From Butyrivibrio sp. NC3005 (GTDB lineage Bacteria; Bacillota; Clostridia; Lachnospirales; Lachnospiraceae), in assembly GCF_000424545.1 (NCBI RefSeq), contig NZ_AUKC01000018.1, positions 1 through 64,000 on the forward strand: a stretch of 64,000 nucleotides of DNA, written 5' to 3'. Below are positions 1-64,000 of this stretch, one piece after another (within the stretch, counting starts at the first letter, position 1; the number at the start of each line of letters is the position of its first letter). The translations under genes and the position numbers were made by a program. The notes under the pieces are model-generated. The model was not told where the DNA came from. It saw only the letters and a list, made by a program, of their open reading frames with translations, and searched no databases.

Positions 1-82
1 GATTGACATTATACCAAAAAAGGGAGGTCAATGCTCTTTTTATTTAAATCTCCCGAGAATAAAGGATTTAATAACAAAAAGG

Positions 83-100
83 AGTGTCAGATTTGACACT
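83..100. promoter_or_regulatory. Perfect inverted repeat upstream of gpx
   Basis: A 7-bp perfect inverted repeat (AGTGTCA, 4-nt spacer GATT, TGACACT) lies 12 bp before the Shine-Dalgarno of the peroxidase gene. It could be an operator for the OhrR-type regulator encoded next, or a hairpin in the leader. It does not look like the AT-rich operator known for Bacillus OhrR, and no second copy was seen before the regulator gene, so the role is open. Confidence 0.4.
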
Positions 101-126
101 ACCCGTAAGGCAAAGGAGGGCTTTTT

Positions 127-669
127 ATGAGTATTTATGATTTAAGTGTAACTGCAGCTTCAGGCGAAGAGATTTCTATGAAGAATTACGAGAAAAAGGT
201 AGTTCTTATTGTAAACACTGCGACAGGATGCGGATTTACACCTCATTATAAAGATATTGAAGCAATGTATGAGAAATATCACGATAGAGGATTTGAAGTT
301 ATTGATATACCTTGTAATCAGTTTGCAGGTCAGACACCAGGAACTGATGACGAAATTCATGAGTTCTGTACACTTAAGTACAATACACAGTTTCCACAGA
401 TGAAGAAGTCTGACGTAAATGGTGAGAATGCAATACCATTGTTTAAATATTTGAAAGAGCAAAAGGGATTTGAAGGATTTGGAAAAGGACCTAAAGCACT
501 TGCAATGAGCGCAATGCTTTCTAAAATCGATAAAGATTATAAAAATAATTCCGAAATTAAATGGAATTTCACCAAGTTCGTTGTAGACAGGTCTGGCAAT
601 GTTGTGGCTAGATTTGAACCTACTGCAAAGATGGAACTGGTAGATAAGTGTATAGAAGAACTGTTATAA
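127..669 (+). CDS. Glutathione peroxidase family protein (Cys type, probably thioredoxin-dependent)
   Basis: Cytosolic thiol peroxidase of the GPx family that reduces hydrogen peroxide and organic hydroperoxides. The 180 residues match the usual length of non-selenium GPx. The peroxidatic residue is Cys35 in NTATGCGFTP, where animal enzymes carry selenocysteine. Gln69 (in CNQFAGQ), Trp146 and Asn147 (WNFTKF) complete the catalytic tetrad. Cys81 (FCTLKYNTQFP) sits where thioredoxin-dependent GPx enzymes have their resolving cysteine, so thioredoxin is the likelier reductant than glutathione; that part is inference. A strong Shine-Dalgarno (AAAGGAGGG, 112-120) fixes the ATG. An OhrR-type regulator follows after 62 bp on the same strand, which fits a peroxide-stress pair. 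Confidence 0.93.
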   Translation: MSIYDLSVTAASGEEISMKNYEKKVVLIVNTATGCGFTPHYKDIEAMYEKYHDRGFEVIDIPCNQFAGQTPGTDDEIHEFCTLKYNTQFPQMKKSDVNGENAIPLFKYLKEQKGFEGFGKGPKALAMSAMLSKIDKDYKNNSEIKWNFTKFVVDRSGNVVARFEPTAKMELVDKCIEELL

Positions 670-731
670 GCTGCAGATAAACAATAAGCATGAAATACGA
701 GTTTATTAAAGAGTAATTAAAAGAGGGTATT

Positions 732-1172
732 ATGGCACAAGAATATGAACAGCTGCTGTTAAAAAATCAATTATGTTTTCCACTATATGCTTGTGGACGC
801 AAAATAGTAAGTGAATACACTCCTTTTTTGAAACCGCTTAATCTTACATACACTCAGTATGTTGTTTTTATGGTTCTTTGGGAAAAAGAAAGCATAAGTG
901 TTGGTCAACTTGGCAGTACACTTCATTTAGATGCCGGAACTCTTACACCTCTTTTGAAAAAACTGGAAAAAGAAGATTATGTAACAAGAAAACGTTCTAA
1001 GGAAGATGAACGTGTTACTATAATAAGTATTACTGAAAAAGGAAAAGCGCTTAAAGAGAAGTGTAAGGATATACCGCTTGAACTTACAAAGAAAAAGTCT
1101 CCGCTAAATGAAGCGGAGACAAAAACACTTTATACATTATTGTATAAACTTCTTGAAGAAGATGAGTTATAA
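732..1172 (+). CDS. ohrR: MarR/OhrR family organic-peroxide sensing regulator
   Basis: Winged-helix dimeric repressor of the MarR family, closest to OhrR of Bacillus. The segment around Cys15 (KNQLCFPLYA) reproduces the redox-sensing cysteine region, and Tyr19, Tyr29 and Tyr40 sit at the spacing of the tyrosines that contact it in Bacillus OhrR. The DNA-binding part (about residues 55-100) has the LDAGTLTPLLKKLE helix and the KRSKEDERV wing typical of the family. Two extra cysteines, Cys21 and Cys111, are present, so a two-cysteine disulfide switch is possible. It follows the peroxidase gene co-directionally and probably controls it. No terminator was seen between the two. Confidence 0.88.
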   Translation: MAQEYEQLLLKNQLCFPLYACGRKIVSEYTPFLKPLNLTYTQYVVFMVLWEKESISVGQLGSTLHLDAGTLTPLLKKLEKEDYVTRKRSKEDERVTIISITEKGKALKEKCKDIPLELTKKKSPLNEAETKTLYTLLYKLLEEDEL

Positions 1173-1192
1173 AGTAATAACATAATGATGAA

Positions 1193-2311
1193 TTATGAAG
1201 TTACAAGTCCGAGGCGAACAATCTTTCCGTCTTTAATATCTAGATGAAGACCTGTTGCACTTTCAACTTCCTGTCCACGGATTGAGAGGTAATACTGCAA
1301 TACTTCTTTGACTTTCTTAAGGTTAGAGTTTGCCTCGAATTCATTTCCGGCATCAATATCGCCATATTCTATGGATTTACTATCTCCTGTTAAGGTAATA
1401 TTTTGAACATATTCCATTCCCCAATCATCATGAACTGCACCTTCTACTTTGTTATCATTACAGTACAGTTTTTCAACAGATAGACTAAAAACTCCATCTT
1501 TTTCTTCAAATGCTGTTACCATATCACAGTAGGATGTGTAATTGCCGTCTGGAAGCTGATTAGCAGTAACTTCTGGTGCGTTTGCTTTTTCTGCATCTTT
1601 TTTAGCCTTATGCATATCGCAAATTGTATATGCTACTGCAGAAATATCAAATCCATCAAGGTCTGTGCCTGTAACGGTAAGAGTGTAAGTAAGGCTTGTA
1701 TCACTAAAATACCAATATGCTACATCTACAGTTTTGTCAGTATCTATTTTTCTCTTGAAATAAACAGGCTGTCCATCGTGCATTTCTTTGGAATCGCTGT
1801 CCCATTCATCATAGTTATATCCAGAAATACAGTCACTTGGTCGTTTTGCTTTTTGCATTCTTGCAACATAATCAACAGATGTATATTCATCTGACATAGT
1901 AAATGTAACTTCACCAAGAGGTACAACTTCTGTATATTCATTTAATTTTGAATCATGGTTTATATTCCCCAGAAGAGCATCATCTTCACAAATTTTGTAT
2001 GTGACATTTAAAGCTCCATCTGGGATTTCAAAATCGGATTCCATTTCCCTGGCAAATTCGTCCTTAGTAACAGTTTTCCATGGATTTGAAGCATCTTGTG
2101 AAGTCTTAGTTTCTTCGTTCTGTAAATTATCCCTGCTTGAAGAATCATCATTTTTCTTAGTAGAACTGCTTGAAGAAGACAAATCTGCAGATGTTTTTGT
2201 AGTAGAATCTATAGATTCATTTTTGGAGGAATTATTTTCGTTTCCCTTACTACTGCATCCGCAAAGAAGTACTACTGTTAATCCGATTACAATAATCTTT
2301 TTCTTTATCAT
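1193..2311 (-). CDS. Putative lipoprotein with Ser-rich linker, function unknown
   Basis: A 372-residue secreted lipoprotein. The N-terminus has a Lys-rich start, a hydrophobic core and a lipobox ending at Cys19 (LLCGC), so it should be lipid-anchored outside the membrane. Residues about 20-75 are low complexity, rich in Ser, Asn, Asp and Lys, and form a flexible linker. The remaining 300 residues look globular and acidic; I do not recognise the fold. AAAGGAG on the minus strand directly before the ATG supports the start. The gene is convergent with ohrR and separated from it by only 20 bp. Nothing in the context suggests a substrate. Confidence 0.8.
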   Translation of the reverse strand: MIKKKIIVIGLTVVLLCGCSSKGNENNSSKNESIDSTTKTSADLSSSSSSTKKNDDSSSRDNLQNEETKTSQDASNPWKTVTKDEFAREMESDFEIPDGALNVTYKICEDDALLGNINHDSKLNEYTEVVPLGEVTFTMSDEYTSVDYVARMQKAKRPSDCISGYNYDEWDSDSKEMHDGQPVYFKRKIDTDKTVDVAYWYFSDTSLTYTLTVTGTDLDGFDISAVAYTICDMHKAKKDAEKANAPEVTANQLPDGNYTSYCDMVTAFEEKDGVFSLSVEKLYCNDNKVEGAVHDDWGMEYVQNITLTGDSKSIEYGDIDAGNEFEANSNLKKVKEVLQYYLSIRGQEVESATGLHLDIKDGKIVRLGLVTS

Positions 2312-2410
2312 TATAATCTCCTTTCGTTTTTCTTACTTTATTTTATCAGAAAAAATGTTGTTTGCGACTCTTTTTTATTGATAGAATAAGTGGTGTCATT
2401 ACTTATAGTT

Positions 2411-2489
2411 TTTTGTCACTGCGTTCCAAAAACTACGCAAACTGGCCATTTGAAAAGGCTTCGCCTTGGACCAGTTTGCCACTTGACTT
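2411..2489 (+). repeat. Dispersed intergenic repeat A, copy 1
   Basis: A 79-bp segment that aligns without gaps to 52497-52575, with roughly three quarters of bases identical by hand alignment. Both copies are bounded by a 9-bp inverted repeat (GCAAACTGG 2437-2445 and CCAGTTTGC 2471-2479 here). An inner AAGGC-TTC-GCCTT hairpin is present here and weaker in the other copy. The outer stem survives in the second copy through a G-T wobble, which suggests selection on the structure. Function unknown. Confidence 0.7.
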
Positions 2490-2739
2490 TTGTTCTCACG
2501 AAACTCGCAGTAAATGCGAGTTTATGAATATAAGTGACAAGAAGTCATGACTTCTTGCTGAGATTTAGGATAATCATCAGCAAGAATCCTGCTTTGCAGG
2601 ACAAAATTTGTCTTAACGACAAATTTTGGTCTGATACGGTTTTTGATTTTCCTGATGAAAACAAAAACCTATACTTTATTGTTTTGAATACTTAGTAGAT
2701 TAGTTTTACTGGCTTGTAATATTTCATGAGCAGAACTGT

Positions 2740-2799
2740 TTATAAACGTTGGTACTTATGCGCTGTTTTTTAGCGCATTACGTACCACTACGTTTATAA
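2740..2799. repeat. Long three-segment hairpin
   Basis: Ten base pairs (2740-2749 with 2790-2799) enclose five (2751-2755 with 2782-2786) and then seven (2758-2764 with 2772-2778), around a T-rich 7-nt loop. There is no following T-run, so it is not an ordinary terminator. It could be a regulatory RNA stem or a remnant of a small inverted-repeat element. Confidence 0.6.
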
Positions 2800-2801
2800 T
2801 C

Positions 2802-2853
2802 AAGCGAAAGCGTGTCTGCGACGAAATATACAAACAGTAAAACGGACTATATA
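2802..2853 (+). repeat. Dispersed intergenic repeat B, copy 1
   Basis: This 52-bp segment aligns without gaps to 24922-24973, with 41 of 52 positions identical in a hand alignment. Shared blocks are AAGC, CGTG, CGACGAAA, AGTAAAA, GGA and TATATA. Both copies lie in the same orientation about 90-140 bp upstream of a gene start (the response regulator here, the polysaccharide deacetylase for the other copy). It may be a conserved leader or promoter-proximal element, or a decayed mobile repeat. Confidence 0.6.
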
Positions 2854-2944
2854 GAAACAATAAAGCATAATTTATGGTCCTGATTAAAAGAAAGTGATTC
2901 AAAATATTCTAGTAATAACAAAATAAAAGTGCGAGGGAATTTTT

Positions 2945-3607
2945 ATGCTGGACATTATAATCGTTGAAGATAACAAAGAAATTGGAGGTCTTTTATGTGA
3001 TTTCCTAAGAAAAGAAAATTATACTGTGAGTATTGCTCAAACAGGTGAAAAAGCACTTGAATTATTTGAGGCTTATGGAGCCAAACTAATAGTTCTTGAT
3101 CTTATGTTACCTGGAATTGACGGATTTTTTGTATGCTCCAAAATCAGAGAAAATTCTAATGCCCATATTATGATTGCAAGTGCAAGAACATCAAAAGATG
3201 ACAAGCTCAAAGGTCTGGGAATCGGAGCAGACGACTACATAGAAAAACCGTACGATATTGATATTCTTCTGGCAAAGATAAAAGGAGTTTTCAAGCGTAA
3301 ATATGCTTTAGATGAGATGGTTTCTGACGAAATAACAATAAATACTGTTACGAATAGTATTTTTGTAAGAGGAGCATATATAGAATCAACAGCCAAAGAG
3401 TTCGAGCTTTTAAAACTATTAATGGAGAATAAGGGCATTACATTAAAAAAAGAATATCTGTTCAATAATATATGGGGAAGCGATAGCGATTCAGAACTAC
3501 AGACATTAACAGTTCATATCAAATGGCTAAGGCAGAAAATAGAAGATAATCCAAAGAATCCTAAACATCTTATTACAGAATGGGGAGTGGGGTACCGATT
3601 TGAATAA
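2945..3607 (+). CDS. OmpR/PhoB family response regulator
   Basis: Cytosolic transcription factor with a receiver domain (about residues 1-115) and an OmpR-type winged helix (about 125-218). The phospho-acceptor is Asp52 in VLDLMLPG, the acidic pocket is Glu8-Asp9, and Lys103 lies in the conserved EKPYD motif. The C-terminal motif ending GVGYRFE is the usual wing of the family. The gene overlaps the histidine kinase that follows by 8 bp, so the two are translationally coupled. It lies upstream of a broken ABC transporter, in the order seen for antibiotic-sensing systems, which suggests that the transporter was once its target. Confidence 0.93.
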   Translation: MLDIIIVEDNKEIGGLLCDFLRKENYTVSIAQTGEKALELFEAYGAKLIVLDLMLPGIDGFFVCSKIRENSNAHIMIASARTSKDDKLKGLGIGADDYIEKPYDIDILLAKIKGVFKRKYALDEMVSDEITINTVTNSIFVRGAYIESTAKEFELLKLLMENKGITLKKEYLFNNIWGSDSDSELQTLTVHIKWLRQKIEDNPKNPKHLITEWGVGYRFE

Positions 3608-4823
3608 GTATAAAAAGTTTGCATTGTGTACTATCTTAATAGAAATCGTCCTTATTATTATCTGTAATGTGTATATTTTAAAAAACAATAACAGTCAACA
3701 GGGCAGAAAGTATTTAGTAGATATAAGCCGAATAGTCACAAGGGTTGAAAAAGGCGAATCCATTCAAAATATAGATTTAAATAAGTATAAAACAATTGTA
3801 TCAATAAAAGAGTTTGATCCATACTACCGCTCAAAATATGATTATACAGTCGAAGAGTTAAATGGAAAGCTCTATAGATTTGAGTATTATCCTGTTGATA
3901 ACTCTTTTGTAATATGGCATGTGAATAAAATTCTTACCATAATGCTTGTTTTTTCTATAGTTCTACTAGCTTTTGTGGGAAAAAAGATAATTTATCCATT
4001 TATAAGTATCAAAACACTTCCACAAGAGCTGGCCAAAGGAAATCTTTCAATTCCAATAAAAGAAGAAAAAAGCAAATTTTTCGGGAGTTTTTTGTGGGGG
4101 ATGGATATGTTAAGGGAAAAACTCGAAGATGATAAGAGAAATGAACTTGAACTTATTAAAGAGCGCAAAACTTTGATTCTATCTTTGTCACATGATATAA
4201 AAACACCTCTTTCTGCAATAGATTTATATGCTAGAGCTTTGAAGAATAACTTATATAAAGAAGAGAAGAAGAAAATAGAAGCCTTAGAAGGGATAGAGAA
4301 GAATGTTTTTGAGATAAAAAAGTATGTCAATGAAATTTTAGAAGCCGCCAGAAAAGATTTTCTTTCTTTAAGTGTAGAGAATACAGAGGTGTATCTTTTC
4401 GATGTTATAAAAGAAATAGAAAAGTATTATACAGAGAAAATGATGCATCTCCATATAGATTTTAAAATTTTTGATACTGACAATTGTTTTATATATGGCG
4501 ATTTCAATCGTATCGTAGAAGTATTTCAAAATGTTATAGAAAATGCTGTTAAATATGGAGATGGAAAAAAGATTGAAATATCTTTTTCTGAGGAAGAAGA
4601 ATGCAGACTTATAACTGTCAGCAACACAGGATGCAGCGTTAAACAGGATGAAATACCTCATTTATTTGACTCTTTCTATAGGGGAAGCAATAGCGAAGGC
4701 ATACAGGGAAGTGGATTGGGATTGTATATATGCAAAGAAATAATGAAAAAAATGGATGGAGATATTTTTGCAGAAATAAAAGGTGATATTTTCGCTGTGA
4801 CACTCGTGACAAAAAAATTATGA
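3600..4823 (+). CDS. Membrane sensor histidine kinase
   Basis: Partner kinase of the preceding response regulator. The first membrane helix is at about residues 7-27. An extracellular loop of about 75 residues follows, then a second helix at about 107-128 and a short linker to the dimerisation domain. The phospho-accepting His198 lies in SLSHDIKTPLSA. The ATPase domain has the N box (FQNVIENAVKYG) and the G2 box (GSGLGLYICKEI). Translation starts at TTG 3600 inside the regulator gene; an ATG is not available nearby. The small sensor loop gives no clue to the ligand. The downstream transporter genes are truncated, so the system may now be orphaned. Confidence 0.92.
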   Translation: MNKYKKFALCTILIEIVLIIICNVYILKNNNSQQGRKYLVDISRIVTRVEKGESIQNIDLNKYKTIVSIKEFDPYYRSKYDYTVEELNGKLYRFEYYPVDNSFVIWHVNKILTIMLVFSIVLLAFVGKKIIYPFISIKTLPQELAKGNLSIPIKEEKSKFFGSFLWGMDMLREKLEDDKRNELELIKERKTLILSLSHDIKTPLSAIDLYARALKNNLYKEEKKKIEALEGIEKNVFEIKKYVNEILEAARKDFLSLSVENTEVYLFDVIKEIEKYYTEKMMHLHIDFKIFDTDNCFIYGDFNRIVEVFQNVIENAVKYGDGKKIEISFSEEEECRLITVSNTGCSVKQDEIPHLFDSFYRGSNSEGIQGSGLGLYICKEIMKKMDGDIFAEIKGDIFAVTLVTKKL

Positions 4824-5007
4824 TTTTTGCCTGTTTCGTTCAGAATCATTTTGGGGATTTAATGAATGATTAATAATTGGTGCATTATATTAAATATTGT
4901 AATCAGCAAGGATGCGTTTCCAAAGGCCTGGAGGTTAAAGAAAAGCGTATATAAAGGCACAAAATAAGTTTTAATCCAACAGAGGTTATGAAGAGAAAGG
5001 AAGAATC

Positions 5008-6281
5008 ATGTATTTTAGAATCTTAAGACGTGATGTGAAGCGAAAGAAAACGATGAATTTCATATTGTTGTTATTCACGATTCTTGCTTCAACGTTTGTA
5101 TCGAGTGGACTTAGCAATGTTGTTAATGTAATGAGTGGTACTGATTATTATTTTGAACAGGCGGGACTAGGTGATTATATTATCATTACACAAAATGGTG
5201 ATGGCAAAGTTGAAAACATATTGGAGAAATCCAAAGAAGTGACAGGATATAAAAAAGAGGAATGTTGTTGGGCATCAAAAGATGATCTTACTGCTAATGG
5301 ACATAAGGTTGAAATGAAGAATAATACATTTTTGATTCAGCCGTTACAGGAAAATGGTCTTAGTTATTTTAATGAAGATAACACGAAGCTTACACATGTA
5401 GATCAGGGTAAGATTTATGTAACAGCAGGTTTTCTTAAAGATAACAATATAGAAGTAGGAGATACATTAAGGCTAACCTTCAACCAAAAGACTTTTACTT
5501 TTGATATTGCAGGTGAAATCAAAGATGCGCTCCTTGGTTCCGTTATGATGGGAAATACAAGATTTATCATAAGTAACGAAGATTACCAAAGGTATACAAG
5601 TGACTCTAAAATAAAAGACTATAAGGGATGCATCTATAATATTGATACAGATGATGTAAAGATTCTTATCAATGATATAGCTGACGTAGAAGGTGTATTA
5701 TTTGCTGACGGAAAAGATGTTATAAAAATCTGCTACATTATGGAAATGATTGTAGCCATGATAGTACTAATCCTTAGTGTCTGTCTGATTATAGTATCTT
5801 TTGTACTTTTAAAGTTTGTAATAGCATTCTCTATTAGTGAAGAGTATCGTGAAATTGGCGTGATGAAGGCAATTGGAATAAGTAATTTCAAGATAAGAAG
5901 CCTTTATATGATTAAGTATCTTGTTATGGCACTTCTCGGAGGACTTCTAGGTTTTCTTATTGGAATTCCATTTGGAAATATTCTGATACAGTCAGTGTCT
6001 CAAAAGATGATTTTAGGTAATGAATTTGGAGTATTGTTAAATGTAACAGGTTCAGTTTTTGTAGTTATCATAATGAGCTTTTTTGCATATCTTTGCACAG
6101 GAAAGATAAAAAAAGTTACACCTGTAGATGCAATTAGAAGTGGACAAACAGGTGAAAGATACGACAAAAAAATGATGTTTCCTCTTAGAAAATCTGTTTT
6201 GGGTAATGCTGTGTATATGGCAGTAAATGATGTTGTAAGTTCGCCCAGACGTTTCTTTACAATTATTATTTCGTTCTTTTT
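5008..6281 (+). pseudogene. Truncated FtsX/MacB-type ABC transporter permease
   Basis: The first about 424 codons encode an ABC permease of the FtsX-like type: an N-terminal helix, an extracytoplasmic domain (about residues 45-240), then three helices around the EYREIGVMKAIGIS coupling motif (about 280-295). Full-length relatives continue with a second membrane block, but here the family sequence stops at about codon 424 (SPRRFFTIIISFF). The same open frame runs on to 6375 with about 30 residues that are out-of-frame ATPase sequence. The break coincides with the entry into the ATPase fragment that follows, so I read it as a deletion junction. A truncated membrane protein may still be made. 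Confidence 0.8.
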
Positions 6282-6845
6282 GATGGAAAAGATATATCAA
6301 AGCTTTCTTCAAAGGAACTTGCAGATGTACGACTTAACAAGATGGGATTTATTTTCCAGCAGATGCAAATGTTGAAGAATCTTACAATAATGGATAATAT
6401 CTTGATTCCTGCTATGGAGAAAAATGATAAAAGAAAAGAAAGGCGCCAAAAAGTCAAAAGAGCAGAAGAACTTTTAAGAAAATTATCTATTATCGATGTT
6501 GCTGATAATGATATCAATGAAGTGTCAGGAGGCCAGCTCCAAAGAGCGTGTATCTGTAGAAGTATGATTAATAATCCGAAGATTATTTTTGCAGATGAGC
6601 CTACAGGAGCACTTAACAGGACTGCATCAACAGAAGTAATGGATGAACTTGTTAAGCTTAACAATGAAGGAACTACTATCATGATGGTTACGCATGATCC
6701 GAAGATTGCTGCAAAATGTAAAAAGGTATTCTATATTGTGGATGGTAATATCAAAGGTGAATACGAAAATGTTACTAATGAGCATACCTCTGAACAGGAT
6801 AGAGAGCGAAGATTGAATAACTGGCTCATGGATCTTGGCTGGTAA
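6282..6845 (+). pseudogene. ABC transporter ATPase, 5' half deleted
   Basis: From 6282 the reading frame shifts to DGKDISKLSSKELADVR and then KMGFIFQQ, the typical Q-loop region of a MacB/LolD/BceA-type ATPase. It continues through the signature VSGGQLQRA, Walker B (IIFADEPTG) and the H-loop (MMVTHD) to a normal C-terminus. The Walker A/P-loop and about 70 upstream residues are missing, and no start codon with a Shine-Dalgarno precedes it; the first ATG in frame is 6342. ATP binding should be lost. The junction with the permease lies at the TTTTTGATGG stretch (6277-6286). Original gene order cannot be deduced from this window. Confidence 0.8.
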
Positions 6846-6896
6846 TGTATAAGGTAATTTAACAGGGATTTTTTAAGCAAGATTTTCGAATATTTA

Positions 6897-6925
6897 TTGC
6901 TAGTGATGCCAACAAAGTGTATAAT
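6897..6925 (+). promoter_or_regulatory. Sigma-A promoter for the 7062 gene
   Basis: TTGCTA (6897-6902), a 17-bp spacer and a perfect TATAAT (6920-6925). This predicts transcription starting about 6932 and a leader of about 130 nt before the gene at 7062. Confidence 0.6.
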
Positions 6926-7061
6926 ATTTTTTGTTCAGAAAAGATAAGGATGCTGCCTGTAAGTTAAATGATTTAAGCGTCATAAGTGTTTCTAATCTTT
7001 GGTGCCGATGTCATAATCATGGCAGTAATATAAGTAAGAGGGAATTCGGAGGATTAGAACA

Positions 7062-7424
7062 ATGTCAAGCATTATAACAGAATCCCAGCATTTTAATAAT
7101 GAGATTCCGTTTTGTACGGTTTATTCTTTAAGAGATAAAAAAGAGTTAGAGCGTATTTTCCTAAAACATCGCATTTCCTATTATCTTGATTGGCAAAAAC
7201 AATCTTTATGGCAGAAAATTTTTGGTGGACGTAAGGGATCCGATAGAATTAATTGCCTGGTTAAGATTAATAGAGCGGATGTCGAACGTGCAAGAGAACT
7301 TGTTAAGAACATTACTGGTCTGAAAATGAAAGAACTTATCGGAAACACAGAAAATCGTCAGGTTACAAAGAGAGCTCTGATGGATGAAGAGATGGATCTT
7401 GATAAGGAAGATGAAGAAATGTAA
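7062..7424 (+). CDS. Conserved hypothetical protein, possibly DUF2007-like
   Basis: A 120-residue soluble protein of unknown function. Residues about 15-90 (FCTVYSLRDKKELERIFLKHRISYYLDWQ and then VKINRADVERARELV) have the alternating pattern of small ferredoxin-like domains in which one chain element pairs with a shallow helix. DUF2007 is a possible match, but this is a guess from pattern. The last 20 residues are very acidic. CGGAGG 12 bp before the ATG supports the start. It is a single transcription unit with its own promoter (6897-6925) and terminator (7494-7563). Confidence 0.65.
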   Translation: MSSIITESQHFNNEIPFCTVYSLRDKKELERIFLKHRISYYLDWQKQSLWQKIFGGRKGSDRINCLVKINRADVERARELVKNITGLKMKELIGNTENRQVTKRALMDEEMDLDKEDEEM

Positions 7425-7493
7425 TTATTCTAGGAAGATGATTTTTAAGAGCTGAAATTCTTGAATGATTTTGTAGGAGTAATTATCAAAAGG

Positions 7494-7563
7494 GTCTGTA
7501 TGGGAGGAATAGTGCTATCTTTAGACAAGTGATAGCAGCTTTTGTTCATACAGATCTTTTTTT
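7494..7563 (+). terminator. Branched intrinsic terminator
   Basis: The outer stem GTCTGTATG (7494-7502) pairs with CATACAGAT (7547-7555), an inner hairpin TGCTATC/GATAGCA (7513-7519 with 7531-7537) sits inside, and seven T residues follow. The fold is more elaborate than a simple terminator. It ends the 7062 gene and precedes the rRNA methyltransferase. Confidence 0.7.
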
Positions 7564-7638
7564 GAGCTATAAATAATAAAATGGTACTTTTTTAGATAAA
7601 TGTAATGTTAAACTCCTTTGAAAGGTGGATATAGTAGA

Positions 7639-8994
7639 TTGGAATTTAAGAATAATAATAGAAAAAATATCGTAAATAAGACAGGGGTTGCTTCAAATAA
7701 ACCTAAGAAAAATAAGAACTTTGCAGGTAAGCTTCCAGAAAACCAAAAATCTTTAAGAAAGTTTTCTGATAATAGAAAACCTTCAGGTAAGATTCAGGAT
7801 AATAGAAAAACTGAAGGCAAATCTTTTGAAAAAGGTAAAAAAGAATCTAAAGCATTATGTCCTGTATTTAATAAATGTGGTGGCTGTCAGCTTCTTCACA
7901 TGCCGTATAACAAACAGCTTGAGTGGAAACAGAAAAGAGTGCAGGAGCTAATCGGAAACATCTGTGAGGTTGAATCGGTTATTGGAATGAAAGAGCCTGA
8001 CCATTACAGATGTAAGGTTCATCATGTCTTTGGCCATGATAGAAAAGGAAATGCTCTTCATGGAATTTATCAGGAAGGCTCCCATAAAGTTGTTCCTATT
8101 ACAACATGCCTTCTTGAAGATAGAAAAGCAGATGAGATAATCGAAACGGTACGAAGTTTGCTTAAATCATTTAAAATAAAAACATATGATGAAGACTATG
8201 GACAGGGACTTCTTAGACATGTTCTTATCAGAATAGGTAAGAATAGTGGACAGGTTATGGTGGTACTTGTTGTATCAAATCCTATTTTTCCATCAAGCAA
8301 AAACTTCGTGAAGGCACTTGTAGAGAAACATCCAGAGATAACAACAATTGTTTTGAATGTTAATGATAAGCATACAAGTATGGTGCTTGGTGATAAAGAA
8401 AAGCCTATTTATGGAAAAGGGTATATAACTGATGAAGTATGCGGAATGACTTTTAAAATTTCTCCTAAATCGTTTTATCAGGTAAATCCTGTACAGACCG
8501 AAAGACTTTATAGTAAAGCAATAGAGCTTGCAAAACTAAAAAAGACTGATGTAGTTATGGATTGTTACAGTGGTGTAGGTACTATCGGAATCATCGCATC
8601 GCCTCATGTTAAAGAAGTTATTAGCGTAGAGCTCAATAAGGATGCTGTAAAAGATGCTATCTGGAATTCTAGGGCAAATAATGCCGAAAACGTTACTTTC
8701 TATAATAACGATGCTACAAGATTTATGGCTCAAATGGCAGAAAGTAATGATAGAGTTGATGTAGTTATTATGGATCCGCCAAGAAGTGGTGCTACAGAAG
8801 AGTTTCTTAAGTCCTTGTTTGAGCTTGCTCCGGAAAGAGTATCTTATATTTCCTGCTCGCCAGATACACTTGCAAGAGATTTGAAAATTATGGTCAAGAA
8901 TGGTTATAAGGTAGAGAAAGTAGTACCGGTTGATATGTTTGCTTACACAAAGTCGATTGAAACAGTAGCGGTTTTATCTAGAATAGGTGACTAA
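7639..8994 (+). CDS. rlmCD: 23S rRNA (uracil-5-)-methyltransferase, RlmCD/RumA family
   Basis: SAM-dependent methyltransferase that makes m5U in 23S rRNA. The iron-sulfur cluster ligands Cys74, Cys80, Cys83 (CPVFNKCGGC) and Cys157 are present. So are the SAM motif VMDCYSGVGTIG, the MDPPRSG motif, and the nucleophile Cys406 in SCSPDTLARD. The open frame extends to 7618, but AAAGGTGG (7621-7628) points to TTG 7639, giving 451 residues. The first 70 residues are Lys/Asn-rich with a repeated NRK-type motif and replace the TRAM domain common in relatives; they could serve as a basic RNA-binding tail. Which uracils are modified cannot be told from sequence alone. Confidence 0.88.
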   Translation: MEFKNNNRKNIVNKTGVASNKPKKNKNFAGKLPENQKSLRKFSDNRKPSGKIQDNRKTEGKSFEKGKKESKALCPVFNKCGGCQLLHMPYNKQLEWKQKRVQELIGNICEVESVIGMKEPDHYRCKVHHVFGHDRKGNALHGIYQEGSHKVVPITTCLLEDRKADEIIETVRSLLKSFKIKTYDEDYGQGLLRHVLIRIGKNSGQVMVVLVVSNPIFPSSKNFVKALVEKHPEITTIVLNVNDKHTSMVLGDKEKPIYGKGYITDEVCGMTFKISPKSFYQVNPVQTERLYSKAIELAKLKKTDVVMDCYSGVGTIGIIASPHVKEVISVELNKDAVKDAIWNSRANNAENVTFYNNDATRFMAQMAESNDRVDVVIMDPPRSGATEEFLKSLFELAPERVSYISCSPDTLARDLKIMVKNGYKVEKVVPVDMFAYTKSIETVAVLSRIGD

Positions 8995-9344
8995 CAGAGG
9001 ATTATATAAAACATTTTTCTGATTTTGATATTGTATATTCCGCCATTATTAAAAATGTTGATTACTCTGATGTAATCAAAGATCATGTAAAAAATTTTGC
9101 GATAGAAAAAACTGTGACAAAAGTTCCTAAGTAGTATTATTCCTACTACGTAGGAGCTTTTTTGTTATGCACTTTGACTAACATTTGTGCAAAAAAGCAA
9201 TATCTGATAAGCATATAGCAACTTATGATAAGAAAGAAATGTGATGTTGCATAATAATATTGTATAAATCCTGCAACAGCAGAGCATAATGCACAAATGA
9301 ATTTCTTTTAAATCTTAAAATCTTTTTATGGGAAGGGGTATTGC
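8995..9344. other. Intergenic region with a start-less reading frame and a terminator
   Basis: No gene can be supported in 350 bp. A frame of 47 codons open from 8991 to the stop at 9132-9134 lacks any ATG, GTG or TTG start; it may be a coding remnant. A terminator lies at 9123-9163. The last 180 bp before the xylanase are AT-rich, with no promoter that I can defend. Confidence 0.6.
9123..9163 (+). terminator. Intrinsic terminator downstream of the rRNA methyltransferase
   Basis: A near-perfect 14-bp stem (GTTCCTAAGTAGTA with TACTACGTAGGAGC) with a 7-nt loop is followed by six T residues (9158-9163). Confidence 0.75.
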
Positions 9345-12300
9345 ATGCATAAGAAAAAGTTAGGTTTAACATCTTTGCTTATGGCAGAAATGTTGCTTAC
9401 TACAACTGTAGGGACAGGGGTTACAAACGTCTATGCAGCTGAAAATGAGTCAAATGTAAGCGCATCTGAATCTGAAGAAAAAGAGGAGAAGTCAGATTCA
9501 TCAGTCGAATCAGAAAGTACTAAAGAAGGGGAAGACAATCCTGAAAAGTCAAATGATGCAGGAAATGGTTCTACCAGTGAAGAAGCAGGGGGCAAATCCG
9601 GGGAGAAGGATAACGACAAGACAAGTGATAACGAAGAAAAGAAAGAAGAAAGTAATTCAGGAAGTGATAACAGCGAAGAAGCTGCTAGCAAAGAGGAGGG
9701 TGTAGAGAACAAGGACAAAGAGTCTAAAGAAAAGGATAAGGAACAAAAAGACGACGTCAAGAAGGATGAGGAAAAAGAGGATAAAAAGGAAGAAGGTAAC
9801 AAAGACGAGAAAACTATAAGATACTCGGCTGATGAGCTCGATGTAAGTTTTCGTTGGGGCAGTGAGAAAGCTGAAAATGGAGTTATGAAATTCCCAAGTC
9901 AGTATTATGAGTATCTTGTAAAGATTCCTAAGAAGTATTCTTTTAATGAAATCGAAAACATTAAAGTTAAAATGAAGGATCAGGATGGAAAGCTTTGCTT
10001 TAAGTACTATGGAACTGAGGAAAAGCCTACAAAAGAAGATAAGTCTGTAAAAGAGACTTATGATAATTTTGGTAAGGAAGAATATGACATAAATATTGAG
10101 GATGATGCTTCATTTACATATCTTGGAATTATGTCTGTAGATGAATTTGGTGAGAAGACACCGACAGAGTTTGCAACCTTGGTAGGAATAGAGATAAAAC
10201 TCAAAGATGATGTTAAGAAAGATGATGAAAATTCCAAGATTAAGCATATCATCTACACTAAGGATGATATGGAATTTATGGATACCTGGTCTAAAGAAGC
10301 ATATGATGGCGGTAATGTTTTAAAGTTTGAGAAAGACTGGCAAGAGTATTGCTTCAAATTAAAAGAACCGTTAAATGCGGAAAGAATTAACAGCATTAAG
10401 ATTAAAGTTAAAGATCAGGATGCGACTGTTGCATTTAAGCTTTATGATGAAACACAAGGTGAAGATGGTAAATATAAAGAACTCCTAGCTGAATATGGCA
10501 AAAAAGGTCAGAAGGAATATGTTCTTAACCCATCTGTAGACGGTAAGGTGACACACTTTGCTATTATGGCTATGAATAGTAACACCTATCCATGCGGAGT
10601 TACTATCGAAAGTGTAGAATTTGAATATGATACAACGCCTGTTGATGATACTGTGAAAAAAGGTGTAGAGTATGATATTCCAAATCTTAGAGATAAGATG
10701 TGCGCAGTTCTTGGTGATGACTTTATCGTAGGAACCGCAATTAGTTATCAGGAATTTGCTGATAATATGGAGATGGAACTTGTAACAAAACATTTCAATG
10801 GTGTAACTCTTGGAAATGAGCTTAAGCCTGATTCTATGCTTAGAAAAGATGCTGAGCTAGAGGATGTTACTCTTAATGGTCATACTTTCAAGTTTCCTAA
10901 GTTGAACTACGAAACTCCTGAAAGATATCTTGATTTCTTTGTAAAATGGAATAATGAGCATCCAGATAAGAAGATTCGTATAAGGGGACACGTTTTAGTA
11001 TGGCACAATCAGACTCCAGAGTTCTTTTTCCATGAAGACTATGATCTTGGTAAGCCGTTTGTAACTCCAGAAGTTATGAATCTTCGATTGGAGTATTATA
11101 TAAAGAGTGTCGCACAGCATTTCACATCCGAGGGTAGCAAATACAAGGATATGTTCTATGGATGGGATGTTGTTAATGAAGCTGTGAGTGATGGAACAGG
11201 CACTTATAGAAATGACAATGAAAACTCAAAATGGTGGGCAGTATACAAGAGCCCTGAGTTCATTAAGAATGCCTTCGTATATGCTAACAAATATATGCCA
11301 AAGTCTATTGCTCTTTTCTACAATGATTATAATGAAACAATGGAGAGTAAAACCAAGGGTATATGTCAGCTTCTTACAGATGTAAAGAATACTGAAGGGG
11401 CTAGAATTGATGGTATGGGCATGCAGGCTCATTACCAGATAACATCCAATTCTCCATCTATGGAGCAATTCAAAAAGTCTGCACGTGCATATGGCAAGAT
11501 TGTAGGACAGGTTCAGGTTACTGAGCTTGACTTCAAGGGAAGTGCCAACTCTAAAGATGAAAGACTTGCCCAGAGATATAAAGATGTTTATGACACCATT
11601 AGACGTTTGAGAAATGAAGGCTGCAATATTACAGGTATGACAATCTGGGGAGTGGTAGACAAGCATTCATGGCTTCAGACTCAGAACAGTGCAGGAGGAG
11701 GATCTACAGATAATAGCCGACAGTATCCGCTTTTGTTTGACAACAATTATAAGGCTAAAAATTCTTTCTATGCCCTTGCAGATGCAGGCGAGTTAGAGCC
11801 GGAGATAAAGAGTGTTCGTCTTGTTCAGATGCTCGAAGAAGACTATAGTGTAGGTGAAAACTATAGCTTTAATAAGGATGGCGGAAATGTTTCATTTACT
11901 CCTATGTGGAGCACTGATGGATTAAATGTAAAGGTTAAAGTTCCAGATAATTCTTTTGATAGTCAAGACTCTGTAACTTTATTTGCATCGGATTCTGATG
12001 GTATTAAGCAGGTAACTGTAAGCAGAAAAGACGCAAAAGAAGTAAACGGTGGCTATGAGGCAGAACTTAAGCTTTCTGTTAATGGAAAGTCTCTTTCTTC
12101 AAATGAAGTAAAGATGGATGTGCTGGTAAATGATAATGGCAATAAGTCAGCATTTAATGACACAACCTTTAATCAGGCAAGTAGTAACAAGTTTTTTGCA
12201 GAAACAACCGTTAAACCTCTTCTTAATGTTCAAAAGGGAAGTGTTTTAATAGACGGCAAGATTGATGATAAGGACTGGGATAAGGCAGAAGAAGTTCCAC

Positions 12301-13562
12301 TTACCATCAATGTTGGTTCAAAGGTTAGTGCCAAGGCAAAACTTTTGTGGGATGAGGAAAATCTCTATGTTCTTATGAATGTTAAAGATGATGTTCTCAA
12401 CAAGGATTCTTCACAGAATCATGAGCAAGATTCTATTGAAGTATTTATAGATGAGAATAACCATAAGACTTCTTCCTATGAAGATGATGACAAACAGTAT
12501 CGTATTAATTATGAGAACAAACAAAGTTTTAATGGTAAAAAGTGTGTAGAAGAAAATGTAAAGTCAAGCGCAGTTGTTACCAAAGATGGTTATATGATTG
12601 AGGCTGCATTCAAGTGGACTGATATTAAGCCTTCTAATGGCACTGCTGTTGGTTTGGAACTTCAGATTAATGATGCTGATGGCAGTGGTAAGCGTATTGG
12701 TACACTTAGCTGGAGTGACAAGACAGGTAATGGCTGGTCTTCAACTTCAGTATATGGAACAATTTGCCTTAAGGATGGAATTGTTATCCCTCCAGAACCT
12801 TCGAAAGATACACCTAAAGAAGATGAGAACAAGGATAAGCCGGCAAATGGTGGTGGTAATAAAACTCCATCAAAAAGTGGTAATGGTGGGAACGAATCAG
12901 GAAACAGTGGAAGTAGTTCAACATCAGGAAACATATCAACAGGAAGTGATACAACAAGAAGTACATCGACAGGCAGTACATCAACAACTTCTAACAAAGC
13001 TGCGGCTGCTAAAAAGAATACTACAACTGTAAGTAAAGCATCTGCAAATGCACCTGCAAACAATGGAGAAGTACTTGGTGTAAGAAAGAGCGGCGATTCA
13101 GATTCTGTATACAAAAATACTGGAAAGGTTTCTTCTAGGAATACAAAGAAGAGTTCTAAAACAGGTAAAAAGACAAGAATAAACGCAAGGAAGAATTCTT
13201 CTAAGGTTACACTGGCGGAAAATAAGACTACAGAAGAAGTAAAAGAAGTTACAGAAGAAGAAAACCTTGAAGTGGCTGTTAATGAAGAAGATACGAACAA
13301 GGAGGAAGTAAACGAATCTGCATCTTCTGAGAATGAAAATGCTGAAGAAACAAAGAAATATGAAACAAGTGCTGATACATCTTCTGAAACTTCAAAGGAC
13401 GATGCGAAAGAAAATGTAGAAGAAAAGAAACCTGAAGATGAAAACGCAGCAAAGGAAAATGAAAAGTCAAGTGTTCCTGTAGCACCAATCGCAGGAGGAA
13501 CCGGTGCTGTAGCACTTGTAGCTATTATTTCAGCTATTCTTAAAAAGAAAGGTATTTTTTAA
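9345..13562 (+). CDS. Giant envelope-anchored GH10 endo-xylanase with CBM9 modules
   Basis: Secreted endo-1,4-beta-xylanase of 1405 residues. A signal peptide (about 1-33, VYAA) is followed by a charged low-complexity stretch (34-156). Two copies of an unrecognised module of about 130 residues come next (157-292 and 299-435), sharing an IKVKxKDQD core. The GH10 barrel covers about 438-815, with acid/base Glu612 (WDVVNEA) and nucleophile Glu727 (VTELDF). A degenerate CBM9-like part follows (about 816-955), then a complete CBM9 (about 966-1143). The tail is a Ser/Thr/Gly linker, a Lys-rich and then a Glu-rich segment, and one C-terminal membrane helix ending in KKKGIF. It therefore stays on the cell surface without an LPXTG signal. 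GGGAAGGGG precedes the ATG. Role: attack on plant xylan. Confidence 0.95.
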   Translation: MHKKKLGLTSLLMAEMLLTTTVGTGVTNVYAAENESNVSASESEEKEEKSDSSVESESTKEGEDNPEKSNDAGNGSTSEEAGGKSGEKDNDKTSDNEEKKEESNSGSDNSEEAASKEEGVENKDKESKEKDKEQKDDVKKDEEKEDKKEEGNKDEKTIRYSADELDVSFRWGSEKAENGVMKFPSQYYEYLVKIPKKYSFNEIENIKVKMKDQDGKLCFKYYGTEEKPTKEDKSVKETYDNFGKEEYDINIEDDASFTYLGIMSVDEFGEKTPTEFATLVGIEIKLKDDVKKDDENSKIKHIIYTKDDMEFMDTWSKEAYDGGNVLKFEKDWQEYCFKLKEPLNAERINSIKIKVKDQDATVAFKLYDETQGEDGKYKELLAEYGKKGQKEYVLNPSVDGKVTHFAIMAMNSNTYPCGVTIESVEFEYDTTPVDDTVKKGVEYDIPNLRDKMCAVLGDDFIVGTAISYQEFADNMEMELVTKHFNGVTLGNELKPDSMLRKDAELEDVTLNGHTFKFPKLNYETPERYLDFFVKWNNEHPDKKIRIRGHVLVWHNQTPEFFFHEDYDLGKPFVTPEVMNLRLEYYIKSVAQHFTSEGSKYKDMFYGWDVVNEAVSDGTGTYRNDNENSKWWAVYKSPEFIKNAFVYANKYMPKSIALFYNDYNETMESKTKGICQLLTDVKNTEGARIDGMGMQAHYQITSNSPSMEQFKKSARAYGKIVGQVQVTELDFKGSANSKDERLAQRYKDVYDTIRRLRNEGCNITGMTIWGVVDKHSWLQTQNSAGGGSTDNSRQYPLLFDNNYKAKNSFYALADAGELEPEIKSVRLVQMLEEDYSVGENYSFNKDGGNVSFTPMWSTDGLNVKVKVPDNSFDSQDSVTLFASDSDGIKQVTVSRKDAKEVNGGYEAELKLSVNGKSLSSNEVKMDVLVNDNGNKSAFNDTTFNQASSNKFFAETTVKPLLNVQKGSVLIDGKIDDKDWDKAEEVPLTINVGSKVSAKAKLLWDEENLYVLMNVKDDVLNKDSSQNHEQDSIEVFIDENNHKTSSYEDDDKQYRINYENKQSFNGKKCVEENVKSSAVVTKDGYMIEAAFKWTDIKPSNGTAVGLELQINDADGSGKRIGTLSWSDKTGNGWSSTSVYGTICLKDGIVIPPEPSKDTPKEDENKDKPANGGGNKTPSKSGNGGNESGNSGSSSTSGNISTGSDTTRSTSTGSTSTTSNKAAAAKKNTTTVSKASANAPANNGEVLGVRKSGDSDSVYKNTGKVSSRNTKKSSKTGKKTRINARKNSSKVTLAENKTTEEVKEVTEEENLEVAVNEEDTNKEEVNESASSENENAEETKKYETSADTSSETSKDDAKENVEEKKPEDENAAKENEKSSVPVAPIAGGTGAVALVAIISAILKKKGIF

Positions 13563-13587
13563 ACTTTCTTTAGAAAACCAAAAATGA

Positions 13588-13610
13588 TATAATAGTTTCA
13601 TAATATGGAA
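13588..13610 (+). promoter_or_regulatory. Promoter -10 and operator of the iclR gene
   Basis: A perfect TATAAT (13588-13593) has only a weak -35 upstream. The half-sites TTTCA (13596-13600) and TGGAA (13606-13610) lie 5 bp apart across the predicted start of transcription. The same TTTCA-N5-TGAAA layout occurs before the aldolase gene (14551-14565), which points to autoregulation. Confidence 0.6.
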
Positions 13611-13655
13611 GTATATTTTATTAATACACTTAACTTATGGAAGGAAAAAATCATT

Positions 13656-14444
13656 TTGGCTAATGAAAAGATAAAAAAGGCTGATAAAAATCCTATTCAG
13701 GTAGCTGACAGGCTTTTTAAAACTTTAGAGTTTCTTGCTTCTAGAAAAGAGTCAGGACTTATGGAAGTTGCAAGCGCAATGAAGCTTAATAAAAGTACTG
13801 CTCATAGAATTCTGACTTCACTTGAATATATGGGTTATGTGAAACAGAGTAAAGAGAATGGAAAATATTTTCTTACGATGAAGATTGTGGAGCTATCTGG
13901 GCTTGTCATGAGCAGAGTTGACATAATAGGTATGGTTAGACCGCACTTGGAGAAGCTTATGGAAACAACAGGTGAGACGGTTCATTTTGTTAAAAGAGAC
14001 GGAAATGAAGCAATCTACATCGATAAGGTTGAATCACATCAGAACTCTATTCAAATGATTTCACACATTGGAAGTAGAATTCCGCTTTATTGTTCAGGTG
14101 TAGGAAAAGCTATGGCAGCGACTTTTAGCAATGAAGAAGTAAGAGATGTGTGGAAGAGCAGCAGGATAGTCAAGCTGACTCCTCATACTATAACCGATTA
14201 CATGGATTTTGAAGAGGTTCTCGACAGGATTAGAAAGCTTGGATATGCAATGGACGATGAAGAAAACGAATTAGGTGTAAGGTGCATTGCAACAGATTTG
14301 TCTTCGAATGGAAAAAGTGCAGAATATGCATTTAGCATTTCTGCACCCGTTTCGAGGATGGATGAGAAAAGAATTAGTAAGCTCTCTGAATATATGCAGA
14401 GAACAAGGCAGGATATATTAAAAGATATAGGTGGACTATTATAA
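13656..14444 (+). CDS. IclR family transcriptional regulator, KdgR-like
   Basis: Repressor-type regulator with an N-terminal winged helix (about residues 12-75; MEVASAMKLNKSTAHRILTSLE) and a C-terminal effector-binding IclR domain (about 85-255). I start it at TTG 13656 (262 residues). The ATG at 13605 would sit about 5 nt after the predicted transcription start without a ribosome site, whereas GGAAGG (13639-13644) serves the TTG. It lies directly upstream of KDPG aldolase and KDG kinase genes. Operator half-sites of the KdgR type occur at both promoters. The likely effector is 2-keto-3-deoxygluconate or a related pectin or uronate breakdown product; this is inference. Confidence 0.87.
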   Translation: MANEKIKKADKNPIQVADRLFKTLEFLASRKESGLMEVASAMKLNKSTAHRILTSLEYMGYVKQSKENGKYFLTMKIVELSGLVMSRVDIIGMVRPHLEKLMETTGETVHFVKRDGNEAIYIDKVESHQNSIQMISHIGSRIPLYCSGVGKAMAATFSNEEVRDVWKSSRIVKLTPHTITDYMDFEEVLDRIRKLGYAMDDEENELGVRCIATDLSSNGKSAEYAFSISAPVSRMDEKRISKLSEYMQRTRQDILKDIGGLL

Positions 14445-14447
14445 ACA

Positions 14448-14488
14448 CAAAAAACTCCTTACTGATAATCATCGGTGGGGAGTTTTTG
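14448..14488 (+). terminator. Intrinsic terminator after iclR
   Basis: An A-rich/T-rich stem (CAAAAAACTCC with GGAGTTTTTG) closes over a loop of about 20 nt. The A and T arms would let it work on both strands. It separates the regulator from the strong promoter of the aldolase. Confidence 0.7.
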
Positions 14489-14490
14489 TA

Positions 14491-14518
14491 TTGACATCAT
14501 TAATTAAAGTAATATAAT
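14491..14518 (+). promoter_or_regulatory. Consensus sigma-A promoter of eda-kdgK
   Basis: A perfect TTGACA (14491-14496), a 16-bp spacer and a perfect TATAAT (14513-14518). Transcription should start near 14525. A promoter this strong next to three operator half-sites fits repression by the adjacent IclR regulator. Confidence 0.85.
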
Positions 14519-14540
14519 TAATAACAGTTATACCATAATA

Positions 14541-14565
14541 TGAAATATAGTTTCACAATATGAAA
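14541..14565 (+). promoter_or_regulatory. KdgR-like operator with three half-sites
   Basis: TGAAA (14541-14545), TTTCA (14551-14555) and TGAAA (14561-14565) are each separated by 5 bp. The first pair matches the known enterobacterial KdgR box layout TGAAA-N5-TTTCA; the second pair is the layout seen before the iclR gene. The site lies about 16 bp after the predicted transcription start and overlaps the upstream in-frame ATG at 14560. Confidence 0.75.
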
Positions 14566-14580
14566 CTAAAAGGAGAATGT

Positions 14581-15219
14581 ATGAACGCAGTACTTGAAAA
14601 GTTTGAGAAGATTGGTATTATTCCTGTTGTAGTTTTAGATGATGCAAAAGATGCAAAGAAGCTTGGAGAAGCTCTTATGAAGGGCGGACTTCCGGCAGCT
14701 GAGGTGACATTCCGTACAGAGGCAGCAGAAGAGTCTATTAGAATTATGTCTGAGAATTTCCCTGATATGCTTGTTGGTGCAGGAACTGTACTTACAACAG
14801 AACAGGTTGATAGAGCAGTTAATGCTGGGGCAAAGTTTATCGTAAGTCCTGGATTTAATCCTAAAGTTGTTAAATATTGTATCGAAAAGAATATTCCGGT
14901 AACACCTGGTACACAGACACCTTCTGAAATGGAACAGGCTATTGAGATGGGTCTGGACGTAGTGAAGTTCTTCCCGGCAGAGCCTGCTGGTGGTCTTAAG
15001 ATGATCAAGGCAGTCTCTGCTCCTTATACAATGCTTAAATTCATGCCTACAGGTGGAATTAGTGCAGATAATGTAAGAGAATATCTTAAGTTTAACAAGA
15101 TTCTTGCATGCGGCGGAAGCTGGATGGTTAAGAAGGATATGATTGTTAATGGTGAGTTTGACAAGATTGAGGAGCTTGTTGCACAGGCTGCTGCAATAGT
15201 TAAAGAAGTTCGCGGATAA
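14581..15219 (+). CDS. eda: KDPG/KHG aldolase (2-dehydro-3-deoxyphosphogluconate aldolase)
   Basis: Cytosolic class I aldolase that splits 2-keto-3-deoxy-6-phosphogluconate into pyruvate and glyceraldehyde 3-phosphate, the last step of uronate and pectin catabolism. The Schiff-base lysine is Lys129 in VVKFFPAE, with the upstream active-site AEVTFRT and GAGTVL motifs and the phosphate-binding MPTGGI loop. The 212-residue length is standard. The start is ATG 14581, because AAAAGGAG (14567-14574) is correctly spaced for it; the upstream ATG at 14560 lies inside the operator. It is followed after 44 bp by KDG kinase, which supplies its substrate, so the two form an operon. Confidence 0.95.
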   Translation: MNAVLEKFEKIGIIPVVVLDDAKDAKKLGEALMKGGLPAAEVTFRTEAAEESIRIMSENFPDMLVGAGTVLTTEQVDRAVNAGAKFIVSPGFNPKVVKYCIEKNIPVTPGTQTPSEMEQAIEMGLDVVKFFPAEPAGGLKMIKAVSAPYTMLKFMPTGGISADNVREYLKFNKILACGGSWMVKKDMIVNGEFDKIEELVAQAAAIVKEVRG

Positions 15220-15263
15220 AATAATAGTTATTTGTAATAAAAAGGCAAAATTGGAGAAGGAAT

Positions 15264-16367
15264 ATGAAAGTTGAACTTAATTTAAGAGCAAAAGAAGATT
15301 GCAAATTTGATGCAGTATCATTGGGAGAGGTTATGCTTCGCCTTGATCCAGGCGAAGGCAGAATCAGAACTGCAAGAAGTTTCAGAGCCTGGGAAGGCGG
15401 CGGAGAATATAATGTTATAAGAGGTCTTCATAAGTGTTTTGGTATGGATACAGCCGTTATTACATCTTTTGCAGATAATGAAATCGGTAAGCTTATGAAA
15501 GACTTCATTGAACAGGGCGGTGTTGACACTTCTCTTATCAACTGGAAGAAGACAGATGGAATCGGAAGAATTTGCCGTAATGGTCTTAATTTTACAGAAA
15601 GAGGATTTGGCATTCGTGGTGCAGTAGGCTGTTCGGATAGAGCAAATACTGCAATTTCTCAGGCAAAGCCAGAGGACTTTGACTTTGATTATATTTTTGG
15701 TGAGCTTGGTGTTCGTTGGCTTCATACAGGCGGAATCTATGCAGCTTTGTCCGAGCAGGCAAGTGAGACTGTTGTAGAAGCTATTAAGACTGCAAAGAAA
15801 TACGGAACAATTGTGTCTTACGATCTTAACTATCGTCCATCTATGTGGAGCGCAATCGGCGGACAGACAAAAGCTCAGGAAGTTAACAGAGAAATCGCAA
15901 AGTATGTTGATGTCATGATTGGTAATGAAGAAGACTTTACAGCATGCCTTGGTTTTAAGATTGAAGGTAATGATGAGAATTTAAAGAGTCTTAACATCGA
16001 TGGATATAAGAAGATGATTAATGAAGCAGCAAAGACATATCCTAATTTCAAGGTTGTTGCTACAACACTTCGTACAGTTAAGACAGCTACAGTTAATGAT
16101 TGGAAGGCAATGTGCTGGGCAGGTGGAGAAATCTTTATGTCTAACGAGTATCCAGGCCTTGAGATCATGGATAGAGTAGGTGGCGGTGATTCATTCGCAT
16201 CTGGTCTTGTATATGGTCTTATGACAACAGCCAATCCTCAGATGGCTGTAGATTATGGAGCAGCTCACGGAGCACTTGCAATGACAACACCTGGGGACAC
16301 TTCTATGGCATCCAAGGAAGAAGTTGAAGCTATTATGGGCGGTGCTGGAGCAAGAGTTAAGAGATAA
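15264..16367 (+). CDS. kdgK: 2-keto-3-deoxygluconate kinase (PfkB family)
   Basis: Sugar kinase of the PfkB/ribokinase family. It phosphorylates KDG to KDPG, the substrate of the aldolase encoded just upstream. The second PfkB signature, GGGDSFASG, holds the catalytic base Asp309. The sugar-side motif is GEVMLRLDPGEGRIRTA near the N-terminus, and DLNYRPSMW (about residues 190-198) is characteristic of KDG kinases. At 367 residues it is slightly longer than many relatives. The assignment to KDG rather than another ketose acid rests on family resemblance plus the eda neighbour. No clear terminator follows. Confidence 0.92.
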   Translation: MKVELNLRAKEDCKFDAVSLGEVMLRLDPGEGRIRTARSFRAWEGGGEYNVIRGLHKCFGMDTAVITSFADNEIGKLMKDFIEQGGVDTSLINWKKTDGIGRICRNGLNFTERGFGIRGAVGCSDRANTAISQAKPEDFDFDYIFGELGVRWLHTGGIYAALSEQASETVVEAIKTAKKYGTIVSYDLNYRPSMWSAIGGQTKAQEVNREIAKYVDVMIGNEEDFTACLGFKIEGNDENLKSLNIDGYKKMINEAAKTYPNFKVVATTLRTVKTATVNDWKAMCWAGGEIFMSNEYPGLEIMDRVGGGDSFASGLVYGLMTTANPQMAVDYGAAHGALAMTTPGDTSMASKEEVEAIMGGAGARVKR

Positions 16368-16419
16368 AAAACAAATCTTTAGTTTAGATAAATTTTATAT
16401 ATTTCATCTTTATTAAAGC

Positions 16420-16448
16420 TTGACCAACTACCTTTATATTTGTACGAT
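16420..16448 (+). promoter_or_regulatory. Promoter of the AI-2E family permease gene
   Basis: TTGACC (16420-16425), a 17-bp spacer and TACGAT (16443-16448). It supports a transcript beginning after the upstream in-frame TTG at 16440, hence a start at 16509. Confidence 0.55.
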
Positions 16449-16508
16449 TTAATTATGCGCTGTGTATTGCAACAGCATTTTAAATCTCGCAATATAAAGG
16501 AGTTGGGT

Positions 16509-17699
16509 ATGTTTTTTGACAAAAAATGGAAGAACCAGAATTGGTTTCAGTACGCAGTTGCGTTGTGCATTGCGATTCTTTTCTACACTATAATAAACAA
16601 TATAGATGGTATACAAGATTGTTTTAGTGTCTTATATGGATTTATTTCACCGGTTGTTCTTGGTGTAATAATTGCATATCTGCTTAATCCCGTCATGTCT
16701 TTTTATGAACGGACAATTTTTTCTAGATTAAAACAGCAGTCATTTAGAAGAAGTTTTTCATTAATACTTACGGTTATTACTTTTTTGCTGTTTTTTTCTG
16801 TGCTTCTTATAGCACTGATTCCTCAGATAGTATCGAGTCTGACTACTCTTTTTGCAAATGTGGATGAATACTCGAATACGCTTCAGATGCTTTTAGAAAA
16901 ATTAAAAGAAACTGCTGCTAAGTTTAAGCTTGATATTAGTTCATTTACAGCTTTTAGTGATAATTTTCTTAGTACTTTTAAGTCAAGTATACCTAATGGC
17001 TTTAACAGCATTGTTAATACTTCGGTGAATATCGGTTCAGGAATACTTAATGCTGTTATTTCATTTATTCTTGCTATTTATTTTTTGGCAGATAAAGAGC
17101 ATTTAATTGGTGGATGGTCTAATTTGTTAGGTCTTTTGGTATCTGACAAGCATAAAAGAGACTGGGTTGATTTTTGGACTAGATGCAATACTATTCTTCT
17201 TAGATATATTGGTGGAGACCTGCTGGATGCACTTATTGTTGGAGTAGTTAACTGGATATTCATGCTTGCTTTCGGAATGCCATATGCAGTGCTTATTTCT
17301 CTTATAGTGGGAGTTACAAATCTTGCTCCTACTTTTGGTCCTATTGTGGGAGCTGTGATTGGCGGATTTATTCTTGTGCTTGTTAATCCATGGTCTGCAC
17401 TTTGGTTTCTTATTTTTACCATTGTTCTTCAGACATGTGATGGATATATTATTAAGCCTAAGCTCTTTGGAAATACTCTTGGAATCGCGTCTGTATGGAT
17501 TTTAGTATCTATAATCGTATTTGGAAGAGTTTTTGGAATTGTGGGTGTGCTTCTTGCAATTCCGTTCGCAGCTATTATAGACTTTATATATAGGGAATTC
17601 TTTCTTGTCTGGCTTAAAAGAAAAAAAGATGTTGGCGAATTTGATGATAATGAAGATGATATAGCTAAAGATGAGAATGTAAATAAAAAAAATTCATAA
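16509..17699 (+). CDS. AI-2E family transporter (PerM/TqsA-like membrane protein)
   Basis: Integral membrane protein of about 396 residues with seven to eight hydrophobic helices. It has the two-block topology of the family: three helices, a soluble loop of about 70 residues (coiled, about 125-180), then the conserved glycine-rich C-terminal helices around GVTNLAPTFGPIVGAVIGG and the DGYIIKPKLFGNTLGI motif. The name comes from autoinducer-2 export by TqsA, but members also act as sodium/proton antiporters or have unknown substrates, so the substrate is not assigned. AAAGGAG (16496-16502) fixes ATG 16509. The C-terminal tail is acidic and cytoplasmic. Confidence 0.88.
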   Translation: MFFDKKWKNQNWFQYAVALCIAILFYTIINNIDGIQDCFSVLYGFISPVVLGVIIAYLLNPVMSFYERTIFSRLKQQSFRRSFSLILTVITFLLFFSVLLIALIPQIVSSLTTLFANVDEYSNTLQMLLEKLKETAAKFKLDISSFTAFSDNFLSTFKSSIPNGFNSIVNTSVNIGSGILNAVISFILAIYFLADKEHLIGGWSNLLGLLVSDKHKRDWVDFWTRCNTILLRYIGGDLLDALIVGVVNWIFMLAFGMPYAVLISLIVGVTNLAPTFGPIVGAVIGGFILVLVNPWSALWFLIFTIVLQTCDGYIIKPKLFGNTLGIASVWILVSIIVFGRVFGIVGVLLAIPFAAIIDFIYREFFLVWLKRKKDVGEFDDNEDDIAKDENVNKKNS

Positions 17700-17778
17700 A
17701 GTTTTTGGCAGCATTGTGTTTTTTTGTTGATTTTGTAAGAACCTAAACTAAACAGCCATATATCTTGTGGGAGGGATT

Positions 17779-19593
17779 ATGGAAAAAAGAAGTTCTTTAA
17801 GATTTAAAAATGTCTTTTCTTTGTTAATGTATTTTTTGAAGGGCAGCAAACATTTGTTTGCTGCCACAGTTGTGTTTTCATGCATGACATCTTTTATAGA
17901 TCTTATTAATCCAAGGTTTATAGGTTTTGCAGTGGATGTTATTTTAGGTAACGATATTGGTAAATATCGTTTTACGTCCTTACTGCTAAAAAACGATACT
18001 GGTGCTGATTTTCTCAAGAAACATATGTATATTGTGGCGCTTTGCGTGCTCGCATTTTCTGTGTTAGGAGGGTTTTGCAGATATCTTGTAAGACTTTTTA
18101 ATACCATGGGAGCAGAGAAGTTAGTTAAAAGAATGAGAGATAGCCTTTCTGATCATATCATGCATCTTCCATATGCGTGGTATGGAACAGTGCAGACAGG
18201 TGACATTATTCAGCGATGTACATCAGATGTAGAAACTATTAAAATGTTTGTTTCTGAACAGCTTGTAAATTTTTTTAGGATAGTTATGCTTATGATTCTC
18301 GCGCTTAGTTTTATGGCGGGAATTTCAGTAAAACTGACACTTATTTCTGGTGCATTTATTCCTGTTATTGTGCTATATTCTGTATTTTTTCATGGAAAAA
18401 TAGGGGATGCATTTGAACATGTTGATATTCAGGAGGGAAAGTTATCTGCTATTGTTCAGGAAAATCTAACAGGTGTTCGAGTGGTTAGAGCTTTTGGTAG
18501 AGAATCCTACGAAAAAGACCGTTTTGATAAACAAAACGAGTATTATACGAATATGTGGATTAGAATGCTCAAACTTTTATCTGCATTTTGGGCATCAAAT
18601 GATCTTATTTCGGGATTGCAGATTTTCTTTGTTGTTATTTTTGGAGCAATATTCTGTGTGCATGGTCAGATGAGTGCAGGTCAGTATGTATCATTTATAG
18701 CATATAATGCTATTTTGACTTGGCCGGTTAGAATGCTAGGAAGAGTAATTACTGAAATGAGTAGGGCCGGAATATCAGGTAACAGAATTTTGGAGATTAT
18801 GAATACACAGGTTGAACATGATATAGAATCTCCAAAGAGACCGCCGTTGGATAAAGATATATTATTTGAACATGTATCATTTTCTTATGACAATGAAAAT
18901 GATATTTTGTCCGATGTTTCTTTTGAAGTGAAAGCGGGTAGTTGTGTAGGAATCCTGGGATCTACAGGTTCTGGCAAATCTACTTTGATGTATCTTCTAG
19001 ACAGGCTCTATAACCTTCCAAAAGAAAATGGAAAAATCACAATTGGCGGTGTTGATATTTTGGATATAGAAGCTGAGTACTTAAGAGAAAACATAGGAAT
19101 TGTACTTCAGGAGCCATATCTTTTTTCTAGAACACTTGCCGATAATATTGCAATTACTCAAAATGAGTTGAAGATGGATAATATTTATCATACTGCGCAT
19201 ACTGCTTTTCTCGATGAAGCTGTAGAGAAGTTTACTAAGGGGTACGATACCTTTGTAGGTGAGAGGGGAGTAACTTTGTCTGGGGGTCAAAAGCAGCGAG
19301 TTGCAATCGCTCAAACTCTTATGAAAAATGCTAAGATACTAATCTTCGATGATTCATTATCTGCCGTTGATGCTAATACTGATGCAAAAATAAGAGAGGC
19401 TTTGAATAAAGAAATGAAAGGTACAACAGTATTCTTGATTGCACATAGGATTACAACTCTTATGAATGCAGATAATATCCTTGTTATGCAAAATGGTCGG
19501 ATAAAAGAAAGTGGTACTCATGAAATTCTCCTTGAAAAAGGCGGCATTTATAAAAAAATTTATGATTTACAGACACAGGGAATGGAGGAATGA
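17779..19593 (+). CDS. ABC exporter half-transporter, degenerate-site subunit
   Basis: TMD-NBD fusion of 604 residues: six membrane helices (about 1-320) and an ATPase domain (about 350-595). Walker A is GSTGSGKST (Lys near 399), the ABC signature is a canonical LSGGQ (near 500), and Walker B reads IFDDS with Asp525 where the catalytic glutamate belongs. This is the usual pattern of the non-catalytic subunit in heterodimeric multidrug exporters of the BmrCD/LmrCD/TM287-288 type. Translation starts at ATG 17779 with GGGAGG just before it. Six bp separate it from the partner gene. Substrate unknown; drugs, lipids or peptides are possible. Confidence 0.93.
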   Translation: MEKRSSLRFKNVFSLLMYFLKGSKHLFAATVVFSCMTSFIDLINPRFIGFAVDVILGNDIGKYRFTSLLLKNDTGADFLKKHMYIVALCVLAFSVLGGFCRYLVRLFNTMGAEKLVKRMRDSLSDHIMHLPYAWYGTVQTGDIIQRCTSDVETIKMFVSEQLVNFFRIVMLMILALSFMAGISVKLTLISGAFIPVIVLYSVFFHGKIGDAFEHVDIQEGKLSAIVQENLTGVRVVRAFGRESYEKDRFDKQNEYYTNMWIRMLKLLSAFWASNDLISGLQIFFVVIFGAIFCVHGQMSAGQYVSFIAYNAILTWPVRMLGRVITEMSRAGISGNRILEIMNTQVEHDIESPKRPPLDKDILFEHVSFSYDNENDILSDVSFEVKAGSCVGILGSTGSGKSTLMYLLDRLYNLPKENGKITIGGVDILDIEAEYLRENIGIVLQEPYLFSRTLADNIAITQNELKMDNIYHTAHTAFLDEAVEKFTKGYDTFVGERGVTLSGGQKQRVAIAQTLMKNAKILIFDDSLSAVDANTDAKIREALNKEMKGTTVFLIAHRITTLMNADNILVMQNGRIKESGTHEILLEKGGIYKKIYDLQTQGMEE

Positions 19594-19599
19594 TTAAAG

Positions 19600-21399
19600 A
19601 TGGGCAATAAAGAGAATAATGTAAAACTTCCTCTATTTGGCATACCTGCGCTTATGCCTTATATTAAACCTTATGGTAAAACGATTATTGTTATGATAAT
19701 GCTTGGAACATTTTCGAGTATTATTGATTCGTTTTACCCTCTTTTTCACAAGTATGCATTGAACAATTTTGTTGGAAAGAGAAAACTTGATTACATTGCA
19801 TTTTTCTGTGTGCTGTATGTCATTATTTTGATAATTCAATCTATTGATAATTACATTACAACTTATTTTTGTTCAAAAGTAGAAATGAAAATGGACAGAG
19901 ATTTGAGAAATGCCGGATTTTATCACCTTCAGACATTGTCATTTTCTTATTTTAATCAGAACAATGTCGGGTATATTCACTCACGAGTTATGAGTGATAC
20001 AGGAAAAATAGGAGAACTTGTAAGCTGGCGACTTATGGATTTTGTATGGAATTTTTCTTACATTATCTCTATCCTTGTTGTTATGCTTTTTATGAGCGTA
20101 AGGTTATCGCTTGTGATTTTTGCTTTGATACCTGTTGCAGTTGTGTGTATCGTCTTTTTTCAAAAAAAGCTTGTTGCCTTAGGAAGACAAATTAGAGAAA
20201 TAAATTCACGTATTTCTGGTAACTTTAACGAGAATATTACGGGTGCTCGAAGCGTTAAAACTCTTGTAATTGAAAAAAGAGTCCAGAATGATTTTGAAAA
20301 AGAAACCGAGAATATGCGCAGAGAATCTATTAAAAACGGACATTACTCTGCGCTTTTTACAGCGCTTATTACACTTATGAGTTCGATTGCGCTTTCTCTT
20401 GTTTTGTGGCAAGGTGGAAAGCTTACAACAAAGCATATTATTGAGATAGGCACATTATCAGTATTCATGTCCTATGCACTTGGAATGATGGAACCAATTC
20501 AGAACGTGGTTAACACCATTTCTGCACTTATTTCTATTCAAGTTAATATTGAAAGATTTACCAAGCTTATGAATACTGAATCAGATGTTAAGGATTCTAA
20601 GGAAATAATCGAAAAATATGGTGATACCTTTAATCCTAAGATGGAAAATTGGGAAGAACTTCATGGAAAAGTGGAATTTAAAGATGTTTCCTTTAAATAT
20701 CCTGATGGTGATGAATATGTTCTTGAACATTTTAATCTTGTAGTGCCTCAAGGCTCTACAGTGGCTATTGTCGGAGAAACAGGTGCCGGAAAATCCACCT
20801 TGGTAAATCTTGTATGCAGATTTTTTGAACCGACAGTAGGAAAAGTGTTGATTGACGACAAGGATGCAAGAGAAAGAAGCTTATTGTGGCTTCATAGAGG
20901 AATTGGATATGTTCTTCAGTCACCACATCTTTTTTCTGGAACTGTACGTGACAATCTTCGTTATGGAAAGCCTGATGCAAGCGAGGAAGAAATATGGAAA
21001 GCACTAAAAATGGTTGCTGCTGACAAAATCGTAAAACGAATGGAAAAAGGACTTTCAGGTGAAGTAGGAGAAGGCGGAGATATGCTTTCTACAGGAGAAA
21101 AACAGCTTTTATCCTTTGCCAGAGCAATACTTGCGGATCCAAAGATTCTTGTCTTGGATGAAGCAACAAGTTCTATTGATTCTGTAACAGAGAAAGCTAT
21201 TCAGAATGCAATAAAGGTTGTTACTAAAGGTAGAACTACATTTATGATAGCACATAGACTTTCAACTGTTGTGGATGCGGATGTTATCTTGGCAGTGTGT
21301 GATGGAAAGATAATTGAAAGAGGCAATCATCACGAACTTATGAAGAAAAAAGGATATTATCACGAGTTATATACAAGACAGTTTAGCGAGGATATTTAA
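19600..21399 (+). CDS. ABC exporter half-transporter, catalytic-site subunit
   Basis: Second TMD-NBD protein (599 residues) and partner of the preceding subunit. It has six membrane helices in the first 330 residues and an ATPase domain from about 365. Walker A GETGAGKST (Lys398) and Walker B LDEATS with catalytic Glu521 are intact, but the signature is LSTGE (496-500) instead of LSGGQ. Because signature and Walker motifs pair across the dimer, the canonical ATP site uses this Walker B with the first protein's LSGGQ, and the degenerate site uses the first protein's Asp525 with this LSTGE. The two genes therefore encode one obligate heterodimer. No terminator was seen directly after it. Confidence 0.93.
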   Translation: MGNKENNVKLPLFGIPALMPYIKPYGKTIIVMIMLGTFSSIIDSFYPLFHKYALNNFVGKRKLDYIAFFCVLYVIILIIQSIDNYITTYFCSKVEMKMDRDLRNAGFYHLQTLSFSYFNQNNVGYIHSRVMSDTGKIGELVSWRLMDFVWNFSYIISILVVMLFMSVRLSLVIFALIPVAVVCIVFFQKKLVALGRQIREINSRISGNFNENITGARSVKTLVIEKRVQNDFEKETENMRRESIKNGHYSALFTALITLMSSIALSLVLWQGGKLTTKHIIEIGTLSVFMSYALGMMEPIQNVVNTISALISIQVNIERFTKLMNTESDVKDSKEIIEKYGDTFNPKMENWEELHGKVEFKDVSFKYPDGDEYVLEHFNLVVPQGSTVAIVGETGAGKSTLVNLVCRFFEPTVGKVLIDDKDARERSLLWLHRGIGYVLQSPHLFSGTVRDNLRYGKPDASEEEIWKALKMVAADKIVKRMEKGLSGEVGEGGDMLSTGEKQLLSFARAILADPKILVLDEATSSIDSVTEKAIQNAIKVVTKGRTTFMIAHRLSTVVDADVILAVCDGKIIERGNHHELMKKKGYYHELYTRQFSEDI

Positions 21400-21434
21400 A
21401 AACTTTAGATTTTTGTCACCTGAAGAATTTTTTG

Positions 21435-21463
21435 TTGGCTAATTTGAATATTTGGTGTAATAT
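21435..21463 (+). promoter_or_regulatory. Probable promoter for the FIST-GGDEF gene
   Basis: TTGGCT (21435-21440), a 17-bp spacer and TAATAT (21458-21463). Both boxes are partial matches. Confidence 0.4.
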
Positions 21464-21533
21464 GTAATTTGTGAAAATTGTGTGAAAATTTTTAGTGAAG
21501 ATTTTCACAGATAAAAAGGAGCAAATACAGATC

Positions 21534-22325
21534 ATGAAGCAGTATATGTATACTCTGGTAACAGAAGAAGATCTGGAACGGATTGCGGATGACATTTATG
21601 GACAGGACTTGTTTGGAGGAGCTTCTAGTGTCCTGATTACGATTTTTTCAACGAAAGATAGAGCTGGTTTATTGGACCATGTGCTAAGCTTTTTTGAAGA
21701 GCGTTTTCCTGAAGTGTCTAGTAGTGGATGTTTTGTTTCAACTGGAAAGTTACAGGAAGATATTCCAGGAGAAGATACTACGATTACAATTTCCGTTTTG
21801 GATAATGTATCGATTGATGCAATAATTTGTCCAGAGGTTTTGGAGAAGCACCAGCCATCACGAGATCCTTTGACAGGCGTTTATACTAGAACTGAAATTG
21901 AGAGAATTTTGGATGAAGTGCTTAGCCAGTCAGATATCTGTTCACCAGCAATTTTACTGGCAGATATCGATCATCTTGATCAAATAAATGTTACTTTGGG
22001 ACATGATGCGGGAGATTATGTAACTCAGAAAGTAGCTGATATTCTTATGCAGAGTCTTAGAATCGCTGATCATATTGGACGTTGGGAGTCTGAGAAATTT
22101 ATGATAGTTTTGCAGCATGTTGATAAAAACAGCATGATGGATGTTACAAACCGTCTTAGAAAACTTGTTGAAGAGGCGGATTTTGCTGATGTTGGTAAAA
22201 TAACGATTTCTTTTGGATGTACACTTATAAATTCAGGAGAAGAGAAATCTGTAGCTTATTCCAGAGCGAATCAGGCATTGGAGAATGCAAAAGAAAATGG
22301 AAGAAATTGTGTTGAGTGTCTTTAA
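21534..22325 (+). CDS. FIST-like sensor fused to a degenerate GGDEF domain
   Basis: A 263-residue soluble protein. The first about 105 residues (VLITIFSTKDRAGLL, then a FPEVSSSGC turn) resemble the N-terminal part of FIST sensor domains, which are thought to bind small ligands. The second half is a GGDEF fold: DPLTGVYTR start, ADIDHLDQINVTLGHDAGD for metal and substrate, and ITISFGCT. The signature loop reads Glu185-Ser-Glu-Lys-Phe189 instead of GGDEF/GGEEF, so synthesis of cyclic di-GMP is unlikely; it may act as a receptor or scaffold. I prefer ATG 21534 (GGAG at 21518-21521) over GTG 21495. It is a stand-alone gene between transporters. Confidence 0.75.
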   Translation: MKQYMYTLVTEEDLERIADDIYGQDLFGGASSVLITIFSTKDRAGLLDHVLSFFEERFPEVSSSGCFVSTGKLQEDIPGEDTTITISVLDNVSIDAIICPEVLEKHQPSRDPLTGVYTRTEIERILDEVLSQSDICSPAILLADIDHLDQINVTLGHDAGDYVTQKVADILMQSLRIADHIGRWESEKFMIVLQHVDKNSMMDVTNRLRKLVEEADFADVGKITISFGCTLINSGEEKSVAYSRANQALENAKENGRNCVECL

Positions 22326-22326
22326 T

Positions 22327-22350
22327 AAGTTATCTGTAAAATAACTTTTT
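22327..22350 (+). terminator. Short intrinsic terminator
   Basis: A 7-bp stem (AAGTTAT with ATAACTT), a 7-nt loop and five T residues. It follows the GGDEF-like gene immediately and precedes the permease. Confidence 0.55.
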
Positions 22351-22371
22351 AAGGTTGTCGAGGAGGACAAA

Positions 22372-23736
22372 ATGTTAGAGAAAATGTTTCATTTGAAAGA
22401 ACACAATACGAATGTTCGTACTGAGGTTCTTGCGGGTGTTACGACATTCCTGGCGATGGCGTACATTCTTGCTGTTAATCCATCTATTTTAGGTAATGTA
22501 ATGGATGCAAACGGCGTATTTTTGGCAACAGCGATTGCTTCAGCGATTGCCACCACTATTATGGCTTTATGGGCTAACTATCCGATAGCACTTTCAGCAG
22601 GGCTTGGACTTAATGCCTATTTTGCTTTTACAGTTTGTCTTCAGGAACTTGCTGATGTAGAAAATGCATTTGAGATTTGTCTTACAGCTGTACTTCTTGA
22701 AGGTCTTATTTTTATTGCTATATCTGTTTTCAAAGTAAGAGAGCAGATTATAAATGGCATTCCACACAATCTTAAGAGTGGAATTTCAGCGGGTATTGGT
22801 CTTTTTGTAGCATTTATAGGTCTTCAGGGAGCTGGAATTGTTGTAAACAGTGATTCAACATTAGTTGACCTTGGTGATTTTGCTTCGCCTCAGGTTGCAC
22901 TTGCTTTAGTGGGATTTTTAATTATTGTTATCCTGTCATATTACAAGATTCCAGGTGCTGTTCTTATAGGTATTATTGGAACTTGGATTTTGGGAATGAT
23001 AGCACAGACAACTGGATGGTATGTTGTTGATGATGCTCATGCAAGCCTTTTCCCGGATTTTTCTCAGGGACTTGTGAATTTTGCAGGACTTAAAAAGACT
23101 GCATTCCATTTTAACTTTGGATGGGTTTCACATAATGTTGTTCAGTTTATTGCTATTGTATTCAGCTTTCTTTTTGTGGATTTGTTCGATACTGTTGGTA
23201 CAGTAGTTGGTGTTGCTGACAAGGCTGGACTTCTTGACAAAGATGGAAAACTTCCTAGAGTTGGTAAAGTGTTTATGGCAGATGCTGTTGGTACAACAGT
23301 TGGTGCTTGTCTTGGTACATCTACAATTACAAGCTTTGTAGAGTCAAGTGCAGGTGTTGCGGCAGGCGGACGTACAGGTCTTACAGCTCTTACAACAGCT
23401 GGAATGTTTGTTCTTTCTTTGTTCCTGTCACCAATTTTTTTGGCTATTCCTGGATTCGCAACAGCTCCAGCTCTTATTTATGTTGGAATGCTTATGATTA
23501 CTTCGGTTAAGAAAATCGAGTTCGATGGAGATGTGGCTGATAGCGCAGGAGCATACATGGCAATACTTATGATGCCTCTTACATACTCTATCGCAAATGG
23601 AATTATGTTTGGTATTATTACATGGGTTGTTGTAAAAGTATTTGAGAAAAAAGCTAAAGATATATCTCCTATTATGTGGGTGATTTTTGGCTTGTTTGTT
23701 TTAAGAATACTTACACTTGTAACTAATTTTAGATAA
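22372..23736 (+). CDS. AzgA/PbuG-type purine nucleobase permease (NCS2 superfamily)
   Basis: Membrane transporter of 454 residues with about 12-14 helices. It probably imports hypoxanthine, guanine or adenine by proton symport. The AzgA-branch marks are the N-terminal TEVLAGVTTFLAMAYILAVNP, the SAGLGLNAYFAF segment, the LFDTVGTVVGVADKAGLLD loop and the TSTITSFVESSAGVAAGGRTGL motif. No purine riboswitch precedes it; only 46 bp separate it from the upstream gene, and most of that is a terminator and the GAGGAGG ribosome site. The exact nucleobase cannot be set from sequence. A 13-bp hairpin follows the gene. Confidence 0.93.
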   Translation: MLEKMFHLKEHNTNVRTEVLAGVTTFLAMAYILAVNPSILGNVMDANGVFLATAIASAIATTIMALWANYPIALSAGLGLNAYFAFTVCLQELADVENAFEICLTAVLLEGLIFIAISVFKVREQIINGIPHNLKSGISAGIGLFVAFIGLQGAGIVVNSDSTLVDLGDFASPQVALALVGFLIIVILSYYKIPGAVLIGIIGTWILGMIAQTTGWYVVDDAHASLFPDFSQGLVNFAGLKKTAFHFNFGWVSHNVVQFIAIVFSFLFVDLFDTVGTVVGVADKAGLLDKDGKLPRVGKVFMADAVGTTVGACLGTSTITSFVESSAGVAAGGRTGLTALTTAGMFVLSLFLSPIFLAIPGFATAPALIYVGMLMITSVKKIEFDGDVADSAGAYMAILMMPLTYSIANGIMFGIITWVVVKVFEKKAKDISPIMWVIFGLFVLRILTLVTNFR

Positions 23737-23759
23737 TTGTTTTTGTACTTTATATCTTA

Positions 23760-23790
23760 CATGAACCTCGCAGTTATTGCGAGGTTCATG
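23760..23790. terminator. Perfect 13-bp hairpin after the purine permease
   Basis: CATGAACCTCGCA (23760-23772), loop GTTAT, TGCGAGGTTCATG (23778-23790). There is no T-run, so it is at best a weak terminator or an RNA-stabilising end. The core CTCGCAGT..TGCGAG also occurs in the hairpin at 2501-2523. Confidence 0.5.
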
Positions 23791-23830
23791 CTGTGTTGTA
23801 CACAAGAATTTTTTAAGAGGAATTAATAAA

Positions 23831-24895
23831 ATGAAATTTTTAAAGATTAAAAAGATTTTACCTGCATCACTTATTGCACTTTGTCTTTGTGGTCAGGGAA
23901 GTGTATTGGCAAATGCTAGTATAGTTAATAACTACAGTGTATGTTATGCTGCAGAATTTGATTACAGAGCTGTTTTTGATTCGACATATTATGCACAGAG
24001 ATATCCAGATGTAGCAGCCATTTATGGAACTGAGCCAGAGGCTTTATATTCCCATTTCGTTAATGCTGGTATGGCAGAAGTTAGACAGCCAAGTGCAGCT
24101 TTTAATGTCCAAATCTATATGTCCAACTATGAAGATTTGCAGTCAATTTTTGGAAGTGATATTGCTGCATATTATAAACACTATATTTCATCTGGAAAAA
24201 ATGAATCAAGAGTAGGTGACCACCTTCTTCCTGGTAAAAAACTTAAAGATTTTTCAGAGTTATCAGCAGTCAGTGTACCTGCAAAAGATAACCAGATTCA
24301 GGAAAAGACATATGATTTTATAACTCCATCATCAACGTTAGTTGTTGTAAATCACTCACATGGAATTGATACAAAATATGTTCCAAGTGTAGCAAGCGTT
24401 GGAAATGGTCAGCTTATGAGAGAAGATGTGGCGCCTATAGTACTTAAGATGATAAGTGATGCTAGAAAGCAAGGGGTAGGTATTTCTGTAGTATCGGGTT
24501 ATAGAAGTGCTTCTAGACAGACTATGCTCTATAATCGTAAGGTAAACTATTACAAGTCGCTTGGATGCAATGATGAGGATGCCAGAAGAAAAGCTGCTAC
24601 AGTTGTTAATCCGCCAGGATATTCTGAACATCAGACAGGTCTTTGCATGGATATAACAGATACTTCTTACAGAGGACTTACTACCAGCCAGGAGCGAACA
24701 AAAGGATATCAGTGGATTTTAGCTCATTGCGCAGAATATGGATTTATTCTTCGTTATCCTGTTGGAAAAGAAAATGTCACAGAAGTTATATATGAGCCAT
24801 GGCATTTTAGATATGTTGGTAAGGAAGCAGCAATAGAGATTATGCAAAGAGGTATTACTCTTGAGGAATATGCTGCTGAGAGAGGACTTAAGTAA
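23831..24895 (+). CDS. Secreted D-Ala-D-Ala carboxypeptidase, VanY/M15B type, with surface repeats
   Basis: Exported zinc peptidase of 354 residues that trims the terminal D-alanine of peptidoglycan stem peptides. A signal peptide covers about residues 1-30. Residues about 40-130 carry two copies of a motif with YYxxYPDV/YG and HFVNxGMxExRQ features that is common in Lachnospiraceae surface proteins. The catalytic part (about 190-345) has the zinc ligands His267 and Asp274 (SEHQTGLCMDI) and His325 (EPWHFRYVG), plus the VSGYRS motif. ATG 23831 with AAGAGGA upstream is chosen over the in-frame TTG at 23777, which lies inside the hairpin. Targeting by the repeats is inference. Confidence 0.9.
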   Translation: MKFLKIKKILPASLIALCLCGQGSVLANASIVNNYSVCYAAEFDYRAVFDSTYYAQRYPDVAAIYGTEPEALYSHFVNAGMAEVRQPSAAFNVQIYMSNYEDLQSIFGSDIAAYYKHYISSGKNESRVGDHLLPGKKLKDFSELSAVSVPAKDNQIQEKTYDFITPSSTLVVVNHSHGIDTKYVPSVASVGNGQLMREDVAPIVLKMISDARKQGVGISVVSGYRSASRQTMLYNRKVNYYKSLGCNDEDARRKAATVVNPPGYSEHQTGLCMDITDTSYRGLTTSQERTKGYQWILAHCAEYGFILRYPVGKENVTEVIYEPWHFRYVGKEAAIEIMQRGITLEEYAAERGLK

Positions 24896-24921
24896 ATTAA
24901 CAAAAAAATCGCGTTGTATTA

Positions 24922-24973
24922 AAGCAAAATCGTGCCTTCGACGAAACAAAATAATAGTAAAAAGGATTATATA
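24922..24973 (+). repeat. Dispersed intergenic repeat B, copy 2
   Basis: Ungapped counterpart of 2802-2853. It lies in the 213-bp gap between the carboxypeptidase and the polysaccharide deacetylase, in the same orientation relative to the downstream gene as copy 1. The large hairpin upstream of copy 1 is not present here. Confidence 0.6.
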
Positions 24974-25078
24974 TAACGAAAATCTAAAGCTTATTGTTTC
25001 TTGTGCAAAAATATGATTAAAGTTATAAAAGATTCTTTGTAAAAATCGAAACTCCGTCTTTTTATGAGCCATAAAATG

Positions 25079-25087
25079 TGATATACT
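25079..25087 (+). promoter_or_regulatory. Extended -10 promoter of the deacetylase gene
   Basis: TG (25079-25080), one base, then TATACT (25082-25087): an extended -10 element with a poor -35. The leader would be only about 15 nt, which still contains the GGGGGA ribosome site. Confidence 0.5.
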
Positions 25088-25108
25088 GTCAATGGATGGG
25101 GGAATTTT

Positions 25109-26233
25109 ATGTCTTTAAGAGATAGCAATCGGATGGACAAAAAAGATCAGAATTATTTTTTGAATCGTGAAGAAAGTCCGTTTGAAAGCATGCCAAAAGA
25201 TAAAGAAGATTTGGCTCAAGCTTTTAGACGAAGTCATCCGCCGGTTCGTGCAAGTTCCGGCAGTACAGAAGATTCAAGGGAAGGTATAAAAGAATCTTCG
25301 AAGGGTGGGGAATTTGGAAAAAGGGATAGACAAAACCTTCAGAAAATACTCCAATCAAATTCAATATTTAAACGTATCTTGATAGCGCAGGCATTTGCAA
25401 TATTGTGTCTGACAGTGCTTGTATCATTTGTCTTTTATTCTAATTTTGGAATAAAAAGGCAATGTGAGAAAATGGCTAGGCAGATATTGGATTTACAGGA
25501 AGCCTATAACGGCCTTATTCTTCAAAATACAGGCGAAGAAGTTGTAGGCACTGAATCAGTAGAAATGACTGATGGCACTGACAAAAGCACTAAAGGCAGA
25601 AAAACTGCAGCAAGTGGTGAAAAGTCAGATGTTCGCTATGTTTATCTAACTTTTGACGATGGACCAAGCTCCAAGACTGAGAAAATATTAGATATTCTTG
25701 ACAGATACGGTGTTAAAGCTACTTTCTTTGTATGTGGGAAAAAAGCATACGAAGGGGAGTATAAGAGAATTGTTGAGGAGGGTCATAGCATAGGGATGCA
25801 TTCCTTTAGTCACAGTTATGGAAAGCTCTACGCATCTTTAGATAGTTTTCAGACAGACCTTCATAAGCTACAAAATTATATTTATGACTTAACTGGAGTA
25901 TGGACAACATACTACAGGTTCCCAGGTGGAAGTTCTAATACTACCAGCAAGGTAAACATGCAGGAATTAAAAGATTATCTTGGCAGGGAACATATTACTT
26001 ACTTTGACTGGAATGTATATGGCGGCGATGGTGTTTCTTCAGATGTTATAGTAAGAAATGTTACAGCCAATATTACAAGATATGATGAGTGTATGATTCT
26101 TTTTCATGATGCTAATGATAAAGAGTCAACAGTTGAAGCTTTGCCGAGAATCATTGAGTATATTCAGTCATTGGATAACACAGTTATTGTTCCGATTACG
26201 GATAAAACCGAACCGGTTCAACATCATAAATAA
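25109..26233 (+). CDS. Membrane-anchored polysaccharide deacetylase (NodB/CE4)
   Basis: CE4 esterase that removes N- or O-acetyl groups from peptidoglycan or another surface glycan. A cytoplasmic N-terminal tail of about 85 charged residues is followed by one membrane helix (about 90-110), so the catalytic domain (about 175-365) faces outside. The motifs are all visible: TFDDGPS with Asp183 and Asp184, the metal ligands His231 and His235 (MHSFSHS), RFPGGSS, DWNVYGGD and ILFHDA. The long cytoplasmic tail is unusual for this family and could interact with cytosolic partners. A bactofilin gene follows after 24 bp, suggesting a shape- or wall-related unit. Confidence 0.93.
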   Translation: MSLRDSNRMDKKDQNYFLNREESPFESMPKDKEDLAQAFRRSHPPVRASSGSTEDSREGIKESSKGGEFGKRDRQNLQKILQSNSIFKRILIAQAFAILCLTVLVSFVFYSNFGIKRQCEKMARQILDLQEAYNGLILQNTGEEVVGTESVEMTDGTDKSTKGRKTAASGEKSDVRYVYLTFDDGPSSKTEKILDILDRYGVKATFFVCGKKAYEGEYKRIVEEGHSIGMHSFSHSYGKLYASLDSFQTDLHKLQNYIYDLTGVWTTYYRFPGGSSNTTSKVNMQELKDYLGREHITYFDWNVYGGDGVSSDVIVRNVTANITRYDECMILFHDANDKESTVEALPRIIEYIQSLDNTVIVPITDKTEPVQHHK

Positions 26234-26257
26234 GCTATAAGAACGGAGGAAGAAACT

Positions 26258-27253
26258 ATGGGATTTTTCTCAGAGCTGAAAAAAGATTTGTCCAACGTCA
26301 ATGACGAAATGGGCATTGAACAGACAGCTGCAGAGAAGAATGCGGAAAGTGGAATTGCCGGGGAAAATGCTGAGAGTAACATGCAAACTGAAGCTATTCA
26401 GCAAGAACTTGCGTCCGCACCACAAATGCAGCAGGAAAAAGAATCTGCAGAAACAGAATATCCTACACAAGAATCCAGTTATAGTGTTAATGCTCAAACT
26501 GAACAAGTGGAGGATAACCCTGCAGAATTCGAAGAACAAATGCAGGATTACGTGCATTACAACACCGGGGTATCTGAAGAAAATATCCCAGTTGAAGAAC
26601 CAGAAGTACATGTTAAACAAGAAGTACCATTTTTTTCAAATGTGTCAAATAGTTCGCAGACAAGCAGAGCGCAGTTTGTAAATCAAAAGCAAAATGAAAT
26701 GCCTGTTTATAACAACTACAACACATCAAAACAAAACTACAATGAAGATAGGGGATATGAAGAGATGATGGACGCAGAACATGTAGCAACAGATGAAACA
26801 GCAGCAATTACTGAAGGAATGGTTGTAAGCGGTGATATTCAGACAACTGGCTCTTTGGATTTGATTGGTAAGGTAGTAGGAAATGTTACAGCATATGGCA
26901 AACTTAATGTAACTGGCGAAATTGAAGGTAATTCAACTGCAGCTGAAATTTTTGCAGAAGCAGCAAGAATTAATGGTGATGTACATTCACAGGGAAGCAT
27001 TAAGATTGGTCAGAGCTCCGTTATTATAGGTAACCTTTATGCAACAAGCGCAGTTATCGCTGGTGCTGTAAAGGGTGATATTGATGTTCATGGACCGGTT
27101 GTACTTGATACAACAGCTATAGTTATGGGTAATATCAAGTCTCAGTCCGTACAGATTAACAATGGTGCAGTAATTGAAGGTAACTGCTCACAGGTATATG
27201 CAGATGTTAATCCAACAGCTTTCTTTGAAGGCTTGAAAACTAAGGAACAGTAA
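26258..27253 (+). CDS. Bactofilin family cytoskeletal protein with long acidic N-terminal tail
   Basis: A 331-residue protein. The C-terminal half (about 188-310) is a bactofilin beta-helix, seen as repeating short strands with G-x-V/I steps: MVVSGDIQTTGSLDLIGKV, NVTAYGKLNVTGEIEG, INGDVHSQGSIKIG, GNLYATSAVIAGAVKG. Such domains self-assemble into filaments without nucleotide and recruit cell-wall enzymes. The first about 185 residues are acidic, rich in Glu, Gln and Asn and probably disordered; this is far longer than in typical bactofilins. It is co-directional with and close to the membrane deacetylase, so the filament may position that enzyme. That link is inference. Confidence 0.9.
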   Translation: MGFFSELKKDLSNVNDEMGIEQTAAEKNAESGIAGENAESNMQTEAIQQELASAPQMQQEKESAETEYPTQESSYSVNAQTEQVEDNPAEFEEQMQDYVHYNTGVSEENIPVEEPEVHVKQEVPFFSNVSNSSQTSRAQFVNQKQNEMPVYNNYNTSKQNYNEDRGYEEMMDAEHVATDETAAITEGMVVSGDIQTTGSLDLIGKVVGNVTAYGKLNVTGEIEGNSTAAEIFAEAARINGDVHSQGSIKIGQSSVIIGNLYATSAVIAGAVKGDIDVHGPVVLDTTAIVMGNIKSQSVQINNGAVIEGNCSQVYADVNPTAFFEGLKTKEQ

Positions 27254-27294
27254 TGTTAATATATTGAATGGAAAATGTTGCTGCTTTTAGTTTT

Positions 27295-27334
27295 GAAATG
27301 CGTACAAGCGCATTTCGTAACAAAATGATTTTGT
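27295..27334. repeat. Two adjacent hairpins between bactofilin and pyrH
   Basis: GAAATGCG (27295-27302) pairs with CGCATTTC (27309-27316), and ACAAAA (27320-27325) with TTTTGT (27329-27334). They directly precede the terminator at 27338 and resemble the hairpin chains in 2501-2669 in style but not in sequence. Confidence 0.45.
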
Positions 27335-27337
27335 AAG

Positions 27338-27370
27338 TTATGCCGGGACCATTTTTCCCGGCATAATTTT
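27338..27370 (+). terminator. Strong intrinsic terminator before pyrH
   Basis: A perfect 10-bp GC-rich stem (TTATGCCGGG with CCCGGCATAA), a 9-nt loop and TTTT. It ends the deacetylase-bactofilin unit. Confidence 0.85.
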
Positions 27371-27439
27371 ATGTTATGACATTACCCAAATTTATATTTT
27401 TAGGGTAAAATAGTATCTAGAAAAGAGGAAAAACGAAAC

Positions 27440-28132
27440 ATGAGAATTTTATTGAAACTCAGTGGTGAAGCACTTGCAGGTGACAAGAAAACAGGCTTTG
27501 ATGAACCTACAGTACGCAAAGTAGCACTTCAGGTTAAACAGCTTGTAGATTCAGGTACACAGGTTGGTATTGTTATTGGCGGTGGTAACTTCTGGAGAGG
27601 TCGTACAAGTGAGAATATTGATCGAGTTAAAGCTGATCAGATTGGTATGCTCGCAACAGTAATGAACTGTATTTATGTTTCGGAAATTTTTCGATCCGAA
27701 GGAATGATGACTAATATACTTACTCCATTTGAGTGCGGATCTTTTACAAAGCTTTTTTCAAAAGATCGTGCTAACAAATATTTTGCAAAAAATATGGTCG
27801 TATTTTTTGCAGGAGGTACAGGTCATCCATATTTCTCAACTGATACAGGTGTTGTACTTCGTGCTGTAGAAGTTGAGGCGGATGTGCTTCTTCTTGCGAA
27901 AGCTATTGATGGTGTTTATGATAGTGATCCAGCTGTTAATCCTAATGCAAAGCGCTATGATCGTCTTAGCATAAATGAAGTTGTTGCCAATAACTTGCAG
28001 GTTGTTGATATGACTGCATCTATTCTTGCAAGAGATAATCATATGCCGATGCGTGTGTTTGCTTTGCAGGAGGAAAACAGTATCGTTAAGGCTGTAAGCG
28101 GCAACTTTAACGGAACTATCGTTGATGCTTGA
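27440..28132 (+). CDS. pyrH: UMP kinase
   Basis: Hexameric cytosolic kinase that converts UMP to UDP with ATP, of the amino-acid-kinase fold (230 residues). The start KLSGEALAG holds the phosphate-binding lysine and GGGNFWRG is the glycine loop. The uridylate site is GTGHPYFSTDTG, and KAIDGVYDSDP matches the conserved nucleotide segment. It heads the classical pyrH-frr-uppS-cdsA block of Firmicutes. The family is usually regulated by GTP activation and UTP inhibition. AGAGG lies before the ATG. Confidence 0.97.
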   Translation: MRILLKLSGEALAGDKKTGFDEPTVRKVALQVKQLVDSGTQVGIVIGGGNFWRGRTSENIDRVKADQIGMLATVMNCIYVSEIFRSEGMMTNILTPFECGSFTKLFSKDRANKYFAKNMVVFFAGGTGHPYFSTDTGVVLRAVEVEADVLLLAKAIDGVYDSDPAVNPNAKRYDRLSINEVVANNLQVVDMTASILARDNHMPMRVFALQEENSIVKAVSGNFNGTIVDA

Positions 28133-28184
28133 ATAACAATTATTAAGTGAAAATAAGTCACAGTTTGAGAGGAGAACGTTTACT

Positions 28185-28736
28185 ATGAACGAAAGATTAA
28201 AGGATTACCAGGGAAAAATGGATAAGGCAATTAATTTCCTTGCTGAAGATTTGGCCACAATTCGTGCAGGAAGAGCCAATCCGCATGTGCTTGATAAAAT
28301 TCGCGTAGATTATTATGGCACACCTACACCAATTCAGCAGGTGGGCAATGTTACTGTTCCGGAAGCACGTATTATTCAGATTGCTCCTTGGGAAAAAAAC
28401 ATGCTTAAAGAAATTGAAAAAGCAATTATGACATCTGAACTTGGAATTAATCCTACAAATGACGGCAGTGTTATCCGTCTTATTTTCCCAGAACTTACAG
28501 AAGACAGACGTAAGGAACTTGCCAAGGAAGTTAAGAAAAAGGGTGAAGATGCTAAGGTTGCTGTTCGTAATATTCGTCGCGATGGTAATGAAGCATTTAA
28601 GAAACTTAAGGGAAGTGAAGTTTCTGAAGATGAAATTAAGGATCTTACAGATGAACTTCAGAAGCTTACAGATGAATATGTAAAGAAAGTTGAAGCTACT
28701 ATTGAGGCTAAGACCAAGGAAATTATGACACTTTAA
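28185..28736 (+). CDS. frr: Ribosome recycling factor
   Basis: A 183-residue factor that, with EF-G, splits the post-termination ribosome. The N-terminal helix begins MNERLKDYQGKMDKAI, and the hinge segment is RAGRANPHVLDKIRVDYYGTPTPIQQ. The C-terminal helices contain LTEDRRKELAKEVKKKGEDAKVAVRNIRRD, all standard for the family. It lies 52 bp after pyrH with a good AGGAG site. Confidence 0.98.
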   Translation: MNERLKDYQGKMDKAINFLAEDLATIRAGRANPHVLDKIRVDYYGTPTPIQQVGNVTVPEARIIQIAPWEKNMLKEIEKAIMTSELGINPTNDGSVIRLIFPELTEDRRKELAKEVKKKGEDAKVAVRNIRRDGNEAFKKLKGSEVSEDEIKDLTDELQKLTDEYVKKVEATIEAKTKEIMTL

Positions 28737-28759
28737 TTATTTCTGGATGTAGAGGTATT

Positions 28760-29482
28760 ATGGAAGAGAGAAAGATTCCGCAGCATGTTGCGATTATTTT
28801 AGATGGTAATGGACGCTGGGCAAAAGCCAAGGGCATGCCGCGTAATTATGGACATATGCAGGGAGCTAAGGCAGTTGAGAATATATTGTTCGATGCAGAT
28901 GAACTTGGAATAAAATATCTTACTGTTTATGCTTTCTCAACAGAGAACTGGAACAGACCACAGGCTGAAGTTGCAGCACTTATGAAGATTCTGGAACAGT
29001 ATTTAAAGAGTAGTATCAAAAAGTCAATGAAAAATAATGTAAGATGTAGAGTTATTGGTGAACGTTCAAAATTGTCTCCAGCTATACAGGCTGCAGTTAA
29101 TGATCTTGAAGAGGCTACTAAGAACAATACAGGACTTACATTTACAATTGCTATCAACTACGGAAGTCGTGATGAAATAACAAGAGCGGTCAGAAAGGTT
29201 GCTAAAAGGGTTCAAAATGGTGAACTTGATGCTGATAGCATTACAGAGGAAGACATTAATAATTCTTTGGATACTGGATTTATGCCAGATCCAGATCTTA
29301 TGATTCGTACTTGCGGCGAGCAAAGAGTATCAAACTTCCTTCTTTGGCAGCTTGCGTACACAGAATTTTATTATACAGATATTGCCTGGCCGGATTTTGA
29401 CAGAAACGAGCTTGAAAAAGCGATTGATGCTTACAATCATCGTACTCGAAGATTTGGCGGATTGAAAAAAGGTGAAGAATAA
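28760..29482 (+). CDS. uppS: Isoprenyl (undecaprenyl) diphosphate synthase
   Basis: Cis-prenyltransferase that extends farnesyl diphosphate with isopentenyl units to the C55 lipid carrier for peptidoglycan and teichoic acid synthesis. The catalytic region is ILDGNGRWAKAKG near residue 13, with the conserved YAFSTENWNRP motif (about 56-66) and the DLMIRTCGEQRVSNFLLWQ box near the C-terminus. The 240-residue length is typical. Its allylic substrate could come from the IspA homologue encoded at 56522. It abuts cdsA with no gap. Confidence 0.97.
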   Translation: MEERKIPQHVAIILDGNGRWAKAKGMPRNYGHMQGAKAVENILFDADELGIKYLTVYAFSTENWNRPQAEVAALMKILEQYLKSSIKKSMKNNVRCRVIGERSKLSPAIQAAVNDLEEATKNNTGLTFTIAINYGSRDEITRAVRKVAKRVQNGELDADSITEEDINNSLDTGFMPDPDLMIRTCGEQRVSNFLLWQLAYTEFYYTDIAWPDFDRNELEKAIDAYNHRTRRFGGLKKGEE

Positions 29483-30304
29483 GTGAAAACAAGAATAATT
29501 AGCGGCATTGTAATAGGCATTATTTTAGTATTGACACTCTCTAGTGGAGGATATATATTAGGAGGCTTTTTGCTTGCTGTTTCAGAAGTTGCATATTTTG
29601 AACTTGCAAGAACATTAGGGTTTAGTGAAAATGGAAAAACAAGTCTGCTTCAGATAGTAGGGCATATAAGTGTTGCACTTCATTATTTGCTGCTTATGAC
29701 ATATCATGATGTTAAAGTTTTTTTGTGTAGCATTTTATTCGCTTTCTTTGGAATAATGATAGTTTATGTTCTTACATTTCCAAGGTATAAGTCGGTTCAG
29801 GCTATAGAAGCTGTTTTTTCCTTTATGTATGCACCGGTCTTGCTTTCTTTTATTTATATGCTACGTATTATGCCAAATGGATATATGCTTGTATGGATTC
29901 CATTTGTGGCGTTCGTGTGTGATACGTTTGCATATTTTACAGGAAAAGCATTCGGAAAACACAAAATGTGTCCGATTTTATCTCCTAAGAAGACCGTAGA
30001 GGGGGCCATAGGTGGAGTGCTTTTTTCTGTACTTGCAGGTGTTATTTTTGCATATGTGCTTCAAAAAAACTCTGGTGTCGAAGGAAATGTAACTATTCAG
30101 TATATGATTATTACCTTTGTTGCCAGCATTATCTCGCAGATTGGTGACCTTGCAGCATCTGCTATAAAAAGAGATAAGAAAATCAAAGACTATGGAAATC
30201 TTATTCCTGGTCACGGTGGAATCATGGATAGATTCGATAGTGTTACTTTTGTAGCGCCTTTAATATATGTATTAGAAGTATTATTTAGTATTATTGGTGC
30301 ATAA
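29483..30304 (+). CDS. cdsA: Phosphatidate cytidylyltransferase
   Basis: Membrane enzyme that makes CDP-diacylglycerol from CTP and phosphatidic acid, the branch point of phospholipid synthesis. Its 273 residues form about eight helices and end with the CdsA signature IKDYGNLIPGHGGIMDRFDS, which carries the metal-binding aspartates. Translation starts at GTG 29483, immediately after the uppS stop; AAAGGTG within the end of uppS serves as ribosome site, so the two are coupled. A strong terminator follows. Confidence 0.95.
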   Translation: MKTRIISGIVIGIILVLTLSSGGYILGGFLLAVSEVAYFELARTLGFSENGKTSLLQIVGHISVALHYLLLMTYHDVKVFLCSILFAFFGIMIVYVLTFPRYKSVQAIEAVFSFMYAPVLLSFIYMLRIMPNGYMLVWIPFVAFVCDTFAYFTGKAFGKHKMCPILSPKKTVEGAIGGVLFSVLAGVIFAYVLQKNSGVEGNVTIQYMIITFVASIISQIGDLAASAIKRDKKIKDYGNLIPGHGGIMDRFDSVTFVAPLIYVLEVLFSIIGA

Positions 30305-30324
30305 AAATAATTAAAAATTGACTG

Positions 30325-30376
30325 ATTATCGAACGCAATTTTTATCTATAATTTTGCGTTCGATAATTGTTTTTTT
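30325..30376 (+). terminator. Intrinsic terminator between cdsA and dxr
   Basis: A perfect 14-bp stem (ATTATCGAACGCAA with TTGCGTTCGATAAT), a 15-nt loop and seven T residues. It splits a gene block that is often one operon in related bacteria, so dxr probably has its own promoter or depends on read-through. Confidence 0.85.
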
Positions 30377-30394
30377 GGAAAGATAGGTAAATAA

Positions 30395-31534
30395 ATGAGA
30401 AAAATCGTATTACTTGGTTCAACAGGTTCAATTGGAACTCAGACACTTGATGTGGTTCGAAATTATCGTGATGATTTGAAAATTGTGGCGTTAGCTGCGA
30501 ATCATAACGTTGAGCTGATAGAGAAGCAGATAAGGGAATTCAAGCCATCCAAAGTTGCTATGTACAGTAGCAAAGCAGCTGAAGAGCTTAGAGTTAAAAT
30601 TGCAGATTTGGGAATTCCTGTATATGAAGGAATGGATGGGCTTATAGAACTCGTAAAGTCAGAGGAAGCTGATACGGTGCTTACTGCAGTTGTTGGAATG
30701 ATTGGAATAAGACCTACAATTGAAGCGATAAAAGCTAAGAAAGATATTGCACTTGCCAACAAAGAAACACTTGTATGCGCTGGTCATATCATTATGCCTC
30801 TGGCAAAAGAATATGGGGTTAGTATCTTGCCTGTTGATTCAGAGCATAGTGCTATTTTCCAGTCTTTAAATGGAGAACCAAGAAAAAGCGTTGAAAAGAT
30901 TTTATTAACAGCTTCAGGTGGTACATTCAGAGGAAAGACTACTAAAGAACTTGAAAACGTAAGCGTTGAAGATGCTTTAAAGAATCCTAACTGGGATATG
31001 GGAGCAAAGGTTACTATTGACTCAGCATCACTTGTTAACAAGGGACTTGAAGTAATTGAGGCTAAGTGGCTCTTTGGTGTTGATGTAGAGAATATCCAGG
31101 TTGTAATTCAGCCTCAGTCGATACTTCATTCTGCTGTTCAGTTTGTGGATGGAGCAATTATCGGACAGTTTGGAGTACCTGATATGAAACTTCCTATTCA
31201 GTATGCCCTCTTTTATCCAGATAGAAGACCCATGCCTGAAGAAAGACTTGATTTGTTCAAACTTGGAAGCATTATTTTTGAAAAACCAAATACTGATGTG
31301 TTTAAAGGTCTTCCGCTTGCTATTAACGCAGCAAAAATTGGTGGAAGTATGCCAACTGTTTTCAATGCTGCAAATGAAATGGCAGTTAAGCGCTTTGTTA
31401 AAGGAGAGATTAAGTTTCTTGATATATACTCAATGATTGACAAAGCTATGCAGCATCATGTTAAAATTGATAATCCTTCTGTTGAAGAGATTCTTGCTGT
31501 TGAGAAGGAGACTTATAGTTTTCTTCTTTCATAA
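30395..31534 (+). CDS. dxr: 1-deoxy-D-xylulose 5-phosphate reductoisomerase
   Basis: NADPH-dependent second enzyme of the MEP isoprenoid pathway, the fosmidomycin target. The Rossmann motif LGSTGSIGTQTLD is at residues 5-17. The metal and substrate site includes PVDSEHSAIFQ, and SGGTFRG is the flexible substrate loop. MGAKVTIDSASLVNKGLEVIEA is the conserved mid-section. It has 379 residues, the normal length. It forms a MEP cluster with ispG downstream; dxs lies 27 kb away in this window. Confidence 0.97.
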   Translation: MRKIVLLGSTGSIGTQTLDVVRNYRDDLKIVALAANHNVELIEKQIREFKPSKVAMYSSKAAEELRVKIADLGIPVYEGMDGLIELVKSEEADTVLTAVVGMIGIRPTIEAIKAKKDIALANKETLVCAGHIIMPLAKEYGVSILPVDSEHSAIFQSLNGEPRKSVEKILLTASGGTFRGKTTKELENVSVEDALKNPNWDMGAKVTIDSASLVNKGLEVIEAKWLFGVDVENIQVVIQPQSILHSAVQFVDGAIIGQFGVPDMKLPIQYALFYPDRRPMPEERLDLFKLGSIIFEKPNTDVFKGLPLAINAAKIGGSMPTVFNAANEMAVKRFVKGEIKFLDIYSMIDKAMQHHVKIDNPSVEEILAVEKETYSFLLS

Positions 31535-31547
31535 AAAAGCAATATAA

Positions 31548-31594
31548 CTATGTCAGACCAAGATTTGTTGTGGTGAAGATTTTGGTCTGCATAG
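31548..31594 (+). terminator. Hairpin between dxr and rseP
   Basis: CTATG plus CAGACCAA (31548-31561, one bulged T) pairs with TTGGTCTG plus CATAG (31582-31594). It is followed only by a short T-rich stretch, so terminator function is uncertain. Confidence 0.5.
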
Positions 31595-31643
31595 CTGATT
31601 CTTTTGATTTGATGCAAAAAAGTTAAAGGGGAGGATTTATTAG

Positions 31644-32726
31644 ATGCAGGCTGTCATTAGTTTATTAATATTTTTGATAATATTTTGCATTTTGGTTGTT
31701 TCACATGAAGGTGGACATTTTCTGATAGCTAAAGCAAATGGAATTCGTGTTACAGAATTTACTGTCGGAATGGGTCCCGTTCTTTTTCAGAAGAAAAAGG
31801 GTGAAACAATGTATTCGATTCGTCTGCTTCCAGTTGGAGGCGCATGTATCTTTGATGGGATGGATGGACTTGAGGCAGATAAAGAAATAGAAAATGATGA
31901 CGAACATTCTTTTAAACGCGCAAATGTCTGGGCTAGGATTGCAACTGTGCTTGCAGGACCATTTGCAAATTTTATATTGGGATTTTTGTTTGCAGTAATA
32001 GTAGTTGCTTTTACATATCAGTCTATCCCAGAAGTTCGTGGATTTTCAATGGAAAATTCACCAGCACAAACTGCCGGACTAAAAGAAGGCGATGTTATAA
32101 CATCTATTAACGGACATAAGATTTATCTTGGCGGTGAAGTATCTATGAATATGTATCTGACTGACGGGGAAGATGTTCAGATAACATATCTAAGAGATGG
32201 AAAAGAGTATGAAACCAAAATAACACCATCTCTTTATAAAGATAGTGAAAATAAAGTTAATCGTTATGTAATAGGTGTTTATATTGGAAAAGTAATAAAA
32301 CCTCATGGCATAGATAATTTAAAATATGCAGCATATAATGTTAGGTATTATTTGCTTTCAACCTGGCAAAGTCTTGGACTTCTTTTTAAAGGAAGAACTG
32401 ATAAAGTTGAATTATCAGGACCTGTTGGAATGGCGGAAATGGTTAATAACAGCTACGAGACAGCCAAGAATGAAGGTGGAACGAAAGAAGTAATACTTAC
32501 TATGATTAATCTTGCTATGTTCCTGTCAATAAACCTTGGACTTATGAATCTACTTCCGATACCTGCCCTTGACGGAGGCAGAATGGTATTCTTGTTGATT
32601 GAGGTAATAGCAGGAAAACCGGTTCCGGAGAAGTATGAAGGAATTGTAGAATTAGTTGGAGCGATTTTCCTTATAGGGCTGATGGTCGTAGTTTTGTTCC
32701 ACGATGTTGGAAGGTTATTTAAATAA
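31644..32726 (+). CDS. rseP: Site-2 intramembrane zinc metalloprotease
   Basis: Polytopic membrane protease of the RseP/RasP family, which cleaves anti-sigma factors and leftover signal peptides inside the membrane. The zinc site is HEGGH at about residues 21-25 in the first helix, and the third ligand is in the NLLPIPALDGG motif near residue 315. A PDZ domain (about 128-210; SPAQTAGLKEGDVITSINGH) lies between the helices. At 360 residues it has the single-PDZ layout of Gram-positive members. It sits in the conserved dxr-rseP-ispG order. Confidence 0.95.
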   Translation: MQAVISLLIFLIIFCILVVSHEGGHFLIAKANGIRVTEFTVGMGPVLFQKKKGETMYSIRLLPVGGACIFDGMDGLEADKEIENDDEHSFKRANVWARIATVLAGPFANFILGFLFAVIVVAFTYQSIPEVRGFSMENSPAQTAGLKEGDVITSINGHKIYLGGEVSMNMYLTDGEDVQITYLRDGKEYETKITPSLYKDSENKVNRYVIGVYIGKVIKPHGIDNLKYAAYNVRYYLLSTWQSLGLLFKGRTDKVELSGPVGMAEMVNNSYETAKNEGGTKEVILTMINLAMFLSINLGLMNLLPIPALDGGRMVFLLIEVIAGKPVPEKYEGIVELVGAIFLIGLMVVVLFHDVGRLFK

Positions 32727-32744
32727 AAGAATGGAGAAATTATT

Positions 32745-33803
32745 ATGGCATATAGAGATAATACAAAGGTTATTCACATAGGTAATAAAGTAATTGGTGG
32801 CGGAAATCCTGTTTTGATTCAGTCAATGACTAATACTCCAACTGAAAATGTTGAAGCTACTGTTAAACAGATTTTGGAGCTGGAGAAGGCTGGATGTGAC
32901 ATTATACGTTCAACATGTCCTACACTTGAAGCTGCCAAGGCAATAGGAAAAATAAAGAAACAGATTCATATTCCTCTTGTGGCAGATATACATTTTGATT
33001 ATAAAATGGCCATTGCTGCAATGGAGAATGGGGCAGACAAGATTAGAATTAATCCTGGCAACATTGGTGGAAAAGACAAAATCATGGAAGTTGTAAGAGT
33101 TGCCAAGGAAAGAAACGTACCAATAAGAGTAGGTGTTAACTCTGGTTCTCTCGAAAAAGATTTGGTTGAAAAGTATGGCGGTGTTACTGCGCAGGGACTT
33201 GTTGAAAGTGCACTTGATAAGACACATATTATTGAAGACTGTGGATATGATAATATGGTTATCAGTATCAAGTCTTCAAATGTTATGATGGCAGTAGATG
33301 CACACAAAATTTTGGCTGAAAAGACAAATTATCCACTTCACGTTGGTATTACAGAAGCTGGAACAGTATATTCTGGTTCTGTTAAGTCTGCTGTTGGACT
33401 TGGACTAATACTTGGCCAGGGAATTGGTGACACTATTAGAGTATCACTTTCAGGTAATCCTGTTGAAGAAATAAAGGCTGCTAAGCTTATTCTTAGAGCG
33501 CTTGGACTCAAAAAGGATGGAATTGATGTGGTATCATGCCCAACTTGTGGTAGAACAAAAATTGACCTTATAGGATTGGCTAATAAGGTCGAAACACTTG
33601 CAGCTTCGTATCCTTATAATATCAAAGTTGCTGTTATGGGATGCGCTGTAAATGGTCCTGGAGAGGCAAAAGAAGCTGATCTTGGTGTTGCAGGCGGAAA
33701 TGGCGAAGGATTGTTGATAAAAAAAGGCGAAATTATTCGCAAAGTTCCAGAAGATCAGCTTCTTGACGTACTTAAAGAAGAGCTCGATAACTGGAAAGGT
33801 TAA
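32745..33803 (+). CDS. ispG: 4-hydroxy-3-methylbut-2-en-1-yl diphosphate synthase (flavodoxin)
   Basis: Iron-sulfur enzyme of the MEP pathway that reductively opens the cyclic diphosphate MEcPP to HMBPP. The TIM barrel begins at IQSMTNTPTENVEAT. The cluster ligands are the two cysteines of CPTCGRTKID and the one in MGCAVNGPGEA. At 352 residues it is the short bacterial form without the plant insertion. It is 18 bp from rseP upstream and 18 bp from polC downstream, so they are probably co-transcribed. Confidence 0.97.
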   Translation: MAYRDNTKVIHIGNKVIGGGNPVLIQSMTNTPTENVEATVKQILELEKAGCDIIRSTCPTLEAAKAIGKIKKQIHIPLVADIHFDYKMAIAAMENGADKIRINPGNIGGKDKIMEVVRVAKERNVPIRVGVNSGSLEKDLVEKYGGVTAQGLVESALDKTHIIEDCGYDNMVISIKSSNVMMAVDAHKILAEKTNYPLHVGITEAGTVYSGSVKSAVGLGLILGQGIGDTIRVSLSGNPVEEIKAAKLILRALGLKKDGIDVVSCPTCGRTKIDLIGLANKVETLAASYPYNIKVAVMGCAVNGPGEAKEADLGVAGGNGEGLLIKKGEIIRKVPEDQLLDVLKEELDNWKG

Positions 33804-33821
33804 AATTATTTGGAGGCAGTA

Positions 33822-36800
33822 ATGGCAAAAGCGTTTTCAGAAGTTTTTCCACAATTAAAATTAACAGGACATACAAAAGAACTAATGGATGAAACAGTTG
33901 TGGAGAAAGTTTCAGCTACCAGAAAACAAGATTTTATTAGAATTTATATATCAGGAAATTCTCTTATTGAGAAAGAGGAAATCTGGAAAGTTGAAAAAGA
34001 AATCAGAAAACAGCTTTTTTCTGGCATTGCTGTAACAATAAAAATATTTGAGCGCTTTCATCTGTCTGCTCAGTACACTCCTGAGAATCTGATGAATCTC
34101 TATAGCGATAGTATTTTACAGGAATTTAAAGCTTATAATCCTATTGAATATACTCTTATGCGTGGAGCAGAATACAGATTTCCAGAAGAAAGCAGAATGG
34201 AAATTGTATTAGAGGATTCTGTTATAGGAATGCAGGAATCTCCTGAAATTGAAAGAATAATGTCCAAGATTTTAAATGAGAGGTGTGGACTAAATGTGAG
34301 ACTTTCCTGCATTTTTGAACAGAAGAAAGAAAAAAAGAAGAATCTTGCACCAGACTATAGTGCTGAATCGGAAAGAATGTCTGCTAGACTTGAAGCAGTC
34401 GAAGAAGCTAAAGAAGAAAAGAAACGTCAAGGTTCTCAGAAAAAAGTTGAAAAAACTGTTATTAAGACTGCTAATAAGCCTATCGAAAAGCCTGCTGTAA
34501 AAGCTGAAAGTTCAGCAAAGACAGCTTCTCAGATGCCCGATAATTCTAATAATCAGGCATTTACCAGCAAACGTTTCGGGTCTTCATGGAAGAAATCAAA
34601 TAGTTTTTCTGCGAAGAAATCAGATAATCCAGATGTTATTTATGGAAGAGATTTTGATGATGAACCTATGAGCCTTTCTGAAGTTGATGGCGAAATTGGT
34701 GAAATAACAATACATGGTAAGGTTATCCGCTATGAAGAAAAGCCTCTTCGAAATGGTGAGAAGACTATTCTTATGTTTGATATTACTGATTTTACAGATT
34801 CAATAACCTGTAAAATATTTGTTCGTAATGAAGAGCTTAAGGATATCTCTAAAAACCTTAAGGCGGGTACTTTTGTTAAAGTTAAAGGTATTACCATGAT
34901 TGATAAATTTGATCACGAGCTTACAATCGGATCAATTGGTGGTATCAAAAAAGGTGTCGATTTTACTGTAAAACGAGAAGATCATGCTGATTTAAAAAGA
35001 GTTGAACTGCATTGTCATACCAAAATGAGTGATATGGATGGTGTTTCTGAAGTTAAGGATATTGTCAAACAGGCTTATAAATGGGGAATGCCAGGTATTG
35101 CAATTACGGATCACGGCGTTGTACAAGCGCTTACAGATGCCAATCATGTATGGCAGGATCTTTATGATGATGCTTGCAAGAAGGCAAAAGAAGAAGGAAC
35201 ACCAAAGCCTGACAGGCAGAATTTTTTCAAACTGATTTTGGGCGTTGAGGGATATCTTGTAGATGATCTTGTTGAAATTGTACGTAACAATAAGGGTCAG
35301 ATTATAAAAGATACAACTTTTGTTGTCTTTGATATTGAAACTACAGGTTTTTCTCCGCTTAAGAATAAGATAATTGAAATTGGTGCTGTTAAAGTTCGAA
35401 ATGGTGAGATTGTTGAACGCTTTTCAGAGTTTATAAATCCTCAGGTACCTATTCCGTTCAGGATTGAGAAGCTGACTAGTATCACAGATGAAATGGTTAT
35501 TAATGCTCCTACAAGGGATGTAATTATTCCTAAGTTTGTTGAATTCTGTAAAGATTGTGTTCTTGTAGGACATAATGTTGGTTTTGATATCAGTTTCATT
35601 AATCAGAATTGTAAAGAACTTGGAATAGAAGCGGATTATACAACTGTAGATACAATGTGGCTTTCGAGAATCTTTTTTCCGCATCAGGCAAAACATACTC
35701 TCGATGCCACTGCTAAAACGTTAAATGTAATCTTGGATCATCACCACAGAGCTGTAGATGATGCTGAATGTACCGCACTTATTTTTTTGAAATTTCTTCC
35801 TATGTTGGAAAAAGAAGGCATAGAAGATTTGTATAAAATGCAGGAATTCGGTAAAGCTACTCCGGATATGATAAAACACTTAAGACCGCATCATGTTATT
35901 ATTTTAGCGAAGAATACACTTGGCCGTGTTAATTTGTATACTCTTGTAAGTAAATCGCATTTGGATTATTTTAGAAGATTTCCACTTATTCCGAAATCTG
36001 TGTTAACAGAGTACAGAGAGGGACTTATTGTAGGTTCTGCCTGCTGCGCGGGTGAATTGTATGGAGCTGTAATTGAAGATCGTCCTGAAAATGAAATTGC
36101 TCGATTGGTGAATTTTTATGATTATTTGGAAATTCAGCCCGTTGGTAATAATCACTTTATGGTTGATTCTGATAGATATGAAAGTATTCAAAGTGACGAT
36201 GACATACGAGAAGTTAACAAGAAAATAGTAGCGCTTGGAGAACAGTTTCATAAGCCGGTGGTAGCAACGTGTGATGCACATTTCCTTAATCCGGAAGATA
36301 AAATTTATCGAACAATAATTCAGGCAGGACGAGGTTTTGATGACGAAGAACCGGCAGATTTGTATGTTAGAACTACAGATGAAATGCTTAAGGAATTTGA
36401 TTACCTTGGAGGAGATAAGTCAGAAGAAGTCTGCATTACTAATACAAGAAAGATAATGGCAATGTGTGATTCGATTTCACCTGTTAGACCTGATAAATGT
36501 CCTCCAGTTATTGAAGATTCAGATAAACTGTTGGAGAAGATTTGCTATGATAAGGCGCATGAAATTTATGGCGAAAATCTTCCGGAAATAGTTGATGCCA
36601 GACTTAAGAGAGAACTTAACTCTATTATTAGCAATGGATATTCGGTTATGTATATTATTGCTCAGAAACTTGTATGGAAATCTAATGAAGATGGATATCT
36701 TGTTGGATCTAGAGGATCTGTAGGAAGTTCATTCGTTGCATTTACATCCGGTATTACAGAAGTTAATTCACTTGCTCCGCATTATATATGCCCGAAGTGT

Positions 36801-38408
36801 CATTTTTCTGACTTTGATTCGGAAGAGGTAAAGTCTTTTGGTGGAAAATCCGGTGCAGATATGCCAGATAGAAGATGTCCTAAGTGTGGCCATCTTCTTG
36901 ACAAGGATGGTTTTGATATTCCTTTCGAGACTTTCCTTGGATTTAAGGGTGATAAAGAGCCAGATATTGATCTTAACTTTTCAGGTGAGTATCAGTCAAA
37001 GGCTCATAAATATACAGAGGTAATTTTTGGTTATGGCCAGACTTTTAGAGCTGGAACACTTGCTGCGCTTGCTGATAAGACTGCATTTGGATATGTAAAA
37101 AAGTATTTTGATGAGCAGAATACACCTAAAAGAATGGCTGAAATAAACAGACTTGTTGCAGGGTGTACCGGAGTAAGAAGAGGTACTGGTCAGCATCCTG
37201 GAGGAATTGTTGTTCTTCCTGTTGGTGAAGACATTAACTCTTTTACACCTGTTCAGCATCCTGCTAATGACCAGACAACAGCCACTATAACAACTCATTA
37301 TGATTATCACTCTATTGATCATAACCTGTTAAAGCTTGATATTCTTGGACATGATGATCCTACTATGATACGATTTCTTATGGATTGTACAGGAGTTGAT
37401 CCAAAAGATGTACCGCTTGATGATCCTCTTGTTATGGAATTGTTCGAAGATACAGGTTCACTTGGAGTTACTCCAGAGCAAATTGGAGGAACAAAGCTTG
37501 GATGCCTTGGAATACCGGAATTTGGTACTGACTTTGCTATGAACATGGTAGTTGAGGCAAAACCTACGTCTTTAAGTCACCTTATACGAATTTCTGGCCT
37601 TTCACATGGAACAGACGTGTGGCAGGGAAATGCTCAGGATTTGATAAAAAGTGGCACAGCAACTATTGATACAGCAATTTGTTGCCGAGATGATATTATG
37701 ATTTATCTTATTCAGAAAGGATTAGACCCGTCAGAGTCTTTCAAGATAATGGAAAATGTCAGAAAAGGTAAAGTTGCAAAAGGTGGATGCAAGCAATGGC
37801 CGGAATGGAAACAGGATATGATAGATCATGGTGTACCAGAATGGTATATAGGGTCTTGTCAGAAGATTAAATACATGTTCCCTAAGGCACATGCAGCAGC
37901 CTATGTTATGATGGCATGGAGAATAGCTTATTTCAAAGTTTACTGTCCGCAGGCTTTTTATGCGGCATGGTTCAGTATAAGAGCAAAGGCTTTTTCATAT
38001 CTTGATATGTGTCAGGGAGAAAACCATCTTCATGGGCGTATGCAGGAGTTAAAGAATAAAGAAAAGATGACACCGGTAGAAGAGGCGGAATATGGAGATA
38101 TGCGACTTGTTGAGGAGATGTATGAAAGAGGTATCGAGTTTGAACCTATCGATATTTTCAAAGCAAAGTCACGTCTTTTCCAAGTGGTGGGTAATAAGAT
38201 AATGCCTTCGCTTAAATCTTTTGATGGTATGGGTGAAAAAGCAGCAGATGCAGTAGTGGAAGCTGCTAAAGATGGTCCATTTTTATCAAAAGATGATTTT
38301 AAGGCTAGAACAAAATGTCCTCAAAAGGTTGTTGATGCAATGGCAGAAATAGGTCTTTTGGGCGATTTACCTGAGTCGAACCAGTTTTCACTCTTTGATT
38401 TTATGTGA
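33822..38408 (+). CDS. polC: DNA polymerase III PolC, Gram-positive type
   Basis: Replicative polymerase alpha subunit with built-in 3'-5' exonuclease (1528 residues). Order: N-terminal region and Lys/Ala-rich linker (about 1-270), OB fold (about 280-380), PHP domain (HCHTKMSDMDG near 400), and an exonuclease inserted in it (FDIETTGF near 503, then GHNVGFDIS). The second PHP part follows, then a Cys4 zinc site (CPKC twice, about 990-1025) and the palm with the EPDIDLNFS aspartates (near 1047). The FPKAHAAAYVMMAWR thumb region and a C-terminal domain complete it. The start is ATG 33822, served by TTGGAGG; the track-like upstream GTG at 33810 is inside that site. PolC itself marks the host as Firmicutes. 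Confidence 0.98.
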   Translation: MAKAFSEVFPQLKLTGHTKELMDETVVEKVSATRKQDFIRIYISGNSLIEKEEIWKVEKEIRKQLFSGIAVTIKIFERFHLSAQYTPENLMNLYSDSILQEFKAYNPIEYTLMRGAEYRFPEESRMEIVLEDSVIGMQESPEIERIMSKILNERCGLNVRLSCIFEQKKEKKKNLAPDYSAESERMSARLEAVEEAKEEKKRQGSQKKVEKTVIKTANKPIEKPAVKAESSAKTASQMPDNSNNQAFTSKRFGSSWKKSNSFSAKKSDNPDVIYGRDFDDEPMSLSEVDGEIGEITIHGKVIRYEEKPLRNGEKTILMFDITDFTDSITCKIFVRNEELKDISKNLKAGTFVKVKGITMIDKFDHELTIGSIGGIKKGVDFTVKREDHADLKRVELHCHTKMSDMDGVSEVKDIVKQAYKWGMPGIAITDHGVVQALTDANHVWQDLYDDACKKAKEEGTPKPDRQNFFKLILGVEGYLVDDLVEIVRNNKGQIIKDTTFVVFDIETTGFSPLKNKIIEIGAVKVRNGEIVERFSEFINPQVPIPFRIEKLTSITDEMVINAPTRDVIIPKFVEFCKDCVLVGHNVGFDISFINQNCKELGIEADYTTVDTMWLSRIFFPHQAKHTLDATAKTLNVILDHHHRAVDDAECTALIFLKFLPMLEKEGIEDLYKMQEFGKATPDMIKHLRPHHVIILAKNTLGRVNLYTLVSKSHLDYFRRFPLIPKSVLTEYREGLIVGSACCAGELYGAVIEDRPENEIARLVNFYDYLEIQPVGNNHFMVDSDRYESIQSDDDIREVNKKIVALGEQFHKPVVATCDAHFLNPEDKIYRTIIQAGRGFDDEEPADLYVRTTDEMLKEFDYLGGDKSEEVCITNTRKIMAMCDSISPVRPDKCPPVIEDSDKLLEKICYDKAHEIYGENLPEIVDARLKRELNSIISNGYSVMYIIAQKLVWKSNEDGYLVGSRGSVGSSFVAFTSGITEVNSLAPHYICPKCHFSDFDSEEVKSFGGKSGADMPDRRCPKCGHLLDKDGFDIPFETFLGFKGDKEPDIDLNFSGEYQSKAHKYTEVIFGYGQTFRAGTLAALADKTAFGYVKKYFDEQNTPKRMAEINRLVAGCTGVRRGTGQHPGGIVVLPVGEDINSFTPVQHPANDQTTATITTHYDYHSIDHNLLKLDILGHDDPTMIRFLMDCTGVDPKDVPLDDPLVMELFEDTGSLGVTPEQIGGTKLGCLGIPEFGTDFAMNMVVEAKPTSLSHLIRISGLSHGTDVWQGNAQDLIKSGTATIDTAICCRDDIMIYLIQKGLDPSESFKIMENVRKGKVAKGGCKQWPEWKQDMIDHGVPEWYIGSCQKIKYMFPKAHAAAYVMMAWRIAYFKVYCPQAFYAAWFSIRAKAFSYLDMCQGENHLHGRMQELKNKEKMTPVEEAEYGDMRLVEEMYERGIEFEPIDIFKAKSRLFQVVGNKIMPSLKSFDGMGEKAADAVVEAAKDGPFLSKDDFKARTKCPQKVVDAMAEIGLLGDLPESNQFSLFDFM

Positions 38409-38434
38409 AAAAATAATTTTTTTAAAAAAAGTGC

Positions 38435-38463
38435 TTGCATTAATTTCTAAACCGTGGTAAATT
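38435..38463 (+). promoter_or_regulatory. Promoter of the tRNA-Glu array
   Basis: TTGCAT (38435-38440), a 17-bp spacer and an extended -10 (TGG then TAAATT 38458-38463). It lies 45 bp before the first tRNA. Confidence 0.6.
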
Positions 38464-38507
38464 ATTTCAGTCGACGCGTTTAAGAAACAAATGCAGGCAC
38501 GAAATAT

Positions 38508-38579
38508 GGCTCGTTGGTCAAGAGGCTAAGACGCTGCCCTCTCACGGCAGAATCATGGGTTCGATTCCCGTACGAGCTA
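38508..38579 (+). tRNA. tRNA-Glu (CUC), copy 1
   Basis: 72 nt with a 7-bp acceptor stem (GGCTCGT/ACGAGCT, first pair G-U), D arm and T arm (GGGTTCGATTCCC). The anticodon loop CTCTCAC gives anticodon CUC, reading GAG. CCA is not encoded. Confidence 0.96.
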
Positions 38580-38607
38580 CTTAGAAACAGTTATTTGATA
38601 AAGCTAT

Positions 38608-38679
38608 GGCTCGTTGGTCAAGAGGCTAAGACGCTGCCCTCTCACGGCAGAATCATGGGTTCGATTCCCGTACGAGCTA
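38608..38679 (+). tRNA. tRNA-Glu (CUC), copy 2
   Basis: Identical to copy 1, exactly 100 bp downstream. The spacer between them recurs almost unchanged after this copy. Confidence 0.96.
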
Positions 38680-38708
38680 CTTAGAAACAGTTATTTGATA
38701 AAGCATAT

Positions 38709-38780
38709 GGCTCGTTGGTCAAGAGGCTAAGACGCTGCCCTCTCACGGCAGAATCATGGGTTCGATTCCCGTACGAGCTA
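38709..38780 (+). tRNA. tRNA-Glu (CUC), copy 3
   Basis: Identical to copies 1 and 2. The spacer before it has one extra base (AAGCATAT instead of AAGCTAT), so the repeat unit is 101 bp here. Confidence 0.96.
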
Positions 38781-38807
38781 TTTTGCTTGTTGTCATTTTG
38801 GTAGGAT

Positions 38808-38836
38808 TTGACATTTCTATTTAAATGTGCTATGTT
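38808..38836 (+). promoter_or_regulatory. Promoter just before a terminator, upstream of rimP
   Basis: A perfect TTGACA (38808-38813), a 17-bp spacer and TATGTT (38831-38836). Transcription would begin about 38843 and meet the terminator at 38859-38886 almost at once. Confidence 0.6.
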
Positions 38837-38858
38837 TTTAGTGTAATAGTAGTTTTTG

Positions 38859-38886
38859 AAGTGGACTTTCGCGAGTCCACTTTTTT
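38859..38886 (+). terminator. Intrinsic terminator after the tRNA array
   Basis: A perfect 9-bp stem AAGTGGACT/AGTCCACTT with the 6-nt loop TTCGCG, running into six T residues (38881-38886). It ends the tRNA transcript or attenuates a transcript from 38843. Confidence 0.85.
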
Positions 38887-38901
38887 GATGTAATTATTAA
38901 G

Positions 38902-38999
38902 TTGCTTGATTGCTTGATGTTTGTTAAACGCACATTTTTGTTAAATGCATTCTTTTAGATGCGGCAATGCAAAGACGCTACCTTTGTTTTTTAGGTAGC
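38902..38999 (+). promoter_or_regulatory. rimP leader: direct repeats and hairpin
   Basis: TTGCTTGA occurs twice in tandem (38902-38917). A 13-mer TTTGTTAAAYGCA occurs at 38920-38932 and 38937-38949 with one mismatch. Then a 7-bp hairpin GCTACCT/AGGTAGC (38977-38999) precedes the rimP ribosome site. No T-run follows the hairpin. The function is unassigned; the repeats could be protein-binding sites and the hairpin a leader element. Confidence 0.45.
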
Positions 39000-39028
39000 A
39001 ACGTGTTAATTGAACAGGAGAATTAAAA

Positions 39029-39493
39029 GTGTCAAGAAAAGAAAACATTGAACGTAAAACAGAAGAAATGCTTGCTCCAATTGCAGAGCAAATTGGTGTT
39101 GAGATTTACGATGTTGAATTTGTCAAAGAAGCTGGAGAATGGTATCTTCGCGCATATATTGACAGAGAAGGTGGTGTTGATATCAATACCTGTGTTGATG
39201 TAAGTCGTGCTTTATCTGATGAACTTGATAAAGAAGACTTCATTGAAGAGGCATATACATTGGAAGTTAGTAGCCCTGGACTTGGTCGAACTCTAAAAAA
39301 AGATCGTCATTTCCAGCACAGTATTGGTATGGAAATTGATTTGAAGACTTTCCAGCCAATAGATGGTGTTAAAGAGTTTTCAGGAATTTTGAAAGCTTTT
39401 GACAAAGATACAATTACAGTAGATATAAATGGAGAAGATAAAATTTTTCAGCGCAAGGAATTGTCTGTAGTCAGACTGGCACTGGATTTTTGA
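39029..39493 (+). CDS. rimP: Ribosome maturation factor RimP
   Basis: A 154-residue factor for 30S subunit maturation. The N-terminal alpha-beta domain includes GVEIYDVEFVKEAGEWYLRAYIDREGGVDI, and the mid motif is EVSSPGLGRTLKKDRHF. The C-terminal SH3-like domain (about 95-154) ends the protein. Translation starts at GTG 39029, preceded by ACAGGAG. It heads the conserved rimP-nusA-rnpM-ylxQ-infB operon. Confidence 0.97.
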   Translation: MSRKENIERKTEEMLAPIAEQIGVEIYDVEFVKEAGEWYLRAYIDREGGVDINTCVDVSRALSDELDKEDFIEEAYTLEVSSPGLGRTLKKDRHFQHSIGMEIDLKTFQPIDGVKEFSGILKAFDKDTITVDINGEDKIFQRKELSVVRLALDF

Positions 39494-39537
39494 TATATGA
39501 TTGCACGTGCGCCAGTTAGCGCAGGAAAGGAAAAGTG

Positions 39538-40734
39538 ATGAGCAAAGAACTAAAGGAAGCACTTGATGCATTGGAAAAAGAGAAGAATATCAGCAAAGAA
39601 ACACTCTTTGATGCTATTGAGAATTCTCTTGTAACTGCATGCAAGAACAACTTTGGAAAAGCAGAGAATGTAAAAGTTGAGGTTGATAGAATAACCTGCG
39701 ACTTCCATGTATATGCTCAGAAGACAATTGTTGAGACTGAAGATGATGTAATGGATCCGATGCTTGAGATTTCTCTTGATGAGGCTCGCAAGATTGACAG
39801 AAAACTCATGGTTGACGACATCGTAAATGTTCCGCTTAATTCAAAGAGCTTTGGAAGAATTGCAACTCAGAATGCAAAGAATGTAATTCTTCAGAAAATT
39901 CGTGAAGAGGAACGAGATGCTGTATGCAAAGAATATTATGAGAAAGAACATGACATCGTAACAGGTGTTGTTCAGCGTTATATTGGACGTAACATCAGCA
40001 TCAATCTTGGAAAAGCAGATGCAATTCTTAATGAGAGCGAACAAGTTAAGGAAGAGACATATAGACCGACAGACAGAATTAAGGTATATATTCTGGAAGT
40101 AAAGAATGGAAATAAAGGTCCGCGTATCCTTGTTTCAAGAACACATCCAGATCTTGTTAAGCGTTTGTTCGAGCAGGAAGTTACAGAAATTCGTGATGGA
40201 GTTGTAGAAATCAGAGCAATCGCAAGAGAAGCCGGAAGCCGTACCAAAATTGCGGTATCGTCCAATAATCCTAACGTAGATGCGGTTGGTGCATGCGTTG
40301 GTGTAAACGGAGCAAGAGTAAATCTTATTGTTGAAGAACTTAATGGGGAGAAGATTGATGTAATCAATTGGGATGAAAATCCTGGAAACCTTATACAGAA
40401 TGCTCTTAGCCCTGCAAAAATTGTTGCAGTATTTGCTGATCCAGATGAAAAGACAGCAAAGGTAGTAGTTCCAGATTACCAGCTTTCACTTGCTATTGGT
40501 AAGGAAGGTCAGAATGCCAGACTGGCAGCAAGACTTACAGGATATAAGATTGATATCAAGTCTGAGACACAGGCAAAGGATGCTCCAGGCTTCCGTTATG
40601 AGGACTACCTTGACGACGAAGAAGATTTCGAGGAGGAGACTGAAACAAACGAAACAAATGATGCTCCTCTTGAAGCAAATGAAGTTGTAGATGATACAAT
40701 CGAACTTCTCGATGACGATATGCTTGATGAGTAA
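39538..40734 (+). CDS. nusA: Transcription termination/antitermination factor NusA
   Basis: RNA polymerase-binding factor that modulates pausing and termination. It has an N-terminal RNAP-binding domain (about 1-125), an S1 domain (about 133-200), and two KH domains (about 230-345, with the GACVGVNGARV and AIGKEGQNARLAARL loops). An acidic tail of about 50 residues closes it. There are no C-terminal acidic repeats of the E. coli kind, as usual for Firmicutes. ATG 39538 is preferred over GTG 39535; AGGAAAGG lies upstream. Confidence 0.97.
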   Translation: MSKELKEALDALEKEKNISKETLFDAIENSLVTACKNNFGKAENVKVEVDRITCDFHVYAQKTIVETEDDVMDPMLEISLDEARKIDRKLMVDDIVNVPLNSKSFGRIATQNAKNVILQKIREEERDAVCKEYYEKEHDIVTGVVQRYIGRNISINLGKADAILNESEQVKEETYRPTDRIKVYILEVKNGNKGPRILVSRTHPDLVKRLFEQEVTEIRDGVVEIRAIAREAGSRTKIAVSSNNPNVDAVGACVGVNGARVNLIVEELNGEKIDVINWDENPGNLIQNALSPAKIVAVFADPDEKTAKVVVPDYQLSLAIGKEGQNARLAARLTGYKIDIKSETQAKDAPGFRYEDYLDDEEDFEEETETNETNDAPLEANEVVDDTIELLDDDMLDE

Positions 40735-40795
40735 TTTTATATAAGGTTATTCTGATTGAATATCCTTTCAAAAATAAAAGCTTTAAGGAGTATGA

Positions 40796-41062
40796 ATGGC
40801 TAAGAAGATTCCAATGAGGCAATGTATCGGTTGCGGCGAAATGAAAAATAAAAATGAACTGATGAGAGTAATAAAGACACCAGATGGTGAAATTGTACTC
40901 GATCGTGGAGGACGCCAGAATGGAAGGGGCGCATATTTGTGCAAAAAAATAGAGTGCCTTAGGAAAGCCAGAAAGAATAAAGCACTTGAACGTTCTTTTA
41001 AACAAAGTATCAGTGAAGAAATCTATGAATCACTAGAGAAGGAGTTTGATGAAAGTGAATGA
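40796..41062 (+). CDS. rnpM: YlxR-family protein, RNase P modulator
   Basis: A small basic protein of 88 residues. The family signature is RQCIGCGEMKNKNELMRVI followed by GGRQNGRGAYLC. YlxR homologues bind RNA, and RnpM has been described as a modulator of RNase P in Bacillus. It lies between nusA and infB as in nearly all Firmicutes and overlaps the next gene by 14 bp. Confidence 0.92.
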   Translation: MAKKIPMRQCIGCGEMKNKNELMRVIKTPDGEIVLDRGGRQNGRGAYLCKKIECLRKARKNKALERSFKQSISEEIYESLEKEFDESE

Positions 41063-41411
41063 TAAAAATTTAATGTCTTTGTATTCTTTTCTTGGTCTTT
41101 GCATGAAAGCTGGTAAACTGTCTTCCGGAGAAGTCGGAACGCAGCAGAGTATTACTTCTGGAAAAGCAAAGCTTGTCATCATAAGCCAGGACGCTTCAGA
41201 AAATACTACTAATGATTTTAAGAATAAATGTGATTATTATAAAGTTCCTTATGTAGTATTTGGAGATAAAGAAAATCTCGGACGTGCGATTGGAAAATCA
41301 GAGCGTACTAGCCTTGCGGTTTGCGATAATGGTTTTGCAAAAGCTTTCCGGGAAAAATTGCAGAAATGGCAGGACGGAGGAGATTTGAATGGCGAAAATA
41401 AAAATATCTGA
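41049..41411 (+). CDS. ylxQ: L7Ae-family RNA-binding protein YlxQ
   Basis: A 120-residue protein of the L7Ae/L30e fold, which in relatives binds kink-turn RNA. The glycine-rich [30 protein letters not shown] and [15 protein letters not shown] segments are the family core. ATG 41049 with AAGGAG 4 bp upstream is the likely start. It overlaps rnpM at its start and infB at its end by 23 bp, implying tight translational coupling. Confidence 0.88.
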
Positions 41412-44388
41412 ACTTGCGAAAGAGCTTAGCGTAGATGGAAAAGAAGTATTAAGCTATCTGCAGGAACAAGGTGTTGATTCGGCGAAGCGATCTACTAGTT
41501 CTGTCGATGATGCAGAAGCTGATAAAATCAGAAAACATTTTGGAAAAAACCTAAGTGGTAATTCAAATAATAAAGAAACTGTCAAAGAAATAGCAAAAGA
41601 ATCCGCGAAAAAAGCGGTAAAGGAAGTCAATACGAATAATAACGAAGAAATCAAAATGGAAAAGGATAACCTTCAGCAGGGAAATCCAGTTAAAAAGAAA
41701 AAGAAAATAATAATTGTTACTGGACAGAAAGATGGAAATAGTGCGTCTTCTCAGGGACAGAATCACAAAAATAATGCGTCTAAGAGTTCCGGAGGCGCCT
41801 CTAAAGAGTCTGGAAATGCTACAGATCATGCAGGAAAGAACAAGACGTCTGGCCGTGGAAATAATAAGGGTGGAAAAAATAATAGTTTCAGCTCAGCTGC
41901 AGCAGTTTATCATCCGATAAAACCAAAGACAGCACCTTCACAGCGTGAATATGAATCTAATATTCGCAAGATTGAAGAACCAAAGCCACGCACAGCAGTA
42001 GCGCCGGCAGAAAATACACAGGCAAAGAAAGCAGAAAATGTTCCTGCAAAGAAAATTGAGAATGTTTCTGCTGAAACAGCTCCTGTACAGGAAACAAAGA
42101 AGGAAACAGTTTTGAGTAAGCAAGATAGAAATGAGAAATCAAATTCTTCTCAGAAGAATAATGGACAAGGTCACCGTCAAGAAAAGAATAATCGTGCTGA
42201 AAACAGCTCAAGGAACGGAAATAGAGAAGGCAGAGCAAACTCAGACAGAAATAATGGCGAACGTCGCCAGAATTCTGAGGAGCGCCGTTCAAATCGTCCT
42301 CCTAAGGACAGAGATCAGCATTTTGATAAAAACTCTAATCAAAATGGTAGAAGAGGTGGCGGCAAGTCATTTAATAAAGGCGGCCAAAACGGTAATGGCA
42401 AGAATTTTGGTTCTGGTAGATCTCAGGGAGGTCGTGGAAATGCAGCTGCAAGTTTTGTAGCTCCAGCACCAAGTGACAAACCTGTTAATAACAAGCATAA
42501 CGATCGAAGAATTGATAAAGATAAGAGATCTAAGAAGGACTATGAGGCAGATGAAGAACTTATGCCACGTAGCAAGCGTGTTGGTCGATTTATCAAACCT
42601 GAAGTTAAGAAGGAAGTTGAACCAGAAGAACAGATTAAGGTGATAACTATTCCTGAACATCTTACAATTAGAGACCTTGCAGATAAAATGAAGATGCAGC
42701 CTTCAGCAATTATTAAGAAGCTGTTCTTGGCTGGTCAGATTGTTACAGTTAACTCTGATTTGACATATGAAGAAGCTGAAAATATCGCAATTGATTACGA
42801 TATTATTTGTGAGAAGGAAGTTGAAGTTGATGTTATCGAAGAACTTCTCAAGGAAGAAGATGAAGATCCAACAACTCTTAGCTCTAGACCACCAGTTGTC
42901 TGCGTAATGGGTCATGTAGACCATGGTAAAACATCACTGCTTGATAAGATTAGAGATACATCTGTAACAGAAAGAGAAGCAGGCGGTATTACTCAGAGAA
43001 TCGGTGCTTATACAATATCAGTTGATGGTAAGAAGGTAACATTCCTTGATACACCTGGTCATGAAGCTTTCACAGCAATGCGTATGAGAGGCGCTAATTC
43101 TACAGATATAGCAGTACTTGTTGTTGCTGCGGATGATGGTGTAATGCCTCAGACTATTGAAGCTATTAACCATGCTAAGGCTGCAAACGTAGAAATAATT
43201 GTTGCTGTAAACAAGATTGATAAGCCAAGTGCAAATATTGATAGAGTTAAGCAGGAACTTACAGAGTACGGTCTTATATCTACAGATTGGGGCGGAACAA
43301 CAGAATTTGTACCTGTTTCTGCAAAGACTGGAGAGGGAATTGATACTCTTCTTGAGACAATCATTCTTACATCTGATATTCTTGAACTTAAGGCAAATCC
43401 TAACCGTATGGCTAGAGGTATTGTTCTTGAGGCTAAGCTTGACAAGGGAAGAGGACCGGTTGCCAATGTACTTGTTCAAAAGGGTACACTTCATGTAGGT
43501 GATTTCGTTTCTGCTGGTGCAAGCCATGGCCGTGTACGTGCGATGTCAGATGATAAGGGAAGACGCGTTAAAGAAGCAACCCCTTCAACACCTGTTGAGA
43601 TTCTTGGCTTGTCAGATGTTCCAAATGCAGGTGAAGTTATCGTAGCTCATAGTTCTGATAAAGATGCAAAGCATTATGCAGATACATATCTTCAGCAGCA
43701 TAAGAAGGATCTTATCGAGGAAACAAAGGCTAAGATGTCACTTGATGATTTGTATTCCAAGATTGAAGAAGGAAAACTCAAAGAACTTGATATTATTCTT
43801 AAAGCAGATGTGCAGGGTAGCGTAGAAGCTTTGAAAGCAAGTCTTATGAAGCTTTCTAATGAAGAAGTGGTTGTTAAGATTATTCATGGCGGCGTTGGTG
43901 CAATTAATGAGTCTGATGTAACACTTGCAGCTGCAAGTAATGCAATTATTATCGGCTTTGATGTTCGTCCTGATGCAACAGCTAAATCAATGGCTGATCA
44001 TGAGGGTGTAGAAATCAAGCTTTACAAAGTAATTTATCAGGCAATTGATGATGTAGAAGCAGCTCTTAAGGGAATGCTTGCACCAGTATATGAGGAAAAA
44101 GTAATTGGTCATGCTGAAGTTCGTCAGATCTTCAAAGCATCAGCAATCGGTAATATTGCCGGATGTTTCGTAAAAGATGGTATGATGCAGAGAGGTTGCA
44201 GAGTACGTATCAATAGAAATGATGAGCAAGTATTTGAAGGTGACCTTAAGTCCTTGAAGAGATTTAAGGATGATGTCAAGGAAGTTAAAGAAGGCTATGA
44301 ATGTGGTCTTGTATTTGATGATTTTGATCAGATGAATGTTGGCGATATGGTTGAGGCATATGTAATGGTTGAGGTGCCTAGAAACTAA
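41389..44388 (+). CDS. infB: Translation initiation factor IF-2
   Basis: GTPase that brings initiator tRNA to the ribosome (999 residues). The N-terminal IF2_N domain (about 1-50) is followed by about 360 residues of low-complexity Lys, Asn, Gln, Ser and Arg-rich sequence, longer than in E. coli. A second IF2_N domain (about 415-480) comes next. The G domain starts near 500: G1 [10 protein letters not shown]3 DTPGHEAF, G4 NKID. Domains II-IV follow with the C-terminal fMet-tRNA-binding part. GGAGG precedes the ATG inside ylxQ. A GC-rich structured element follows the gene. Confidence 0.98.
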
Positions 44389-44404
44389 GTCAGATTCTTA
44401 TTGC

Positions 44405-44484
44405 ATACACCTTCAGCAGTGTATAAAAACCGCCGGAGGAATGCCCTCCGGCGCTGGCCAGGGGGATTCCTATGGGCGGTTTTT
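44405..44484 (+). terminator. GC-rich branched terminator-like element after infB
   Basis: A small hairpin (ATACAC/GTGTAT, 44405-44424) is followed by a 10-bp closing stem AAAAACCGCC (44425-44434)/GGCGGTTTTT (44475-44484). Inside are the hairpin GGAGG-AATGC-CCTCC (44435-44449) and a further possible hairpin CCA..TGG (about 44458-44475). The T5 end of the closing stem can act as a terminator tail. The interior is far richer in GC than its surroundings. Confidence 0.6.
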
Positions 44485-44614
44485 ATTATCTAAAAACAGA
44501 ATTTATTAAAAATGATAGGTATGTAGAGTTTTATCTTTCTATATACAGAGAAAGCTATAGTTTACATCGAAAGATATATAAAATATTAAAAATTATGCAG
44601 TAAGGGGGCAGAAC

Positions 44615-45040
44615 ATGAGGAAGAACAGCATAAAGAATAACAGAATTAACGGCGAAGTAATGCGCGTTGTTGCAAGTGCAATTCGTTATAGCAAAGATCC
44701 CCGAATCAGTCCTATGACTTCTGTAATGGAAGTAGAGGTTGCTCCAGATCTTAAGACATGTAAAGTCTGGGTATCTGTTATGGGTTCCGATGAAGATAGA
44801 GAAAAAACAATGGAAGGTTTAAAAAGTGCTACAGGCTATATTAGAAGCACTCTTGCAAGGGAGATTAATCTTAGGAATACTCCGAGCCTTCGTTTTATCA
44901 TGGACGATTCAATTGAATATGCTATTGATATGTCCAAAAAGATTGATGAAGTTACTGCTAAGGATGATGCAGCTAGAAAAGCACGTGGTGAGGTCGAAGA
45001 AGATACTGAAAACGAAGTCGAAGACGAAAATGAGGATTGA
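44615..45040 (+). CDS. rbfA: Ribosome-binding factor A
   Basis: A 141-residue 30S maturation factor of KH-type fold. It has RINGEVMRVVASAIRY at the N-terminus and the SPMTSVMEVEVAPDLKTCKVWVSVMG core. The GYIRSTLAREINLRNTPSLRFIMDDSIEYA segment completes the domain. The tail (about 115-141) is very acidic. AAGGGGG precedes the ATG. Confidence 0.97.
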   Translation: MRKNSIKNNRINGEVMRVVASAIRYSKDPRISPMTSVMEVEVAPDLKTCKVWVSVMGSDEDREKTMEGLKSATGYIRSTLAREINLRNTPSLRFIMDDSIEYAIDMSKKIDEVTAKDDAARKARGEVEEDTENEVEDENED

Positions 45041-45167
45041 TTTTTTGGAACTCATATATGGAGTCTAGATGTTACTTTTTGCAAGTTAATAAATATACAG
45101 TAAATTCTAAAGAAACATAGATGAAGTATCACGAGGGTGTCTCGGCGTAAAAATAAAAAGGAAAAAA

Positions 45168-46115
45168 ATGAAGATAGAAGAAGTAATTGGAGAAGTATCA
45201 ACTATAGGAATCTCAGGACATGTTAGACCTGACGGAGATTGTATTGGTTCTTGCATGGGAATGTATTTATATCTAAAAAAAATATATCCTAATGCAAGAA
45301 TAGATGTCTTTTTAGAGAAAATTCCTGAAGTATACAATTATATTCCAGGAGTTGAGACTATTCGAGATGATTTTGTAACCGATGTTGAACAATATGATGC
45401 TTTTTTGATTCTTGATACTGGAAAAGATCGTACTCTTGGTGCAGAAAAGTATTATGATAATGCTAAAAAGAGAATAAATATCGACCATCACAAATCAAAT
45501 CCTGGAATTGGCGATTGGAAGTATATTTATCCTATGGCTAGTAGCGCATGTGAACTTGCCTATGAACTAATGGATCCTTCTAGAATTGATAAAGAGATAG
45601 CAATGACTTTGTATACTGGAATGATAAGTGACACAGGAGTGTTTAAATATTCCAATACATCACCCAAAACCTTACAAATTGCTTCTAAACTTATTAGTTA
45701 TGGATTTGCTTTTGATGAACTTATAGACAGAGTGTTTTTTGAGAAAACATATAAACAGAATTTACTCCTTGGAAGAGCTCTTCTTGAAAGTGAATTACTT
45801 TGCGAGGGACACCTTATTGTTTCATTTTTGACAATTCAAATGATTGAGGAATATGGCGCAAGCCACAATGACGTTGAAGGAATTGTTAGTCAGCTTCAGT
45901 TGACAAAAGGTGTTGATTGTTCTGTATTTATTCATCAGGATGGAGAAAACGAATATAAGATTTCTTTAAGATCCAATGGCAAAGTTGATGTTTCTAAAGT
46001 TGCTCAGCAGTTTGGTGGTGGCGGACATGCACGTGCGGCTGGAATATCCATGACGGGCGATGGATGCGCTATAAAAAAAGAACTGGTAGATACTATTTCA
46101 GTACTTCTTCAGTAA
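45168..46115 (+). CDS. nrnA: Bifunctional oligoribonuclease/pAp phosphatase NrnA (DHH family)
   Basis: A 315-residue DHH-DHHA1 phosphoesterase that degrades very short RNAs and, in relatives, dephosphorylates pAp. The metal motifs are GHVRPDGDCIGS (near 16-27), LDTG, and the DHH motif NIDHHKSNPG (about 104-113). The DHHA1 domain carries GGGGHARAAG near 285-294. It sits in the rbfA-nrnA-truB-ribF order common in Clostridia. Nano-RNase function is from family knowledge. Confidence 0.94.
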   Translation: MKIEEVIGEVSTIGISGHVRPDGDCIGSCMGMYLYLKKIYPNARIDVFLEKIPEVYNYIPGVETIRDDFVTDVEQYDAFLILDTGKDRTLGAEKYYDNAKKRINIDHHKSNPGIGDWKYIYPMASSACELAYELMDPSRIDKEIAMTLYTGMISDTGVFKYSNTSPKTLQIASKLISYGFAFDELIDRVFFEKTYKQNLLLGRALLESELLCEGHLIVSFLTIQMIEEYGASHNDVEGIVSQLQLTKGVDCSVFIHQDGENEYKISLRSNGKVDVSKVAQQFGGGGHARAAGISMTGDGCAIKKELVDTISVLLQ

Positions 46116-46134
46116 TAATGGCTAAGGAAAACTA

Positions 46135-47097
46135 ATGAATCGTTATAATGGTTTAATAAATATCTATAAAGAAGCAGGTTATACTTCTAATGACGTTGTT
46201 GGTAGACTAAGAGGAATTCTTCATCAGAAGAAAATTGGTCATACTGGGACATTGGATCCGGAAGCGGTAGGAGTACTTGTAGTATGCCTTGGAAATGGAA
46301 CAAGGCTTGTCGAAGAACTTACAGATCATACAAAAGAGTATATAGCTGTGTGCAGACTAGGTGTTGAAACTGATACACAAGATATGACAGGAACAATACT
46401 AAGAGAAACAGTAGATAATATTCCTGAAGTTAATGAACTTATGGAAGCAGTAAATGCATTTGTGGGTGACTATGATCAGATTCCTCCCATGTATTCGGCG
46501 CTTAAAGTAAACGGAAAGAAGTTGTATGAGCTTGCAAGGCAGGGCATAGAAGTAGAAAGAAAATCTAGAAAAATACATATTGATTCTATATCTGTTTTAG
46601 ATACAAGCAATTTAAAAGATAAACATGAATTTACTATGGAAGTTCGATGCAGCAAAGGAACCTATATCAGAACGCTTTGTCATGATATAGGCCAAAGACT
46701 TGGCTGCGGTGGAGCAATGGCACATCTTACAAGAACCACAGTTGGTAGTTTTCACTTAGAAACTGCGGTAACACTTGATATGGTAGAAAAATTCAGGGAT
46801 GAAGACAAACTATCAGATATCATAGTCCCAGTTGAAACTTTCTTTAGAGATTTAGATAGTGTTCATGTGAAAAATAGTTCAAGAAAGTATATAGAAAATG
46901 GAAATCCATTTAGATTTTCTGATATTGCAGACGTTGAACTTGATGATGCTCAGGATAAAATGGACAAAGAACAGATGTATCAGGATAAAACACGAGTACG
47001 AGTGTATGACGAAGATGGCGTATTTTTTGGAATATATAAGTATGATGCACGTCTTAAGTGTTTTCGAGTAGAAAAATATTTTTATGAAAGAGCATGA
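46135..47097 (+). CDS. truB: tRNA pseudouridine-55 synthase
   Basis: Makes pseudouridine 55 in the T loop of tRNAs (320 residues). The catalytic Asp lies in GHTGTLDPEAVGVL near residue 41, with YSALKVNGKKLYELARQG and the RCSKGTYIRTLCHDIG motif. The C-terminal PUA-like part is longer than in the shortest homologues. It starts 19 bp after nrnA and ends 3 bp before ribF. Confidence 0.97.
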   Translation: MNRYNGLINIYKEAGYTSNDVVGRLRGILHQKKIGHTGTLDPEAVGVLVVCLGNGTRLVEELTDHTKEYIAVCRLGVETDTQDMTGTILRETVDNIPEVNELMEAVNAFVGDYDQIPPMYSALKVNGKKLYELARQGIEVERKSRKIHIDSISVLDTSNLKDKHEFTMEVRCSKGTYIRTLCHDIGQRLGCGGAMAHLTRTTVGSFHLETAVTLDMVEKFRDEDKLSDIIVPVETFFRDLDSVHVKNSSRKYIENGNPFRFSDIADVELDDAQDKMDKEQMYQDKTRVRVYDEDGVFFGIYKYDARLKCFRVEKYFYERA

Positions 47098-47100
47098 AAA

Positions 47101-48036
47101 ATGCAGATAATTGAAAAAATGACAAAGTTTTCTATCGAAGGACCAAGTGCAGTTGCAATTGGGAAATTTGATGGTATTCATAGAGGACACAGAAAACTTT
47201 TAGAAGATCTTTACAAAGAAAAAGAAAAAGGAAAAAAAACAGTAATTTTTACATTTGATCCTTCTCCAGCTTCTTTTTTCGCTGGAGAAACAGTCCCTGG
47301 GCTAATGACCAAAGAAGAAAAAAGACAATGGTTTCTTGAAAATGGAATAGATGTTCTAGTAGAATTTCCGATGAATAAAGAAACAGCGGCTATTCCTGCT
47401 GATGTATTTGTTAGAAAATATCTGGTTGAACAGATGAATGCAAAGTATGTTGTGGCAGGACTTGATGTTTCTTTTGGTGACAAAGGGAAGGGTGACTGGA
47501 ATTTATTGCAGTCACTTGGACATGAGCTTGGGTTCGAAACTCACTTTATTAAAAAGGTTGAATGTAATGGCCGTGAGATAAGTTCAACATATGTTAGAGA
47601 AGAAATTACAAACGGAAATATGGAAAATGCAGCTTTTCTGCTGGGATTTCCGTATACATTCAGTGGGGTTGTAAAGCATGGTCGAGCTCTGGGAAGGACA
47701 ATTGGTATTCCTACAATCAACATTGTTCCTGACAAAGAAAAGATTCTTCCACCTAATGGAGTGTATTTTTCAAAAGTTCAGATTGGCAATAAAACCTATA
47801 AGGGAATGACTAACGTTGGATGCAAACCAACTGTTGATTCAAAAGGTGAGATTGTTATCGAAACTTTTATATATGACTTCAAAGAAGATGTGTATGATGA
47901 AGATGTTTCTGTTTCATTGCTTAAATTCAGAAGACCAGAGAAGAAATTTGCTGATATAAATGAATTGAAAGAACAAATGGAAAAAGATCTGGCAGCTGGA
48001 AAAGAATATGAGATTCCAGCTACTATGTTAACTTAA
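47101..48036 (+). CDS. ribF: Bifunctional riboflavin kinase/FAD synthetase
   Basis: Converts riboflavin to FMN and then FAD (311 residues). The N-terminal nucleotidyltransferase domain has GKFDGIHRGHRKLL and FTFDPSP, and the SSTYVREEI motif near residue 160. The C-terminal flavokinase domain (about 180-305) starts at GRTIGIPTINI and includes NGVYFSKV and NVGCKPTV. It is the last gene of the rbfA-nrnA-truB-ribF run; rpsO follows with its own promoter. Confidence 0.97.
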   Translation: MQIIEKMTKFSIEGPSAVAIGKFDGIHRGHRKLLEDLYKEKEKGKKTVIFTFDPSPASFFAGETVPGLMTKEEKRQWFLENGIDVLVEFPMNKETAAIPADVFVRKYLVEQMNAKYVVAGLDVSFGDKGKGDWNLLQSLGHELGFETHFIKKVECNGREISSTYVREEITNGNMENAAFLLGFPYTFSGVVKHGRALGRTIGIPTINIVPDKEKILPPNGVYFSKVQIGNKTYKGMTNVGCKPTVDSKGEIVIETFIYDFKEDVYDEDVSVSLLKFRRPEKKFADINELKEQMEKDLAAGKEYEIPATMLT

Positions 48037-48075
48037 GATCATAATAATAGCGCAATATGATTAAAACATTACTTC

Positions 48076-48104
48076 TTTACAGAAAGTATTTTTTATGATA
48101 CAGT
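48076..48104 (+). promoter_or_regulatory. Promoter of rpsO
   Basis: TTTACA (48076-48081), a 17-bp spacer and an extended -10, TGA then TACAGT (48099-48104). The predicted transcript starts near 48111, leaving a leader of about 107 nt. Confidence 0.6.
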
Positions 48105-48144
48105 AAATTAGTTGTTATGAGTATTTCATGCAACAAGAAGTATA

Positions 48145-48205
48145 CATTGACCGTTACTTGGTTATGGATTTCCGACCTTAACCCGGTAGCAGGTGTCGTA
48201 GAAAA
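48145..48205 (+). promoter_or_regulatory. Putative S15 autoregulatory leader with pseudoknot potential
   Basis: The hairpin CGACCT (48173-48178)/AGG-T-GTCG (48191-48198) has TAACC (48179-48183) in its loop, which can pair with GGTTA (48160-48164) just upstream, making a pseudoknot. It lies right before the rpsO ribosome site. S15 leaders in other bacteria repress their own translation through comparable folds; the assignment here is inference. Confidence 0.5.
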
Positions 48206-48217
48206 AGGAGAATTATA

Positions 48218-48484
48218 ATGATTTCTAAAGAGAAAAAGACAGAGATTATCAACAAGTATGCAACAAAGCCAGGCGATACAGGTTCACCTGAAGTTCAGGT
48301 AGCTGTTCTTACAGAGAGAATTGCTGAGCTTAATGCACACCTTGACAAGAACCCTAAGGATCACCACTCAAGACGTGGTCTTCTGAAGATGGTTGGTCAG
48401 AGACGTAACCTTCTTGGATACCTTAAGGCAAAGGATATTGAGAGATATCGTAAGCTTATCCAGGAACTTGGTCTTAGAAAGTAA
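48218..48484 (+). CDS. rpsO: 30S ribosomal protein S15
   Basis: A primary 16S rRNA-binding protein of 88 residues, full length. The core [23 protein letters not shown] and [23 protein letters not shown] are diagnostic. AAAAAGGAG precedes the ATG. Likely autoregulated through its leader. An intrinsic terminator separates it from pnp. Confidence 0.99.
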
Positions 48485-48498
48485 TTTCTGTACAGCAG

Positions 48499-48544
48499 AG
48501 GCGGGTTGACTGAAAGCCAATAGTTCAGTTATCCGCCTTTTTTT
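48499..48544 (+). terminator. Intrinsic terminator between rpsO and pnp
   Basis: AGGCGG (48499-48504) pairs with CCGCCT (48533-48538), with an inner GACTGAA/TTCAGT hairpin, followed by seven T residues. Confidence 0.85.
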
Positions 48545-48623
48545 ACGTAGGTGAAGAAAACCTGCACACGTACCTCTGAAACAGGAGTGATGCGGATGAG
48601 CAGGAAAAGGAGAATAAGAAAAA

Positions 48624-50720
48624 ATGGTAAAAACTTACTCAATGGAACTGGCTGGTCGTACACTTAAAGTTGAGATTGGCAAAGTTGGTAAACAGGCAAA
48701 TGGCTGTGCATTTATCCAATATGGAGATACTACACTTCTTTGCACAGCAACAGAGGCTAAGGCTCCTCGTGATGGCGTTGATTTCTTTCCTTTGAATATC
48801 GAGTTCAATGAAAAGTTTTATGCAATAGGTAAATTCCCAGGCGGCTTTAATAAGAGAGAATCTAAGCCTTCAGAGAATGCAATTTTAACAGATCGTATGA
48901 TTGACCGTCCAATGCGTCCTCTTTTCCCTAAGGATATGAGAAATGACGTTACAGTTGAAAATATGGTAATGGCGGTTGATCCAGAATGTAGACCTGAGCT
49001 TCTTGCTATGATTGGTTCTTCCGTTGCAGTAGCAATCTCCGATATTCCTTGGGATGGTCCGTGTGCAGCTACACAGATTGGTCTTGTTGATGGACAGATG
49101 ATTATAAACCCTTCACAGGAGCAGTGGGATAATGGCGATATGAAGCTTACAGTTGCTTCTACAGCACAGAAAGTAATTATGATTGAAGCAGGAGCAAAGG
49201 AAATTCCTGAGGCTGATATGCTTCGTTATATCTATGAAGCTGATGCTGTTAATAAGAAGGTTGTTGAATTCATCAATGAGATCGTTGCAGATATAGGTAA
49301 GCCAAAGCAGGAGTATGTTTCTGCTGCAGTTCCTGCTGAAATCATGGAAGCGCTTAAGACAATTGTTCCTCCAGAAGAAATGGAAGAACTTGTATTTACA
49401 GATGATAAGATGGTTCGTGATAAGAACATGGATGATGTTGAAGAGAGAGTTAAGGCAGATCCACGTTTTGCAGAGAATGAAGAGTGGCTTTCATTTGTTG
49501 GCGATGCTGTTTATCAGTATGAGAAGAAAACAGTCCGTAAGATGATTCTTAAAGATCATAAGAGACCAGATGGTCGTGAGATTACTCAGATTAGACCGTT
49601 GTCTGCTGAAATTGATCTTATTCCAAGAGTACATGGTAGTGCTATGTTTACTCGAGGACAGACACAGATTTGTGACGTAGTAACACTTGCACCTCTTTCT
49701 GAAGCTCAGAAAGTTGAAGGACTTGATGTTAATGTTACAACAAAAAGATATATGCACCAGTACAACTTCCCAGCATACTCTGTAGGTGAAACAAAGGTTT
49801 CTAGAGGACCTGGACGTCGTGAAATTGGTCATGGAGCACTTGCTGAAAGAGCGCTTCTTCCAGTACTTCCTACACCAGAGGAGTTCCCTTATGCAATTCG
49901 TGCTGTATCTGAAACATTTGAGAGTAATGGTTCAACATCTATGGCATCCACATGTGCAAGCTGTATGGCACTTATGGCTGCAGGTGTACCTATCAAATCT
50001 CCAGTTGCTGGTATTAGCTGTGGTCTCGTAACTGGTGATGAGGATGAAGATTTTGTTCTTCTTACTGATATTCAGGGTCTTGAAGATTTCTTCGGAGATA
50101 TGGACTTCAAGGTAACAGGTACTCATAAGGGTATTACAGCTATCCAGATGGATATTAAGATTCATGGTCTTACAAGAGCTATTGTTGAAGGTGCTATTGC
50201 AAGATGTAAAGATGCTCGTGAATTCATCATGAATGGTGTAATGCATGATGCAATCGCTGAACCTCGTAAAGAAGTTAGTGAATATGCTCCAAAGATTGAT
50301 TCTATGGAAATTCCGGCAGAAAAGATTGGTGATGTAGTTGGACAAAGAGGAAAGACTATCAATGAAATCATTGCTCGTACCGGAGTTAAAATAGATATCA
50401 CAGATGATGGAAAAATTTCTATCTGTGGAGAAGATAAGAAAATGATCAACAAGGCTAAGGAAATGATCGAGATTATTACAACAGAGTTTCAGAAAGGACA
50501 AATTTTCACTGGAACAGTTGTAAGTATTAAGGAATTTGGAGCATTTGTTGAATTTGCACCTGGTAAAGAAGGCATGATTCATATCTCAAAGATTGCTAAA
50601 GAGAGAGTTGAACATGTTGAAGACGTTTTGAAGATTGGTGATGAAGTAACAGTTGTCTGCATGGGCAAGGATCGTATGGGAAGAATAAGCTTCTCTATGA
50701 AGGATGTCGCACAGATCTAA
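48624..50720 (+). CDS. pnp: Polyribonucleotide nucleotidyltransferase (PNPase)
   Basis: 3'-5' phosphorolytic exoribonuclease for mRNA decay (698 residues). Two RNase PH domains (about 10-215 and 310-545; GQTQICDVVTL, SNGSTSMASTCA and the catalytic-site GDEDED region) are joined by a helical linker. KH (about 555-615, GDVVGQRGKTINEI) and S1 (about 620-690, GTVVSIKEFGAFVEF) domains follow. AAAAGGAG lies 11 bp before the ATG. Confidence 0.98.
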   Translation: MVKTYSMELAGRTLKVEIGKVGKQANGCAFIQYGDTTLLCTATEAKAPRDGVDFFPLNIEFNEKFYAIGKFPGGFNKRESKPSENAILTDRMIDRPMRPLFPKDMRNDVTVENMVMAVDPECRPELLAMIGSSVAVAISDIPWDGPCAATQIGLVDGQMIINPSQEQWDNGDMKLTVASTAQKVIMIEAGAKEIPEADMLRYIYEADAVNKKVVEFINEIVADIGKPKQEYVSAAVPAEIMEALKTIVPPEEMEELVFTDDKMVRDKNMDDVEERVKADPRFAENEEWLSFVGDAVYQYEKKTVRKMILKDHKRPDGREITQIRPLSAEIDLIPRVHGSAMFTRGQTQICDVVTLAPLSEAQKVEGLDVNVTTKRYMHQYNFPAYSVGETKVSRGPGRREIGHGALAERALLPVLPTPEEFPYAIRAVSETFESNGSTSMASTCASCMALMAAGVPIKSPVAGISCGLVTGDEDEDFVLLTDIQGLEDFFGDMDFKVTGTHKGITAIQMDIKIHGLTRAIVEGAIARCKDAREFIMNGVMHDAIAEPRKEVSEYAPKIDSMEIPAEKIGDVVGQRGKTINEIIARTGVKIDITDDGKISICGEDKKMINKAKEMIEIITTEFQKGQIFTGTVVSIKEFGAFVEFAPGKEGMIHISKIAKERVEHVEDVLKIGDEVTVVCMGKDRMGRISFSMKDVAQI

Positions 50721-50739
50721 TCAATGTCGAATAGATAGT

Positions 50740-50818
50740 AGTTTATGCGTATAAGAATAATTTATGTGCATAAACTAAGAATGCAACAGGGTCGGCGTGA
50801 TATTTACATGCCGGCCTT
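50740..50818 (+). terminator. Two hairpins after pnp
   Basis: A 9-bp perfect stem AGTTTATGC/GCATAAACT (50740-50776) is followed by a GC-rich stem AGGGTCGGC/GCCGGCCTT (50788-50818, two wobble pairs). The T-run is poor (TTGTATTG). Confidence 0.55.
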
Positions 50819-50867
50819 GTATTGATGTAATGAAATATTAAAAAATATACATGAGGATTAAAGATTT

Positions 50868-52466
50868 ATGAGTGATAAGAAAATTGCAGAAGAAATATCT
50901 AAACGTCGTACATTTGCCATTATTTCCCATCCTGATGCCGGTAAGACTACACTTACAGAGAAATTCCTTCTTTATGGAGGAGTTATTAATCAGGCAGGCT
51001 CAGTAAAAGGTAAGGCTACTGCTAAACATGCTGTTTCTGACTGGATGGAAATTGAGAAAGAAAGAGGTATTTCAGTAACATCTTCTGCGCTTCAGTTTAA
51101 TTTTGAAGATCATTGTATCAATATTCTTGATACACCTGGACACCAAGATTTCTCAGAGGATACATATCGTACACTTATGGCTGCAGATTCTGCAGTAATG
51201 GTTATTGATGCCAGCAAGGGAGTAGAGGCCCAGACAAAAAAGCTTTTCAAAGTATGTACAATGCGTCATATTCCAATTTTTACGTTTATTAATAAGCTGG
51301 ACCGAGATGCTATGGATACATTCGAGCTGATGCAGGATATTGAAGATAATCTCGGAATTGAAACATGTCCGATTAACTGGCCTATTGGTTCTGGACATAA
51401 TTTCAAGGGAATTTATGAAAGAAAAGAAAATGATATAGTAACTTTCTCTGGTACAGAAAAAGGAACTAAAGAAGGTGAAGAAAACTATATCAAAATGGAT
51501 AATCAGGCTGAGCTTGATGAGATAATTGGTGAAGAAGCACTTGAAAAGCTCAAGGGAGAAATTGAGCTCCTTGATGGGGCAGGTGCTGAATTTGATCTTG
51601 ATGCTGTTCGTCGAGGTGAACTTACACCTGTATTCTTTGGTTCGGCTCTTCAGAATTTTGGTATTGAAATTTTTCTTCATCATTTCTTGCAGATGGCTAC
51701 TCTTCCAACAGGAAGAATTTCAAATGATGAAGTTATAGATCCTGTAGAACATGATTTTTCTGCGTTTGTATTTAAAATTCAGGCTAATATGAATAGCAAA
51801 CATAGAGATAGAGTTGCATTTATGCGTATTTGTTCTGGAAGATATGACGCAGATAAAGAAGTTAAACATGTTCAAAGTGGTAGAACTTTCAGGCTATCAC
51901 AGCCACAGCAGCTTATGGCAGATGAGAGAAAAATTCTATCTGAGGCCTATGCTGGAGATATTATGGGTGTGTTTGACCCAGGTATTTTCTCTATTGGTGA
52001 TACTGTATGCATGCCAAAAGATACAGTTTGTTATGAAGGAATTCCAACATTTGCTCCTGAACATTTTGCAAGAGTTCGTCAGGTTGATACCATGAAGAGA
52101 AAACAGTTTGTTAAAGGTATTCGTCAGATTGCTCAGGAAGGTGCTATTCAGATTTTCCAGGAATTTAACACAGGACTTGAAGAAATAATTGTTGGTGTTG
52201 TTGGCGTTCTTCAGTTTGATGTTTTGAAATTCAGACTTAAAAACGAGTATAATGTTGATATCATACTCGAAAACCTCCCATATGAATATATAAGATGGGT
52301 AGATTCAGATGTGGATATGACAAATCTTGTTGGAACATCTGATATGAAGAAAATCAAGGATATGAACGATCGTCCTCTTCTTTTGTTTATCAATGAATGG
52401 AGTGTTGATATGACAATTAAGAGAAATCCGGGTCTTGAGCTTTCTGAATTCCGCAAGAATTCTTAA
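50868..52466 (+). CDS. prfC: Peptide chain release factor 3
   Basis: Translational GTPase that recycles RF1/RF2 after termination (532 residues). G1 is HPDAGKTTLTEK, then RGISVTSS (G2), DTPGHQDFSEDTYR (G3) and NKLDRDA (G4). The HDF/VEHDF start of domain II and the C-terminal RF3 domain with RPLLLFINEWSVDMT identify RF3 rather than EF-G. It is a single gene here; a copy of repeat A follows. Confidence 0.97.
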   Translation: MSDKKIAEEISKRRTFAIISHPDAGKTTLTEKFLLYGGVINQAGSVKGKATAKHAVSDWMEIEKERGISVTSSALQFNFEDHCINILDTPGHQDFSEDTYRTLMAADSAVMVIDASKGVEAQTKKLFKVCTMRHIPIFTFINKLDRDAMDTFELMQDIEDNLGIETCPINWPIGSGHNFKGIYERKENDIVTFSGTEKGTKEGEENYIKMDNQAELDEIIGEEALEKLKGEIELLDGAGAEFDLDAVRRGELTPVFFGSALQNFGIEIFLHHFLQMATLPTGRISNDEVIDPVEHDFSAFVFKIQANMNSKHRDRVAFMRICSGRYDADKEVKHVQSGRTFRLSQPQQLMADERKILSEAYAGDIMGVFDPGIFSIGDTVCMPKDTVCYEGIPTFAPEHFARVRQVDTMKRKQFVKGIRQIAQEGAIQIFQEFNTGLEEIIVGVVGVLQFDVLKFRLKNEYNVDIILENLPYEYIRWVDSDVDMTNLVGTSDMKKIKDMNDRPLLLFINEWSVDMTIKRNPGLELSEFRKNS

Positions 52467-52496
52467 TTTTCAAATTGAAAACAAGACTCTTTTAAG

Positions 52497-52575
52497 TTTT
52501 GTCATTTCGTTCAAAAAACTGTGCAAATTGGTTGTTTAAAAAGGTTATGTCCTAGACCAGTTTGCTACCTGAATT
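52497..52575 (+). repeat. Dispersed intergenic repeat A, copy 2
   Basis: Ungapped counterpart of 2411-2489. The bounding inverted repeat is GCAAATTGG (52523-52531)/CCAGTTTGC (52557-52565), with one G-T pair replacing the A-T/G-C pairing of copy 1. It fills most of the gap between prfC and the transglutaminase-like gene. Confidence 0.7.
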
Positions 52576-52608
52576 ATAGTTAAAAAACATACATAAGAAG
52601 GGCGGAAG

Positions 52609-53904
52609 ATGCTGAATAATGATAATGATAAAGATAAAAGAATAGATTTTAGCATTTGGAATTATTCTGTTCTTGTTGTCTTGCTTATAGGTGTGATTCT
52701 GGTACATAAATATACGCTACCTTCAGAAGGAATTTTGGGAACTTATAATCCTGAAAATCCATTTTTGGTTATTCGAGCTGTGCATACAAGCGTTGTTTCG
52801 TATCCGACAAATAAAGAAAAATTAAAAAGAGAAAAAATAGGTCTTACTGATGCAAAGATATCAGAAATCTGTAATTCTCAAAAGGCTTATTATTATTTTA
52901 ATTCATTGGATAAAAGAAAACAGAAACTGTATGCTGAGATTTATTATATAATGCAAAAGCGTGCAAAAAAAATTTATGTATCAAGTACAGATATTGATGA
53001 AATATCTGATATAAGGAAAAAAGTATTATTGGATCATCCGGAAATATTTTATGTTTCTGGATGGACATCTAGTACTAAGTATTCGCTTAAAGGTAAGATA
53101 AAGGCGATAGAATATTCTGATGACATTATTCTTTCGAATAAGCAGATACATGATTTATCAGTAAAAGCTGAGGATAAAGTTTCATCAATATTAAAAAACA
53201 TGCCAAACTTTGATACTGATTATGAAAAAGTAAAATATGTTTATGAATGTGTAATAGGTAATACAAAGTATGAATCTGATTCCAAAGAAAATCAGAATAT
53301 TTTATCAGTTCTTTTGTATAATAAGAGTGTTTGCCTTGGTTATGCCAAAACAACTCAATACATTCTTCAAAGACTAGGAATTGAGGCGATTACAGTGACG
53401 GGTAAGGCTAGCAGCCTTTCTGACAAACAGAAGATTATACCACATGCCTGGAATATGGTCAAAATAGATAACAACTGGTATCATATGGATACAACATGGG
53501 GGGATTGTGAAAATAAAATAGTGGCTAATATGGGAGACTTGTCACTGATTCTGTATTCATATCTATGTATGGATGATAAGACTATATTTAAAACTCATGT
53601 AAGAGATAATATTTCAGATTACCCTATTGCAGACAGTTTGCAGGATTATTTTTCAAGAGAAAACAAAATTTGTTCTTCTGTTAATTTGAATAATCTTTAT
53701 AAGGAGTTTGAAGATTTTCGCGAACGCAAAGAAGAATCAGTACAGATAAAGTATAGTAATGATGCAATTAAACAGCAGTTACTGGACAGACTTTCTAAGA
53801 ATTGCAATATATATCGAAAAAATGGCGAGGACAATGTCAAAATTTGTTACATTGATTTGAAAGATAATAATTGTCTTGTTTTTACAAGAGCTGTAAAAAA
53901 ATAA
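52609..53904 (+). CDS. Membrane-anchored transglutaminase-like protein
   Basis: A 431-residue protein with one N-terminal membrane helix (about 17-36) and an outside transglutaminase/papain-like domain. The triad is visible: Cys242 in SVCLGYA, His279 in HAWNMVKI and Asp294 in HMDTTWGD. Such domains in bacteria are usually proteases or peptide cyclases in the envelope, and the substrate is unknown. It has no relation to the housekeeping genes on either side and is preceded by a dispersed repeat, so it looks like an accessory insertion. AAGGGCGGA precedes the ATG. Confidence 0.85.
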   Translation: MLNNDNDKDKRIDFSIWNYSVLVVLLIGVILVHKYTLPSEGILGTYNPENPFLVIRAVHTSVVSYPTNKEKLKREKIGLTDAKISEICNSQKAYYYFNSLDKRKQKLYAEIYYIMQKRAKKIYVSSTDIDEISDIRKKVLLDHPEIFYVSGWTSSTKYSLKGKIKAIEYSDDIILSNKQIHDLSVKAEDKVSSILKNMPNFDTDYEKVKYVYECVIGNTKYESDSKENQNILSVLLYNKSVCLGYAKTTQYILQRLGIEAITVTGKASSLSDKQKIIPHAWNMVKIDNNWYHMDTTWGDCENKIVANMGDLSLILYSYLCMDDKTIFKTHVRDNISDYPIADSLQDYFSRENKICSSVNLNNLYKEFEDFRERKEESVQIKYSNDAIKQQLLDRLSKNCNIYRKNGEDNVKICYIDLKDNNCLVFTRAVKK

Positions 53905-53958
53905 AAGACCTTATATAAACAGTAACAAGTGGTACTATGCAAAATTCATAAAAAAAGA

Positions 53959-53964
53959 TATAAT
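53959..53964 (+). promoter_or_regulatory. -10 box before the asp23 gene
   Basis: A perfect TATAAT; the -35 region is weak (TATGCA, 17 bp upstream). It would start the asp23-nusB-xse-ispA-dxs transcript about 50 nt before the first gene. Confidence 0.45.
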
Positions 53965-54022
53965 TATGAAGAAATTGTAATTTTTGTCTATTATTATATT
54001 TTGGATAATAAGGAGAATTGTT

Positions 54023-54406
54023 ATGGAGAATACAAAAGATAACAGCTCTTTTGCTTTAAGAGATAATGCTGAAATCGGAAGTGTAAAAATAGCTAATGAT
54101 GTTATTGGTATGATTGGTGCATTGGCAGCGATGGAAATTGATGGAGTTTCTGCTATGGCTGGTAATGTTACAAGTGAAGTTTTAGAAAAGGCTGGTTATA
54201 AACGTCTTGCAAAAGGTGTTAAGGTACAGCTTAATGGAAAACAGGTAGGAATTGAGCTTTCATTGCTTATGGGATATGGATATAACATTCCTGCAACAAG
54301 TCAGAAAGTTCAGACACGAGTAAAGAATACAATAGAGAACATGACAGGTCTTGATGTTACAGATGTTAATGTTCGAATTGCTGGCATAACAATGCCAAAC
54401 AATTGA
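54023..54406 (+). CDS. Asp23/Gls24 family envelope stress protein (YloU-like)
   Basis: A 127-residue protein of the Asp23/DUF322 family, membrane-associated through partners in Staphylococcus and linked to envelope homeostasis. Core: GSVKIANDVIGMIGALAAMEIDGVSAM near the N-terminus, KGVKVQLNGKQVGIELSLLMGYGYNIP in the middle and the VRIAGI end. AAGGAG (54011-54016) fixes ATG 54023; the longer frame from TTG 53984 is not needed. It is placed before nusB, as in many Clostridia. Confidence 0.92.
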   Translation: MENTKDNSSFALRDNAEIGSVKIANDVIGMIGALAAMEIDGVSAMAGNVTSEVLEKAGYKRLAKGVKVQLNGKQVGIELSLLMGYGYNIPATSQKVQTRVKNTIENMTGLDVTDVNVRIAGITMPNN

Positions 54407-54474
54407 TTTTTCATAATAGTAACGACGGTAACAGTTTCATTGTACATTGAAAAGAAAGAGAAGATAAAAGAAGA

Positions 54475-54906
54475 ATGAGAAGAAGTGAAGAAAGAGAACA
54501 AGTATTTAAATTATTGTTCCGTGTAGAATTTAACCCTATGACAGATATGGCTGAGCAGGAAGAACTTTTTTCTGTTGACTATAGCGAATCTGATGATTTA
54601 TTTATTAATTCAGATGAGTATCGTTTATCAGAGGCTGATTCTATGAAGGTCAGAATGCGTTATGAGAGAATTGCAGAAAAGCTTCCTGAAATTGATGCTA
54701 TGATAAATGAGAAAGCTAAGGGATGGGATACATCGCGTATGGCTAAGGTTGAACTTACAATCATTCGTCTGGCTGTATTTGAGATATGCTTCGATGATGA
54801 TATTCCAACTGGTGTAGCTATTAACGAAGCTATTGAGCTTGCTAAGAAATACGGTCAGGATAGTTCTTCATCTTTTGTAAATGGAGTGTTGGCTAGATTT
54901 GCGTAA
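54475..54906 (+). CDS. nusB: Transcription antitermination factor NusB
   Basis: A 143-residue all-helical protein that binds boxA RNA with S10 for rRNA antitermination. The N-terminal [15 protein letters not shown] and the C-terminal [35 protein letters not shown] are diagnostic. The end overlaps the start of xseA. Confidence 0.96.
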
Positions 54907-56107
54907 GAATAAAAATGTTTATTCAGTTGCACAAGTAAATTTATACATTAAAGATATGTTTGAGCAGGACTTTCTCCTTAACAGTATTACTGTTAAAGGA
55001 GAAGTCAGTAACTGCAAATATCATTCCTCAGGACATATTTACTTCACACTTAAAGACTCATCTGGAGCTATAAACTGTGTGATGTTTAGAGGAAATAGAA
55101 AAGGACTTTCTTTTGAATTACAGGAAGGTCAGCAGGTTTTAGTTTCAGGTTCTGTGAATGTCTATATAAAAGGCGGAAGTTATCAGCTCTACGCCACGAG
55201 CATTTCCCAAGACGGTGACGGACAACTTTACGAAGAATTTGAAAAGTTGAAGAATAGACTAGAGGAACAAGGGATGTTTGCGCTTGAGTACAAACAAAAG
55301 ATTCCCAGGTTTATTCATACACTTGGAATAGTTACAGCTTCTACCGGAGCAGCTGTGCATGATATTATTAATATTACGACAAGGAGAAATCCTCATGTTC
55401 AAATAATATTATATCCTGCTATTGTTCAGGGTGAGGAAGCACCTGCAAGTATAATTAAGGGAATAGAGACACTTTCTTCAATGAACGTTGATGTCATGAT
55501 AGTTGGTCGTGGAGGTGGATCTATTGAAGACTTATGGGCTTTTAATGACGAAAATGTTGCGCAGGCAATTTTTGACTGCCCTATTCCTATTATTTCAGCT
55601 GTAGGACATGAAACAGATACTACAATAGCTGATTTTGTCGCTGATTTAAGAGCTCCTACACCTTCTGCAGCTGCTGAACTGGCTGTGTTTGAATGGGAGC
55701 GTTTTGAAAATGATTTGAGAGATTATGCATATACTCTCCATAATCTTCAGGAAAGCAGACTTGAAAAAGTAAGAAATAATGCAATCCAGAAGGCTCGTAC
55801 TCTTTGGGCACTTTCGCCCGTAATGCTGATACGTCAGCAAAAAATAAAAAAAGACGAGTATACTCAAAAACTGACTCTTGTCTGGAATCAGTTTTTGCAA
55901 AGATATAAAAACAGACTAAATCTTCAGATAGAGACCATGAAAGGTTTGTCACCGTTAAACAAACTTCAAAGCGGTTATTCTTATGTAGAGAACGCGGATA
56001 AGGTAAATGTTCGAAGCATAGAAGACGTAGTAAGAAATGATAAGATAAAAATACATGTTACCGACGGTATAATAAGTGCGACGGTAGATGATGTATCCAA
56101 GTCTTGA
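54899..56107 (+). CDS. xseA: Exodeoxyribonuclease VII large subunit
   Basis: Catalytic subunit of ExoVII, which degrades single-stranded DNA. An N-terminal OB fold ([34 protein letters not shown]) is followed by the nuclease core with [16 protein letters not shown] and [29 protein letters not shown] coiled-coil C-terminal region completes it. I favour TTG 54899 (402 residues) because homologues begin at this point and GGAG (54883-54886) lies upstream; ATG 54881 is the alternative. It is coupled to nusB by overlap. Confidence 0.94.
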
Positions 56108-56200
56108 AAAGCATTTTTATAAGCTTCTGATGTAGGCATATAAAATGTTACAAAATAGCTTTGTGAAGGTGAAATTTGGAAGGAGAAGATTAGATTATAT

Positions 56201-56425
56201 ATGAATAAAGAGAATTCTTTTGAAAACATATCAATTGAAGATGCTTTAAAAATGGTTGATGAAACCATATCTTCTCTTCAAAAAGAAGATATCTCACTTG
56301 AGGAATCTTTTCGAAGGTATGAACAGGGAATGAAACTGTTAAAGTATTGCAATGATGAGATTGAACAAGTTGAGCAGAAAGTCATGAAAATCGCAGGTGA
56401 TAGTGAACTTGTAGATTTTGAATAA
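56201..56425 (+). CDS. xseB: Exodeoxyribonuclease VII small subunit
   Basis: A 74-residue helical hairpin subunit: IEDALKMVDETISSLQKEDISLEESFRRYEQGMKLLKYCNDEIEQVEQKV. Normal length. AAGGAGAAG precedes the ATG, 93 bp after xseA. Confidence 0.94.
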   Translation: MNKENSFENISIEDALKMVDETISSLQKEDISLEESFRRYEQGMKLLKYCNDEIEQVEQKVMKIAGDSELVDFE

Positions 56426-56451
56426 TAGATAGTCATTTAAGAGAGAACTGA

Positions 56452-56506
56452 TGCAAATGGTATTTGTTACTGATGCAGGTTTTATGACAGTAACCAGTAT
56501 TTTGCA
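56452..56506 (+). promoter_or_regulatory. Imperfect long hairpin before ispA
   Basis: TGCAAA..TATT..GTTACTG (56452-56472) pairs with CAGTAAC..AGTA..TTTGCA (56488-56506), giving about 17 pairs with small internal loops and a 15-nt terminal loop. No T-run follows; the ispA ribosome site begins a few bases later, so it could affect RNA stability or ribosome access. Confidence 0.45.
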
Positions 56507-56521
56507 CATATAGGTGGAAAA

Positions 56522-57460
56522 ATGGATACAGAATTATTTAAAGAAAAACTAAAAGAGAAAACAATCGATGCAGAGCGTATCGTTAAATTATATCTTCCAA
56601 AAGAGGAAGGCAACCAGAAAAAAGTTATAGAAGCTATGAACTATAGTATTCTTGTAGGCGGTAAGAGAATAAGACCAGTACTTATGAAAGAAGCCTATCT
56701 TATGTTCGGTGGCGATGACGAAAAAGTAATTGGTCCGTTTATGGCTGCCTTAGAGATGATACATAATTATTCGCTTATTCATGATGATCTTCCAGCTTTG
56801 GATAATGATGAATATCGTAGAGGGAAGAAAACATGCCATGCAGTTTATGGTGCAGGAATGGCTACAATTGCCGGTGATGGACTTTTAAATTTTGCTTACG
56901 AGACAGCTTTTAAGGCAGGTCTTTCTAATGCAAAGCTTACAGACTATGATGGAGAAGTAAATAACAGAATTCTTGCTGCACTTCAGATTTTAGGAAAAAA
57001 AGCCGGAATTTATGGAATGGTCGGTGGACAATGTGCTGACATTGAAGCCGAAAAACGAAAAGATCTTACAAGAGAAGAGCTTATCTTTATCCATGAAAAT
57101 AAAACAGGTGCACTTATAGAAGCAGCACTTATGATTGGAGCTTTACTTGCCGGAGCCGATTTCAAAGATGTTCAGGCCATGGAAAAAGTCGGAAGCAACG
57201 TTGGAATAGCTTTTCAGATTCAGGATGATATTTTAGATGTTGTAGGTGATGAGGCAACACTTGGGAAACCAGTAGGATCAGATGCCAAGAATGAGAAAAC
57301 AACTTATGTAAATCTATTTGGAATTGAAAAGTCCAGACAAGATGTTAGTAATCTTTCAAATGAAGCAGTTTCTTTGCTGAATGATCTTGCAAATAAGAAA
57401 AGTGTTGATGATCCATTTTTGAAGGATTTAATTCTTTCAATGATTAATCGAGTAAAATAA
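56522..57460 (+). CDS. ispA: Polyprenyl (farnesyl/geranyl) diphosphate synthase
   Basis: Trans-prenyltransferase of 312 residues. The first aspartate-rich motif is DDLPALDNDEYRRGK (near 92-106) and the second is QIQDDILDVVGD (near 236-247). LVGGKRIRPVL is the IPP-binding region. Short-chain synthases of this form make C15 (sometimes C10 or C20) products; farnesyl diphosphate for uppS is the likely role. It lies directly before dxs. Confidence 0.95.
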   Translation: MDTELFKEKLKEKTIDAERIVKLYLPKEEGNQKKVIEAMNYSILVGGKRIRPVLMKEAYLMFGGDDEKVIGPFMAALEMIHNYSLIHDDLPALDNDEYRRGKKTCHAVYGAGMATIAGDGLLNFAYETAFKAGLSNAKLTDYDGEVNNRILAALQILGKKAGIYGMVGGQCADIEAEKRKDLTREELIFIHENKTGALIEAALMIGALLAGADFKDVQAMEKVGSNVGIAFQIQDDILDVVGDEATLGKPVGSDAKNEKTTYVNLFGIEKSRQDVSNLSNEAVSLLNDLANKKSVDDPFLKDLILSMINRVK

Positions 57461-57514
57461 TAGACTCTATATACTTTTACCTGAAAAGACTTTGAGTCGG
57501 AAAGAAATTGAGTG

Positions 57515-59386
57515 ATGAAGACAGAAGTATTAAATAAGATAAAAATGACTGGGGATGTTAAGAGGGTTTCAGAGAATGAAATTCCGGAATTATCAAAAGA
57601 AATTCGAGAATTTTTAATCGAAAAATTGAGTGTTACAGGTGGTCATCTTGCATCAAATTTAGGTACAGTTGAACTGACTATTGCACTTCATCGTGCACTT
57701 AATCTTCCAGAGGATAAGATCGTGTGGGATGTAGGACATCAGTGTTATACTCACAAAATATTGACAGGAAGAAAAGATCAGTTTGATACCTTGCGTCAGT
57801 TTGGCGGTCTTAGTGGATTTCCTAAGAGAAGCGAAAGTGACACTGATAGTTTTGATACCGGTCATAGCTCTAATTCTATTTCCGTAGGACTCGGAATGGT
57901 AAAAGCCAGAGATTTAAGAAATGAAGATCATACAGTTGTTTCTGTAATCGGTGACGGGGCACTAACTGGTGGAATGGCATTTGAAGCATTGAATAATGCT
58001 GCAAAGCTTGAGACTAATTTTATTATTATTCTTAATGATAATAACATGTCTATTTCTGAAAGTATCGGCGGTATGTCCAAGTATCTTGCCAAGGTTAGAA
58101 CGACAGAGGGCTATTTGAATTTAAAGGCTGATGTTTATAACAAGCTTGATGGACAAAGAAGAGTTATTGAAAAAATCAGACATGTGAAAAATAATTTGAA
58201 ATCTTTCTTTGTACCAGGAATGTTATTTGAAAATTTAGGAATCACGTATCTTGGGCCAATTGATGGGCATAATGAGAAACTTCTTGAACAGGAAATCCGT
58301 GAAGCAAAGAAGCTGAAAAAGGCAGTTATGATTCATGTTTTGACAAAGAAAGGTAAGGGATATTCTCCTGCTGAGAAGCATCCATCAAGATTCCATGGTG
58401 CAGAACCATACCAGATTGAAAATGGAATTCCGCTTCATCATAGAAAAGTAGCTGCCTATCAGGATATTTTTTCAACCTGTATGTGCAAACTTGGCGAAAG
58501 AGATAAACGAGTATGTGCTATTACCGCGGCTATGTCAGACGGAACTGGATTAAAGAGATTTAAAAATATTTATCCGGATAGATTTTTTGATGTAGGTATT
58601 TCGGAAGAACATGCAGTTACATTTGCAGCTGGTCTTGCTGTTGGTGGTATGAGACCTATTTTTGCTGTATATTCTACATTCCTTCAAAGAGCTTATGACC
58701 AGATTATTGAGGATGTCTGCTTACAGAATCTCCCGGTTGTTTTTGCTATTGATAGAGCAGGACTGGTAGGAAATGATGGAGAGACACATCAGGGGATATT
58801 TGATTTATCATATCTTTCAAGTATGCCAAATATGCATATTATGGCACCTAAAAATAAGTGGGAACTTTCAGATATGTTGAAGTTTGCAGTGAATTTTGAT
58901 GGGCCTATTGCGATTCGTTATCCAAGAGGTGAGGCATATGCAGGTCTTGTTGACTGGAGAGAACCTATTGAAATTGGTAAAGCTGAACCGATTTTTGAAG
59001 AAGAAGAGATTTTGCTTTTAGCTGTCGGAAGTATGGTTGCTTCTGCGGTTAAGGTTAGAGATATATTAAAGAGTAGTGGGCATTCTTGCTCTCTTACTAA
59101 TGCAAGGTTTGTAAAACCAATAGATGAAGAATATCTAGTAAGTGCGACTAAGAAGCATAAGCTTATTGTTACAATGGAGGAAAATGTTCTTTCCGGTGGA
59201 TTTGGAGAAAAGGTAAGAACTTGTCTTGATCAGAACAGGTATAAGGGCGAGGTTATGCATATAGCTATTCCTGATAAGTTTATTACACATGGAAATCCAA
59301 ATGTACTTATGAAGATGTTAGAATTAGATCCACAGCATATAGCTGACAAGATTCTGGCTCATGTTGAAAGAAAAGAGATTGATTAA
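57515..59386 (+). CDS. dxs: 1-deoxy-D-xylulose-5-phosphate synthase
   Basis: Thiamine-diphosphate enzyme of the first MEP step, joining pyruvate and glyceraldehyde 3-phosphate (623 residues). The ThDP motif is GDGALTGGMAFEALNNAA, with GHQCYTHKILTGR at the N-terminus. The FDVGISEEHAVTFAAGLA transketolase region holds the catalytic glutamate, and AIRYPRGE lies near residue 468. I choose ATG 57515 over GTG 57512; the upstream site is weak. It overlaps tlyA by one base. Confidence 0.97.
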   Translation: MKTEVLNKIKMTGDVKRVSENEIPELSKEIREFLIEKLSVTGGHLASNLGTVELTIALHRALNLPEDKIVWDVGHQCYTHKILTGRKDQFDTLRQFGGLSGFPKRSESDTDSFDTGHSSNSISVGLGMVKARDLRNEDHTVVSVIGDGALTGGMAFEALNNAAKLETNFIIILNDNNMSISESIGGMSKYLAKVRTTEGYLNLKADVYNKLDGQRRVIEKIRHVKNNLKSFFVPGMLFENLGITYLGPIDGHNEKLLEQEIREAKKLKKAVMIHVLTKKGKGYSPAEKHPSRFHGAEPYQIENGIPLHHRKVAAYQDIFSTCMCKLGERDKRVCAITAAMSDGTGLKRFKNIYPDRFFDVGISEEHAVTFAAGLAVGGMRPIFAVYSTFLQRAYDQIIEDVCLQNLPVVFAIDRAGLVGNDGETHQGIFDLSYLSSMPNMHIMAPKNKWELSDMLKFAVNFDGPIAIRYPRGEAYAGLVDWREPIEIGKAEPIFEEEEILLLAVGSMVASAVKVRDILKSSGHSCSLTNARFVKPIDEEYLVSATKKHKLIVTMEENVLSGGFGEKVRTCLDQNRYKGEVMHIAIPDKFITHGNPNVLMKMLELDPQHIADKILAHVERKEID

Positions 59387-60288
59387 TGGCTAAGGAACGT
59401 TTAGATGTTCTCTTGATAGAAAGAGGACTTGCAACATCAAGAGAGAAGGCAAAAGCAGTAATTATGGCCGGAGATGTTTTTGTTAATGGACAAAGAGAAG
59501 ATAAGGCCGGAACAACTTTTGATGTAGATAAGATTAAAAGTTTGGAAGTACGTGGAACACAGCTTCCTTTTGTTAGTAGAGGTGGATTAAAACTAGATAA
59601 GGCAGTAAAGAGTTTTAATCTTAACTTTGATGGTTTTATCTGTATGGATATAGGAGCATCAACAGGAGGATTTACAGATTGCATGTTGCAAAATGGAGCA
59701 AGCAAAGTTTATTCTGTTGATGTAGGACATGGACAGCTTGATTGGAAACTAAGAAATGATCCAAGAGTTGTTTGTATGGAAAAGACAAATTTTAGATATT
59801 TGACCAATGAACAAATTCCGGAAAAGCTTGATTTTGCTTCTTGTGATGTGTCTTTTATTTCTTTAACAAAGATTCTATTGCCTGCAAGAAATCTTATTCG
59901 AGATAATGCACAGATGGTAGTGTTGATAAAACCTCAGTTCGAAGCAGGACGTGAAAAAGTAGGAAAAAAAGGTGTTGTAAGAGATAAATCTGTTCACGAA
60001 GAAGTAATTCATAAAGTTATCGATTATGCGGCACTTATAGGCTTTGAAATTTTGCATTTAGATTTTTCGCCTATAAGAGGCCCGGAAGGAAATATAGAAT
60101 ATCTTTTGCATATTAAAAAAGACAAAGAACTTTCTGAAAAAGCAATTGAAATGGACGAAGTTTCAAGTAATAGAGAGCTTTTTAATCTTGTAGCTACTAG
60201 AAGTGGCAAGTCCTTCGAAGAGGGGATTAATGACATTATCGTGAAAGCTGTAGATGCAGCACATGCAATGCTTGATACGGGCAAATGA
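59386..60288 (+). CDS. tlyA: TlyA family rRNA 2'-O-methyltransferase
   Basis: A 300-residue protein with an N-terminal S4 RNA-binding domain (about 1-60; ERLDVLLIERGLATSREKAKA) and an FtsJ/RrmJ-like methyltransferase domain. The SAM motif is MDIGASTGGFTDCMLQNGA near 83-101, followed by VDVGHGQL and IKPQFEAGR. Homologues methylate rRNA; some are annotated as haemolysins, a name I would not transfer. The start ATG overlaps the dxs stop (TAATG). Confidence 0.94.
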   Translation: MAKERLDVLLIERGLATSREKAKAVIMAGDVFVNGQREDKAGTTFDVDKIKSLEVRGTQLPFVSRGGLKLDKAVKSFNLNFDGFICMDIGASTGGFTDCMLQNGASKVYSVDVGHGQLDWKLRNDPRVVCMEKTNFRYLTNEQIPEKLDFASCDVSFISLTKILLPARNLIRDNAQMVVLIKPQFEAGREKVGKKGVVRDKSVHEEVIHKVIDYAALIGFEILHLDFSPIRGPEGNIEYLLHIKKDKELSEKAIEMDEVSSNRELFNLVATRSGKSFEEGINDIIVKAVDAAHAMLDTGK

Positions 60289-60300
60289 GTGAGATAAAGT

Positions 60301-61155
60301 ATGAAAAAGTTTTTTTTATTTACTAATCAGAGTAAAGACAAGAATTTTGAAGTAAGTTCAAAAGTAAAACATTTTCTTGAGCAAAATGGTAAAGAGTGTG
60401 AGATTGCCCATTTTGATGATACTTGTAAAACACTTGACAGACCTGATGCCAGATTTTATAAAACTGATATACCAAAAGATACTGATTTATGTATCGCTAT
60501 TGGCGGAGATGGAACAATGCTTCAGGCTGCAAGAAACTGCAGAAAGCTTGAAATTCCGCTTCTAGGTATTAATATGGGAACAGTCGGCTATCTGACTGAA
60601 GTTGATTTAGAGCATATGGAAGAAGCTCTTACAAGAGTTATTGAGGGTAAGTACACAATAGAAAAACGTATGATGCTCAAAGGCTTTATAAAAGGTAAAG
60701 AAGAGTGTACAGAGGCTTTAAATGACATTGTTATAGCTAGAGCAGCTGCGCTGTCTGTTATTACTTTAAGTGTTTATGTTAACGATAGATTGCTTACAAC
60801 ATATCAAGCTGACGGGATAATAGTATCTACACCGACAGGATCAACTGGTTACAATATGTCTGCGGGAGGCCCTATTGTTGAACCAAAATCTGACACAATA
60901 CTTCTTACACCTATTTGTCCGCATACATTAAATTCTCGAAGCATAGTTCTTTCATCTAATGATAAGGTTGAACTTGAACTTGTCGAAGGAAGAAATGGAG
61001 TTTTGCAGGAGGCAGAAGCAAGCTTCGATGGAAGATATGGAACTAAGTTACAGACAGGTGATAGACTTGTAGTATCTAAATCTGATACGACTACAAGAAT
61101 TCTAAAAATTAATGAGGTTAGTTTTTTAGAAATATTGCATAAAAAACTAGGATAA
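60301..61155 (+). CDS. nadK: NAD kinase
   Basis: Makes NADP from NAD and ATP or polyphosphate (284 residues). GGDGTMLQAAR (about 63-73) is the catalytic GGDG motif, and GINMGTVGYLTEVD, the VSTPTGSTGYNMSAGGP loop and the C-terminal beta-sandwich follow. The family is cytosolic. It lies in the conserved tlyA-nadK-argR-recN order. Confidence 0.97.
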   Translation: MKKFFLFTNQSKDKNFEVSSKVKHFLEQNGKECEIAHFDDTCKTLDRPDARFYKTDIPKDTDLCIAIGGDGTMLQAARNCRKLEIPLLGINMGTVGYLTEVDLEHMEEALTRVIEGKYTIEKRMMLKGFIKGKEECTEALNDIVIARAAALSVITLSVYVNDRLLTTYQADGIIVSTPTGSTGYNMSAGGPIVEPKSDTILLTPICPHTLNSRSIVLSSNDKVELELVEGRNGVLQEAEASFDGRYGTKLQTGDRLVVSKSDTTTRILKINEVSFLEILHKKLG

Positions 61156-61177
61156 AATATACAAAGGATAATTAACG

Positions 61178-61627
61178 ATGAAAAAAAACAGACATGAGAA
61201 AATCATCGAGTTAATAGCTAAATACGAAGTTGAGACACAAGAAATGCTTGCTGCACTATTATGTGAAGCCGGATATGAAGTTACACAGGCTACTGTATCA
61301 AGAGATATTAGAGAATTGAAGCTTACAAAAGTTCAGACTTCTAATGGAAAACAGAAGTATTGTGTGATGGGGCAGGAAGACAATCACCTTCAGGATAAGT
61401 ATATTCAGGTTCTCAAAAGTGGTTATGTATCAATGGACAGAGCGCAGAATATTCTAGTCCTTAAGACTGTTTCCGGAATGGCTATGGCTGTTGCAGCTGC
61501 ACTTGATGCGCTGCATTTATCTCAGATGTTGGGATGTATTGCTGGAGATGATACTATTTTTGCAGCCATTAGAACAGAAGATGATGCCTTGGAAGTAATG
61601 AATAAAATCAGAGAAATGGTTGAATGA
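61178..61627 (+). CDS. argR: Arginine repressor family regulator
   Basis: A 149-residue ArgR/AhrC protein. The N-terminal winged helix includes TQATVSRDIRELKLTKV (about 39-55). The C-terminal hexamerisation and arginine-binding domain has SGMAMAVAAALDAL and GCIAGDDTIFAA with the GDDT aspartate pair. Role: arginine-dependent control of biosynthesis and catabolism genes, none of which are in this window. Its place before recN is a conserved arrangement in Firmicutes. Confidence 0.96.
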   Translation: MKKNRHEKIIELIAKYEVETQEMLAALLCEAGYEVTQATVSRDIRELKLTKVQTSNGKQKYCVMGQEDNHLQDKYIQVLKSGYVSMDRAQNILVLKTVSGMAMAVAAALDALHLSQMLGCIAGDDTIFAAIRTEDDALEVMNKIREMVE

Positions 61628-61711
61628 TTTACAGCACTTTCTAGTTCACAGTTTGTGCCTGGAATATGAAAAGCGGCGGGACCCGTAATTCAGAAAAGAT
61701 GGGGAGAGGCG

Positions 61712-63400
61712 ATGTTATATACACTACATGTTAAGGATCTGGCATTAATCAAAGAACAGGAAATAGAATTTCATGAAGGATTAAATATTCTCACCGGTGA
61801 AACTGGTGCGGGTAAATCAATTATTATCGGATCAGTAAATCTGGCACTAGGTGGTAAAGCTGATAAGGAAATGATACGTACTGGTGCAGAGTATGCTCTT
61901 GTTGAATTAACTTTTTTTGTAGATAATAAAGAAATCGTTCAGAAAATAAAATCAATGGATCTGCCAATCGATGATGAGGGAACTGTAGTTCTTAGTAGAA
62001 AAATAATGCAGGGACGAAGCATATGCAAAGTTGGCGGAGAAAGTGTTAATTTAAAGCAGCTTAGAGAACTCGGAGAGTTGCTTATAAATATTCATGGTCA
62101 GAATGATCATCAGGCTCTTTTGCACAAGAAAAAGCATCTCGAAATACTTGATAGCTATAGTGAAAAAGAACTTAATGAATATAAAAAAGAGCTTGCCAAT
62201 GTTTGGAAATATCACGAAGAGATTCGAAAAAAGCTAGATGAGACAAATCTTGATGAAGCTACTAGAAAAAGAGAGCAGGATCTTGCTTCCTACGAGCTAT
62301 CAGAGATAAGTCAGGCTGAACTTTCTGAAGGCGAAGACGAAGAGTTGGAGGCGAAATATCGTAAAATGGTCAATGGTAGGAAGATAGCAGAAGCTGCCTC
62401 TATGGCTAATGAAAGTATTTTTGCTGAAGACAAAGAAAATGCATCTGATAGCATTAGCGATGCGGTCTCTAGACTTAGCAGTGTTTCGTCCTATGATGAG
62501 GCAATTGATGATTTGACCAAACAGCTTCTTGAAATAGATACGCTTCTAACTGAGTTTGGAAGATCTTTGTCAGACTACATCTCAGATTTGGAATTTGATG
62601 AAGAAGATTTTCAGGAAGTTGAAGAAAGACTTAATCTTATAAATCATTTAAAAGATAAGTATGGAAACAGCATTACTGATATTTTAGAATATGCAAGCGA
62701 GAAAGAAAAGCAGCTTGAGATTTTGTGTAATCTTGAAGAAGAAAGAAATAGACTGACCAAAGAGCTTTCCAAAGCAAGGGAAAAAGCGCTTAAGTTATGT
62801 GAGAATATTTCAGAAGTCAGAAAGAAGAATGCTTCTAAACTTGCGAAAGAAATGAAAAAAGCTCTTCTGGATTTGAACTTTTTAGATGTTAAATTTGAAA
62901 TTCAGGTAAGAAGTTTTGAAGATAGAATCACAGCAGAAGGTTTTGATGAAGTTGAGTTTATGATTTCAACAAATCCTGGAGAATCAATAAGACCTCTTGA
63001 AGAAGTTGCAAGTGGTGGTGAACTTTCTAGAATAATGCTTGCATTAAAAACGGTGTTAGCTGATAAAGATGAAATTGAATCTCTTATATTTGATGAAATA
63101 GATACTGGAATAAGTGGTGTTACGGCATGGAAGGTTTCAGAAAAGCTTGGAAATCTGTCTGGGCATCATCAGATATTATGCATTACTCATTTGCCACAGA
63201 TTGCTGCAATGGCAGACCACCATTATCTTATTAAAAAAGGTGTGTCTGAAAGCCGCACGATTACCAATATAAAAGAGCTTAATAGTCAGGACAGTGTCGA
63301 AGAACTTGGAAGACTGCTTGGAGCTGGTGAAATAACGGATGCTGTGCGTGAGAATGCAAGAGAAATGAAGAAAAAAGCATCTGAAGTTAAAACATTGTAG
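61712..63400 (+). CDS. recN: DNA repair protein RecN
   Basis: SMC-like ATPase that acts at double-strand breaks (562 residues). The Walker A GETGAGKSIIIGSV is near residue 30, and long coiled coils (about 150-370) surround a short hinge. The C-terminal half has the ABC signature EVASGGELSRIMLALK and Walker B LIFDEIDTGISG. GGGGAGAGG precedes the ATG. Confidence 0.97.
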   Translation: MLYTLHVKDLALIKEQEIEFHEGLNILTGETGAGKSIIIGSVNLALGGKADKEMIRTGAEYALVELTFFVDNKEIVQKIKSMDLPIDDEGTVVLSRKIMQGRSICKVGGESVNLKQLRELGELLINIHGQNDHQALLHKKKHLEILDSYSEKELNEYKKELANVWKYHEEIRKKLDETNLDEATRKREQDLASYELSEISQAELSEGEDEELEAKYRKMVNGRKIAEAASMANESIFAEDKENASDSISDAVSRLSSVSSYDEAIDDLTKQLLEIDTLLTEFGRSLSDYISDLEFDEEDFQEVEERLNLINHLKDKYGNSITDILEYASEKEKQLEILCNLEEERNRLTKELSKAREKALKLCENISEVRKKNASKLAKEMKKALLDLNFLDVKFEIQVRSFEDRITAEGFDEVEFMISTNPGESIRPLEEVASGGELSRIMLALKTVLADKDEIESLIFDEIDTGISGVTAWKVSEKLGNLSGHHQILCITHLPQIAAMADHHYLIKKGVSESRTITNIKELNSQDSVEELGRLLGAGEITDAVRENAREMKKKASEVKTL

Positions 63401-63457
63401 CAAGTTATAAAGACAAAAATAATAGTGTTGGGAAGCACTGCTTGTAATGGAGGAAGT

Positions 63458-64000
63458 ATGACAATCGATAATGATGATTTATTAAACAGCATAATATCAA
63501 GCCTTGATAGAATAGAAAATGTGAAGGTTGAGGAACTTCCAAATATGGCTTTATATATGGATCAGCTGACCACATTTATGGATGAGAAGCTTTATAAAAC
63601 AACCAGATATCCAGGTGAAGATAAGATTCTGACCAAAACAATGATAAATAATTATGCCAAAAATGATTTACTTCCTCCACCAGTTAGAAAAAAATATTCT
63701 AAAGATCATTTGATTTTGCTTATTTTTATCTATTATTTCAAGGGAGTATTATCAATTGATGATGTACAGACTCTGCTTGAACCAGTAAAAGAAAGATTTC
63801 ATATAAGTGATACTGAAAATCTTAATCTTTCCGATATATACAAGCGAATATATGATATGGAAGAGCAAGAGGCAATTCCTGTAAAGGAAGACGTGTTGAA
63901 AAAAGCTAAAATTGCCAAGAAAGCATTTAGCGATGTAGATGATGATTCTAAAGATAAATTAGAACTTTTTTCATTTTTGGCCCTTCTTGCTTATGATGTT
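63458..64000 (+). CDS. DUF1836 protein (partial, runs off the window)
   Basis: ATG 63458, preceded by GGAGGAAGT, opens a frame of 181 codons that continues past the window end. Residues about 25-110 (ELPNMALYMDQLTTFMDEKL, TKTMINNYAKNDLLPPP, YSKDHLILLIFIYYFKGVLSI) match the DUF1836 family, found almost only in Clostridia. The segment reads like a MerR-type helix-turn-helix, so a DNA-binding role is plausible but unproven. It follows recN by 57 bp. Confidence 0.85.
   Translation, partial: MTIDNDDLLNSIISSLDRIENVKVEELPNMALYMDQLTTFMDEKLYKTTRYPGEDKILTKTMINNYAKNDLLPPPVRKKYSKDHLILLIFIYYFKGVLSIDDVQTLLEPVKERFHISDTENLNLSDIYKRIYDMEEQEAIPVKEDVLKKAKIAKKAFSDVDDDSKDKLELFSFLALLAYDV

Follow-up and report, generated by a model that had tools for sequence, protein, structure and literature searches.

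The two repeated modules that precede the GH10 domain of a xylanase from Butyrivibrio sp. NC3005 are CBM86 modules, as judged by homology at the sequence level and by the fold of predicted models. The xylanase gene lies in a stretch of 64,000 nucleotides (contig NZ_AUKC01000018.1), the whole of which is referred to below as the window. It is very probable that the CBM86 pair fronts a secreted, probably membrane-anchored GH10 endo-xylanase, where it most likely holds xylan at the cell surface. An apparently unknown module now has a place in a family whose founding member is a xylan-binding module of solved structure. CBM86 has already been published as an annotation in Butyrivibrio, which is stated to encode it in the excerpt of PMC12855155, and the pair adds a family member, not a family. 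The coordinates of all features are listed in Table 1.

Table 1. Features of the xylanase in the window, and stalk-like proteins with CBM86-like modules in other records (position preceded by the record handle)
Feature	Residues	Position	Strand	Basis or remark
Multimodular GH10 xylanase gene		9345..13562	+	ORF with ATG start, 1405 aa; Pfam GH10 and CBM9_1
Probable signal peptide	~1-31	9345..9437	+	By eye: KKK, hydrophobic core, YAAE
Charged linker	32-155	9438..9809	+	Residue count
Upstream CBM86 module (diverged copy)	156-295	9810..10229	+	6sgf matches; limits from 30-module profile
Downstream CBM86 module (less diverged copy)	301-435	10245..10649	+	6sgf matches; limits from 30-module profile
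GH10 xylanase domain	458-813	10716..11783	+	Pfam PF00331, E 4.4e-66
Weak CBM9-like stretch	889-953	12009..12203	+	PF06452, 18.2 bits, under the 23.4 cut-off
CBM9 module	969-1144	12249..12776	+	PF06452 (CBM9_1), E 7.2e-54 for the protein
Hydrophobic segment and basic tail	1380-1405	13482..13559	+	By eye; probable membrane anchor
Stalk-like protein		L031:5506-10485		CBM86-like modules near N-terminus
Stalk-like protein		L032:6011-11992		CBM86-like modules near N-terminus
Stalk-like protein		L033:1546-3627		Runs off contig end
Stalk-like protein		L086:2245-4794		Runs off contig end
Stalk-like protein		L087:2-5416	-	Runs off contig end
Stalk-like protein		L088:1492-14487		One head detected
Stalk-like protein		L089:2455-8349		Runs off contig end

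Duplication of the module and its assignment to CBM86

A reading of the sequence alone (hereafter the sequence-only reading) had proposed a duplicated module at residues 157-292 and 299-435, and the duplication was confirmed by BLASTP, which aligned the two copies with an E value of 1e-15 (34 of 112 positions identical). The local alignment score between the copies was 156, a value reached by 0 of 2000 shuffles (mean 35.2, sd 6.4, maximum 65). The proposed module limits were close to those set by a profile of 30 modules, both window copies among them. The core strings quoted in that reading were recovered by string search (FKYY at residue 219 and FKLY at 364; FTYLGIM at 257 and VTHFAIM at 402; VGIEIKL at 280 and IESVEFEY at 421), but the exact form IKVKxKDQD is found in the first copy only (IKVKMKDQD at residue 206), the downstream copy having IKIKVKDQD at residue 351. 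Its nucleotide range, 9813-10650, begins correctly with residue 157 but extends one base beyond the end of residue 435. When profiles of the upstream and downstream module types were built separately, they matched one another with 99.8% probability.

A phmmer search of the pair against PDB sequences identified entry 6sgf with an E value of 1.7e-10, the best stretch being in the downstream copy. This entry is RiCBM86, the CBM86 module of the Roseburia intestinalis GH10 xylanase RiXyn10A. The next match, a VPS13 chain at 0.11, was taken as chance. The upstream copy alone also matched 6sgf (3.9e-4), which was its only match up to E 10. The 13-row upstream-type profile retrieved 6sgf at 6.2e-18, followed at 0.14 by NBR1 chains that were likewise taken as chance, and the 12-row downstream-type profile retrieved it at 3.2e-17, with the next match at 2.6.

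AlphaFold2 models of the two copies, built from the window, L034 and L035 sequences only, had pLDDT values of 87.2 (upstream) and 92.2 (downstream). The best Foldseek match for both models was again 6sgf (2.2e-8 upstream, 3.6e-11 downstream), and alignment to it with VIA gave Z 15.4 with rmsd 2.4 for the upstream copy and Z 16.6 with rmsd 2.2 for the downstream copy, each over 124 aligned residues. Identity to 6sgf is low, at 28 of 118 positions (24%) and 31 of 117 (26%), respectively. Three features expected of a CBM86 module were found for both copies, namely significant resemblance in sequence to 6sgf, on which the family was founded, a predicted beta-sandwich of the RiCBM86 type, and attachment to a xylan-acting enzyme, here the GH10 domain on the same protein.

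The modules had seemed novel because Pfam and NCBIfam gave no match there. A Pfam scan of the whole protein found GH10, CBM9_1 and a third, chance-level row inside GH10, leaving residues 157-435 without any match, and the module part scanned alone returned a single chance-level match (DUF6864, E 0.071). NCBIfam returned only GH10-driven and low-complexity matches, with none for the two modules. These results favour the new carbohydrate-binding family that the sequence-only reading had put forward, but with the strong CBM86 sequence matches, the wide gap to the next match and 6sgf as the best fold for both copies, far ahead of any other, a new family is highly improbable and that proposal was not sustained. 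The outcome named there as refuting it, placement in an existing CBM family by a standard search, was obtained from the searches of solved structures but not from Pfam or NCBIfam, exposing a gap in the coverage of CBM86 by these two collections. Even less probable is that the modules are CBM22 or CBM4 modules diverged past recognition, although their location before the GH10 domain would suit such modules and CBM22/CBM4 entries do appear lower down in the VIA lists. Residues 34-181 of 2wys, presumably a CBM22 module, scored Z 9.3 with the upstream copy and 9.1 with the downstream copy, for which 4xup (8.7), 4xun (8.2) and 3p6b (8.2) were also listed. However, these values of 8.2-9.3 compare with 15.4 and 16.6 for 6sgf, a gap of about 6 to 8 Z units. 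In addition, the Pfam CBM_4_9 model, which covers CBM22 and CBM4, gave no match in the whole protein, where matches were listed to E 10 although the HMMER filters discard most of those above about 0.1, or in the modules, where the limit was E 1. The view of the sequence-only reading that the modules are of a carbohydrate-binding type other than CBM22 agrees with the CBM86 match in sequence and predicted fold, with the absence of the CBM22 profile and with the low ranking of CBM22 folds.

Other families were considered for the modules and rejected. A separate scan of the module part, with a limit of E 1, gave no CBM9_1 match. Several families, CBM29, CBM15 and CBM11 among them, are neighbours in fold alone. 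CBM29, the next family in VIA (Z 10.5 upstream, 11.7 downstream), and CBM15 are polysaccharide-binding and provide the next best folds at Z about 9 to 12, but they lie at least about 5 Z units under 6sgf, share 8-14% identity and were not found by sequence.

Architecture of the xylanase and proposed role of the pair

The 124 residues of the charged linker that follows the probable signal peptide include 33 E, 22 K, 20 S, 14 D and 11 N. A motif search located WDVVNEA (E612) and TELD (E727) in the GH10 domain; E612 is likely the acid/base and E727 the nucleophile. The weak CBM9-like stretch sits between GH10 and the clear CBM9 module, which is separated from the C-terminal hydrophobic segment by a low-complexity linker. 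An LPXTG-type motif, searched for as LP.T[GAS], is absent from the protein. From the signal-peptide-like start, the order of the modules and the C-terminal hydrophobic segment, the enzyme is read as a surface xylanase, and we infer xylan binding, avidity and anchoring for it.

At the cell surface, beside the GH10 active site, the CBM86 pair and the C-terminal CBM9 would keep xylan in place, whether soluble or in the plant wall. One CBM86 site would bind weakly, and a second copy may add to the overall hold by avidity while release stays fast, such that chains could slide to the GH10 site while two weak sites and CBM9 keep hold. The affinity in the CBM86 structure paper is reportedly about 0.5 mM. 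A value of 480,000 for xylohexaose, the unit of which is not given there, is stated for the Roseburia xylanase CBM86 in a table of the review PMC11122601; if in nM, this equals 0.48 mM and would fit the affinity above.

In the excerpt of PMC6385246, RiXyn10A is a known surface endoxylanase. RiCBM86 shares sequence family and predicted fold with the window modules, and its GH10 protein also carries CBM9. However, the R. intestinalis genes carry CBM86, CBM22, GH10 and CBM9 according to the excerpt of PMC11913394, whereas the window protein has two CBM86 modules and no CBM22 recognised by Pfam, the place before GH10 being occupied by the second CBM86. No description of a tandem CBM86 arrangement was found among the open-access literature matches listed, including the excerpt of PMC6344614 on Butyrivibrio CAZymes.

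Directly downstream of the xylanase gene and on the same strand (13605-16367) are genes for an IclR regulator, a KDPG/KHG aldolase and a PfkB kinase, a set presumably of Entner-Doudoroff/hexuronate type and not an obvious xylan locus. Elsewhere in the window, at 5008-6845, an ORF for an FtsX-type permease runs into an ABC-ATPase ORF in a different frame. Only from position 62 of the 137 in its profile onward is the ABC-ATPase matched, the first part being missing, and these ORFs look like a degraded transporter pair.

The tandem pair in Butyrivibrio and the age of the duplication

Of 61 genomes from the genus, 15 had a match (12 of the 35 near-complete ones), as had 8 of 397 in a sample of the family and 1 of 398 in a sample of the phylum, the window's own genome being counted in each and being the only one in the last. 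A single-sequence search of contigs recovered 2 relatives only, and an alignment query would reach further. Each of the 15 matching genus genomes has one ORF of 672-1460 residues with at least two CBM86 copies, and these together with L034, a goat-abomasum Butyrivibrio record, make up 16 tandem proteins. Pfam identified GH10 in all 16 and CBM9_1 in 14, the exceptions being L025 and L028, whose open frames stop ahead of the CBM9 place.

The tandem-CBM86 GH10 xylanases other than that of the window (L022-L030, L034, L035, L090-L092 and L094) have both CBM86 copies, with GH10 in 15 of 15 and CBM9_1 in 13 of 15. Choline-binding-type wall repeats score above the Pfam cut-off in seven of them (L024, L027, L029, L034, L091, L092 and L094), and the L023 xylanase (6949-8136, minus strand) has three CBM86 modules, two of the upstream type, and a Cadherin match under the cut-off. 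In contrast, the window protein has no match to choline-binding-type repeats or Cadherin and ends in the hydrophobic segment.

An unrooted tree was built from 44 rows, leaving out L093 (a duplicate of L035), L033, L053, L054, L055 and L086-L089. One branch (support 96/91) sets the 16 downstream copies apart from the upstream copies, and 15 of the 16 upstream copies share a group with the middle copy and with two modules from stalk proteins (support 99/98). The upstream copy of the window is on a branch of 1.69 and its placement is not robust, with 28% the highest identity to any other row. Forcing the 17 upstream and middle rows together, without the stalk rows, cost 0.04 log-likelihood units (p-AU 0.415), so that this grouping is neither rejected nor demonstrated. 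With the stalk rows included, the upstream label needs 4 changes, partly because the stalk modules nest inside the upstream type and the window upstream copy lies outside it. As the downstream copies group together and apart from the upstream copies, the duplication is most likely older than these species. In this genus CBM86 is thus used as a tandem pair of probably old origin, whereas Roseburia combines CBM86 with CBM22.

The long branch of the window upstream copy, which exceeds the end branches of all other xylanase modules, raises the question of whether this copy has lost xylan binding or changed its ligand, leaving only the downstream copy to grip xylan. The upstream copy would then be a spacer or a second specificity, for example for a xylan with other decorations or for a different glucan of the wall. 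It is only 20-28% identical to other upstream copies, whereas the downstream copy is 31-44% identical to its own type, and of the 13 columns in which a single residue is shared by 75% or more of 44 aligned modules it keeps 9 (6sgf keeps 11), with M, I, S and I at L326, L339, E379 and P396. However, it retains all of the eight invariant or near-invariant columns that had been chosen in advance on the xylanase modules in alignment A5 (W315, E334, K365, Y367, Y384, G388, Y392 and M408 in downstream numbering), as does the downstream copy, while 6sgf has 7 of the 8, with Q for E334. The predicted fold is also kept (Z 15.4), and loss or change of ligand in this copy is considered unlikely. It is also unlikely that the upstream type has lost its function in general, because the end branches of the other 16 upstream-type rows (0.16-0.71) are comparable to those of the downstream rows (0.05-0.98). 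A pair in which both copies hold xylan remains the preferred reading.

CBM86-like modules on stalk proteins and other carriers

CBM86-type heads were also found outside the window on stalk proteins, a part of the distribution that a specialist might not expect. Seven long alanine-rich proteins with CBM86-like heads are encoded in 6 of the 15 matching genus genomes (G011, G019, G020, G036, G458 and G476), and no further CBM86-like match was found in the window's own genome at the sensitivity used. The stalk proteins have a signal-peptide-like start (by eye), then one or two heads (a single one detected in L088, a complete or partial pair in each of the other six), then an alanine-rich stretch of a few hundred to several thousand residues. 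Counted per 100 residues of stalk, alanine usually makes up 16-49%. It falls to 9-10 in L031, to 9 where the stalk of L088 begins and to 2-12 towards the end of both L032 and L088, one L031 stretch entering the count as near zero. Pfam recognised an enzyme domain in none of the seven. At the end of L032 is a BspA-type LRR-like stretch that is under the Pfam cut-off and has a weak PDB match to a cell surface protein (0.0015).

A profile of nine stalk heads, built without xylanase modules, retrieved 6sgf from the PDB at 9.4e-9 and matched the xylanase-module profile at 99.6%. The remaining PDB matches, which include HIV gp120 and penicillin acylase at E 0.047 and worse, were regarded as chance. 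This profile did not include the heads of L088 and L089, which score weakly (17.8-23.7 bits), and the module scores of L087-L089 (17.8-30.9 bits) need care because of their alanine-rich composition. L055, L087 and L088 were recovered only with the HMMER bias filter off.

For the two stalk proteins included in the tree, the first module groups with xylanase modules of the upstream type, while the second lies beside the downstream type, on long branches with weak support, as if one ancestral pair had passed between enzyme and adhesin. Tentatively, the CBM86 pair may be a xylan-capture head shared within the genus that also tops alanine-rich stalks in which no enzyme domain is recognised, as non-catalytic xylan adhesins, a reading judged less likely than not. 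Such adhesins would hold the cell to the plant wall. Nothing on these proteins was found among the open-access literature matches listed.

Further carriers of CBM86-like modules occur in other genera of the family. They comprise polysaccharide deacetylases (L049:2-1498 and L052:4836-6191, the latter on the minus strand), a DUF5057 protein (L054:5307-10298, minus strand) and single-module GH10 enzymes (L047, L048, L050 and L051). L055 encodes a GH10-CBM9 protein with one weak CBM86-like module (28.0 bits).
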